Below the pieces are notes generated by a model. That model saw only the letters and a program-made list of their open reading frames with translations, made no database searches and was not told the origin of the DNA. Source: Prevotella sp. (GTDB lineage: Bacteria > Bacteroidota > Bacteroidia > Bacteroidales > Bacteroidaceae). From it: 34,592 nucleotides of DNA. Location of the stretch: positions 1-34,592 of the forward strand of contig JAFYJN010000102.1 in assembly GCA_017538105.1 (NCBI GenBank), given 5' to 3'. Positions within the stretch are counted from its first letter, which is position 1. Each line of letters starts with the position of its first letter. The translations under genes were made by a program, and so were the position numbers. Below, in pieces: positions 1 through 34,592 of the stretch.

Positions 1-1
1 C

Positions 2-322
2 AACTATGCTTTCTTCAAACTCACGGAGGGACGACGTATTCCTGAGCGTAAGGCTTATCTCAACGGAGTTGACGTGAGCGAAGAAATTACCGTTACCACC
101 AATGCTTCCATGGGCATCTTCCTGCTTGAAGACTTGGGCAAGCCACAAGATACAGGAACTACAGACATCACACAATATAGTGCTCTACAAAACGGTTCTG
201 GAACGACAAATGGAGCTGTTTATGACCTCAGTGGTCGTAAGGTCGCTGAAAACGTGCAAAGTATGAAAAGATTGACTAAGGGCATTTATATCGTGAACGG
301 ACATAAAGTAGTTATCAAATAA
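2..322 (+). CDS. C-terminal part of a secreted or surface protein (5' truncated)
   Basis: An open frame runs in from the left edge without a start and ends at TAA 320-322, giving about 106 residues. The last 35 residues (VYDLSGRKVAENV..., ending GIYIVNGHKVVIK) match the short C-terminal module found on many Prevotella secreted proteins, which resembles a type IX secretion or cell-surface sorting tail. The part before it (LNGVDVSEEITVTTNASMG) is beta-rich and gives no family. The enzyme or binding function lies outside the window. A small acidic protein follows 14 bases later in the same direction, so the two are probably co-transcribed. The C-terminal module is a confident call; the rest is unknown. 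Confidence 0.75.
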   Translation, partial: NYAFFKLTEGRRIPERKAYLNGVDVSEEITVTTNASMGIFLLEDLGKPQDTGTTDITQYSALQNGSGTTNGAVYDLSGRKVAENVQSMKRLTKGIYIVNGHKVVIK

Positions 323-328
323 AGGAGG
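323..328 (+). promoter_or_regulatory. Canonical Shine-Dalgarno site
   Basis: AGGAGG lies directly after the stop of the preceding gene and 8 bases before the ATG at 337. It fixes that start. A full Shine-Dalgarno match is uncommon in Bacteroidota, and I did not see an equally good one at other starts in this window. Confidence 0.7.
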
Positions 329-336
329 ACAGCAAA

Positions 337-528
337 ATGGATAAGATAAGGAATAACGGAAAAACATATCAGGCTCCCGAAACGTCGGCCATGAAGGCAA
401 TCGATACGAACAGAGTGCCCGTGCACTGGAGCGATACTAACCAGGGGGATATTGAGGTCAACCAAAGTATGTGGGACGAAGAGGAACCCACTTCAACCTA
501 TAGCTTCAACCTCTGGGACGAGGATTGA
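337..528 (+). CDS. Small acidic hypothetical protein, 63 aa
   Basis: A short reading frame with a perfect AGGAGG at the right spacing, 14 bases after a secreted-protein gene and followed by a strong hairpin terminator. The protein has no signal peptide or membrane segment. It begins with a basic stretch (MDKIRNNGKTYQAPETSAMKAI) and ends in an acidic, aromatic tail (NLWDED). From memory, Prevotella genomes carry many small proteins of this general form (basic, proline/glutamate-containing start and acidic end) beside secreted-protein genes, but their function is not known to me. Gene reality is supported by ribosome binding site, position and terminator; no function is assigned. Confidence 0.6.
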   Translation: MDKIRNNGKTYQAPETSAMKAIDTNRVPVHWSDTNQGDIEVNQSMWDEEEPTSTYSFNLWDED

Positions 529-547
529 CACCAAATACCCACCCCGG

Positions 548-564
548 CCCTCCCCAAGGGAGGG
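548..564. repeat. GC-rich palindromic intergenic repeat, copy A
   Basis: CCCTCCC, a 3-base spacer, then GGGAGGG: a 7-bp perfect stem. With its flanking CCACCCCGG it is an inverted relative of copy B (658-687) and copy C (1755-1781). The leftward reading has the form CCCTCCCTTGGGGAGGG followed by a G-rich tail. Confidence 0.6.
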
Positions 565-592
565 TGCACAGACAGAATAGTTATTACATAAA

Positions 593-626
593 AATCCCCT
601 GCAAGTCATATCGCTTGCAGGGGATT
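593..626. terminator. Strong hairpin terminator between convergent genes
   Basis: AATCCCCTGCAAG (593-605) pairs perfectly with CTTGCAGGGGATT (614-626) across an 8-base loop. A run of A precedes it and TATTT follows, so it could stop transcription from both sides. It sits between the small acidic gene ending at 528 and the leftward GH43 gene ending at 694. Confidence 0.8.
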
Positions 627-657
627 GATATTTGCCAGATTTTTCTCCGGTAGGCTT

Positions 658-687
658 CCCCTTCCTTGGGAGGGGGTTAGGGGGAGG
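658..687 (+). repeat. GC-rich palindromic intergenic repeat, copy B
   Basis: CCCCTTCCTTGGGAGGGGG followed by TTAGGGGGAGG. It has the same layout as copies A and C: a palindromic core and a G-rich tail. It begins 6 bases beyond the stop codon of the GH43 gene. Copies B and C point towards each other across that gene. Confidence 0.6.
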
Positions 688-693
688 CTTTCC

Positions 694-1734
694 TTACTCG
701 CTCTTCATCGTCTTGATGTTACCCTCCTCGTCAATGTCGAGAGGCATCACCTTCAGGCTACGGAGCCATGTGGTGTCGTTCGAGGGCACGCAGTCATGGT
801 GGAAAAGATACCATTTGCCTTTGTACTCGACAATACAGTGGTGGGTGGTCCAGCCTACGACGGGTTCGAGAATGACACCTTGATAGGTGAACGGTCCATA
901 GGGGTTGTCACCCGTGGCGTAGCAGAGAAAATGCGAGTCACCCGTGGAATATGAGAAATAGTACTTGCCGTTCATCTTGTGCATCCATGAGGCCTCGAAG
1001 AAACGGTGCGGGTCGCCAGCCTTCAGCGGTTGTCCCTCCTTGTCAAGGATGACCACGGGACGCGGTGCCTCAACAAACTGTTTCACATCGGCACTCATGC
1101 GGGCCACGAAGCTGGGCAGGGCGGGGGCGTCGGCAGAAGCCCACATCTCCGTCTTGCGGTCCGGCGCATGACCGATGTCTACCATGCCAGCGGGAGCCTC
1201 TTCACCTTCTTTCTGACCCACAGGAGCGAAGGGAGCCGCCAGAGGCACATGCCACTGCAGTTGTCCGCCCCACAGTCCACCATAGTAGCAGTAGATTTCA
1301 CCATCGTCGTCCTTGAACATACATGGGTCGATGCTCATGGCACCACGGATGGGTTGCGGCTCGGCTTTGAACGGTCCCTCGGGACGGTCGGCTACGGCCA
1401 CACCAAGGTGGAACGCACCATTATAGTCCTTGGCGGAGAAGATGAGATAATATTTGCCGTCTTTTTCCACCACATCGCTGTCCCACAACTGTTTCTCGGC
1501 CCAAGGCACATCTTTTACGTCGAGTATCACGCCATGGTCAGTCACTTCACCTTCCATCACATCGTCCATGGAGAGCACATGATAGTCCTTCATCTGGAAG
1601 TGGCCACCATCGTCGTCGAAACATTCGCCGCTATCCCAGTCATGCGAGGGATAGATATACAAGCGGTCATTAAACACATTGGCAGCGGGATCTGCCATGT
1701 AATCATTTGGGAATAGATAACGTGCTTTTTTCAT
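694..1734 (-). CDS. GH43 glycosidase (beta-xylosidase / arabinofuranosidase), cytoplasmic
   Basis: A 346-residue five-bladed-propeller GH43 enzyme. The family's three acidic residues are visible: general base Asp15 (MADPAANVF), pKa-modulating Asp136 (SIDPCMF) and proton donor Glu247 (FFEASWMHK). The protein starts MKKARYLFPND with no signal peptide, so it should act in the cytoplasm on imported xylo-oligosaccharides, releasing xylose or arabinose. The length is that of a catalytic domain alone, without the C-terminal beta-sandwich of larger GH43 enzymes. It is the last gene of the leftward xylan operon, after GH10, and a terminator lies about 70 bases beyond its stop. Exact specificity cannot be read from the sequence. 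In P. bryantii the matching position is held by xynB. Confidence 0.9.
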   Translation of the reverse strand: MKKARYLFPNDYMADPAANVFNDRLYIYPSHDWDSGECFDDDGGHFQMKDYHVLSMDDVMEGEVTDHGVILDVKDVPWAEKQLWDSDVVEKDGKYYLIFSAKDYNGAFHLGVAVADRPEGPFKAEPQPIRGAMSIDPCMFKDDDGEIYCYYGGLWGGQLQWHVPLAAPFAPVGQKEGEEAPAGMVDIGHAPDRKTEMWASADAPALPSFVARMSADVKQFVEAPRPVVILDKEGQPLKAGDPHRFFEASWMHKMNGKYYFSYSTGDSHFLCYATGDNPYGPFTYQGVILEPVVGWTTHHCIVEYKGKWYLFHHDCVPSNDTTWLRSLKVMPLDIDEEGNIKTMKSE

Positions 1735-1754
1735 TGGTTGTTGGTTTTTTGTAG

Positions 1755-1781
1755 CCTCCCCTATCCCCCTCCGAGGAGGGG
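1755..1781 (-). repeat. GC-rich palindromic intergenic repeat, copy C
   Basis: In the leftward reading this is CCCCTCC, GA, GGAGGGG followed by the G-rich tail ATAGGGGAGG. It lies in the GH10-GH43 gap just upstream of the GH43 start and is inverted relative to copy B. Confidence 0.6.
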
Positions 1782-1845
1782 ATAATGCGGCAGAGGATTT
1801 TGTGAAATGTTTTTATGTAACTTACTTTTTTACCTTTTTACCCTT

Positions 1846-3066
1846 TTACTTTTTCCCAACTAAGTCTATAAGCTGTTGCACAAAGGGCTTCATGCGCCCT
1901 TGACGGTCGAAGAGCGTGGCGTAATCAGTTCGTCCCTTGATGGGGAAGTCGTTACGCCAAGAGTTGGCATCGTTCAGACACCAAAAGTTCACGCGGATGA
2001 TGTCTTTGTGATGCCGCAGCAGCATTTTGTAGAAATCAACCCAGAACCGACTGATTGTAGCCTCGTGCGCCTTGGTGAGTCCGTCTTTATAGGGATCCAT
2101 CTCCGGACGATAGGCGAACCTGTCACTTACGTTCGCCCCCGAAAAGCCATAAGGGTTCGGCAGCACGGAGAGGTCGAGCTCGGAAAAAAACGTGGGCACG
2201 CCCAGTGCGGCGATGGTCTCTATGGAATGGTCGTATTGCTTGATGACCTCATTGTCCACATTGTCCTCGAGAATCATGTGTCCCTGCATACCAATGGCCG
2301 TGACGGGCAGGCCCTGCTGTATGAGCGGGCGGAAGAAAGCCGCCACCCCCTCCACCTTCGTGGGTTTGTTCATCGAGAAATCGTTGTAATACAATTCCGC
2401 GTTGGGGTCGGCCTCATGGGCATAACGGAACGCCAGGGGGATATAGTCTGTGCCGAGAATCTGGTAGAACAGACTCTTGCGCGGCGAACCGTCATCTTCA
2501 AATCCTTCGTTCACCACATCCCAGGCATCCACGCGCCCCTTGAAATGGCTCACGATGGTGAAGATATGCTCGCGCATACGTTTCTTCAGCACCTCCGCCG
2601 ACACGAGTTTGCCGTCTTTGTCGAAGTGGAACCATGGGGCACACTGTGAGTGCCAGATGAGGCAGTGTCCGAGCACCTTCATCCCGGCGGCCTTCGCCTT
2701 GTCAACGAACTGGTCGGCCAGGGTGAAGTCATAGACACCCTCCTTGGGGTGGATAACCTCGCATTTCATGCAGTTCTCGGCCACCACGAAATTGAAGTTA
2801 TCCACTATCAGAGGCCAGTCGGCCGTCTGGTCGTTGCTCACCTGCCCCGTCACATCGTGCTCGTTGGCACCCGACGGGTCTGCGGCCACCTGCCACTGGT
2901 TCACGCTCACGCCGGTGTACCAATAGTCGCGGTAAGCTTCACACAGCGACTGGGCTTTCGTTTGGGCCACTGATGCAGCTGCAATAGCAATGATTGTCAA
3001 AGACAATGTCATTCTTCGGACACTGATCTTACAGATTGGACTGATTATACTGATTTCTTTAGCCAT
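1846..3066 (-). CDS. GH10 endo-1,4-beta-xylanase, secreted
   Basis: A GH10 TIM-barrel xylanase of about 406 residues. The acid/base Glu is in WDVVNEG (about residue 187) and the nucleophile Glu in FFSELDLS (about 296). Other GH10 marks are GHCLIWHSQ and the late WCLNDANSW. It cleaves internal xylan bonds. A hydrophobic stretch (LTIIAIAAASVAQTKA) marks it as exported. The start is uncertain. ATG 3066 has an A-rich context and gives a basic region before the hydrophobic core. ATG 3012 gives a shorter signal without basic residues, but would leave the upstream repeat (3018-3056) wholly untranslated. With the 3066 start, part of the signal peptide is translated from that repeat. It lies between the GxxExxY gene and GH43 in the xylan operon. 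Confidence 0.9.
   Translation of the reverse strand: MAKEISIISPICKISVRRMTLSLTIIAIAAASVAQTKAQSLCEAYRDYWYTGVSVNQWQVAADPSGANEHDVTGQVSNDQTADWPLIVDNFNFVVAENCMKCEVIHPKEGVYDFTLADQFVDKAKAAGMKVLGHCLIWHSQCAPWFHFDKDGKLVSAEVLKKRMREHIFTIVSHFKGRVDAWDVVNEGFEDDGSPRKSLFYQILGTDYIPLAFRYAHEADPNAELYYNDFSMNKPTKVEGVAAFFRPLIQQGLPVTAIGMQGHMILEDNVDNEVIKQYDHSIETIAALGVPTFFSELDLSVLPNPYGFSGANVSDRFAYRPEMDPYKDGLTKAHEATISRFWVDFYKMLLRHHKDIIRVNFWCLNDANSWRNDFPIKGRTDYATLFDRQGRMKPFVQQLIDLVGKK
3018..3056 (+). repeat. Left inverted repeat of the GxxExxY cassette
   Basis: A 39-base tract made of ACTGAT/AGATT units with a period of about 9-10. It matches the reverse complement of 3520-3558 at 32 of 39 positions. It ends 5 bases from the GH10 internal ATG at 3012. 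Confidence 0.75.
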
Positions 3067-3082
3067 GTGGTTGAGTAATAAT

Positions 3083-3484
3083 CTAAAGTGGATTAATATG
3101 GGTCTTCTTGCGGTCATTGGTAAATACAATGCGTCGTTTCTGGGGGGTTGGCCCGAAATTGAGAAGCAGACCCACTTCTGCATCTGTAGCACGTAAATAA
3201 TTCGTCAATTGAGCCTCATGCTCAGGCAGAATATGTTTGACAGCTTTCAACTCGATGATGATTTTGTTTTCAATGATGAGATCTGCAAAATAGTCACCCA
3301 CCAATTCGCCTTTATAGTAAACAGGGATACTTCGTTCAGTGCTGCAATCAAAGCCACGCTGTCTGAGCTCCTTGTACATGGCATTTTTATATACACGCTC
3401 TAGAAATCCATAACCTAACTCATTGTATACGTCATAAAACGCATTCAATATTTCGGCGGTTATTTCAGAGTGTAGATAATCCAT
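3083..3484 (-). CDS. GxxExxY protein (PD-(D/E)XK nuclease-like), 133 aa
   Basis: The defining motif GFLERVY is at residues 26-32. A nuclease-like core follows: GDYFADLI (Asp64/Asp68) and IELK (Glu78, Lys80), the pattern of a PD-(D/E)XK active site. Length is typical for the family (about 120-135). The family is widespread in Bacteroidota, and its biological role is not established as far as I know. It has no link to sugar metabolism, yet it sits in the same direction between the symporter and GH10 genes of the xylan operon. It is enclosed by 39-base inverted repeats at 3018-3056 and 3520-3558, so it looks like an inserted cassette rather than an operon member by function. It lacks a signal peptide. 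Confidence 0.85.
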   Translation of the reverse strand: MDYLHSEITAEILNAFYDVYNELGYGFLERVYKNAMYKELRQRGFDCSTERSIPVYYKGELVGDYFADLIIENKIIIELKAVKHILPEHEAQLTNYLRATDAEVGLLLNFGPTPQKRRIVFTNDRKKTHINPL

Positions 3485-3519
3485 CGTTTGAGTTTTGCTG
3501 TTTATCTGATTATTGAATT

Positions 3520-3558
3520 AAATCAGTTTCATCAGTCTAATCTGTCCAATCAGTGTCT
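3520..3558 (+). repeat. Right inverted repeat of the GxxExxY cassette
   Basis: Units such as ATCAGTCTA, ATCTGTCCA and ATCAGTGTC repeat with a period of about 9. It is the inverted partner of 3018-3056 and ends 6 bases beyond the symporter stop codon (3565-3567). Confidence 0.75.
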
Positions 3559-3564
3559 AAAAAT

Positions 3565-4974
3565 TCATTCCTTTTTGGCTGATCTTTCCTCTATCTCGCG
3601 GTTGATTGCGTCAATCTTCTCGTCGGTGAGTTCATACTTCGAGATGATGAAAATGGCGAGCAAAAGCAGGATGGCCGGGATGACGCAGACGAGCCACAGG
3701 ATACCCTCTTCGGCCAATGGCGTTTGGTCAATCACTTCGCTGTTATATCCTACATAAGCCAACACAGCAGGACCGACGATGCTTCCGAAGGTCATACCGG
3801 CCTTGAAGAACAGTCCCGTCAAGGCATTCACAATACCGGAAATACGACGGCCTGTAGTGTATTCACCATAAGAAATCACCTCAGGAACCAATGCCCACAT
3901 ATAACCAGTGGCCACAATCACGCCCGTACTCTTGATAAACTGAGCCACATAAATCATCCACATACTTGGATTTTCCATCTTTGAGATGACATAGAGCATC
4001 GCCATACCGAGAATTGCGGCGCCAAGGAACAAATAGAACATGTTCTTCTTTCCGACCATGCGCTTGAACCAAGGAACGAGAGGCATAAATATAAATGCTG
4101 GAATCGATCCCAAAGCCATAAAGATAGACAGTTCCTGAGCCGAACCGTGCAGATTGCTGTTCATGAAATAGGCACCAGCAGCATTACCGACCGACATCAT
4201 CGCAAAAGCAGTAATGAAGAAGAACGCGAGAACTCGCAAAGGACGGTTGCGCAGGAATTCCATCCAAAGGTCACTCACTTTCACCGTTTCAGTGGCTTTT
4301 GCATCCATGACGACGCGCTCCTTACACTGTGAGAAGCAGAACATAAGCAGACAGAAACCAACAATGGCATAAATTGTCATCGTAGTGAACCATGCCGAAG
4401 AGTCTTTAGGAAGACTGTCTGACGGTGCGCCTGCAAGCAGAGCGATGAACAGAGGAAGACCTGAGTTGACGGCCAGACCACCGAGGTTGGCCATGAACAT
4501 ACGCACTGATGTGAGGATGGTGATTTCGTTTGTGTCACGCGTAAGTGACGAGTTCAACGCTCCGTACGGCACATTGATAAAAGTATAGAGCAGTTGCATC
4601 GATATATAGGTGACGTATGCATATATCAGCGACGGAGCAAAACCGTTGAAGAAGCACAATATGGCGAATCCCGACAGGGGGATACCTACATAGAGTAGAT
4701 ATGAGCGGTATTTACCGTAACGCGGATTGCTCTTGTCAATTAATGCACCCACGATAGGGTCCCAAATCACGTTTGCCACATTACCCACCAAGAACATGAC
4801 AGCCACCGCCGATGGTGTAAGTCCATAAATGTCTGTGTAAAAGAACAGAAGGTAAGTGCAAATAACCTGAAAGATCAGGTTCTGCGCCAGGTCGCCAGAG
4901 CCGAATCCGATGCGCTGCAACCAGGAGAGTTTGTAGAATCCTTTCGATTCCTGAGCTTGTGAATTTGTTTGCAT
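3565..4974 (-). CDS. GPH-family glycoside:cation symporter (MFS fold)
   Basis: A 469-residue membrane protein with about 12 hydrophobic segments. N-terminal GSGDLAQNLIFQ and DPIVGALIDKSNPRYGKYR are hallmarks of the glycoside-pentoside-hexuronide transporters, which bring sugars or oligosaccharides into the cell with Na+ or H+. GEYTTGRR late in the protein is also typical of the family. In this locus it most likely imports xylose or short xylo-oligosaccharides made by GH10, for GH43 to split in the cytoplasm. It resembles the position of xynD in P. bryantii. Cassettes with repeats lie on both sides: the four-helix gene upstream and the GxxExxY gene downstream. Confidence 0.9.
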   Translation of the reverse strand: MQTNSQAQESKGFYKLSWLQRIGFGSGDLAQNLIFQVICTYLLFFYTDIYGLTPSAVAVMFLVGNVANVIWDPIVGALIDKSNPRYGKYRSYLLYVGIPLSGFAILCFFNGFAPSLIYAYVTYISMQLLYTFINVPYGALNSSLTRDTNEITILTSVRMFMANLGGLAVNSGLPLFIALLAGAPSDSLPKDSSAWFTTMTIYAIVGFCLLMFCFSQCKERVVMDAKATETVKVSDLWMEFLRNRPLRVLAFFFITAFAMMSVGNAAGAYFMNSNLHGSAQELSIFMALGSIPAFIFMPLVPWFKRMVGKKNMFYLFLGAAILGMAMLYVISKMENPSMWMIYVAQFIKSTGVIVATGYMWALVPEVISYGEYTTGRRISGIVNALTGLFFKAGMTFGSIVGPAVLAYVGYNSEVIDQTPLAEEGILWLVCVIPAILLLLAIFIISKYELTDEKIDAINREIEERSAKKE

Positions 4975-5017
4975 AATGATATAATTTATTATGAGTTATT
5001 GGCATAATGTGCATATT

Positions 5018-5080
5018 GGCCTTATTAGCGCTAATAAGGCTTATTGGGCTTATTAGGTTTATTGGGCTTATTGGAACAAT
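5018..5080. repeat. Left repeat tract of the four-helix-bundle cassette
   Basis: Degenerate tandem units CTTATTGGG / CTTATTAGG / TTTATTGGG, period 9. The leftmost 22 bases (5019-5040) form a perfect palindrome centred on AGCGCT. Read leftward, the units encode NKP, so the tract supplies the C-terminal tail of the overlapping gene. Confidence 0.8.
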
Positions 5081-5630
5081 TCGGGTATTGGCCTCTGGCT
5101 TGTAATCTGGCACGGGTCATTTGCTCGCGGATACCGCCATTGGCTAAGAAATCTTTTTTTACATATTCTAAATATTTATAGATCAGATAATCTGTTTGGT
5201 GAATCAAGGTTATAGCAATATTGGCTATAGTTTCAGGAGAACGCTGCTGGATGGCATCTCTATAGTATTGAGAGTCATTATGCCTTAAACTCGCTCTTCT
5301 TGTCTGTATTGCTTTCTCATGATTTAAATCCCATATTTCTAAACCACGATTTCGCAGATAGTCTTCATAATCTAACAATAATTCTTGCAGACTGGCTTTT
5401 GCCACATTCAATAGTTTTATCTCAGTCTCAGAAGATGTTGTTGAAGCAGCACATCCCTCAGCTATATTCTGCTTGCCAGAACGCGCTGCTTGAACCATCT
5501 GGTCGATGGTCCTGTCACCTTTCTCTAAGAATTGGTGAGCAAAGTAGAATGTAATATCATAAATACATTCTGCTTTTTGATAGCATGTCAAGTTTTTATA
5601 ATTTCCTTTTTGAGGGATAAACTCTGGCAT
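5031..5630 (-). CDS. Four-helix-bundle protein, 23S rRNA intervening-sequence-protein type, 199 aa
   Basis: Residues 11-100 (KNLTCYQKAECIYDITFYFAHQF..., ARSGKQNIAEGCA) have the helical pattern and the conserved basic and EG residues of the four-helix-bundle/IVP superfamily. The middle part (DYLRNRGLEIWDLNHEKAIQTRR) fits the longer four-helix-bundle 'suffix' variant. Relatives are encoded in 23S rRNA intervening sequences, and the bAvd proteins of diversity-generating retroelements share the fold. Free-standing copies have no established function. The last 15 or so residues are an NKP repeat translated from the flanking 9-base repeats. It lies in operon direction between the esterase and symporter genes and has no signal peptide or catalytic motif. 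Confidence 0.85.
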   Translation of the reverse strand: MPEFIPQKGNYKNLTCYQKAECIYDITFYFAHQFLEKGDRTIDQMVQAARSGKQNIAEGCAASTTSSETEIKLLNVAKASLQELLLDYEDYLRNRGLEIWDLNHEKAIQTRRASLRHNDSQYYRDAIQQRSPETIANIAITLIHQTDYLIYKYLEYVKKDFLANGGIREQMTRARLQARGQYPNCSNKPNKPNKPNKPY

Positions 5631-5663
5631 ATCTTTTTTTGGTGTTTATTGTTGCCTTTAGCA

Positions 5664-5731
5664 AATAGGCCTTATTGGGCTAATTAGGCTAATTAGAGTT
5701 ATTTGAGCTTATTGGGTCTAATTGGCTTATC
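5664..5731. repeat. Right repeat tract of the four-helix-bundle cassette
   Basis: Units CCTTATTGGG, CTAATTAGG, CTAATTAGA, GCTTATTGGG and TCTAATTGG follow one another with a period of about 9-10. The tract is closely related to 5018-5080. It contains the stop codon of the esterase gene (5689-5691), whose last dozen residues are read from it. Confidence 0.75.
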
Positions 5732-6966
5732 CTGCATATTTGTTTGAAAAACTCGGCGGCGGCCTCGCCCATCAGTTTGTAGCCGGCGGGGTTGAGGTGT
5801 AGCCAGTCTTCCTGCAGGTCGGCGCGGAGGGCGGCAGGATCCTGCGGGTCACGCACGGCGGCGTCAAAATCGATGCAACCATCGAAGTGGAGCTGTCCGT
5901 CAGTGGCCGTGGCGGCGGTATTGCGTATCCATTCGTTCACCCGCTGGCGTATGGCCTCACGTTTCTCGCTGTAATAGAAGGAGCCCTTTACAGGTGTGAT
6001 GGTGGCGCCATAAACTTTCAAGCCACGTTCATGTCCCTTGCGGATGAACTCTTGATAGGCGGCAATGAGTTGGTCGGCAATGTTGGGATTGTGCTCGCCA
6101 AAACTGCCGATGTCGTTGGTACCCTCGAAAATGATGATGTTACCAATGCCTGTCTGTCCGAGCACGTCACGGTCAAAACGTACCAGTCCCGGCTCGCTCA
6201 GACCGCCACGCACCACGCAGTTGCCGCCGATGCCGAGGTTAAGGACGCCGATGTGTGACGTGGAGGTGTTCTTCGACAGCGCTTCAGCGAAGAAGTCGGT
6301 CCAGCGATCCTGGGCATCGGTGGTGCTGCCTCGCCCATCGGTGATGCTGTTACCGAGGATGGCGATGGCCGTATTGCTGGCACCATACACATCTATCGAA
6401 GCGATGTTATACCAATGCACCGCTTCCTCACCCTGGCTGAAATCACTCTCGGGCGTACTTTCTCCAGTGATGATGTAGGAGGTGGTACGTGATCCACGAT
6501 GGCAGGATGCTTCCTCTGGGGTGCGGTCACCGTAGTTGATGGTGATGGCCAGTCGCTGCTGCGGGCGCAGGTGATAAGCCACCACATCGCTCACCATTTC
6601 CTCGCCACCCTGTAGCGTCAAGTTCCGGTTGCCGCCGAAGGTCAGGTAGGTGGCTGTAGCCACATTAATACGGCTCATATAGGTGGCATCGGCAATGTAT
6701 ACACTCTTGATGTCAACGGGTGTGTCGCTCTGCACGTTCGACAGACGCAGACGCATCGTCTCACCGCCAAGGCTCACATGCACTATCTGGCGCAACGAAC
6801 GGTTCGACAGCGACGACCGTGGCATATCGCCCTGACCGGGTTTCTCCACGGCAGTGGCCCATGTCCCCGTCCATTCCCTCTGCTGTTTCGGCGTAGACTG
6901 TTTCTGCGCACAAGCCATCATGGCCGAAGACAAGCACACACACAACAGAAATTTGAATCTATTCAT
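5689..6966 (-). CDS. Secreted SGNH/GDSL-family esterase (probable acetyl-xylan esterase)
   Basis: A 425-residue protein with an N-terminal export signal (FLLCVCLSSAMMACAQ; a Cys at 19 suggests a possible lipoprotein). An N-terminal beta domain is followed by an SGNH hydrolase domain. Block I is ILGNSITDG (nucleophile Ser207), block II GGN (247-249), block III GTND (282-285) and block V DWLH (Asp387, His390). Block I has Asn where GDS is usual. The likely task is removing acetyl groups from xylan. It is the first gene of the leftward operon, with a good promoter at 7035-7066. Its last residues (QLDPISSNNSN) come from the repeat tract at 5664-5731, so the original C-terminus was probably replaced. 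It is comparable to xynE in P. bryantii by position; substrate is inferred. Confidence 0.85.
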   Translation of the reverse strand: MNRFKFLLCVCLSSAMMACAQKQSTPKQQREWTGTWATAVEKPGQGDMPRSSLSNRSLRQIVHVSLGGETMRLRLSNVQSDTPVDIKSVYIADATYMSRINVATATYLTFGGNRNLTLQGGEEMVSDVVAYHLRPQQRLAITINYGDRTPEEASCHRGSRTTSYIITGESTPESDFSQGEEAVHWYNIASIDVYGASNTAIAILGNSITDGRGSTTDAQDRWTDFFAEALSKNTSTSHIGVLNLGIGGNCVVRGGLSEPGLVRFDRDVLGQTGIGNIIIFEGTNDIGSFGEHNPNIADQLIAAYQEFIRKGHERGLKVYGATITPVKGSFYYSEKREAIRQRVNEWIRNTAATATDGQLHFDGCIDFDAAVRDPQDPAALRADLQEDWLHLNPAGYKLMGEAAAEFFKQICRISQLDPISSNNSN

Positions 6967-6970
6967 AGGT

Positions 6971-7029
6971 TTTATCTTTATCAGGCTGATAAGGCCAATT
7001 ACACCAATCGGACAGGCCTTTAATTAATC
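6971..7029. repeat. Third degenerate repeat tract, esterase 5' leader
   Basis: TTATCA-GGC-TGATAA (6978-6992) followed by GGCCAATTACACCAATCGG and GGCC. The units resemble those of the four-helix cassette tracts (GCCAATTA..., CCAAT...). It lies entirely between the esterase start and its promoter, so it would be in the untranslated leader. Confidence 0.45.
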
Positions 7030-7034
7030 ATTTG

Positions 7035-7066
7035 CAAAGATACTCATTTGTTTTCTAAACGACAAA
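7035..7066 (-). promoter_or_regulatory. Promoter of the xylan operon
   Basis: On the minus strand TATCTTTG (7035-7042) is preceded after exactly 20 bases by TTTG (7063-7066), a full match to the Bacteroidota housekeeping promoter. Transcription would start near 7029 and run into the esterase gene. Confidence 0.75.
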
Positions 7067-7136
7067 ATATTTTCGCATCAACAACCTTTCAAAATGTATC
7101 ATCTTTTCTGTTGCTGAAACAATTATGCTGTTTTTC

Positions 7137-7167
7137 TTGGTCTTTTACAGGTTTTTTGCTATATTTG
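7137..7167 (+). promoter_or_regulatory. Promoter of the hybrid two-component regulator gene
   Basis: TTG (7137-7139), 20 bases, then TATATTTG (7160-7167), matching the Bacteroidota -33/-7 pattern. The predicted transcript begins near 7174, 15 bases before the ATG at 7189, which supports that start over the longer upstream frame. Confidence 0.65.
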
Positions 7168-7188
7168 TACGTTTTTTTTGATAATAAC

Positions 7189-10100
7189 ATGAAACATTTG
7201 CGAAGATACGTTTATATACCCCTTCTGTTGCTGTCGGTGATGATCGTCATGGCCGACCGTGGGCTTCTCTACTCTTCGGGCAGGCTGACGAGCAACCAAG
7301 TGAACTGTCTGGGCCAAGATGCCTATGGTTATATTTGGGTGGGCACCGACTACGGATTGAACCGTTTCGACGGTTACCACTTTACCCATTACCTGCACAA
7401 TAGTGACGACAAAGGCACGCTCATCGACAACATCGTCACCCGTTTCCTCGTCGACAATCAAGGTCGGCTGTGGATAGGCCTGAGCAAGGGACTGGCGCGT
7501 TACGACTACCACACCGACCGTTTCGTGAACTACCCCTTCCCCGGCGGACGCACACCGCGCGTCTATTCCCTCCTGCTCAACAGCGAGGGCGACATTCTCA
7601 TCGGCACGGCAGGCTATGGACTATACAGCATACGCCATGGAGAAGACAAGATACAACATGAGTCCGAATATTCACGGCGGGCCGTGGAACAATATTACAC
7701 CTGTATGTTCGAAGACCGACGGGGCCGACTATGGCGGAGCAGTCATGAAGACCTGTTCACCTGCTATGATGTGAAACACCGCCAGCCCGAGGACATCCGC
7801 GATTTCGAATCACCATGCGGAGCGCCCATCGCCTTTGCCGACGAGACCGACTCCACCCTGCTCATCATCTGCACGAACGGCATCCTACGCTATGACGACC
7901 ATCAAGGAACCATTTCCGACGCAGGCATCGACAAGAGCGATGTGGGCGACAACCTCATCATACGCACCGCCATGGCCGACCGCTCTGGCAACCTGTACGT
8001 GGGCACCTCCAACAACGGCTTGCTCACCCTGCCCTCGGGCACATCGCGCCTGGCAGCCGTCGACTATTCCGATGAAGGTTTCCACCTGGCCACATCCAGT
8101 GTGACCGATGTCATGGAAGACCACGAAGGAAACTTGTGGGTGGGATGCAGCAACCGCGGTGTGTTCCTCATCAACCAGCAGCAGCCGATGTTCAAGAGCT
8201 GGAGCCTCTCGGCTCAGCAAGTAGCCACGGGGGGCGCCGTCACCTCCATCGCCCCCGCCGAGGACGGAGGCTTGTATTGCGTGGTGCAGAACAGCGGCGT
8301 GTTCCATTTCAACAGCGAGGGATCCATCGTCAGCCACCCCACATCACCCGCCGGCGCACATTTCATCTACCGCGACACCAAGGGGAACTATTGGCTGGGG
8401 TCGGACAACACCCTCTACGCCTACCAGCCCACCACAGGCAGCTACCAAGAACGGCTCAAGTTGGAGGGCGAGCGTTTGCAGACCATGGTCGACGATGGCA
8501 AAAACCTATATGTGTCGGACTACAGCCGCGGACTGACCATCTACGACCTGTCCACGGGCAACAGTCGCCATATCGACATGAACCAACGAAGCGGCAATGG
8601 CTTCCTATGCAACAATTGGATACGCGACATGATGATTGATTCGCGCGGCCTGCTGTGGATGTGTACCGCCTCAGGTGTCTGCTGTATGTCGCCCGACACC
8701 GGCAGTTTCCTCACTTTCGGATGGAACAGTCTGCTGAGAGAGGTGCAGGCCAACGCCATGTGCGAAGACATCAATGGCAACATCGTGTTGGCCACCGAGA
8801 ACGGAGTGTTCCTCTTCCTTGTCGGGGAAAACAAAGTGGAACGTTTCGCCAAGAGCGAGGTGCTCAATGACAAACAGGTGAGCGCCATCGTCAGCGATGC
8901 CGACGGCAACCTATGGTTCGCCACCACGGCCGGAATTTGGCAGTATCGGCGCGCCGACGGCGGACAGTTCGTGGGACACCTCAACGGCAACGGCCTGATC
9001 ACCCGCGAGTATACGATGGGAGCCAAGAGCACAAGAGCCGACGGATTCATCGCCTTCGGCTCGGGCATAGGAGTCACCACCTTCCATCCCCGGCAAATAA
9101 GCGCCGCGACAGCCGACGTGGGTGTCCTCCACCTCACCCGTTTTGTGGTCAACGGGCGGTCATACGATATGTTTGAGCAACTGGAGTCCGACGCCGACAC
9201 CATCTGCAAGCCCCTGGCCAAGCAGCATTTCCGCCTTGCCTATTCAGAAAACACCTTCTCGTTGGAGTTCTCGTTGCTCAAATACCGCAACGACGACCAC
9301 ATTCAGTTGGCTTATCGTGTCAACGGCGGCGAAGAACGGCTCACCGACGAAGGGGTGAACGTGATACCGTTCAACAGGTTGGAGCCAGGGGAATACCGGA
9401 TTGAGGTGCGAGCTGTGGACAATGGCGTGCGGGCTCAACAGCCCACCACGATATGGGTGCGTGTGGCCAACCCCTGGTATGCCTCCACATGGGCATACAT
9501 GGTCTATCTGCTCCTGGCTGCTGCTTTGCTCGCCGGAGCCGTGATGTATTTCCGCAGGAAGAGCAAGCGCGACCTCGACGAGGCGAAGATGCGCTTCCTT
9601 ATCGATGCCACACACGACATACGTTCTCCGCTGACACTGATTCTCGGGCCGCTGAAAAAGCTGAAGGCAAAGGTAAACGACGAGGAGTCGAAGGCCGACA
9701 TCGAGACCATCGACCGCAACGCACAACGGTTGCTGCTCCTGGTGAACCAGATTCTCGACGAGCGAAAAATTGACAAGAACCAGATGCAACTGAACTGCGA
9801 ACCCACCAACCTCGTGGCCTATATCTCGGGAATCTATTCCCTCTATCAGTATCACGCGCAGTCAAGGAACATCCACTTCACCTTTGAGCACGACGACCTG
9901 GTGGTGGCCAACATCGACAGGAAGCAATTCGACAAGGTGGTGAACAACCTGCTCTCCAACGCTTTCAAATACACCCCCGATGGAGGAACCATCATCATTG
10001 ACCTGCGCCAGGACAAGCAGCAGGTGACGCTGACGGTGAGCGACACAGGCATAGGGTTCAACAACGAGGAAGCCTCGAAACTCTTCGAGCGGTTCTACCA

Positions 10101-11124
10101 AGGAAAGAACGTCACCGGGTTCCATATGGAGGGCACCGGCATAGGGCTGAACCTCACACGGTCGCTCGTGTTGCTTCATGGTGGCACCATCAAGGCACGC
10201 AACCGCAACGACGGGCAGACAGGCGCAGTGATGACCGTGACACTTCCCGCTCTGGAGAAGTCTACAAAGACGGTGGACGAGATGACACGTACCGTTTATG
10301 CCGCGGCCACCGAACAAGTAGGCTCATGGACGTTGGGCAAGGGAGCCCATAAAGTGTCGAAGGTGACCATCCTCGTGGTCGACGACGACCGCGAACTGGC
10401 ACAATACATACAGCGCGAGTTGGCGGAATGGTACCGCGTCGACTCCTGCCCGAACGGCAAGATGGCCTTGGAAACACTTCTCAAAGGCAACTACGACTTG
10501 GTGGTGAGCGACGTGATCATGCCCGAAATGGATGGTATCACGCTACTTAAGAAAATCAAGGCCAACAGTCTTATCAGCCACATCCCCGTGGTGTTGCTCA
10601 CATCGAAGAGTGAGGTGAGCGACCGGCTGGAAGGCATCAAACATGGAGCCGACGCCTTCCTTGCCAAACCTTTCAGTATCGAAGAGCTGCACCTGCGCAT
10701 CGACAACCTCATCGCCAACGTACGCCGCCTGAAAGGTAAATTCTCCGGTGCGCAGCAACAAGAACAGCAAGTGGAACGGGTAGAGATGGAAAGTCCCAAC
10801 GATGTGCTCATGCGTCGAATCATGAGGTGCGTGAACGACCATCTCTCCGACTCCGACTTTAGCGTGGAAGACCTCACCCGCGAGGTGGGCATCTCACGTG
10901 CCCAGCTACACCGCAAGATGAAAGAGATCACGGGCATATCCACTGGCGAGTTCATACGCAACCTGCGTCTGGAACAGGCGGCGCGCATCATTCGCGAACA
11001 GGACGTGAACATCACCCAGGTGGCCTATGCCGTGGGGTTCAACAACGCCAACCATTTCTCCACGATCTTCAAACGCCATTTCGGCATGACACCCAGTGAA
11101 TATAAGGAAAAGGGTGACAAGTGA
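7189..11124 (+). CDS. Hybrid two-component system regulator (HTCS) of the xylan locus
   Basis: One 1311-residue protein joins sensor, kinase, receiver and DNA-binding parts. In order: signal anchor (1-24); periplasmic two-component-propeller repeats (about 25-650, with recurring blade motifs such as GYIWVGTDYGLNRFDG); Y_Y_Y domain (about 680-760); transmembrane helix (about 768-789); histidine kinase with phospho-acceptor His809 in THDIRSPL; ATPase domain (NNLLSNAFKYTPDGG, DTGIGF); receiver (about 1059-1175) with Asp1108 in VSDVIMPEMDG; AraC-type double helix-turn-helix (about 1205-1305, ending GMTPSEYKEK). Such proteins bind oligosaccharides in the periplasm and activate nearby degradation genes. 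Divergence from the xylan operon points to xylo-oligosaccharide sensing, as for XynR of P. bryantii. The start at 7189 follows the promoter and gives a proper signal anchor. Confidence 0.93.
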   Translation: MKHLRRYVYIPLLLLSVMIVMADRGLLYSSGRLTSNQVNCLGQDAYGYIWVGTDYGLNRFDGYHFTHYLHNSDDKGTLIDNIVTRFLVDNQGRLWIGLSKGLARYDYHTDRFVNYPFPGGRTPRVYSLLLNSEGDILIGTAGYGLYSIRHGEDKIQHESEYSRRAVEQYYTCMFEDRRGRLWRSSHEDLFTCYDVKHRQPEDIRDFESPCGAPIAFADETDSTLLIICTNGILRYDDHQGTISDAGIDKSDVGDNLIIRTAMADRSGNLYVGTSNNGLLTLPSGTSRLAAVDYSDEGFHLATSSVTDVMEDHEGNLWVGCSNRGVFLINQQQPMFKSWSLSAQQVATGGAVTSIAPAEDGGLYCVVQNSGVFHFNSEGSIVSHPTSPAGAHFIYRDTKGNYWLGSDNTLYAYQPTTGSYQERLKLEGERLQTMVDDGKNLYVSDYSRGLTIYDLSTGNSRHIDMNQRSGNGFLCNNWIRDMMIDSRGLLWMCTASGVCCMSPDTGSFLTFGWNSLLREVQANAMCEDINGNIVLATENGVFLFLVGENKVERFAKSEVLNDKQVSAIVSDADGNLWFATTAGIWQYRRADGGQFVGHLNGNGLITREYTMGAKSTRADGFIAFGSGIGVTTFHPRQISAATADVGVLHLTRFVVNGRSYDMFEQLESDADTICKPLAKQHFRLAYSENTFSLEFSLLKYRNDDHIQLAYRVNGGEERLTDEGVNVIPFNRLEPGEYRIEVRAVDNGVRAQQPTTIWVRVANPWYASTWAYMVYLLLAAALLAGAVMYFRRKSKRDLDEAKMRFLIDATHDIRSPLTLILGPLKKLKAKVNDEESKADIETIDRNAQRLLLLVNQILDERKIDKNQMQLNCEPTNLVAYISGIYSLYQYHAQSRNIHFTFEHDDLVVANIDRKQFDKVVNNLLSNAFKYTPDGGTIIIDLRQDKQQVTLTVSDTGIGFNNEEASKLFERFYQGKNVTGFHMEGTGIGLNLTRSLVLLHGGTIKARNRNDGQTGAVMTVTLPALEKSTKTVDEMTRTVYAAATEQVGSWTLGKGAHKVSKVTILVVDDDRELAQYIQRELAEWYRVDSCPNGKMALETLLKGNYDLVVSDVIMPEMDGITLLKKIKANSLISHIPVVLLTSKSEVSDRLEGIKHGADAFLAKPFSIEELHLRIDNLIANVRRLKGKFSGAQQQEQQVERVEMESPNDVLMRRIMRCVNDHLSDSDFSVEDLTREVGISRAQLHRKMKEITGISTGEFIRNLRLEQAARIIREQDVNITQVAYAVGFNNANHFSTIFKRHFGMTPSEYKEKGDK

Positions 11125-11128
11125 CAAA

Positions 11129-13495
11129 TCAGCAGTCTGAGCTGTAGAACACCTCGCGGTTGCTTTCCGGACGGTCTATCGGCACGATGATCTCCTGCAT
11201 CCACGAGGGAACGCCCAACGTAGGTTCGGAGGGTAGCATCTGTTGCCATTCCTCATCGGTCAGTCGCGGCTGGTCGATAGGACGTTTGAACTCACGGTAG
11301 CTGAACACAGCACCACGGGTGAGGTACAACATGCCGTCCATCTCCACGATGACGTAAATCTCGTCGGCAGGTCCCACAGCCTCGTAGAGGATGGATTTCT
11401 CGGGGTTGTTGTCCGCATTGGCGGTGTAGACATCAGCCACGATGGCCACATTCTTGTCGGCACCGGTCACATTGTACCATCCCATCAAATCTTCATCCTC
11501 GTTGGCTATCAACCCAAGGGTGATATGCTCATATTGAGCCCCGATGACGCGCATCTGCTCGTATTCGGCATCTGTCACACTCTTTCCTCCCAACTCTTTC
11601 TTCGAGATGTCAAGCAGGAACTGCGCCTCCTGGCGAACTTCCTTGGCCAGATCACGCGTCTCTTTGTTGAGCAACTGATAACGGTCAAGGGTGCTTGTCA
11701 GCGCGTCGATAAGCGCCACGGCCTTTGTCCAGAAGGCGATGTTGGGTTCTACGTACGACTTGGTGACAGGCGTGGGCAGGTCGTCGCCACCGCCACATTC
11801 AGCGCCAAAGGGCTGCTTGGCGTAGAGGATGGCATCGTGCTTGAGCTCAGCCCAAGAGGCGAGAGCCGCATTGAGGTTCTTCTTGTCCCATTGGCTGGTC
11901 TTCATGAAATAGGGCTGACGAGCGTCTTTCGCCACGCAAAGCTCGCGCAGCGCGGCCTCCCAACGGTTGTAGATGGTCTGTTCCCAATTGATTTCACCCA
12001 TGCGGGTGGTCATCGCCGAGAGGAAATTGCCAAACTCACCCCATTGCCTCTGCACGCCCAGTTCACCGAAGAGGATATCGTGGGCGGGCTGCACGCCGAT
12101 GGCCGCCATGAAGTCAAGACCCATGGGCACGTCACGCAGTGTCGTTTCGTTATCATAATCAACGGTCTTGAGCAGCACCTCGGCATCGGGAGTATAGCGC
12201 TGCGGCATCACATTGATTTTCACATGGCTGGTGCGCTCAAAGACAGGACGGATGCGTGTCTGCGTCTCGCCCAAGGCATCCACCTGCTGGCGAACTGCCA
12301 CAAAAGCGTTTTCATCGGTGGCCATCTTCTGTGCGGTGGCACCGGCTTTCGCCATGATGTCGCCCATCTGCAGGATGGTCACGTTGTCGGGCTCACCCAT
12401 GAGGAAACGGATGGGTGCGTCGACACGGTCGTAAAGACGCTGTGCCTGGCTGTCGCCGCGCATCGTCTCGGCGATGATGGCGGCACGCAGCATCTGCTCT
12501 TCAATGTCGCTACCGAAGGGAACGGTCTGCAACCACATCATGCCACGGAAATATCGTTTGGCGGCGTCGCTGCGGGTGTAATGGCCACGCGGACGGAACA
12601 AGCTGTAGTTGAACTTCACCTTAGTATAGCCGAGGTAGTCGGAAAAATCATCGGTCTCTTCGTACACCTGACGCAACTCCGTGTTGGCCGTTTCCAACTG
12701 TGACTGTACCGTCGACTGTGGTGTCTGTCCCGTGAACAGGCTCTGGGCCACATCGAAATACACCATGTTCCACTCAGCGGCGGCCTTCAGTTGCTCATTG
12801 GTGGTTCGCGCTGCATAATCCTTCATCTTGGCATACATGTAACGGCTATAGTCCGTCATGGCACCGAGCAGGGTGCTCTCTTCCACCTTGCGCAAGGTAG
12901 TGTCGAAATACATATGGAAGAGTTGCAGATAGAGGTCGGTGGTGATGAACGACGGGAACTGACTGTACATGTTCTCCTCGTAGATTTGGAACAGCTGCTC
13001 CTGGTCGGTGGGCACGATGCCGAAGCCCTGACGAGTCAACGCCGCCTTCAACTGTGGGTTGAACGTGGTGAGGTGGGCGGGGTTGATGATATTGTCGGGA
13101 TTGACGATGCCCCCTCCCGTCGGAGCGTAGTTCGTTTTCGACAACTCCGCCTCACGGGCCTTGATGCGGTTCATGAATGCCGTCTCGGCGGCGCTGTACT
13201 TGATGGCGGGCATTTTCCCTTCTTGGCGTTTCACCGCCAGGTCGAGATACCAGCTGGTAGTGAGGAAGATGCTCCTCAGCTCAGAAGCTTTGAACACATA
13301 GCCTTGACGGGCGGCGGGAGCGTTGCGCAACACGCGCAGCTCACTCAGGCTCAGGCGCGAGATATCCATATTCAGGTTGAGTTTGCTCTTGAGATCCTCC
13401 ACCTGGATATGTCCCTCACCGGGCAGCACCATACCTTGGCCATGTATCTGGATGGCCAACACGATGGCAAACAGTGAAATGATTAGTCGTTTCAT
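11129..13495 (-). CDS. DUF3160 secreted protein, 788 aa
   Basis: The protein starts with a clear signal peptide (MKRLIISLFAIVLAIQIHGQ) and the mature part is mostly helical. Motifs such as FITTDLYLQLFHMYFDTTLR and MQEIIVPIDRP near the end fit the DUF3160 family, which is common in Bacteroidota and has no known biochemical role to me. No enzyme motif is evident. Its end lies only 4 bases from the end of the convergent regulator gene, with no hairpin between them. It is preceded by a small secreted protein gene and a TlpA-like gene in the same direction, probably one transcript. Confidence 0.8.
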   Translation of the reverse strand: MKRLIISLFAIVLAIQIHGQGMVLPGEGHIQVEDLKSKLNLNMDISRLSLSELRVLRNAPAARQGYVFKASELRSIFLTTSWYLDLAVKRQEGKMPAIKYSAAETAFMNRIKAREAELSKTNYAPTGGGIVNPDNIINPAHLTTFNPQLKAALTRQGFGIVPTDQEQLFQIYEENMYSQFPSFITTDLYLQLFHMYFDTTLRKVEESTLLGAMTDYSRYMYAKMKDYAARTTNEQLKAAAEWNMVYFDVAQSLFTGQTPQSTVQSQLETANTELRQVYEETDDFSDYLGYTKVKFNYSLFRPRGHYTRSDAAKRYFRGMMWLQTVPFGSDIEEQMLRAAIIAETMRGDSQAQRLYDRVDAPIRFLMGEPDNVTILQMGDIMAKAGATAQKMATDENAFVAVRQQVDALGETQTRIRPVFERTSHVKINVMPQRYTPDAEVLLKTVDYDNETTLRDVPMGLDFMAAIGVQPAHDILFGELGVQRQWGEFGNFLSAMTTRMGEINWEQTIYNRWEAALRELCVAKDARQPYFMKTSQWDKKNLNAALASWAELKHDAILYAKQPFGAECGGGDDLPTPVTKSYVEPNIAFWTKAVALIDALTSTLDRYQLLNKETRDLAKEVRQEAQFLLDISKKELGGKSVTDAEYEQMRVIGAQYEHITLGLIANEDEDLMGWYNVTGADKNVAIVADVYTANADNNPEKSILYEAVGPADEIYVIVEMDGMLYLTRGAVFSYREFKRPIDQPRLTDEEWQQMLPSEPTLGVPSWMQEIIVPIDRPESNREVFYSSDC

Positions 13496-13504
13496 GATTT
13501 TAAA

Positions 13505-13529
13505 TGTTTAGTGTTGAGTGTTTAGTGTT
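13505..13529. repeat. Short tandem repeat in intergenic gap
   Basis: TGTTTAGTGTT occurs at 13505-13515 and again at 13519-13529, just upstream of the DUF3160 start. It is a small dispersed-type repeat of unknown role. Confidence 0.5.
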
Positions 13530-13556
13530 TTTATGTTGAGATATTTATAGGCAATA

Positions 13557-14063
13557 CTATGGTAACATAGGCAATTCCAAGAACAACCTTTCTGCCGTGT
13601 CATGGTCCACGCCTTCGGCGAGAATCGTGTCGGCGCCGAGCCCAAACTTCCGCCACTGGTGTGTCATCACCACATAGCGGTCGTCGGTGGTACGCTGCAG
13701 GGTAACCACCTGCCCGTCGGCGAAACGGAAATCCTCGAGGATGCCCCCCAGCTGCGACCCCAGCCACAGCGGGCGCACGTGGCCGTTGATTTGGGTGAAG
13801 GTGAACAGGCGGGGCAGCACACGACGGTCGTAACGGGTGTGCTTGACCACCATCACCATGGCATCCTCCACCCCATCGCCGTTCACGTCGCCCGTGCACC
13901 ATCGTAGTGTCGGCCATGGCAGGCGGTAACGGTCGGTATGTCCGTCAGTGGTCAGCGTGAGATACGACAATGTGTCGTTCACCTGCTCCAGGGAGTAGGA
14001 CTGTGCCTTGCATCCTAATGAAAGAACGCTCAGCAGAATGACTGTCATTGCTCTTACTCTCAT
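13557..14063 (-). CDS. Small secreted protein with a Ca-binding-like DVNGDGVED motif, 168 aa
   Basis: It begins MRVRAMTVILLSVLSLGCKAQ, an export signal with a Cys that could make it a lipoprotein, although the lipobox is imperfect. Residues around 58-66 read GDVNGDGVEDA, the DxNGDGxxD pattern of FG-GAP/VCBS-type calcium-binding loops. The rest is beta-rich with no catalytic motif visible. It lies 61 bases upstream of the DUF3160 gene and 72 bases downstream of the TlpA-like gene, all leftward. I do not recognise a named family or function. Confidence 0.65.
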   Translation of the reverse strand: MRVRAMTVILLSVLSLGCKAQSYSLEQVNDTLSYLTLTTDGHTDRYRLPWPTLRWCTGDVNGDGVEDAMVMVVKHTRYDRRVLPRLFTFTQINGHVRPLWLGSQLGGILEDFRFADGQVVTLQRTTDDRYVVMTHQWRKFGLGADTILAEGVDHDTAERLFLELPMLP

Positions 14064-14135
14064 CGCTATTCTTTTATATCGCTCTCCCGGAGAACCGGGT
14101 GGTTGTCACTTTCTCTGCGGAATGGTAGGAATGGT

Positions 14136-15317
14136 TTACAGCTGCCTTGCAATGTCGCTGTCCAAATCCTTTATCTGTGCGGGACCCATCACCACCTCGT
14201 TGTTTCGGCCGATGATGAAACTGCACGGCACACCGGGAGCGGCAGCCAGGTAGGCACCCGAACGGGCACCATCGCTGTCGTGAACGCTGATCCACGGCAG
14301 CGCGGCAGTCTGTGTCTTCCAGAAATGCTCATCCTCGTCGAGCGACACCTGGTAGATTTCCAGTCCACGGTCGTGGTATTTGTTGTACAGTTCGCGCAGC
14401 GACATGATACGCGCTGGTGAGCCGTCGGCTGAGAAGAGGTGGAAGTCGAGCAGCACCACCTTGCCCGCCAGATCGGTCAAGTGACGGATGTTACCTTTGT
14501 TGTCAACAAGGGGCAGGTCTATGAGTGTCGCCTCCGACACCATGCTGGGATCAATCTGCAGGCCATTATCCTGTCCACGCAGGATGGCTTGGGTCTTCAA
14601 CCCTTCCATGGCGATATTGTGCAGGTTCTGCGAGCGCACACTATTGGGGTAGAACTGGTCCCATGAAGTGGCCACGGCCTGGAACGGGCGCACGTCGTCG
14701 CGCCTACTCAGCGGGTCGAATATCTTCAGGAAGGCTTGGTTCACGGCAATGCCCTGGAACAGGGCGAAATAGGCGTAAGCCTTCATCGGCTCCTTATATA
14801 TATAGTTGGTGCTCACCTCCTTGCGGTAGCGTTCCATCATGCGGTAGATACTGTCGGCGGGGGCGTCGCCCGTCAGGTGCGGGTCGGAAGCCACGGCCTG
14901 GGCACGTGCCTGCAGGTCCATCTGGCGCAACGTCAGTTCCTTGATTTTCTTACAGTCGTCGTTACCCTCCACGGCATATCCCGATGCCATGGTGGGGAAG
15001 GAAGCGTTCACGGTGATGGCCTCGGTGGAGTCGACGGCCAGGTTGACAATCTGTCCGCCAATGCGCAGACGGTAGAAACCAGGCGAGCCCTCGGGTGCTT
15101 TGGCCGAGAACGAGAAAGCCCCCTCTGCGTCGAGACGGACGCTATCGATGACTTGAGGACCGTCGAGTGCCATGTCCTCGAAGATGAGCAACGAGTCGGC
15201 GGCTTGAGTGATAACGCCACTGACTTGGAATTTAGGTGTGTTGTCGCATGAAGCGACGAGAAGGGTGGCGGCGGTCATGACCGCGCATCGCACCAAACGT
15301 TGTATGTTTTTTTTCAT
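14136..15317 (-). CDS. TlpA-like thioredoxin-fold lipoprotein lacking the CxxC motif
   Basis: A 393-residue lipoprotein (lipobox VASC at about residue 24 from MKK) with an N-terminal DUF4369-like beta domain, a helical middle and a C-terminal thioredoxin fold. The thioredoxin part is recognisable from KVVLLDFHLFSADGSPAR, the EIYQVSLDEDEHFWK strand-helix and GVPCSFIIG, which carries the cis-proline. Where active relatives have WCxPC this protein has SADGSP, so it cannot act as a dithiol oxidoreductase. It may be a binding or structural relative. The start at MKK is preferred over the MTIMKK frame. It is the first gene of the leftward group ending with DUF3160; a possible -7 element lies at 15386-15393. 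Confidence 0.8.
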   Translation of the reverse strand: MKKNIQRLVRCAVMTAATLLVASCDNTPKFQVSGVITQAADSLLIFEDMALDGPQVIDSVRLDAEGAFSFSAKAPEGSPGFYRLRIGGQIVNLAVDSTEAITVNASFPTMASGYAVEGNDDCKKIKELTLRQMDLQARAQAVASDPHLTGDAPADSIYRMMERYRKEVSTNYIYKEPMKAYAYFALFQGIAVNQAFLKIFDPLSRRDDVRPFQAVATSWDQFYPNSVRSQNLHNIAMEGLKTQAILRGQDNGLQIDPSMVSEATLIDLPLVDNKGNIRHLTDLAGKVVLLDFHLFSADGSPARIMSLRELYNKYHDRGLEIYQVSLDEDEHFWKTQTAALPWISVHDSDGARSGAYLAAAPGVPCSFIIGRNNEVVMGPAQIKDLDSDIARQL

Positions 15318-15651
15318 AATTGTCATTCCTGGAATGTTCGGATTTCTTATTCCTAAATATCTTGCCTTTTCCTCCTTTTCCCATGCAAAAATACAACGTT
15401 TTCACGAAATTTAATGTTTTGCATCGCAAAAAAGTAGAAAGTATAGCCTTTTGGGTATAAAATACGTCAGATTTCCAAACCTTTCGCAACATCTATCGCT
15501 CATATCTCCCACTGTCGCATCCTTTTTGGCAATAGCAATCGTTTGCTTACAACGACCAAAGACTGACACAAAAAAACATACATAATCTCTCTCGTTATTC
15601 ATCAACAAAGAAGCAGGCGTATCGAAGTGATACGCCCGCTGTTTTGTGTTA
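15318..15651. other. Intergenic gap with weak promoter and GH8 terminator
   Basis: AT-rich gap. It holds a leftward TATTTTTG (15386-15393) that could be the -7 element for the TlpA-like gene, but no convincing -33 match. The GH8 terminator hairpin is at its right end. I see no gene in it. Confidence 0.5.
15613..15639 (-). terminator. Hairpin terminator of the GH8 gene
   Basis: GCAGGCGTATC (15613-15623) pairs with GATACGCCCGC (15629-15639) with one mismatch and a 5-base loop. It lies 13 bases beyond the GH8 stop. On the minus strand a T-rich stretch follows. Confidence 0.65.
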
Positions 15652-16998
15652 TTATTCACCAGGGAAGATTACCCGGTAGTGTCCGCTAAGATGCATGAAT
15701 GCAAAGAGACGGAGAAGTCCGTCGTAATATGCGTCGAAATAGCCGTCTTCGAACGGTTCATGACGCGCATTCCATAGGGCGTCGACGAACTCTTTGCTCT
15801 TTTCATGTGAGCACATCACAGAAGCGGCTGCCGAGGTGGCTACCAGACCTATGCTGTGACGCAATTTTCTGAAGCCTCCGGCGGGCAGTATCTCGTCACC
15901 TTCGGGAAGTGTCCCGTCAACCCGGTATTGGTCGACAAAGGTATCGATGCCTTGAGAATAGAGGAAATTCTGTATCTTTTCACCATATTGCTGCTGCCAT
16001 TCGTGGTCGGCACAGCTCCATTCGTAGTCGAGGGCGATGTTCATCGGCACACGCCATGAGTCGTAGCGGAAATTATTGTTTCCCATCCGACGGGGAGCGT
16101 TTTGTTGACCTTGCGGACGTCCTGGGAAACGGGGCATCTGCATCTCGCTGCCATCGTACTGACAGTTGTCGGCATTCAAACCGGTAACGGGATGGGTAGC
16201 TTTATGAAGGAAAGCACGGCTTTTGACAGCGCACTCTTTCCAATAGTCACTGCGCCCATCATCGGCCCACAAGGCCCAAACCTCATAAAATGCGGGAATA
16301 TGATAACTGGGATCGGTAAAACGCTGTCCGAACCCGTCGGGTGTGAAAGTAATTAGTTGGGTCTCCGGGTCTATCAGGAACATCTTCTGTGGACCTGTCT
16401 GTTGGGGACCGAAACCACCGAATCCAGGTCTTGCCTCCGGTGTATATTCTCGGGGCATGATACAGTTGAGGATGTGCTGTGCTTCGGCTTTGTAGTTAAT
16501 ACCCGTGTCGTTGCCCCAGCGGTTGGAGGCGAAAAGGAGGGCGGTGATATAATACAATTCTCCGTCGGAGGCAGCTCCGTCGGCATTACGGGTGCCGTCG
16601 GTCTTGCAGCTCCATGCGAAATATCCTTCACGGGAACCTGACTGATGTTGCATATATTTCTTGCTCCACCGCCACAGACGGTCGAAAATGTCTTTCTCGC
16701 CAAACTGTACGGCTATCATCATACCATACGACATGCCTTCAGTACGGGCATCGTGGTTTTTGATGTCTGAAATATAGCCTAAGGTGTCGCCCACCTCGAA
16801 ATATACTTTGTTGGGACCGCGGAAAACATCGTTGAACACCTCTTGGAGTTTGGCTTCCACATCTGTCGGCTGATAACCCATTTCCACAAATAGGTTACGG
16901 TATTGGCGGGTCTCGAAACCTCCTTTCGTCCAGGGCGTATAAGAACGGGCTGATGCAGAGGCAACAGCCAGAATAAGAAAGATAAGAACTTTTTTCAT
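15652..16998 (-). CDS. GH8 glycosidase, probable reducing-end xylose-releasing exo-oligoxylanase
   Basis: A 448-residue protein with signal peptide MKKVLIFLILAVASASA. It has the GH8 general acid Glu87 in ARTEGMSYGMM and Asp145 in GAASDGELYY. Their 58-residue spacing equals that of Glu70 and Asp128 which I recall for the Bacillus halodurans exo-oligoxylanase. Such enzymes remove xylose from the reducing end of xylo-oligosaccharides, complementing GH10 and GH43; endo-acting GH8 enzymes are the alternative. It is outside the main operon and transcribed on its own, divergent from a PepSY-like gene. The gap between the two contains palindromes that may be shared operators. Start chosen at MKK (second ATG) because it gives the best signal peptide. 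Confidence 0.85.
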   Translation of the reverse strand: MKKVLIFLILAVASASARSYTPWTKGGFETRQYRNLFVEMGYQPTDVEAKLQEVFNDVFRGPNKVYFEVGDTLGYISDIKNHDARTEGMSYGMMIAVQFGEKDIFDRLWRWSKKYMQHQSGSREGYFAWSCKTDGTRNADGAASDGELYYITALLFASNRWGNDTGINYKAEAQHILNCIMPREYTPEARPGFGGFGPQQTGPQKMFLIDPETQLITFTPDGFGQRFTDPSYHIPAFYEVWALWADDGRSDYWKECAVKSRAFLHKATHPVTGLNADNCQYDGSEMQMPRFPGRPQGQQNAPRRMGNNNFRYDSWRVPMNIALDYEWSCADHEWQQQYGEKIQNFLYSQGIDTFVDQYRVDGTLPEGDEILPAGGFRKLRHSIGLVATSAAASVMCSHEKSKEFVDALWNARHEPFEDGYFDAYYDGLLRLFAFMHLSGHYRVIFPGE

Positions 16999-17397
16999 AT
17001 TAAACACATAGTAGGGTTAAAACATACACTTACGGTATGTAATGGTTGCAAGATTCATTTTTTCTATGACGCTTGAGAAGGGATAAAGTTTAATCCCTTC
17101 CTTCTTTCTTGTCATGAGAAATACACGTGTACCTTGCTATCTTCTTTAATAAGTTCGTTAAAATTCATATTTTTCGTTCCTAAACACGTGTTTTGCGACA
17201 CTTTTATTACACTTTCTTCGGATTGTCGCACATTGCCATGCTTGTCGCAGGGATTTCGACAAAAAAAGAAGTATTTTCATTGCCACCATGAAAAACGAGG
17301 CTACTTTTGCATCACCAAAACGGAAAAATAATCCTTTTGGAAAAAATAAAGAAGAAGTAAAAGATAATAAAACGCAAACAACAAATAATTAACAGTT
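16999..17397. other. Divergent regulatory region between GH8 and PepSY-like genes
   Basis: About 400 bases without a gene. It contains a perfect 8-bp hairpin (GAAGGGAT 17077-17084 / ATCCCTTC 17093-17100), two ACACGTGT palindromes (17122-17131 and 17182-17193), three copies of TGTCGCA (one inverted, 17194-17200; two direct, ending 17230 and 17249), and the PepSY promoter at 17280-17309. Confidence 0.6.
17280..17309 (+). promoter_or_regulatory. Promoter of the PepSY-like gene
   Basis: TTG (17280-17282), 19 bases, then TACTTTTG (17302-17309), a good Bacteroidota promoter match. The predicted leader is about 80 bases. Confidence 0.6.
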
Positions 17398-17832
17398 ATG
17401 AAAACGGTGAAAACAATTATTGCAGTTATTGCATGTCTTATGGCATTCATGTTGAAAGGCCATGCAGCCACGGAAAAATTACCCATCAATAGTCTCCCCG
17501 TCAATGCCATGTCTTTCGTTCAGCAGAACTTCCCTAACAGGCAAATTGCTTCTATAGAAAAAGAAATGATGGGCGACAGCTTTGAGGTGAGCTTGAATGA
17601 TGGAACCCTGATCGACTTCGACAACAACGGCAACTGGGACGCTATTGACTGCCACAGCGATGCAGTACCCGCCAACGTGGTGCCCGCAGCCATTATGCAG
17701 ATTATTAACGACAATTTCCCTGGCACATTGGTGGTGGAGATAGACAAAGAAGATTATGGTTATGAAGTGGAACTGCCCTGCGGTGTCTTCCTGCACTTCA
17801 ACCACAATAATCAGCTCCTGGGTTTCGATTAA
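17398..17832 (+). CDS. PepSY-like periplasmic protein, 144 aa
   Basis: Signal peptide MKTVKTIIAVIACLMAFMLKGHA is followed by two related halves. Each has a helix (SFVQQNFPNRQIASIEKE; QIINDNFPGTLVVEIDKE) and strands ending in a DGT.IDFDNNGNWDAID or GVFLHFNHNNQLLGFD turn. This is the PepSY-like (DUF2874-type) pattern common in Bacteroidota periplasmic proteins. These are thought to be small ligand- or metal-binding or inhibitory proteins; the role is not established. It is a single-gene transcript with its own promoter and a strong terminator. Confidence 0.8.
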   Translation: MKTVKTIIAVIACLMAFMLKGHAATEKLPINSLPVNAMSFVQQNFPNRQIASIEKEMMGDSFEVSLNDGTLIDFDNNGNWDAIDCHSDAVPANVVPAAIMQIINDNFPGTLVVEIDKEDYGYEVELPCGVFLHFNHNNQLLGFD

Positions 17833-17869
17833 CCAACACATGCAACATAACTAATTCTAAATCAACTTT

Positions 17870-17896
17870 GGGCAGGCTGTGGCCTGCCCTTTTTTT
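17870..17896 (+). terminator. Rho-independent terminator
   Basis: GGGCAGGC (17870-17877), loop TGTG, GCCTGCCC (17882-17889), then seven T. A textbook terminator 38 bases after the PepSY-like gene. Confidence 0.92.
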
Positions 17897-18012
17897 GTTC
17901 ATTTCAGACTTCTTTTCCTGATTCCTTATGAAAGAAAAAAGCCTAGACCACTCTATCAGAAAGGAACGGAACGTCTTAAAAACAGCCAAAAAGGAAAATA
18001 ATCAACCATTTA

Positions 18013-18044
18013 TTCGTCGGTTCCACTTTAAATGACTAACTTTG
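18013..18044 (+). promoter_or_regulatory. Probable pnp promoter
   Basis: TAACTTTG (18037-18044) is a full -7 match. The element 20 bases upstream is TTCG, a weak -33. The transcript would begin near 18051. Confidence 0.55.
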
Positions 18045-18058
18045 CACAAATTTTTGGA

Positions 18059-18081
18059 AGAAAGGCGAAAGGCGTCTTTCT
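18059..18081 (+). promoter_or_regulatory. Hairpin at the 5' end of the pnp leader
   Basis: AGAAAGGCG pairs with CGTCTTTCT across the loop AAAGG: nine base pairs including one G-T. It would sit at the start of the predicted leader of pnp. E. coli pnp is autoregulated through an RNase III-cut leader hairpin; whether this one works that way is inference. Confidence 0.4.
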
Positions 18082-18124
18082 GAAGATGTTAGTTAAAACA
18101 ATAAGTATTTTTTATTTTTTTTAG

Positions 18125-20470
18125 ATGAACGTTATTACGAAAACAGTTTCACTGCCTGATGGAAGAACCATCAGCATTGAAACCGGCAAAGTGGCAAAGC
18201 AGACCGACGGCTCCGTTGTGCTCCGTATGGGCAACACCGTGCTTCTGGCCACTGTTTGTGCCGCGAAAGATGCAGTCCCCGGAACAGATTTCATGCCTTT
18301 GCAGGTGGATTACAGAGAACAGTACGCCGCTGCCGGACGGTTCCCGGGCGGATTCACCAAGCGCGAAGGAAAGCCCAGCGACAACGAGATTCTCACATCT
18401 CGCCTCGTCGACCGTGTGCTTCGTCCGCTCTTCCCCTCTAACTACCATGCCGAGGTATTTGTCAATGTGATGCTGCTCTCCGCCGACGGTGTCGACCAGC
18501 CTGACGCTTTGGCCGGCTTCGCCGCCTCCGCGGCATTGGCATGTTCCGACATCCCCTTCGAGTGCCCCATCTCCGAGGTACGCGTGGCACGCGTCAATGG
18601 CGAGTATGTGGTCGACCCGACCTTCGAGCAGATGAAAGAAGCCGACATCGACGTGATGGTGGGCGCTTCTGCCGATAACATCATGATGGTGGAAGGCGAG
18701 ATGAAAGAAGTGTCCGAACAAGACCTGCTCGGAGCCTTGAAGGTGGCCATGGACGCCATCAAACCCATGTGCGAACTCCAAACAGAACTGTCGAAGGAAC
18801 TCGGCAAGGATGTGAAGCGCGAATACGACCATGAGGTGAACGACGAGGAGTTGCGCGAACAGATGAACAAAGAGCTCTACCAGCCCGCCTACGACGTGAC
18901 GAAGCAGGCTCTGGAGAAGCATGAGCGCGCCGACGCTTTCGACAAGATCCTGGCCGATTTCAAGGAAGCGTATGCCGCCGCCCATGCCGACCTCGACGAA
19001 GATGGGCTGCAAGAGAAATACGATATGATGGACCGCTACTACCACGATGTGATGCGTGACGCCATGCGCCGCTGCATCCTCGACGAGGGCATCCGTCTCG
19101 ATGGCCGCAAGACCAACGAGATTCGTCCCATCTGGTGCGAGGTGAGCCCGCTGCCCATGCCTCACGGAAGCAGCATCTTCACCCGTGGCGAGACACAGTC
19201 GCTGACCACCGTCACCCTCGGCACCAAACTCGACGAGAAACTCATCGACGATGTGCTGGAGCGTTCTTACCAACGTTTCCTGCTCCACTATAACTTCCCG
19301 CCGTTCTGCACGGGCGAGGCCAAGGCACAGCGCAGCGTAGGTCGCCGCGAGATAGGCCACGGTCACCTGGCATGGCGCGGACTGAAGGGCCAGATTCCCG
19401 AAGACTTCCCCTACACCGTGCGTGTGGTGAGCCAGATTCTCGAGTCCAACGGCTCGTCGTCGATGGCCACCGTATGTGCCGGAACATTGGCACTCATGGA
19501 TGCCGGTGTGCCCCTGAAGAAACCCGTCAGTGGCATCGCCATGGGTCTGATCAAAAATCCTGGAGAAGACAAATATGCCGTACTCTCCGACATCCTCGGC
19601 GACGAGGACCACTTGGGCGACATGGACTTCAAGACCACGGGCACCAAGGACGGCCTCACAGCCACCCAGATGGATATCAAGTGCGACGGTCTGTCGTTCG
19701 ACATCCTCGAGAAAGCCCTCATGCAAGCCAAGGAAGGCCGTGAGCATATCCTCGGCTGCATCACCGACACCATCGCCGAGCCGCGTGCCGACCTCAAGCC
19801 GCATGTGCCTCGCATCGTGGCCTTCGAGATTCCGAAGGAGTTCATCGGTGCCGTCATTGGCCCAGGCGGAAAGATTATCCAGCAGATGCAGGAAGATACC
19901 GGCGCTACTATCACCATCGACGAAGAAGATGGCGTGGGCAAGGTACAGGTGAGCGCTCCCGACAAGGAGAGCATTGAGGCTGCCATGGCGAAGATCAAGG
20001 CCATCGTCGCCGTTCCCGAGGTGGGCGAGATCTACGAGGGTACCGTGCGCAGCATCATGCCTTACGGCTGTTTCGTCGAGATCCTGCCCGGCAAAGATGG
20101 TCTGCTCCATATCTCGGAGATTGACTGGAAACGCCTGGAGACCGTGGAGTCGGCTGGCATCAAGGAAGGCGACAAGATCACCGTCAAACTGCTCGAGATT
20201 GACCCGAAGACGGGCAAATACAAGCTCTCGCACCGTGTGCTCATCCCGAAACCCGAGGGCTATCAGGAACGTGAGCGTCGTCCGCGTCCCGAACGTGGCG
20301 AGCGTCGTCCACGTCCTGAGCGTGGTGGCAACGAGCGTGGCGAGCGCCGTGGCAACGAGCGTCGTGGTGGTGGCAACAACAGTCACCGCAACGACTATCA
20401 CGACCCACTGGCAGAGCATGAGCCGAAAGATTTCAACGACTCGCTCGACCACAACACCGACATCGACTGA
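18125..20470 (+). CDS. pnp: Polyribonucleotide nucleotidyltransferase (PNPase)
   Basis: A 781-residue 3'-5' phosphorolytic exoribonuclease and RNA-tailing enzyme. First RNase PH domain (1 to about 145) with [18 protein letters not shown]; helical linker (about 240-320); second RNase PH domain (about 330-550) with the metal-binding [15 protein letters not shown] beginning at Asp489; KH domain with IGPGGK (about 577-582); S1 domain with [31 protein letters not shown]-terminal tail of about 60 residues is rich in Arg, Gly and Glu ([11 protein letters not shown]...), then acidic. Length is larger than E. coli PNPase (711) because of the tail. It is flanked by its own promoter and terminator, a housekeeping gene between two carbohydrate regions. 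Confidence 0.97.
20276..20376 (+). repeat. Direct repeats encoding the RGG-like tail of PNPase
   Basis: Repeated CGTCGTCC(G/A)CGTCC and (G)AGCGTGGCGAGCGYCGT units encode RRPRPERGE and NERGERRG. The number of units may vary between strains by slippage. Confidence 0.65.
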
Positions 20471-20511
20471 TTATCGTTCTTCCACTCATCTGAGTGAGAA
20501 CCCTTCACCAT

Positions 20512-20551
20512 ACTCCCCAAATCGCTTTTATCGCGGTTTGGGGAGTTTTTT
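20512..20551 (+). terminator. Rho-independent terminator of pnp
   Basis: ACTCCCCAAATCGC (20512-20525) pairs with GCGGTTTGGGGAGT (20532-20545), 14 bp with one G-T, followed by six T. Ends the pnp transcript. Confidence 0.9.
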
Positions 20552-20650
20552 CATCTTATCACTATTGTTGGGTGCTATTTAGTTGTTATAATTGTTATAA
20601 ATAGTAATGATTTTTTCCTGACAATCATTTCTTGTTTTCGTTTTTTTTAG

Positions 20651-20658
20651 TATCTTTG
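20651..20658 (+). promoter_or_regulatory. -7 element of the GH3/esterase operon
   Basis: TATCTTTG is a perfect Bacteroidota -7 element, 57 bases before the first GH3 start. The -33 is weak; a TTG at 20632 is closer than usual. Confidence 0.5.
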
Positions 20659-20714
20659 CACATATTCATCTACTACTAATGACCTAAATACTTCCGTTGA
20701 ACAAAATAATGTAT

Positions 20715-23072
20715 ATGAAAAAGTCTATGTTTATCGCCCTCGGCATGGCTGCCCTCATGGTGGGTTGTAATTCTGCCGACAAAGTGACTAATACTATTGA
20801 CCAAGAAGAGGTGATGGCCAAGATGTCGCTCGAGGACAAGGCCCACTTCGTGATTGGTGTGGGTATGGCCGGATTCTCTGGCGACGACGCTGTGATTGGC
20901 GCCACGAAGAGTCTCGTTCCTGGTGCCGCCGGCACCACCTATCCCCTCGACTCGTTGGGCATCCCCGCCATAGTGCTGGCCGATGGTCCTGCCGGACTGC
21001 GCATTGACGCCAAGCGCGAAGGTGACCCCGCCACTTACTATTGCACCCACTTCCCCATCGGTACACTGCTGGCATCTACGTGGAACACCCAGCTCGTGGA
21101 GGAGGTTGGCCAAGCCATTGGTGAGGAGGTCAAGGAGTATGGTGCCGACGTGCTGCTGGCACCCGCTCTCAACATCATGCGCAACCCGCTCTGTGGGCGT
21201 AACTTCGAGTACTACTCCGAAGACCCTGTCGTGGCAGGCAAGACGGCCGCCGCCTATATCACTGGCGTGCAGAAGAACGACGTGGGCACGAGCATCAAGC
21301 ACTTCGCCGCCAACAACCAAGAGACGAACCGCATGAACACTGACGCACATATCTCGCAGCGTGCCTTGCGCGAAATCTACCTGAAGGGGTTCGAGATTGC
21401 CATCAAGGAGAGTAAGCCCTGGACGGTGATGACCTCCTACAACTACATCAATGGTGTCTATACTTCCGAGAGCAAGGACCTCGTCACCACCATCCTGCGC
21501 GACGAGTGGGGCTACGAGGGCACGGTCATGACCGACTGGTTCGGAGGCAAGGACGGTGCCCTGCAGATGTGGGCTGGCAACGACATGCTGCAGCCTGGCA
21601 AAGCCGAGCAGTTCGACAGTATCGTGGCGGGCGTGAAGAGTGGCAAACTCGCCGAGGCCGACCTCGACCGCAATGTTCAGCGCGTGTTGAAGCTCGTGGA
21701 GCGCAGTCCACGATACCAAGGTTACCGCTATTCCAACAAGCCCGACCTAAAGGCGCATGCCGCCGTCACCCGCCAGTCGGCTGCTGAAGGAATGGTATTG
21801 ATGAAGAACGACGAGGCTCTGCCCTTGAAGGAGAGCGTCAAGAATGTTGCCCTTTATGGCTGCACGTCCTACGACTTCATCGCTGGCGGCACGGGTTCCG
21901 GAAACGTGAACCACGCCTATGTCGTCTCGCTGCTCGATGGCCTGAAGAATGGCGGCTACACGGTAAGCGACGACCTGAGGACTGCCTACGAGAAATATAA
22001 TGCCGAGGCCAAGGAAGCCCAGAAGAAGGCCCTCGATGAGTTGGCAAAGAAAGACGAGCAAGCCGCCAAGCTCGCCAGCTTCATGCCAGGCACACTGCCT
22101 GCCGAGAAGCAGTTCACCACGGAGGAGCTGACCGCCCAGGCCAACGTGGCCGACGTGGCTATCATCACCATCGGACGTATCTCTGGCGAGTTCCTCGACC
22201 GCAAGGTGGCCGACTTCAATCTGAACGATTCCGAACGGAAACTGATCCAACAGGTGTGCGAGGTGTACCACAAGGCCGGCAAGAAGGTGGTGGTGCTGCT
22301 GAATATCGGCGGTGTCATCGAGACCGCTTCATGGAAGGAGTTGCCCGACGCTATCCTCTGCGCCTGGCAGGCTGGCCAGGAAGGTGGCAACAGCGTTGTC
22401 GACGTGCTCAGCGGCAAGCAGTCACCTTCGGGCAAGTTCACCATGACATGGCCCGTCAAGTTCAATGACGCCTACTCGTCGAGGAACTTCCCCATCGACG
22501 AAGACCCCCGCATCGACATGCTGAATCAGGGCCAGAAGGGCAATGTAAAAAATGTTGACTATACCGACTATGAGGAGGACATCTACGTGGGCTATCGTTA
22601 CTTCGACTCGTTCGACATCCCCGTCAGCTATCCCTTCGGCTTCGGCCTTAGTTATACCACCTTCGAATACAGCGATGCCAAAATTGCCCAAAAAGGCGAT
22701 GCTTACGAAGTGAATGTCACCGTTAAGAACACGGGCAAATACGAAGGCAAGGAGGTGGTTGAGGTCTACATCTCCGCCCCCGACAACAAGGCCGCCAACA
22801 AGCCCGTCAAGGAGCTGAAAGCCTTTGCCAAGACCAAACTGCTGAAACCTGGTGAGAGCGAGACACTCACCCTCACCGTGAAGGCGGAAGACCTCGCTTC
22901 GTTCGACGAGGCCGCCTCGGCATGGGTAGTGGCCGAGGGCGAATACCAGTTCCTCGTTGGAGCGTCATCCCAAGACATCAAGGCCACCCTCACCGCCCAC
23001 GCCAAAGCCAACCAGACCAAGGCGCACGATGTGTTGAAACCTCAGACTAAGATGAACCTCCTGAAGCGATAA
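20715..23072 (+). CDS. GH3 beta-glycosidase, lipoprotein
   Basis: A 785-residue GH3 enzyme with the (alpha/beta)8 barrel, alpha/beta sandwich and C-terminal fibronectin-III-like domain. KHFAANNQETNR carries the conserved substrate-binding KH and NR residues, and the nucleophile is Asp274 in VMTDWFGG. The end has PFGFGLSYTTFEYS leading into the FnIII domain. MKKSMFIALGMAALMVGC is a lipoprotein signal, so it is anchored in the periplasm or outer membrane. Alternative start codons lie 6 bases and 18 bases upstream. GH3 members of this form split beta-glucosides or beta-xylosides; with the GH8, GH10 and esterase neighbours a beta-xylosidase role is possible but not proved. It is the first gene of a four-gene run. 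Confidence 0.92.
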   Translation: MKKSMFIALGMAALMVGCNSADKVTNTIDQEEVMAKMSLEDKAHFVIGVGMAGFSGDDAVIGATKSLVPGAAGTTYPLDSLGIPAIVLADGPAGLRIDAKREGDPATYYCTHFPIGTLLASTWNTQLVEEVGQAIGEEVKEYGADVLLAPALNIMRNPLCGRNFEYYSEDPVVAGKTAAAYITGVQKNDVGTSIKHFAANNQETNRMNTDAHISQRALREIYLKGFEIAIKESKPWTVMTSYNYINGVYTSESKDLVTTILRDEWGYEGTVMTDWFGGKDGALQMWAGNDMLQPGKAEQFDSIVAGVKSGKLAEADLDRNVQRVLKLVERSPRYQGYRYSNKPDLKAHAAVTRQSAAEGMVLMKNDEALPLKESVKNVALYGCTSYDFIAGGTGSGNVNHAYVVSLLDGLKNGGYTVSDDLRTAYEKYNAEAKEAQKKALDELAKKDEQAAKLASFMPGTLPAEKQFTTEELTAQANVADVAIITIGRISGEFLDRKVADFNLNDSERKLIQQVCEVYHKAGKKVVVLLNIGGVIETASWKELPDAILCAWQAGQEGGNSVVDVLSGKQSPSGKFTMTWPVKFNDAYSSRNFPIDEDPRIDMLNQGQKGNVKNVDYTDYEEDIYVGYRYFDSFDIPVSYPFGFGLSYTTFEYSDAKIAQKGDAYEVNVTVKNTGKYEGKEVVEVYISAPDNKAANKPVKELKAFAKTKLLKPGESETLTLTVKAEDLASFDEAASAWVVAEGEYQFLVGASSQDIKATLTAHAKANQTKAHDVLKPQTKMNLLKR

Positions 23073-23090
23073 TACCAAAAACAAAACGAC

Positions 23091-25448
23091 ATGAAAAATA
23101 CCATGCACTTGGCAAGTTTAAAATGTGTGGCAGTTGTCGCCATGTGCGGCTTCAGCCTTTACGCTTCCGCCCAACAGCTGAAGACAGACAATATCGACGA
23201 GGTAATCAATGCCATGACACTCGAGGAGAAATGTCACTTGGTACTGGGCTGTGGCATGCACTTCAATGACGATGCCAAGTTCCCCGGCACCGCCGGCAGC
23301 ACTTTTGGCGTGGCACGTCTTGGTATCCCCGAGACCTATTGCGCCGACAGCCAGCAGGGCTTGCGTATGGACAGCAAAAGGGCTTGGGACCATCGCGACT
23401 ATTTCCCCACTGACTTCGTGGCCTCGATGACGCTCGCCTCGACATGGGACCGCGAGGCCGCCTATAAAGTGGGCAAGGGCATCGGCAACGAGGTGAAAGA
23501 GTTTGGTCTCGACTGGATTCTCTCGCCCTCGATGAACTTGATACGCAGTGCCCTCTGCGGTAGGAACCACGAGTATTATTCGGAGGATCCCTTCCTCTCG
23601 GGCACCATCGCCGCCGGATATGTGAACGGTGTACAGAGCGAAGGGACGGCTGCCTGTCCGAAGCACTTCATCGCCAACAACCAGGAGACGAATCGCAACA
23701 ACAATATCTCGCAGATATCGCAGCGTGCACTCCGCGAAATCTACCTGAAGGCTTTCGAGATCATGATTAAGGAGAGTAACCCATGGACCATCATGACCTC
23801 TTATAATAAGCTGAACGGTCCTTATGCCGTACAGAATCATGAGTTGCTGACCACCATTGTCCGCGACGAGTGGGGCTGGAAAGGTATGTACGTCTCTGAC
23901 TGGAACGCCGGCGATGATGCCGTAGCCGCCATGAAGGCTGGCAACGACATGCTGCAGCCCGGACAGGATAAACAGTATGAGGCCATACTCGCTGCCGCCA
24001 AGAGCGGTGAGTTGTCGATGGATATCCTCAACGCCAACGTCAAGCGTATTCTCGAGTACATCGTCAAGACACACAACTTCAAGGGCTACAAGGCCACAAA
24101 CAATCCTGACTTGAAGGCACATGCCCAAGTGGTTCGTGAGGTTGGTGCCGACGGTATCGTGCTGCTGAAGAACGACGGCATCCTGCCTCTCACCTCCAAA
24201 CGCTCATCGCTGAAGCGCGTGGCGCTCTTCGGTTGCACTTCTTACGACTGGATCTCTGGCGGTTCAGGCTTCGGTGGCACTTCAGTAGGCCATTATACCG
24301 TCTCTCTCATCGAGGGTCTGCGCAGTGAGGGCTATGAGGTGTACAAACCACTCGTTACCACCTACACCAAGCATCTTGCCGACGAAGAGAAACGACTGTT
24401 CCCCAACGGTCGACCGCCCTTCTCGCTCCTGCCCCCGGCCCGCGCCGAGGAGAAACAGTTTACGGCTGACGAAATGGACGCCGCCGTCGCCGGCAGCGAT
24501 GTCGCCATCATCTCTCTGGGACGCAAGAGCGGCGAGGCCGCCGACCGCAGCGAGGCTGACTTTTATCTGAAAGAAGGTGAAGCCCAGCTGATCAAGTCCG
24601 TGAGCGAGGCTTATCACGCCAAGGGCAAGAAGGTGGTGGTGTTGCTCGACATCTGCAGTCCCATCGACGTGGCTTCCTGGCAGGACCAAGTTGACGCCCT
24701 CGTCTGCACTTGGCAGGGTGGCCAGGAGAGCGGCTTCGCCGTGGCCGACGTGCTCTCTGGCAAGGTAAATCCCAGCGGGAAGTTGCCGATGACCTTTCAA
24801 ATCAGATATGGTGACGCTTACGTCGACAAGAACTTCCCAGCCAACGTGGACGACAAGACATTGGGCGCAATGTTCATGTGGGGCCACAGCAAAGACGACG
24901 ACGCCAAGGAGCGCCAGCCTCAGAAAGACATCGACTTCACCAACTACGAGGAGGACATCTACGTGGGCTATCGTTACTTCGACTCGTTTGACATCCCTGT
25001 GGCTTATCCTTTCGGCTTCGGACTGAGTTATACCACTTTCGGTTATGATAACCTGAACATCACGGAAACCAACGGCATTTACACCATTAAGGTGGATGTG
25101 AAGAACACAGGCGACATGGCCGGTCGCAACGTGGTGGAGTTGTTCGTGGCTGCGCCCAACGCGAAGAAAGCCAATAAACCCGAGAAAGAATTGCGCAACT
25201 ATGCCAAGACAAGACTGCTGCAGCCTGGCGAGACGGAAACCGTCACCATGACGGTCGCCACGGAAGACCTCGCCTCGTTCAACGAGAAAGCCTCCTCTTG
25301 GAAGACGGACGCAGGTGTCTATACCTTTATGGTCTGCTCATCAGCCAACGATGTCGAGGTGAAAACCACCGCCAAGGTAAAAGCCTGGACAAAGAAAGTA
25401 AACAATGTGATGAAGCCCAATGTGAAATTGAACTTATTAAAGAGATAA
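23091..25448 (+). CDS. GH3 beta-glycosidase, soluble secreted paralogue
   Basis: Also 785 residues, with the same three domains as the preceding gene, which ends 18 bases upstream. The signal peptide ends FSLYASA/QQ (signal peptidase I), so this copy should be soluble in the periplasm. Substrate motif KHFIANNQETNR, nucleophile Asp270 in YVSDWNAGDD. The C-terminal third is almost the same as in its neighbour around EEDIYVGYRYFDSFDIP, and the DNA there is identical for 41 bases. A tandem duplication that has diverged is likely, and the two may differ in linkage or sugar specificity. Confidence 0.92.
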   Translation: MKNTMHLASLKCVAVVAMCGFSLYASAQQLKTDNIDEVINAMTLEEKCHLVLGCGMHFNDDAKFPGTAGSTFGVARLGIPETYCADSQQGLRMDSKRAWDHRDYFPTDFVASMTLASTWDREAAYKVGKGIGNEVKEFGLDWILSPSMNLIRSALCGRNHEYYSEDPFLSGTIAAGYVNGVQSEGTAACPKHFIANNQETNRNNNISQISQRALREIYLKAFEIMIKESNPWTIMTSYNKLNGPYAVQNHELLTTIVRDEWGWKGMYVSDWNAGDDAVAAMKAGNDMLQPGQDKQYEAILAAAKSGELSMDILNANVKRILEYIVKTHNFKGYKATNNPDLKAHAQVVREVGADGIVLLKNDGILPLTSKRSSLKRVALFGCTSYDWISGGSGFGGTSVGHYTVSLIEGLRSEGYEVYKPLVTTYTKHLADEEKRLFPNGRPPFSLLPPARAEEKQFTADEMDAAVAGSDVAIISLGRKSGEAADRSEADFYLKEGEAQLIKSVSEAYHAKGKKVVVLLDICSPIDVASWQDQVDALVCTWQGGQESGFAVADVLSGKVNPSGKLPMTFQIRYGDAYVDKNFPANVDDKTLGAMFMWGHSKDDDAKERQPQKDIDFTNYEEDIYVGYRYFDSFDIPVAYPFGFGLSYTTFGYDNLNITETNGIYTIKVDVKNTGDMAGRNVVELFVAAPNAKKANKPEKELRNYAKTRLLQPGETETVTMTVATEDLASFNEKASSWKTDAGVYTFMVCSSANDVEVKTTAKVKAWTKKVNNVMKPNVKLNLLKR

Positions 25449-27101
25449 ATGATGACTAATACCAGAAACATTGCGATGCTTGCCATCGTCAGTCTTGCAA
25501 TCCTGAGCGCTTGCACAAAGAAAGAGGAAGTTACCCTTCAGGTAAAAACCCAATATGGTGTCCTTGAGGGCTTCGAAGAAAACGGAGTGAAGACATTTTT
25601 AGGTGTTCCTTTCGCACAAGCCCCGGTAGGCGAACTCCGTTGGAAGGCGCCACAACCCCTACAGCCTTGGGAGGGGGTGCGCGAGGCCAAGAAATTCGGC
25701 AACGACCCCATGCAACCCGATATCTTCGGCGACATGGCGTTCCGCGGTCCTGCACGCAGCGAGGACTGTCTCTATCTGAACATTTGGACCACAGCAGCCA
25801 CCACCGACGAAGCACTTCCCGTGCTGATTTACTTCAATGGCGGCGGACTGATGGCCGGTTCGGGCAGTGAACCCCGATACGACGGCGCCGCCATTGCCAA
25901 AGAAGGCGTGATTGGCGTAACGGCCAACTACCGTGAGGGTGTGTTTGGTTTCTTTGCCCACCCCGAACTCACAGCTGCTTCCGACTACAAGGGAAGCGGC
26001 AACTATGGATTTCTCGACCAAGTGGCTGCCATCAAGTGGGTCAAGGAGAATATCGCCGCCTTCGGCGGAAATCCTGACCGTATCACCATCGTCGGTGAAT
26101 CGGCAGGTTCTTTCTCCGTCTCTCGTCTCATGTGTTCACCGCTCTCCAAGGATCTCATAGCCGGTGCTATGCTCTCGTCGGGTGCCGAAGTGTTGCCTTA
26201 TAATCCTGTTTCGCAAGCCGATGCCGATGCTGCTGGCGCAGCCCTTCTCAAGGAAGCAGGCATAGCCAACTTGGCTGACGCTATGGCTATCAACGCCGAC
26301 TCTCTGCAGAAGATTCTTCCTCCTAAGGGCATGGCCAACGTGGTACTCGACGGTTATTTCATGAAAGAGAGCGCTGATGCCGTCTTTGAAAAAGGCCAGC
26401 AGGCGCAAGTTCCCCTCCTTGCAGGTTGGAACTCGTTGGAGGCTCATCCCATGCAGGTGCTTCAGGGAAAGGCTCCCACGTACCAAAACTTCAAGAACGC
26501 CCTGAAAGCACAATTTGGCAATATGACCGACGAGATACTCACGGCCTACGGCATCGCTGCTGACGAAGATGTGTTGAGTCAGAAAGGCTTTGACCTCGTC
26601 TCCGACCTCTTCACCGGCTTCCCCACATGGAAAGTCTGCGACTACCATGCAAAGACTGGTCTGCCCGTCTATCGTTACCATTACATGCACCCGCGTCCTC
26701 AGGTGTCAGAAAAGATGGGCGACAAGGTGGGAGCTCTTGCTGGCGGTGTGCGTGAGAAGACCGAAGAAGAGAAGAAGGCGGCTGCCCAGCCGGAAATCGC
26801 TCCGGGCGCCGTGCATTCTGCCGACATCGAATATGCCATGGGCAACCTTGACACCAACGAGTACTACGCCTGGCAGAAAGAAGACTACGACATCTCCAAA
26901 CTGTTCCTCACCTACTATGCCAACTTCTGCAAAACGGGCAATCCTAACGGCGAGGGACTTCCTCAGTGGACTGCCATCACCAAGGACAATCTGGATAAAG
27001 CACCTGTTATGAAGATTGATGTAGAGTCGAAAGAGATCGCCTCCCCGGAAAAGGAGAACGCCTACCGCACATTGGAAAAATTCTACAAAAGCCGCAAATA
27101 A
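25449..27101 (+). CDS. Type-B carboxylesterase, lipoprotein
   Basis: A 550-residue alpha/beta-hydrolase of the carboxylesterase type. The triad is visible: Ser218 in GESAGS, Glu331 in AGWNSLEAHP and His456 in GAVHSADIEY. The oxyanion loop FNGGGLMAGSG precedes it, and SEDCLYLNIW is the usual early motif. Lipobox LSAC (Cys22) makes it a lipoprotein. The start directly follows the stop of the second GH3 gene, with no gap, which suggests translational coupling. Its place with glycosidases suggests removal of acetyl or aromatic ester groups from plant polysaccharide; general carboxylesterase activity is equally compatible. Confidence 0.9.
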   Translation: MMTNTRNIAMLAIVSLAILSACTKKEEVTLQVKTQYGVLEGFEENGVKTFLGVPFAQAPVGELRWKAPQPLQPWEGVREAKKFGNDPMQPDIFGDMAFRGPARSEDCLYLNIWTTAATTDEALPVLIYFNGGGLMAGSGSEPRYDGAAIAKEGVIGVTANYREGVFGFFAHPELTAASDYKGSGNYGFLDQVAAIKWVKENIAAFGGNPDRITIVGESAGSFSVSRLMCSPLSKDLIAGAMLSSGAEVLPYNPVSQADADAAGAALLKEAGIANLADAMAINADSLQKILPPKGMANVVLDGYFMKESADAVFEKGQQAQVPLLAGWNSLEAHPMQVLQGKAPTYQNFKNALKAQFGNMTDEILTAYGIAADEDVLSQKGFDLVSDLFTGFPTWKVCDYHAKTGLPVYRYHYMHPRPQVSEKMGDKVGALAGGVREKTEEEKKAAAQPEIAPGAVHSADIEYAMGNLDTNEYYAWQKEDYDISKLFLTYYANFCKTGNPNGEGLPQWTAITKDNLDKAPVMKIDVESKEIASPEKENAYRTLEKFYKSRK

Positions 27102-28346
<1,245 letters not shown>

Positions 28347-28452
28347 GTAACATTAAAGACCATGATTGCAGGTTATCAAGTTCCGGGTGCAAAGCATATG
28401 GCATAACTTCTTTAACTCCTTTTAATTCAATAACTTCAGAACTGATTTAAAT

Positions 28453-29295
28453 ATGAAAACTTACAGTTTTTTGGCAGCAATGCTGTTTGGCCTGATGTCG
28501 TATACGGTTGAGGCACAGGAAACAGACATTAACAGTCGTGACCTTCGCGGCAAAGTGGTTTATCAGGATGATGAAGTGGTGTTCCGCCAACTTGACGAGC
28601 ATACATGGATAGGGAACGGGCATAGAGTCTATAATGAATCCCTCTACATCGTCGAGGGTAATGAGCGGGCGCTTCTGATTGATGCGGGGGCATACATTCC
28701 CAACTTAGACAAGATTGTGGCAACGATTACTTCCAAGCCTGTCACAATGATGCTAACCCATGCCCATGGTGACCATGTGGGTGGAGTAGGTCCTTTCTCT
28801 GAACTCTATCTGAACGCAGGCGACATGCCTATTGTTCCGAATAACATGCGTAATTACAAGGGTCAAATCAAGTATCTCTACGATGGCGAAGTGATAGACC
28901 TTGGCGGTCGTGAGATAGAGGTCATCTTCACTCCCGGTCATACAGCCGGAAGCACTACTTTTTTCGACAAGGCAAAACATTATGGATTCAGTGGTGACGC
29001 TTTCGGCTCGACCAACCTACTGGTATTCACCAACCTTTCGACCGTCATGTACTCTGCCGAGAGGACAGAGAACTATATGAAGAAGAACGATATCCATTTC
29101 CTCTTTCCCGGTCATTACAGCGGTGACAATTTGGAGACTCTCCAACGTGTTACCGACATCAAGAACATGTGCCGCGAGATTCTGGACGGTGAACGCAAAC
29201 CGACTGTCAGCAACGGTAACAACGGAGGCAATGACATGATGGTTGTTGACAAAGGTGTACGTATCAACTTCAGTAGCCGGACCGGAATGAAATAA
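28453..29295 (+). CDS. Secreted metallo-beta-lactamase-fold hydrolase
   Basis: A 280-residue protein with signal peptide MKTYSFLAAMLFGLMSYTVEA. Metal ligands are complete: His103, His105, Asp107 and His108 in THAHGDHVGG, His163 in TPGHTAGS, Asp182 in SGDAFGS and His221 in PGHYSGD. The fold covers beta-lactamases, glyoxalase II, lactonases and others; nothing here selects one, so no substrate is named. A 106-base gap with no clear promoter separates it from the CE1-type gene, so co-transcription is possible. The last 86 coding bases or so occur again at 32255-32342 as a remnant. Confidence 0.88.
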   Translation: MKTYSFLAAMLFGLMSYTVEAQETDINSRDLRGKVVYQDDEVVFRQLDEHTWIGNGHRVYNESLYIVEGNERALLIDAGAYIPNLDKIVATITSKPVTMMLTHAHGDHVGGVGPFSELYLNAGDMPIVPNNMRNYKGQIKYLYDGEVIDLGGREIEVIFTPGHTAGSTTFFDKAKHYGFSGDAFGSTNLLVFTNLSTVMYSAERTENYMKKNDIHFLFPGHYSGDNLETLQRVTDIKNMCREILDGERKPTVSNGNNGGNDMMVVDKGVRINFSSRTGMK

Positions 29296-29352
29296 TCCAT
29301 GAAGACAGCAACGACGAACCATACGAGGATTAGGGGTTCGTATCAACAACAC

Positions 29353-29388
29353 AGTAGGTGGAGGGACACACAGGTCTCTCCACCTGCT
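29353..29388. repeat. Hairpin repeat element, copy 1 (possible bidirectional terminator)
   Basis: A 15-bp stem (AGTAGGTGGAGGGAC / GTCTCTCCACCTGCT, two G-T pairs) with a 6-base loop, between the convergent hydrolase and porin genes. A closely related sequence in inverted orientation lies at 33894-33922, so it is a dispersed element as well as a likely terminator. Confidence 0.7.
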
Positions 29389-29406
29389 ATATTTACACCA
29401 GGAAAA

Positions 29407-29437
29407 TCCTCCCCCTGCCATCTGGACTAGGGGAGGA
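29407..29437 (-). terminator. Second hairpin before the porin gene end
   Basis: TCCTCCCC (29407-29414) pairs with GGGGAGGA (29430-29437). It lies 16 bases beyond the stop of the leftward porin gene and may terminate the glnK-amtB-porin transcript. A run of T follows only weakly. Confidence 0.45.
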
Positions 29438-29452
29438 CACATTCTAGGAAGA

Positions 29453-30157
29453 TTAAGGTTGCAGTGTAAACCCAAAGACCAGGTAGGCTTTCTGTGAACA
29501 GGGATTGCCCACAACCTGTCCGAAAACAGGTATCGAGAACGAATCCGTGACCTTGATATCCTTTTGGGCTTTCAGAGACAGGTTGGTTACTGCAAAGCCG
29601 CTTGTGCCATAAAAGTCGGTGGCGAAGGGGACGACACCAGCTGTGGCTGTCCAGTCGACAGTGGCAAGTTTGAATGGGACATTTACCTCTGCGTAACTAC
29701 TGTATGCCCGCTTGCCGTCCTTATTCACACCGTCGTTGCCGGCAAAGTTGGTATAGGCCTGCACCGAGGCAAAACCAAAGTCGTAGCCAACATTGACCTC
29801 AAAGACATGGTTTGTGCCATGTGCGTCGTACTTGAAATAGCGGTTCTCAGGGTCGAGACCAGTGTTTAACCAATAGTCTGTCACACCGATATTGAAACCG
29901 CCTACGGTGTAAGCCAGCGTCAGGTCGAACTCCTTTGCATCGTCGGGGTTTGTCAGTCCATAACTGCCCCATGCAGATAGCGAGAATCCTTTATAACCAA
30001 TACCGAATGTAGGCTGTACAGCTGCACTTCCCAAGTCTTGGCCACGCCAAATATAACTACTTACGAAATCGGCCGCAACCGTTGTTTCAACCTCATCCTG
30101 TGCATGGGTAGTCATACCCATGACCAAACCCATTGCAAATAAAACAATCTTTTTCAT
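29453..30157 (-). CDS. TorF-family putative porin (gcw_chp type outer-membrane barrel)
   Basis: A 234-residue protein with signal MKKIVLFAMGLVMGMTTHAQ and then a pattern of alternating strands. VAADFVSSYIWRGQDLGSAAVQPTFGIGYKGFSLSAWGSYGL is the typical start of the gcw_chp/TorF family, and it ends in an aromatic-rich strand (AYLVFGFTLQP) as outer-membrane barrels do. It lies 35 bases after the amtB gene in the same direction. The location suggests a channel for small nitrogen compounds such as ammonium, which is inference. Confidence 0.8.
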   Translation of the reverse strand: MKKIVLFAMGLVMGMTTHAQDEVETTVAADFVSSYIWRGQDLGSAAVQPTFGIGYKGFSLSAWGSYGLTNPDDAKEFDLTLAYTVGGFNIGVTDYWLNTGLDPENRYFKYDAHGTNHVFEVNVGYDFGFASVQAYTNFAGNDGVNKDGKRAYSSYAEVNVPFKLATVDWTATAGVVPFATDFYGTSGFAVTNLSLKAQKDIKVTDSFSIPVFGQVVGNPCSQKAYLVFGFTLQP

Positions 30158-30191
30158 ACCTTATCTTTTATAATTATCAGACTCTCAATTT

Positions 30192-31445
30192 TCAGTTATA
30201 ACACAATTCTCCATGTTCGTAAACGTCGAGACCTTCCTCTTCGATGCGCTTGTCAACGCGTAGGCCATGCAGCTTCTTGATGCCATAGAACAAGGCGAAA
30301 CCACAGGCGGCAGCCCAGAGGTCGATGACCAGGATGCCAAACAACTCAGCACCGAAGAATCCCCATCCGTGACCGTAGAAAACACCGTTTGAGGTGGACA
30401 GTAAACCTGTCATCAGGGTGCCGAGGATACCGCAGACACCATGTACAGAAGAAGCACCAACGGGATCGTCGATATGCAACTTATGGTCGATAAACTCGAT
30501 GGCATAGACCAGTACGATGCCACATACGAGACCGATGATTACAGCTCCTACGGGCGAAACGAGGTCACAGCCAGCCGTGATACCAACAAGACCTGCCAGC
30601 ACACCGTTCAGCGTCAGAGAGAGCGAGGGTTTGCCGTACTTCAGCCATGTGAGGAACAACGTTGCCACACCACCTGCGGCAGCAGCAAGGTTCGTTGTCA
30701 GGAACACATGCGAGATAGCAATGCGGTTCACCTCACCACTGGCTGCCAACTGAGATCCAGGGTTGAAACCGAACCATCCCAACCAGAGGATGAAGACACC
30801 CAGAGAAGCAATCATGAGGTTGTGACCAGGAATAGCGTTGCTCTTCTTGTCGGTGCTGTACTTACCAATACGAGGACCTAATGCCATGGCACCAATCAGA
30901 GCCAACACACCACCTACGCTGTGCACGATGGCAGAACCGGCAAAATCATGGAACACGTCACCAAACGTTGTCATCATAAACCCATCGGCAGCATCGTTGC
31001 AGAGCCAACCACCACCCCATGTCCAGTGACCCTCTATGGGGTATATCAGCAGCGAAATGACTGCGCTATAAATCAGATACATTGAGAACTTCGTACGCTC
31101 TGCCATCGCACCGCTGACAATGGTGGCAGACGTGGCACAGAACACCGTCTCGAAAATTAAAAAGCCTTCTACGGGCAGGTCGCCCTTGTAGAAACTCAGG
31201 TCGCCCCAGTTGGGTGCGCCGATAAAACCAGCACCCTCGCTTCCGAACATAAAACCGAAGCCAAGGAAGAAGAACAGCAACGAGCCGAACATAAAGTCTA
31301 CAAAGTTCTTCATCAGGATGTTCGCCGTGTTCTTACTACGGGTAAAACCTGCTTCACACAGCGCAAAACCTGGCTGCATCCAAAAAACCAACATTGCAGC
31401 CAACAACATCCATACAGTATCGAGTGATAATCCAATTTCGTTCAT
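30192..31445 (-). CDS. amtB: Ammonium transporter
   Basis: A 417-residue membrane protein of 11 transmembrane segments. It has the pore histidines His175 (GSAIVHSVGG) and His335 (ASSVHGVCGI) and the nearby Asp167, in the same 8-residue spacing to the first His as in E. coli AmtB. The first helix region (MLVFWMQPGFALCEAGFTRSKNTANILMKN) is also diagnostic. No cleaved signal peptide is needed or seen. It conducts ammonium or ammonia through the inner membrane and is normally blocked by the P-II protein encoded 56 bases upstream. Confidence 0.96.
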   Translation of the reverse strand: MNEIGLSLDTVWMLLAAMLVFWMQPGFALCEAGFTRSKNTANILMKNFVDFMFGSLLFFFLGFGFMFGSEGAGFIGAPNWGDLSFYKGDLPVEGFLIFETVFCATSATIVSGAMAERTKFSMYLIYSAVISLLIYPIEGHWTWGGGWLCNDAADGFMMTTFGDVFHDFAGSAIVHSVGGVLALIGAMALGPRIGKYSTDKKSNAIPGHNLMIASLGVFILWLGWFGFNPGSQLAASGEVNRIAISHVFLTTNLAAAAGGVATLFLTWLKYGKPSLSLTLNGVLAGLVGITAGCDLVSPVGAVIIGLVCGIVLVYAIEFIDHKLHIDDPVGASSVHGVCGILGTLMTGLLSTSNGVFYGHGWGFFGAELFGILVIDLWAAACGFALFYGIKKLHGLRVDKRIEEEGLDVYEHGELCYN

Positions 31446-31501
31446 AATCCTGAAAATTAAGTGTTTGTTACTTTTTTACTTGTTAACCTCTAACCGTAAA
31501 C

Positions 31502-31849
31502 TTACTTCTTGTCTCTCAGTACCGTGTCACCGTTTTCGCCCGTACGGATAGACCACGTGTCAATCACGTCGCTTACGAAGATACGACCATCGCCGACCTC
31601 GCCTGTATGGGCCACATTCAGAATAACCTTAACGGTTGGATCGAGGAAAATGTCACGGCACACGATGGTGATGGCAACACGCTCGATGACATCAGTAGAA
31701 TATTGCACGCCACGATATATACGCTCCTGACGGCTCTGGCCGATGCCATGCACGTCATGGTACTCAAACCAGTCGATGTCAGATGACAGCAAAGCAGCTT
31801 TCACCTCCTCGAACTTCGTCTTGCGGATAATTGCTTCAATCTTTTTCAT
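31502..31849 (-). CDS. glnK: P-II family nitrogen regulator
   Basis: A 115-residue P-II signalling protein. The T-loop is GIGQSRQERIYRGVQYSTDVIERV, with Tyr50 in the place of the uridylylated Tyr51 of E. coli. The nucleotide-binding B-loop reads TGEVGDGRIFV, and the C-loop contains RTGE. It senses 2-oxoglutarate and ATP/ADP and gates the ammonium transporter whose gene follows. The glnK name is used because it is linked to amtB; by sequence glnB would also fit. First gene of a three-gene operon with a good promoter at 31916-31946. Confidence 0.94.
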   Translation of the reverse strand: MKKIEAIIRKTKFEEVKAALLSSDIDWFEYHDVHGIGQSRQERIYRGVQYSTDVIERVAITIVCRDIFLDPTVKVILNVAHTGEVGDGRIFVSDVIDTWSIRTGENGDTVLRDKK

Positions 31850-31915
31850 TCCTTTTTACCTTTTAAATTAATACAAAACCCTCTCGTTGGGTTACACTTT
31901 ATTGTTCTCTCGGTG

Positions 31916-31946
31916 CAAAATTACGACACTTTGCTCGATACAACAA
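31916..31946 (-). promoter_or_regulatory. Promoter of the glnK-amtB operon
   Basis: On the minus strand TAATTTTG (31916-31923) is preceded after 20 bases by TTG (31944-31946). The leader is about 60 bases. Confidence 0.6.
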
Positions 31947-32254
31947 GGAAATGCTTTCATTTTGCCCAACAAATACGCATATAGCTTACACGATGTAAGT
32001 ATTTAAATAAATTTGCTTTCCTTTTATAAGTACTTTGTTGTAAAAACTTGCAATTTTGTTACAATCTGTTATCGCACACAGAACTATAATACTCTGAGAT
32101 GAAACTGGATTTTGCAAAGCGGGCATCACGAGCAACCAAGAAATTTGATGTACATTTCTTTTGACGGGTGCGGATGAATCGCTATCGTTTGCAACGAATT
32201 ATTGTCAACGGCAATATTTCTAATGTGATACGACGTTGTCGGGCGTGATGTCTG

Positions 32255-32342
32255 GCAACGGTAACAACGGAGGCAATGACATGATGGTTGTCGACTAAGG
32301 TGTACGTATCAACTTCAGTAGCCGGACCGGAATGAAATAATC
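32255..32342 (+). pseudogene. Duplicated 3' end of the metallo-hydrolase gene
   Basis: It matches 29210-29297 at 86 of 88 positions, including the stop codon and two bases after it. One of the two changes turns an AAA codon into TAA, so it could not be translated through. No upstream part of the hydrolase gene is present. It is a displaced fragment 3045 bases from its source, which points to a recombination or duplication event across the glnK-amtB-porin block. Confidence 0.85.
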
Positions 32343-32419
32343 ATGGGGCGACAGGTGTTTCGCAAAGAGGGTGGACAGGCCCATGTGTGACCTTCTACCT
32401 ATGCTGTTATTGAAGTTTT

Positions 32420-32469
32420 GGTTATGTTTTAGAAAGTTTTCTAGGCAAAAGTGGTTATGTTTTTAGAAA
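32420..32469 (+). repeat. Direct repeats upstream of the ATPase gene
   Basis: GGTTATGTTTTAGAAA (32420-32435) recurs as GGTTATGTTTTTAGAAA (32453-32469), 33 bases apart and just upstream of the -7 element. They may be binding sites of a regulator. Confidence 0.6.
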
Positions 32470-32475
32470 AAATGG

Positions 32476-32483
32476 TATCTTTG
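32476..32483 (+). promoter_or_regulatory. -7 element of the ATPase gene
   Basis: TATCTTTG, a perfect -7 match. The -33 region overlaps the second direct repeat (TTATG). The leader is about 55 bases. Confidence 0.6.
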
Positions 32484-32544
32484 CAGCAGAAAGTTAGGAA
32501 AAGTGTATAAATCTTACACAAAACCGAACTTTCGAGCGTAAATA

Positions 32545-33888
32545 ATGAGAATAAAAAGGGATATTATCAATCAGTTCGTGGCATGGAAAGAGGCTCCTGC
32601 TCGTAAGCCTATCCTGCTAAAGGGTGCACGTCAGATTGGCAAGACGTGGGCTATGGAAACATTTGGCAAGGAATGCTTCAAGTATTGCGTGAAATTCGAC
32701 TTCGACAGGCAGCAAGAACTAAAGTCGGTATTTCAAACGTCGAAGGACCCTAAACGCCTCATTAAGGAACTCACCCTTTATTGTGACCAACCCATCATAG
32801 CTGGCGAAACCTTGATGTTATTTGACGAGATACAGGAGTGTGAGGAAGCCCTGAACAGCTTAAAATACTTTTGTGACGAAGCCCCCGACTATCATATCAT
32901 TGCAGCTGGATCACTATTAGGTGTTGCCGTAAAGAAACGCAAGATGACGGTACCCGTGGGAAAGGTGAAAATCATTGATATGTATCCCATCACCTTCAAG
33001 GAATTTCTTCGGGCAAGCGATACTGACACCTATAATTATATAGATTCCTTGGACGAAATCCGCCATTTGCCTGAAATTATCATGAACAAGTTGCGCACAG
33101 AGTATCTTCGCTATCAGGTCTCAGGCGGTATGCCTGAAGCCGTAGTAGCCCTGTTGGAGAATCAAGGAGTTGGTGCTGTGGAGGCCGCATTACAAGGCAT
33201 TCTGGATCTTTATGAGCTTGACTTCGCCAAATATGCCGAGCCTCGCGAGATTCCACGCATTCATGCCATCTGGCACTCTCTGCCAGCTCAGCTTTCAAAG
33301 GAGAACCGCAAATTCATCTATAAGGTCATCAAGACGGGTGCTCGTTCCAAGGACTACGAAGATGCATTGATGTGGCTCGAGGATGCAGGAATGATTCATC
33401 GCATTTTCAGCATCAGTAAGCCGGGAATGCCGATTTCTGCTTATGAGGAGACGGACGCCTTTAAGGTCTATGCCTGCGACTGTGGATTGCTTCGTCGCCT
33501 GGCACATCTGCCTGCAACGGTGGTCACAGACCCCATAGCCAACTATACGGAGTTCAAGGGGGCAATGGCCGAGAATGCCGTTCTGCAGTCGGTAATTCCC
33601 TTGTTGGATAGTCAGAAGCCATATTATTGGACCTCCCCTGGAACTGCAGAAGTGGAATTCGTGATACAGTGGGACGACGAGATTATCCCCATAGAAGTAA
33701 AGGCAGAAGATAATATCAGCGGTAACAGTCTCTCTGTCTATACCAAGAACTATTCTCCTCGCTGCCGCATGCGTTTCTCCATGCTTAATCTCCAATTTAA
33801 TTGCGGTCTGCTTAGCAGCCCTGCCCCATTGGCAGGATGGATAGACAAATGGATGTTGTTGATTAAAGGAAAATTAACGGCTTTATAG
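32545..33888 (+). CDS. AAA-family ATPase with DUF4143 domain
   Basis: A 447-residue protein: an AAA_14 ATPase domain (1 to about 170) followed by DUF4143 (about 200-400). Walker A is GARQIGKT (27-34), Walker B LMLFDE (90-95), and IIAAGSLLG (118-126) is the sensor-like strand. The C-terminal part has EVEFVIQ and IPIEVKA, a restriction-endonuclease-like E-x-K pattern. Members are abundant, variable in number and often near mobile DNA in Bacteroidota; their function is unsettled (DNA-related or toxin/antitoxin-like roles have been suggested). It stands alone with its own promoter and a hairpin after it, and looks more AT-rich than the upstream carbohydrate genes, fitting a late arrival. Confidence 0.88.
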   Translation: MRIKRDIINQFVAWKEAPARKPILLKGARQIGKTWAMETFGKECFKYCVKFDFDRQQELKSVFQTSKDPKRLIKELTLYCDQPIIAGETLMLFDEIQECEEALNSLKYFCDEAPDYHIIAAGSLLGVAVKKRKMTVPVGKVKIIDMYPITFKEFLRASDTDTYNYIDSLDEIRHLPEIIMNKLRTEYLRYQVSGGMPEAVVALLENQGVGAVEAALQGILDLYELDFAKYAEPREIPRIHAIWHSLPAQLSKENRKFIYKVIKTGARSKDYEDALMWLEDAGMIHRIFSISKPGMPISAYEETDAFKVYACDCGLLRRLAHLPATVVTDPIANYTEFKGAMAENAVLQSVIPLLDSQKPYYWTSPGTAEVEFVIQWDDEIIPIEVKAEDNISGNSLSVYTKNYSPRCRMRFSMLNLQFNCGLLSSPAPLAGWIDKWMLLIKGKLTAL

Positions 33889-33893
33889 ACAAT

Positions 33894-33922
33894 AGGTGGA
33901 GAGGCTCTGTGTCCCTCCACCT
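33894..33922. repeat. Hairpin repeat element, copy 2
   Basis: AGGTGGAG and CTCCACCT arms. Its reverse complement is nearly the same as 29356-29385, including the GGGACACA part of the loop. It lies just beyond the ATPase stop and may serve as its terminator. Confidence 0.7.
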
Positions 33923-34000
33923 GTGATGTTTTGATGCGATGTAGCGGATATTGCTTTAAATGGTAGAAAATGTTTCAGCTATGTTTCAGCCATAAAAATA

Positions 34001-34033
34001 AATACGCTGTAAGTTATTGTCTTACAGCGTATT
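34001..34033. terminator. Perfect 13-bp hairpin
   Basis: AATACGCTGTAAG (34001-34013) pairs perfectly with CTTACAGCGTATT (34021-34033) over a 7-base loop. The A-rich left and AT-rich right sides fit a terminator, though it is 110 bases beyond the ATPase gene. Confidence 0.55.
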
Positions 34034-34210
34034 ATTGCATTCAAAATGTACCCCCTGACGTTCTTTTCTCGAACCAATTTTTAGAGGATTTGGATAAAAT
34101 TTGGGAACTGAGATTTTGGATACCTGACCCCACAAAACCGATTTTACCACCTAATCTTTCAAACGGCAAAACCACCTAAGCCTTTCAGTATCATTTTTCA
34201 AATGACAAGT

Positions 34211-34234
34211 CCCCTCCCTTCCCCACGGGAGGGG
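34211..34234. repeat. GC-rich palindrome, copy D
   Basis: CCCCTCCC, 8 bases, GGGAGGGG. The core resembles copies A to C, but the G-rich tail is absent. Confidence 0.5.
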
Positions 34235-34345
34235 CGTTTCGAGTTTTCAACGTATCCGCGCTCTCGTATCCAAAAATGTACTCAATTTAATACCCGGACA
34301 TCGTGTCCTGTGCGTTTCATAAAAAAATTCCGGAAAAAAGTTGGT

Positions 34346-34353
34346 TATATTTG
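34346..34353 (+). promoter_or_regulatory. Possible -7 element
   Basis: TATATTTG matches the -7 consensus and lies 112 bases before the partial reading frame at the right edge. No -33 element is visible. Confidence 0.35.
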
Positions 34354-34464
34354 ACTTTTCCTTTTTTGAAGCCTACTTATTATCAAAAGGGGAAAATGTA
34401 GCCTCGAGAGAACACAAGACTACATTTTGAAACATATGAAAATAAAAATTTTATACGATTATGA

Positions 34465-34592
34465 ATGCAATTCATCACATTAGACAGAATTAAGATTAAG
34501 GCTAACAATAAATATCTGTTAGGCCAACAAATCAAATTTAACGAAGATTACGACCATCGTAGTGGAAGCCTCAAAGGGGAGTATTATTCATC
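34465..34592 (+). CDS. N-terminal fragment of an unidentified gene (3' truncated)
   Basis: An ATG at 34465 opens a frame that stays open to the window edge (42 complete codons; begins MQFITLDRIKIKANNKYLLG). The residues are compatible with a real protein and a promoter-like element lies upstream, but the part seen is too short to name a family. No signal peptide. An alternative ATG at 34461 in another frame stops quickly. Confidence 0.45.
   Translation, partial: MQFITLDRIKIKANNKYLLGQQIKFNEDYDHRSGSLKGEYYS

Follow-up and report, generated by a model that had tools for sequence, protein, structure and literature searches.

In the REPIN/RAYT system, the gene of a REP-associated tyrosine transposase is flanked by repeats which evolve together with the gene, and free-standing homing endonucleases are encoded by intergenic nuclease genes which occupy conserved gene junctions and occur sporadically among relatives. 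The intervening sequences (IVSs) of 23S rRNA encode proteins of the S23p/IVP family (IVP), possess complementary borders and are excised by RNase III (PMC4990558). Intergenic 7-nt arrays, the function of which is not known, were reported as STRRs in cyanobacteria, where they also lie between hupS and hupL (PMC2670836), and as TAACTGA repeats in Beggiatoaceae (PMC4679880); a search of the latter text found no mention of S23, 23S rRNA, four-helix or intervening. The BrickBuilt MITE of Porphyromonas gingivalis is a tandem repeat, likewise located between genes, that has small inverted ends (PMC4596501). Here, we compare with these systems two genes of a Prevotella operon that we interpret, with a little better than even confidence, as small mobile cassettes acting at the DNA level, each made up of one gene between short arrays of 7-nt or 9-nt units.

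Two repeat-bounded genes in a xylan operon

The window, i.e. the whole stretch of DNA analysed, comprises 34,592 nt of Prevotella sp. (GCA_017538105.1, contig JAFYJN010000102.1, positions 1 to 34,592, forward strand), and the genome containing it is called G000. The first-pass annotation had placed two repeat-bounded genes in gaps of a xylan operon, in operon direction, and this was confirmed by profiles, Tandem Repeats Finder and the letters themselves (Table 1), with period-9 arrays detected at 3022-3055, 3531-3554, 4996-5074 and 5674-5725. Both putative cassettes sit among the esterase, symporter and GH10 genes, outside any rRNA gene, which sets them apart from 23S rRNA IVSs.

Table 1. Host genes, putative cassette genes and repeat arrays of the xylan operon.
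Feature	Position	Strand	Basis
GDSL esterase, upstream host gene	5689..6966	-	PF13472; comparison with G019
Four-helix cassette 5' array, orientation as 3' array; overlaps 3' end of esterase frame	5671..5731	-	
Four-helix-bundle gene with suffix domain, 199 aa, C-terminal tail NKPNKPNKPNKPY array-encoded	5031..5630	-	TIGR04258, TIGR02436
Four-helix cassette 3' array, 9-nt unit AGCCCAATA in operon sense	4996..5074	-	Tandem Repeats Finder, pattern search
GPH symporter, host gene separating both cassettes	3565..4974	-	TIGR00792 341 bits
GxxExxY arm upstream of gene in operon sense, GACACTGATTGGACAGATTAGACTGATGAAACTGATTT, four 9-nt units	3520..3557	-	pattern match 3531-3557
GxxExxY gene, 133 aa, PD-(D/E)XK nuclease superfamily	3083..3484	-	TIGR04256, PF13366
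GxxExxY arm, opposite side, inverted, GACACTGATCTTACAGATTGGACTGATTATACTGATTT	3019..3056	+	pattern match 3019-3045; inverted score 58
GH10 xylanase, downstream host gene	1846..3012	-	PF00331; start 3012 inferred

The GxxExxY protein matched TIGR04256 with 137 bits (cut-off 35) and PF13366 with 140.9 bits in profile searches. Its D, E-x-K, Q and Y residues are kept at 99-100% in 77 aligned relatives, with the PD-(D/E)XK residues at 100% (D), 99% (E) and 100% (K). A convincing match among solved structures was not found, and PADLOC returned five weak nuclease-type matches (best Cas4, E 0.00029). Relatives were present in 7 plasmid records and in none of 50,697 phage records. The four-helix protein reached 76.7 bits with TIGR04258 (cut-off 40) and 34.1 bits with TIGR02436 (cut-off 24), and its 32.1 bits with PF05635 fell just under the cut-off of 33.8. 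It matched no nuclease family in profile searches and nothing in PADLOC, and its best solved structure was 2gsc at no better than E 0.84; the IVP alignment retrieved 2rld with E 5e-53 and 2gsc with E 0.0017. A defence function was considered for either gene and set aside, as PADLOC yielded nothing strong. Neither protein matched a tyrosine (Y1/HUH) transposase in the profile searches, which assigned them to other families only.

The arms of the GxxExxY gene are inverted to each other, their score of 58 exceeding the 99th percentile (42) of arms paired across elements, whereas those of the four-helix gene mostly run in one direction (direct score 68, inverted 39), a contrast absent from the first-pass annotation. 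Pattern searches of the whole of G000 with at most 3 mismatches located the GxxExxY unit twice, in its own two arms (reversed control pattern 0), and the four-helix unit four times, always within 5031-5072 and 5671-5694 (reversed control 2); dispersed copies of the two units were found nowhere else in this genome. The reading frame of the four-helix gene is entered by its own 3' array, which gives the tail ...NKPNKPNKPNKPY, and comparison with the relative G019 indicates that the final codons of the esterase gene are made of array sequence. The signal peptide of the GH10 xylanase is unlike that of the empty allele in G019.

Junctions, arrays and unit cores among relatives

The close relative G019, the symporter of which is 99% identical, carries the esterase-symporter-GH10 operon with neither cassette. 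It thus provides the allele that the first-pass annotation had proposed to look for, and the two genes are not always found at these positions. The esterase-symporter gap of G019 keeps an array stub, so that loss of the cassette fits as well as gain. In line with the suggestion that gene-gene junctions are preferred targets, such junctions are used repeatedly, korA-korB among others. Of 87 korA-korB junctions in the genus, 48 were empty, 28 held a gene, and the gap at the other 11 was longer but contained no recognised gene; the 28 genes, all in operon sense (28/28), comprised 18 GxxExxY, 6 four-helix IVP and 4 DUF559 members. As known for free-standing homing endonucleases, GxxExxY is therefore sporadic at one site (18/87, with 48 empty), and it is missing from the operon of G019. 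Mapped onto a korA tree with 85 rows, its distribution requires 12 gains or losses, 9 of which are forced by well-supported branches. Identity of GxxExxY and of korA was weakly correlated at 16 loci (Mantel 0.27), and since 112/2000 permutations were as high, simple co-descent is weakly disfavoured at most. The nearest relatives of the korA-korB GxxExxY genes are mostly one another, so part of the pattern may reflect old descent followed by loss. Three Nostoc plasmids carry 473 bp with an IVP cassette in place of 335 bp belonging to a DNA methyltransferase gene that is intact in four other plasmids; the Nostoc plasmid IVP genes have heptamer arrays on both sides. By comparison of related genomes, the presence or absence of putative cassettes at the same operon junctions is shown to vary.

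A flank survey and an arm test revealed that arrays also accompany other GxxExxY and four-helix members. The earlier view that both window genes represent one architectural class is supported. With an array defined as 76% self-match or more across 21 nt, arrays lay beside 69/78 IVP, 22/35 four-helix-suffix and 27/82 GxxExxY genes, compared with 6/294, 2/133 and 8/298 control windows at least 450 bp from the genes surveyed; at a stricter setting of 85% the respective counts were 47, 16 and 7 versus 4, 2 and 3. The period scan gave no array at 13/35 four-helix-suffix and 55/82 GxxExxY loci. It is weak for GxxExxY because of the short arms, and the arm-pairing test therefore carries this family, 43/81 loci lying above the 99th percentile of cross-element arm pairs and 38/81 not. 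Shorter windows and the arm test had been adopted after a period scan with 36-nt windows proved too strict for GxxExxY arms of three or four units (0.12 of 82, either side).

Among flanks with an array, the period was 7 nt in 57/69 IVP cases and 14 nt in 11 more, and 9 nt in 18/22 four-helix-suffix and 16/27 GxxExxY cases. The unit core is family-specific in IVP (A-R-T-K-N-N-N) and GxxExxY (A-C-N-R-A-T-T-N-N), and left and right arms agree: core information amounted to 7.3 bits (left) and 6.2 bits (right) for GxxExxY, compared with maxima of 3.7 and 3.1 in 8 nulls, and to 4.3 and 4.5 bits for IVP, compared with null maxima of 3.1 and 3.3. Array similarity tracked protein similarity at 52 GxxExxY loci with an arm score of at least 38 (Mantel 0.26, 0/2000) and at the 37 loci outside korA-korB (0.16, 8/2000). 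Similar genes are thus shown, by these comparisons, to bear similar arrays at different junctions too, and unit length and core to follow the family.

Arms were inverted at 45 GxxExxY loci, direct at 16 and weak or unclear at 20; inverted arms also occur at many IVP loci. The four-helix-suffix loci included 8 direct, 1 inverted and 26 weak or unclear cases, and the flanks of DUF559 genes read as GC-rich palindromes. Between co-directional neighbours, one per junction, sense versus antisense counts were 32/0 for GxxExxY, 57/2 for IVP and 16/4 for four-helix-suffix genes. Four pairs of GxxExxY genes had dS below 2; in these, dN was 0.045-0.066 and dS 0.53-1.59. IVP relatives were found in 10 viral contigs, with heptamer arrays visible in several of nine inspected. 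The unit of one IVP gene had 186 matches in genome G028, overlapping matches being counted singly, versus 4 for the reversed pattern, and some of these form short inverted pairs. In an unselected 400 kb, geneless arrays numbered 24 for period 7 and 18 for period 8, and shuffles contained none. This sample also held 9 separate inverted pairs 150-1600 bp apart (shuffle 1 hit), none of them around the four families; since geneless arrays are common there, these pairs mostly surround ordinary genes or none. The same sample includes the GxxExxY gene L043, the weak arms of which were missed by the inverted-pair search. Comparison shows, overall, that putative cassettes lie mostly in operon sense and that arrays occur geneless too.

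Proposed mobile cassettes and alternative explanations

In a mobile cassette, the encoded protein might recognise the core of its own unit (A-C-N-R-A-T-T-N-N in GxxExxY, A-R-T-K-N-N-N in IVP), and the arrays would be the ends that this protein, aided by host recombination, uses to move the cassette at the DNA level. Insertion could replace target sequence, and a cassette would be retained mainly where read-through of the host operon expresses its gene and the damage is small. We infer such binding and movement from sequence comparison; target-site duplications were not found. The logic would resemble REPIN/RAYT, with the tyrosine transposase replaced by PD-(D/E)XK nucleases or four-helix proteins.

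The first-pass annotation had also raised the possibility that paired flanks fold in the RNA, and this part was not supported. According to that explanation, the transcript folds by pairing of the inverted arms and the cassette is excised, either by RNase III or by the encoded protein. In its favour are the occurrence of the S23p/IVP family in 23S IVSs with complementary borders and RNase III excision (PMC4990558), the operon sense of the genes and the inverted arms at many GxxExxY and IVP loci. However, arms conserved as an RNA stem should favour G-U among sense-strand mismatches, and in 41 GxxExxY and 50 IVP arm pairs no such wobble excess was detected on the sense strand (48 vs 57 and 56 vs 53, respectively). 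Moreover, A stood opposite A far more often than T opposite T in GxxExxY arms (98 vs 35), a bias not seen in IVP (42 vs 33), and the mainly direct four-helix arrays of the window are a poor fit for an enclosing stem. The wobble test thus gave no support to an RNA stem in the GxxExxY and IVP arm pairs, and we consider excision from the RNA improbable.

Alternatively, GxxExxY and DUF559 might be free-standing homing endonucleases which cleave a junction lacking the cassette and enter it when the break is repaired by copying, with the arrays as passengers or insulation. The nuclease residues conserved in 77 GxxExxY relatives, the reuse of one junction across species with weakly congruent histories, and insertion replacing the target (Nostoc plasmids; an IVP case) are consistent with homing, but a family-specific array core is unexpected for homing genes and the four-helix proteins share the architecture yet match no nuclease family; we regard homing as a rather unlikely explanation. 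Ordinary, immobile host genes whose proteins bind leader and trailer arrays to set their own level would account for arrays near start codons and for dN being low against dS, and a role in translational control has been proposed for heptamer repeats that precede starts (PMC4679880); the same junction with and without a gene, different protein families at one junction and geneless arrays dispersed in a genome make such auto-regulation a poor prospect. The two genes might finally have hitch-hiked by coincidence into repeat-prone gaps, with repeats that arose by slippage and are unrelated to them. Geneless arrays are indeed common in sampled genomes (24 and 18 in 400 kb for periods 7 and 8, none in shuffles) and some inverted pairs surround ordinary genes. 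Against this, control windows rarely hold arrays (6/294, 2/133, 8/298), period and core track the protein family, and the units of the window occur solely at their own genes, which leaves coincidence very little room.

Relation to described elements and significance

The mobile-cassette reading places the two genes close to several described systems. Like 23S rRNA IVSs, the IVP cassettes encode the same protein family, to which the window four-helix gene is a distant relation, and share with them sporadic presence, insertion into transcribed DNA and, for the IVP type, a gene with complementary ends (PMC4990558). They differ in having a protein operon as host and arrays of short period as ends, in the similar plan used by the unrelated GxxExxY and DUF559 genes, in the mainly direct four-helix arrays of the window, and in showing no sign of selection for RNA pairing. 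As in REPIN/RAYT, repeats evolve with the gene (GxxExxY Mantel 0.26, 52 loci; family-specific core) and one IVP unit is dispersed without a gene (186 matches in G028); in contrast, the cassettes have no recognised tyrosine transposase, their ends are 7- or 9-nt arrays, and the units of the window are not dispersed. With homing endonucleases they share sporadic presence at conserved gene junctions and, in the GxxExxY type, a nuclease gene, but they have arrays and their four-helix members match no nuclease family. STRRs and TAACTGA repeats are likewise intergenic heptamers, as are the arrays that bound the Nostoc plasmid IVP genes, although those texts describe them without an associated gene (PMC2670836, PMC4679880); STRRs and the arrays found here may be the same thing. 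BrickBuilt is similar in lying between genes of a Bacteroidota genome, in its tandem repetition and in its small inverted ends, but its unit is 23-nt and it is described as a miniature element (PMC4596501).

The repeat-bounded genes of several bacterial groups resemble mobile elements of a kind not described before, and text searches of open PMC papers found no earlier description of such cassettes. More tentatively, and at somewhat less than even chance, they might constitute an altogether new class spanning several phyla. Small proteins without relation to one another (nucleases of the PD-(D/E)XK type and four-helix proteins of two kinds) would then move or copy array-bounded units, each protein reading its own array with one period and core per family, and the class would take in STRR heptamers, TAACTGA repeats and 23S rRNA IVSs as special cases or degenerate versions.

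A link between each protein family and an array of specific period and core would offer a testable partner both to orphan heptamer arrays (STRR, TAACTGA) and to the S23p/IVP and GxxExxY genes, which have no known role. If true, it could explain the spread of IVP genes, perhaps into 23S rRNA too, and could add a type of element that has no recognised recombinase and enters operons while leaving their transcription in place. In Bacteroidota, Cyanobacteria, Clostridia and other bacteria, many odd intergenic gaps and repeat tails, as well as some broken genes, could then also be explained.

The xylan operon and its allele in a relative

The first-pass annotation had described two small genes in gaps of the xylan operon as repeat-bounded cassettes and suggested that both may belong to one class, and both proposals were borne out, with arms or arrays of 9-nt units on the flanks of each gene. 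Inverted arms of four 9-nt units enclose the GxxExxY gene, GACACTGATTGGACAGATTAGACTGATGAAACTGATTT ahead of it and the same motif inverted at 3019-3056 behind it. The four-helix gene, which encodes a four-helix protein with a suffix domain (suffix type), lies between arrays of a different 9-nt unit, AGCCCAATA in operon sense, whose orientation is mainly equal on both sides; its 3' array is translated in frame and yields an NKP tail. A pattern search of the window's own genome (G000) allowing up to 3 mismatches found each unit at its own gene only, with 4 matches for the four-helix unit (reversed control 2) and 2 for the GxxExxY unit (control 0). Tandem repeats of 27 nt and 24 nt are present at 20273-20377 of the window.

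Genes of the xylan operon in the window, in operon order
Feature	Position	Strand	Place
Esterase	5689-6966	minus	first gene in operon order
Four-helix gene	5031-5630	minus	between esterase and symporter
Symporter	3565-4974	minus	between four-helix gene and GxxExxY gene
GxxExxY gene	3083-3484	minus	between symporter and GH10
GH10	about 3012 to 1846	minus	last in listed operon order

An allele without the cassettes is found in G019, a related genome that carries the operon and neither small gene. Its symporter is the closest to that of the window among 150 genomes of the genus (99%), and it is the sole one of 30 symporter loci read in which all three neighbours are closely similar (esterase 90% and GH10 92% at the amino acid level); the neighbours at the remaining 28 foreign loci are less similar, and these loci give little information on the gaps. 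At the four-helix position, 28 bases of array-like sequence are left at the esterase 3' end of G019, which could stem from loss of the cassette or from an older array. No array was found at the GxxExxY position in G019. The GH10 signal peptide (window 2950-3012) is unlike that of the empty allele, and the mature enzyme is similar. Nucleotide identity to G019 (locus L062) is 95.1% in the symporter, 86.2% in the esterase and 86.9% in GH10. Recombination of the symporter with edges near the cassettes is possible.

Repeat units and protein families

In sixty relatives the four-helix-suffix model had 40 matches (30 of these loci were read first, 5 later) and GxxExxY had 95 (30 first, 35 later). Addition of korA-korB loci and removal of rows with identical first 60 residues gave 35 suffix-type and 82 GxxExxY rows, the latter including loci picked for their korA-korB position and two genes split over two rows. 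Own arrays flank the IVP genes (the four-helix family that includes proteins encoded in 23S rRNA intervening sequences, reviewed in PMC4990558) of four genomes in most loci displayed, and GC-rich palindromes often flank DUF559 genes. A larger IVP sample comprised the best 80 of at least 578 contig stretches encoding IVP relatives, with sufficient flank in 78; arrays were present at 69 of these (both sides in 48), with a best period of 7 in 57, 14 in 11 and 11 in 1. Short arrays, whose unit varies between loci, accompany 22 of the 35 suffix-type loci (period 9 in 18) and 27 of the 82 GxxExxY loci (period 9 in 16, 8 in 5, others in 6). Windows taken as controls, at a distance of 450 bp or more, held an array in 6/294, 2/133 and 8/298 cases for IVP, suffix type and GxxExxY, respectively.

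When the units were aligned by rotation, IVP (78 loci of the best 80 plus 8 plasmid loci; 58 left and 60 right arrays) had the core A-R-T-K-N-N-N and GxxExxY (25 left and 30 right arrays) the core A-C-N-R-A-T-T-N-N, each identical between left arms and reverse-complemented right arms. The left/right information, a figure inflated by related loci and uncorrected for kinship, was 4.3/4.5 bits for IVP and 7.3/6.2 bits for GxxExxY, against maxima of 3.1/3.3 and 3.7/3.1 bits in 8 column-shuffled nulls; the suffix-type core C-Y-T-A was weaker (6.6/5.2 versus 5.5/4.7 bits; 14 and 20 arrays). It is chiefly these family-specific cores that suggest a reading of the repeat unit by the encoded protein. 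We found no earlier description of this link between array and protein family in text searches of open papers, which is no proof of absence. Heptamers known as STRR occupy cyanobacterial intergenic gaps, hupS-hupL included, and are described as having no known function (PMC2670836); the consulted sections of PMC4679880, which describe TAACTGA heptamers, mention neither S23 nor IVP genes.

The two arms of one element exceeded the 99th percentile of arms cross-paired between elements at 43 of 81 GxxExxY loci in inverted and at 21 of 81 in direct match, and at 6 and 9 of 35 suffix-type loci, respectively. For the 78 IVP loci of the best 80, 29 lay above the 99th and 42 above the 95th percentile in inverted match, against a null that is raised because the core is common to all IVP arms. 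Similar GxxExxY proteins had similar arrays (Mantel 0.26, 0 of 2000 permutations as high; 52 loci with arm score of at least 38), also outside korA-korB (0.16, 8 of 2000; 37 loci). Two pairs of loci, L204/L060 (87% of residues in common, arm similarity 0.79) and L207/L208 (80%, 0.67), have no common neighbour at E 1e-10, and from their likeness in protein and arms the array seems to travel together with its gene.

Arrays are also found without these genes. A 400-kb sample of two genomes held 24 period-7 and 18 period-8 stretches (shuffles none), 15 of 21 displayed stretches of period 8-10 lying outside long open frames. Since several of its nine separate inverted pairs (shuffle: one hit) enclose ordinary genes, inverted arrays by themselves are no cassette marker. 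The heptamer TTGAGCG, the unit of IVP gene L248 in genome G028, has 186 matches there, in many places and in some cases as short inverted pairs, versus 4 with the pattern reversed, each overlapping match being counted on its own; the window's genome has 14 versus 2.

Reused junctions and spread

The annotation had further suggested gene-gene junctions as targets, which the korA-korB junction upholds. korB was present at the set threshold in 129 of 150 genomes; 90 korA-korB loci were fetched, and the gap was measurable in 87, being shorter than 40 bp in 48 and holding GxxExxY in 18, IVP in 6, DUF559 in 4 (two of which also match the GxxExxY profile weakly) and no recognised gene in 11 longer ones, several of them plain hairpins or cassette remains. 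Two longer geneless gaps (L099, L131) have common sequence around GCGTAGCGACTAAAAG, unlike other arrays. All 28 cassette genes lie in operon sense. GxxExxY presence requires 12 changes when placed on an 85-row korA tree, 9 forced by well-supported branches, with a bootstrap that has not settled. The window's genome carries a DUF559 cassette here, G019 a GxxExxY remnant, and G167, adjoining both on the tree, an intact GxxExxY. Elsewhere, GxxExxY loci L054/L193 and suffix-type locus L007 have both neighbours in common, and L039/L047 (GxxExxY) and L030 (suffix type) the downstream one.

IVP loci with matched arms occur, by record title, in Bacteroidota, Clostridia (L299), Verrucomicrobia (L295), Acidobacteria (L309) and Ignavibacteriae (L337), and most of ten plasmid copies read from Nostoc, Planktothrix and Treponema have heptamer-type arrays. 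In three Nostoc plasmids (L367-L369), 473 bp with an IVP cassette and AATTCGC heptamers replace 335 bp from the middle of a DNA cytosine methyltransferase gene, which four other plasmids (L377-L380; three Nostoc, one Trichormus) carry intact; as judged from this comparison, the cassette is an insertion with replacement and not a clean duplication. Other contexts were a four-helix gene between cas2 and cas1 on the opposite strand (Anabaena cylindrica plasmid, L370 1471-1818), one with heptamer arrays between drmD and a gene annotated as mmeI-like (Planktothrix agardhii plasmid, L371 1474-1833), and a GxxExxY gene whose arms are of the CACAGAGG type, placed between radA and a gene for an FAD-dependent protein (Bacteroides finegoldii record, L373 2989-3363). 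In two Flavobacterium columnare strains, a four-helix gene 36 bp past guanylate kinase and ahead of a nicotinate-nucleotide adenylyltransferase gene is tabulated among phage elements (PMC5524665).

DNA or RNA

The cassettes had also been proposed as possible RNA intervening sequences whose paired flanks fold in the transcript; this version is unsupported, as the mismatches give no hint that the arms are maintained as an RNA stem. G-U mismatches showed no sense excess in 41 GxxExxY pairs (sense 48, antisense 57; 44 versus 43 in the 30 best pairs) and no clear one in 50 IVP pairs (56 versus 53), and A opposite A versus T opposite T numbered 98 versus 35 in GxxExxY and 42 versus 33 in IVP arms. 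Orientation was counted once per junction, with the longest open frames taken automatically as neighbours. This procedure misclassified 4 of 9 korA-korB rows as convergent or divergent, korA and korB being co-directional. Between co-directional genes, GxxExxY genes were 32 sense and 0 antisense (10 between convergent or divergent genes), IVP genes 57 and 2 (9; best 80 of at least 578, with 10 of 78 excluded because a neighbour was short or absent) and suffix-type genes 16 and 4 (11). Across 77 GxxExxY proteins, 99-100% retain the nuclease residues D and E-x-K. Four GxxExxY pairs have dS below 2, and in these dN is much lower than dS; other pairs were saturated or nearly so. The best reading is that these genes form array-bounded mobile cassettes acting on DNA, in which gene and arrays would move together and the encoded protein would bind the arrays.
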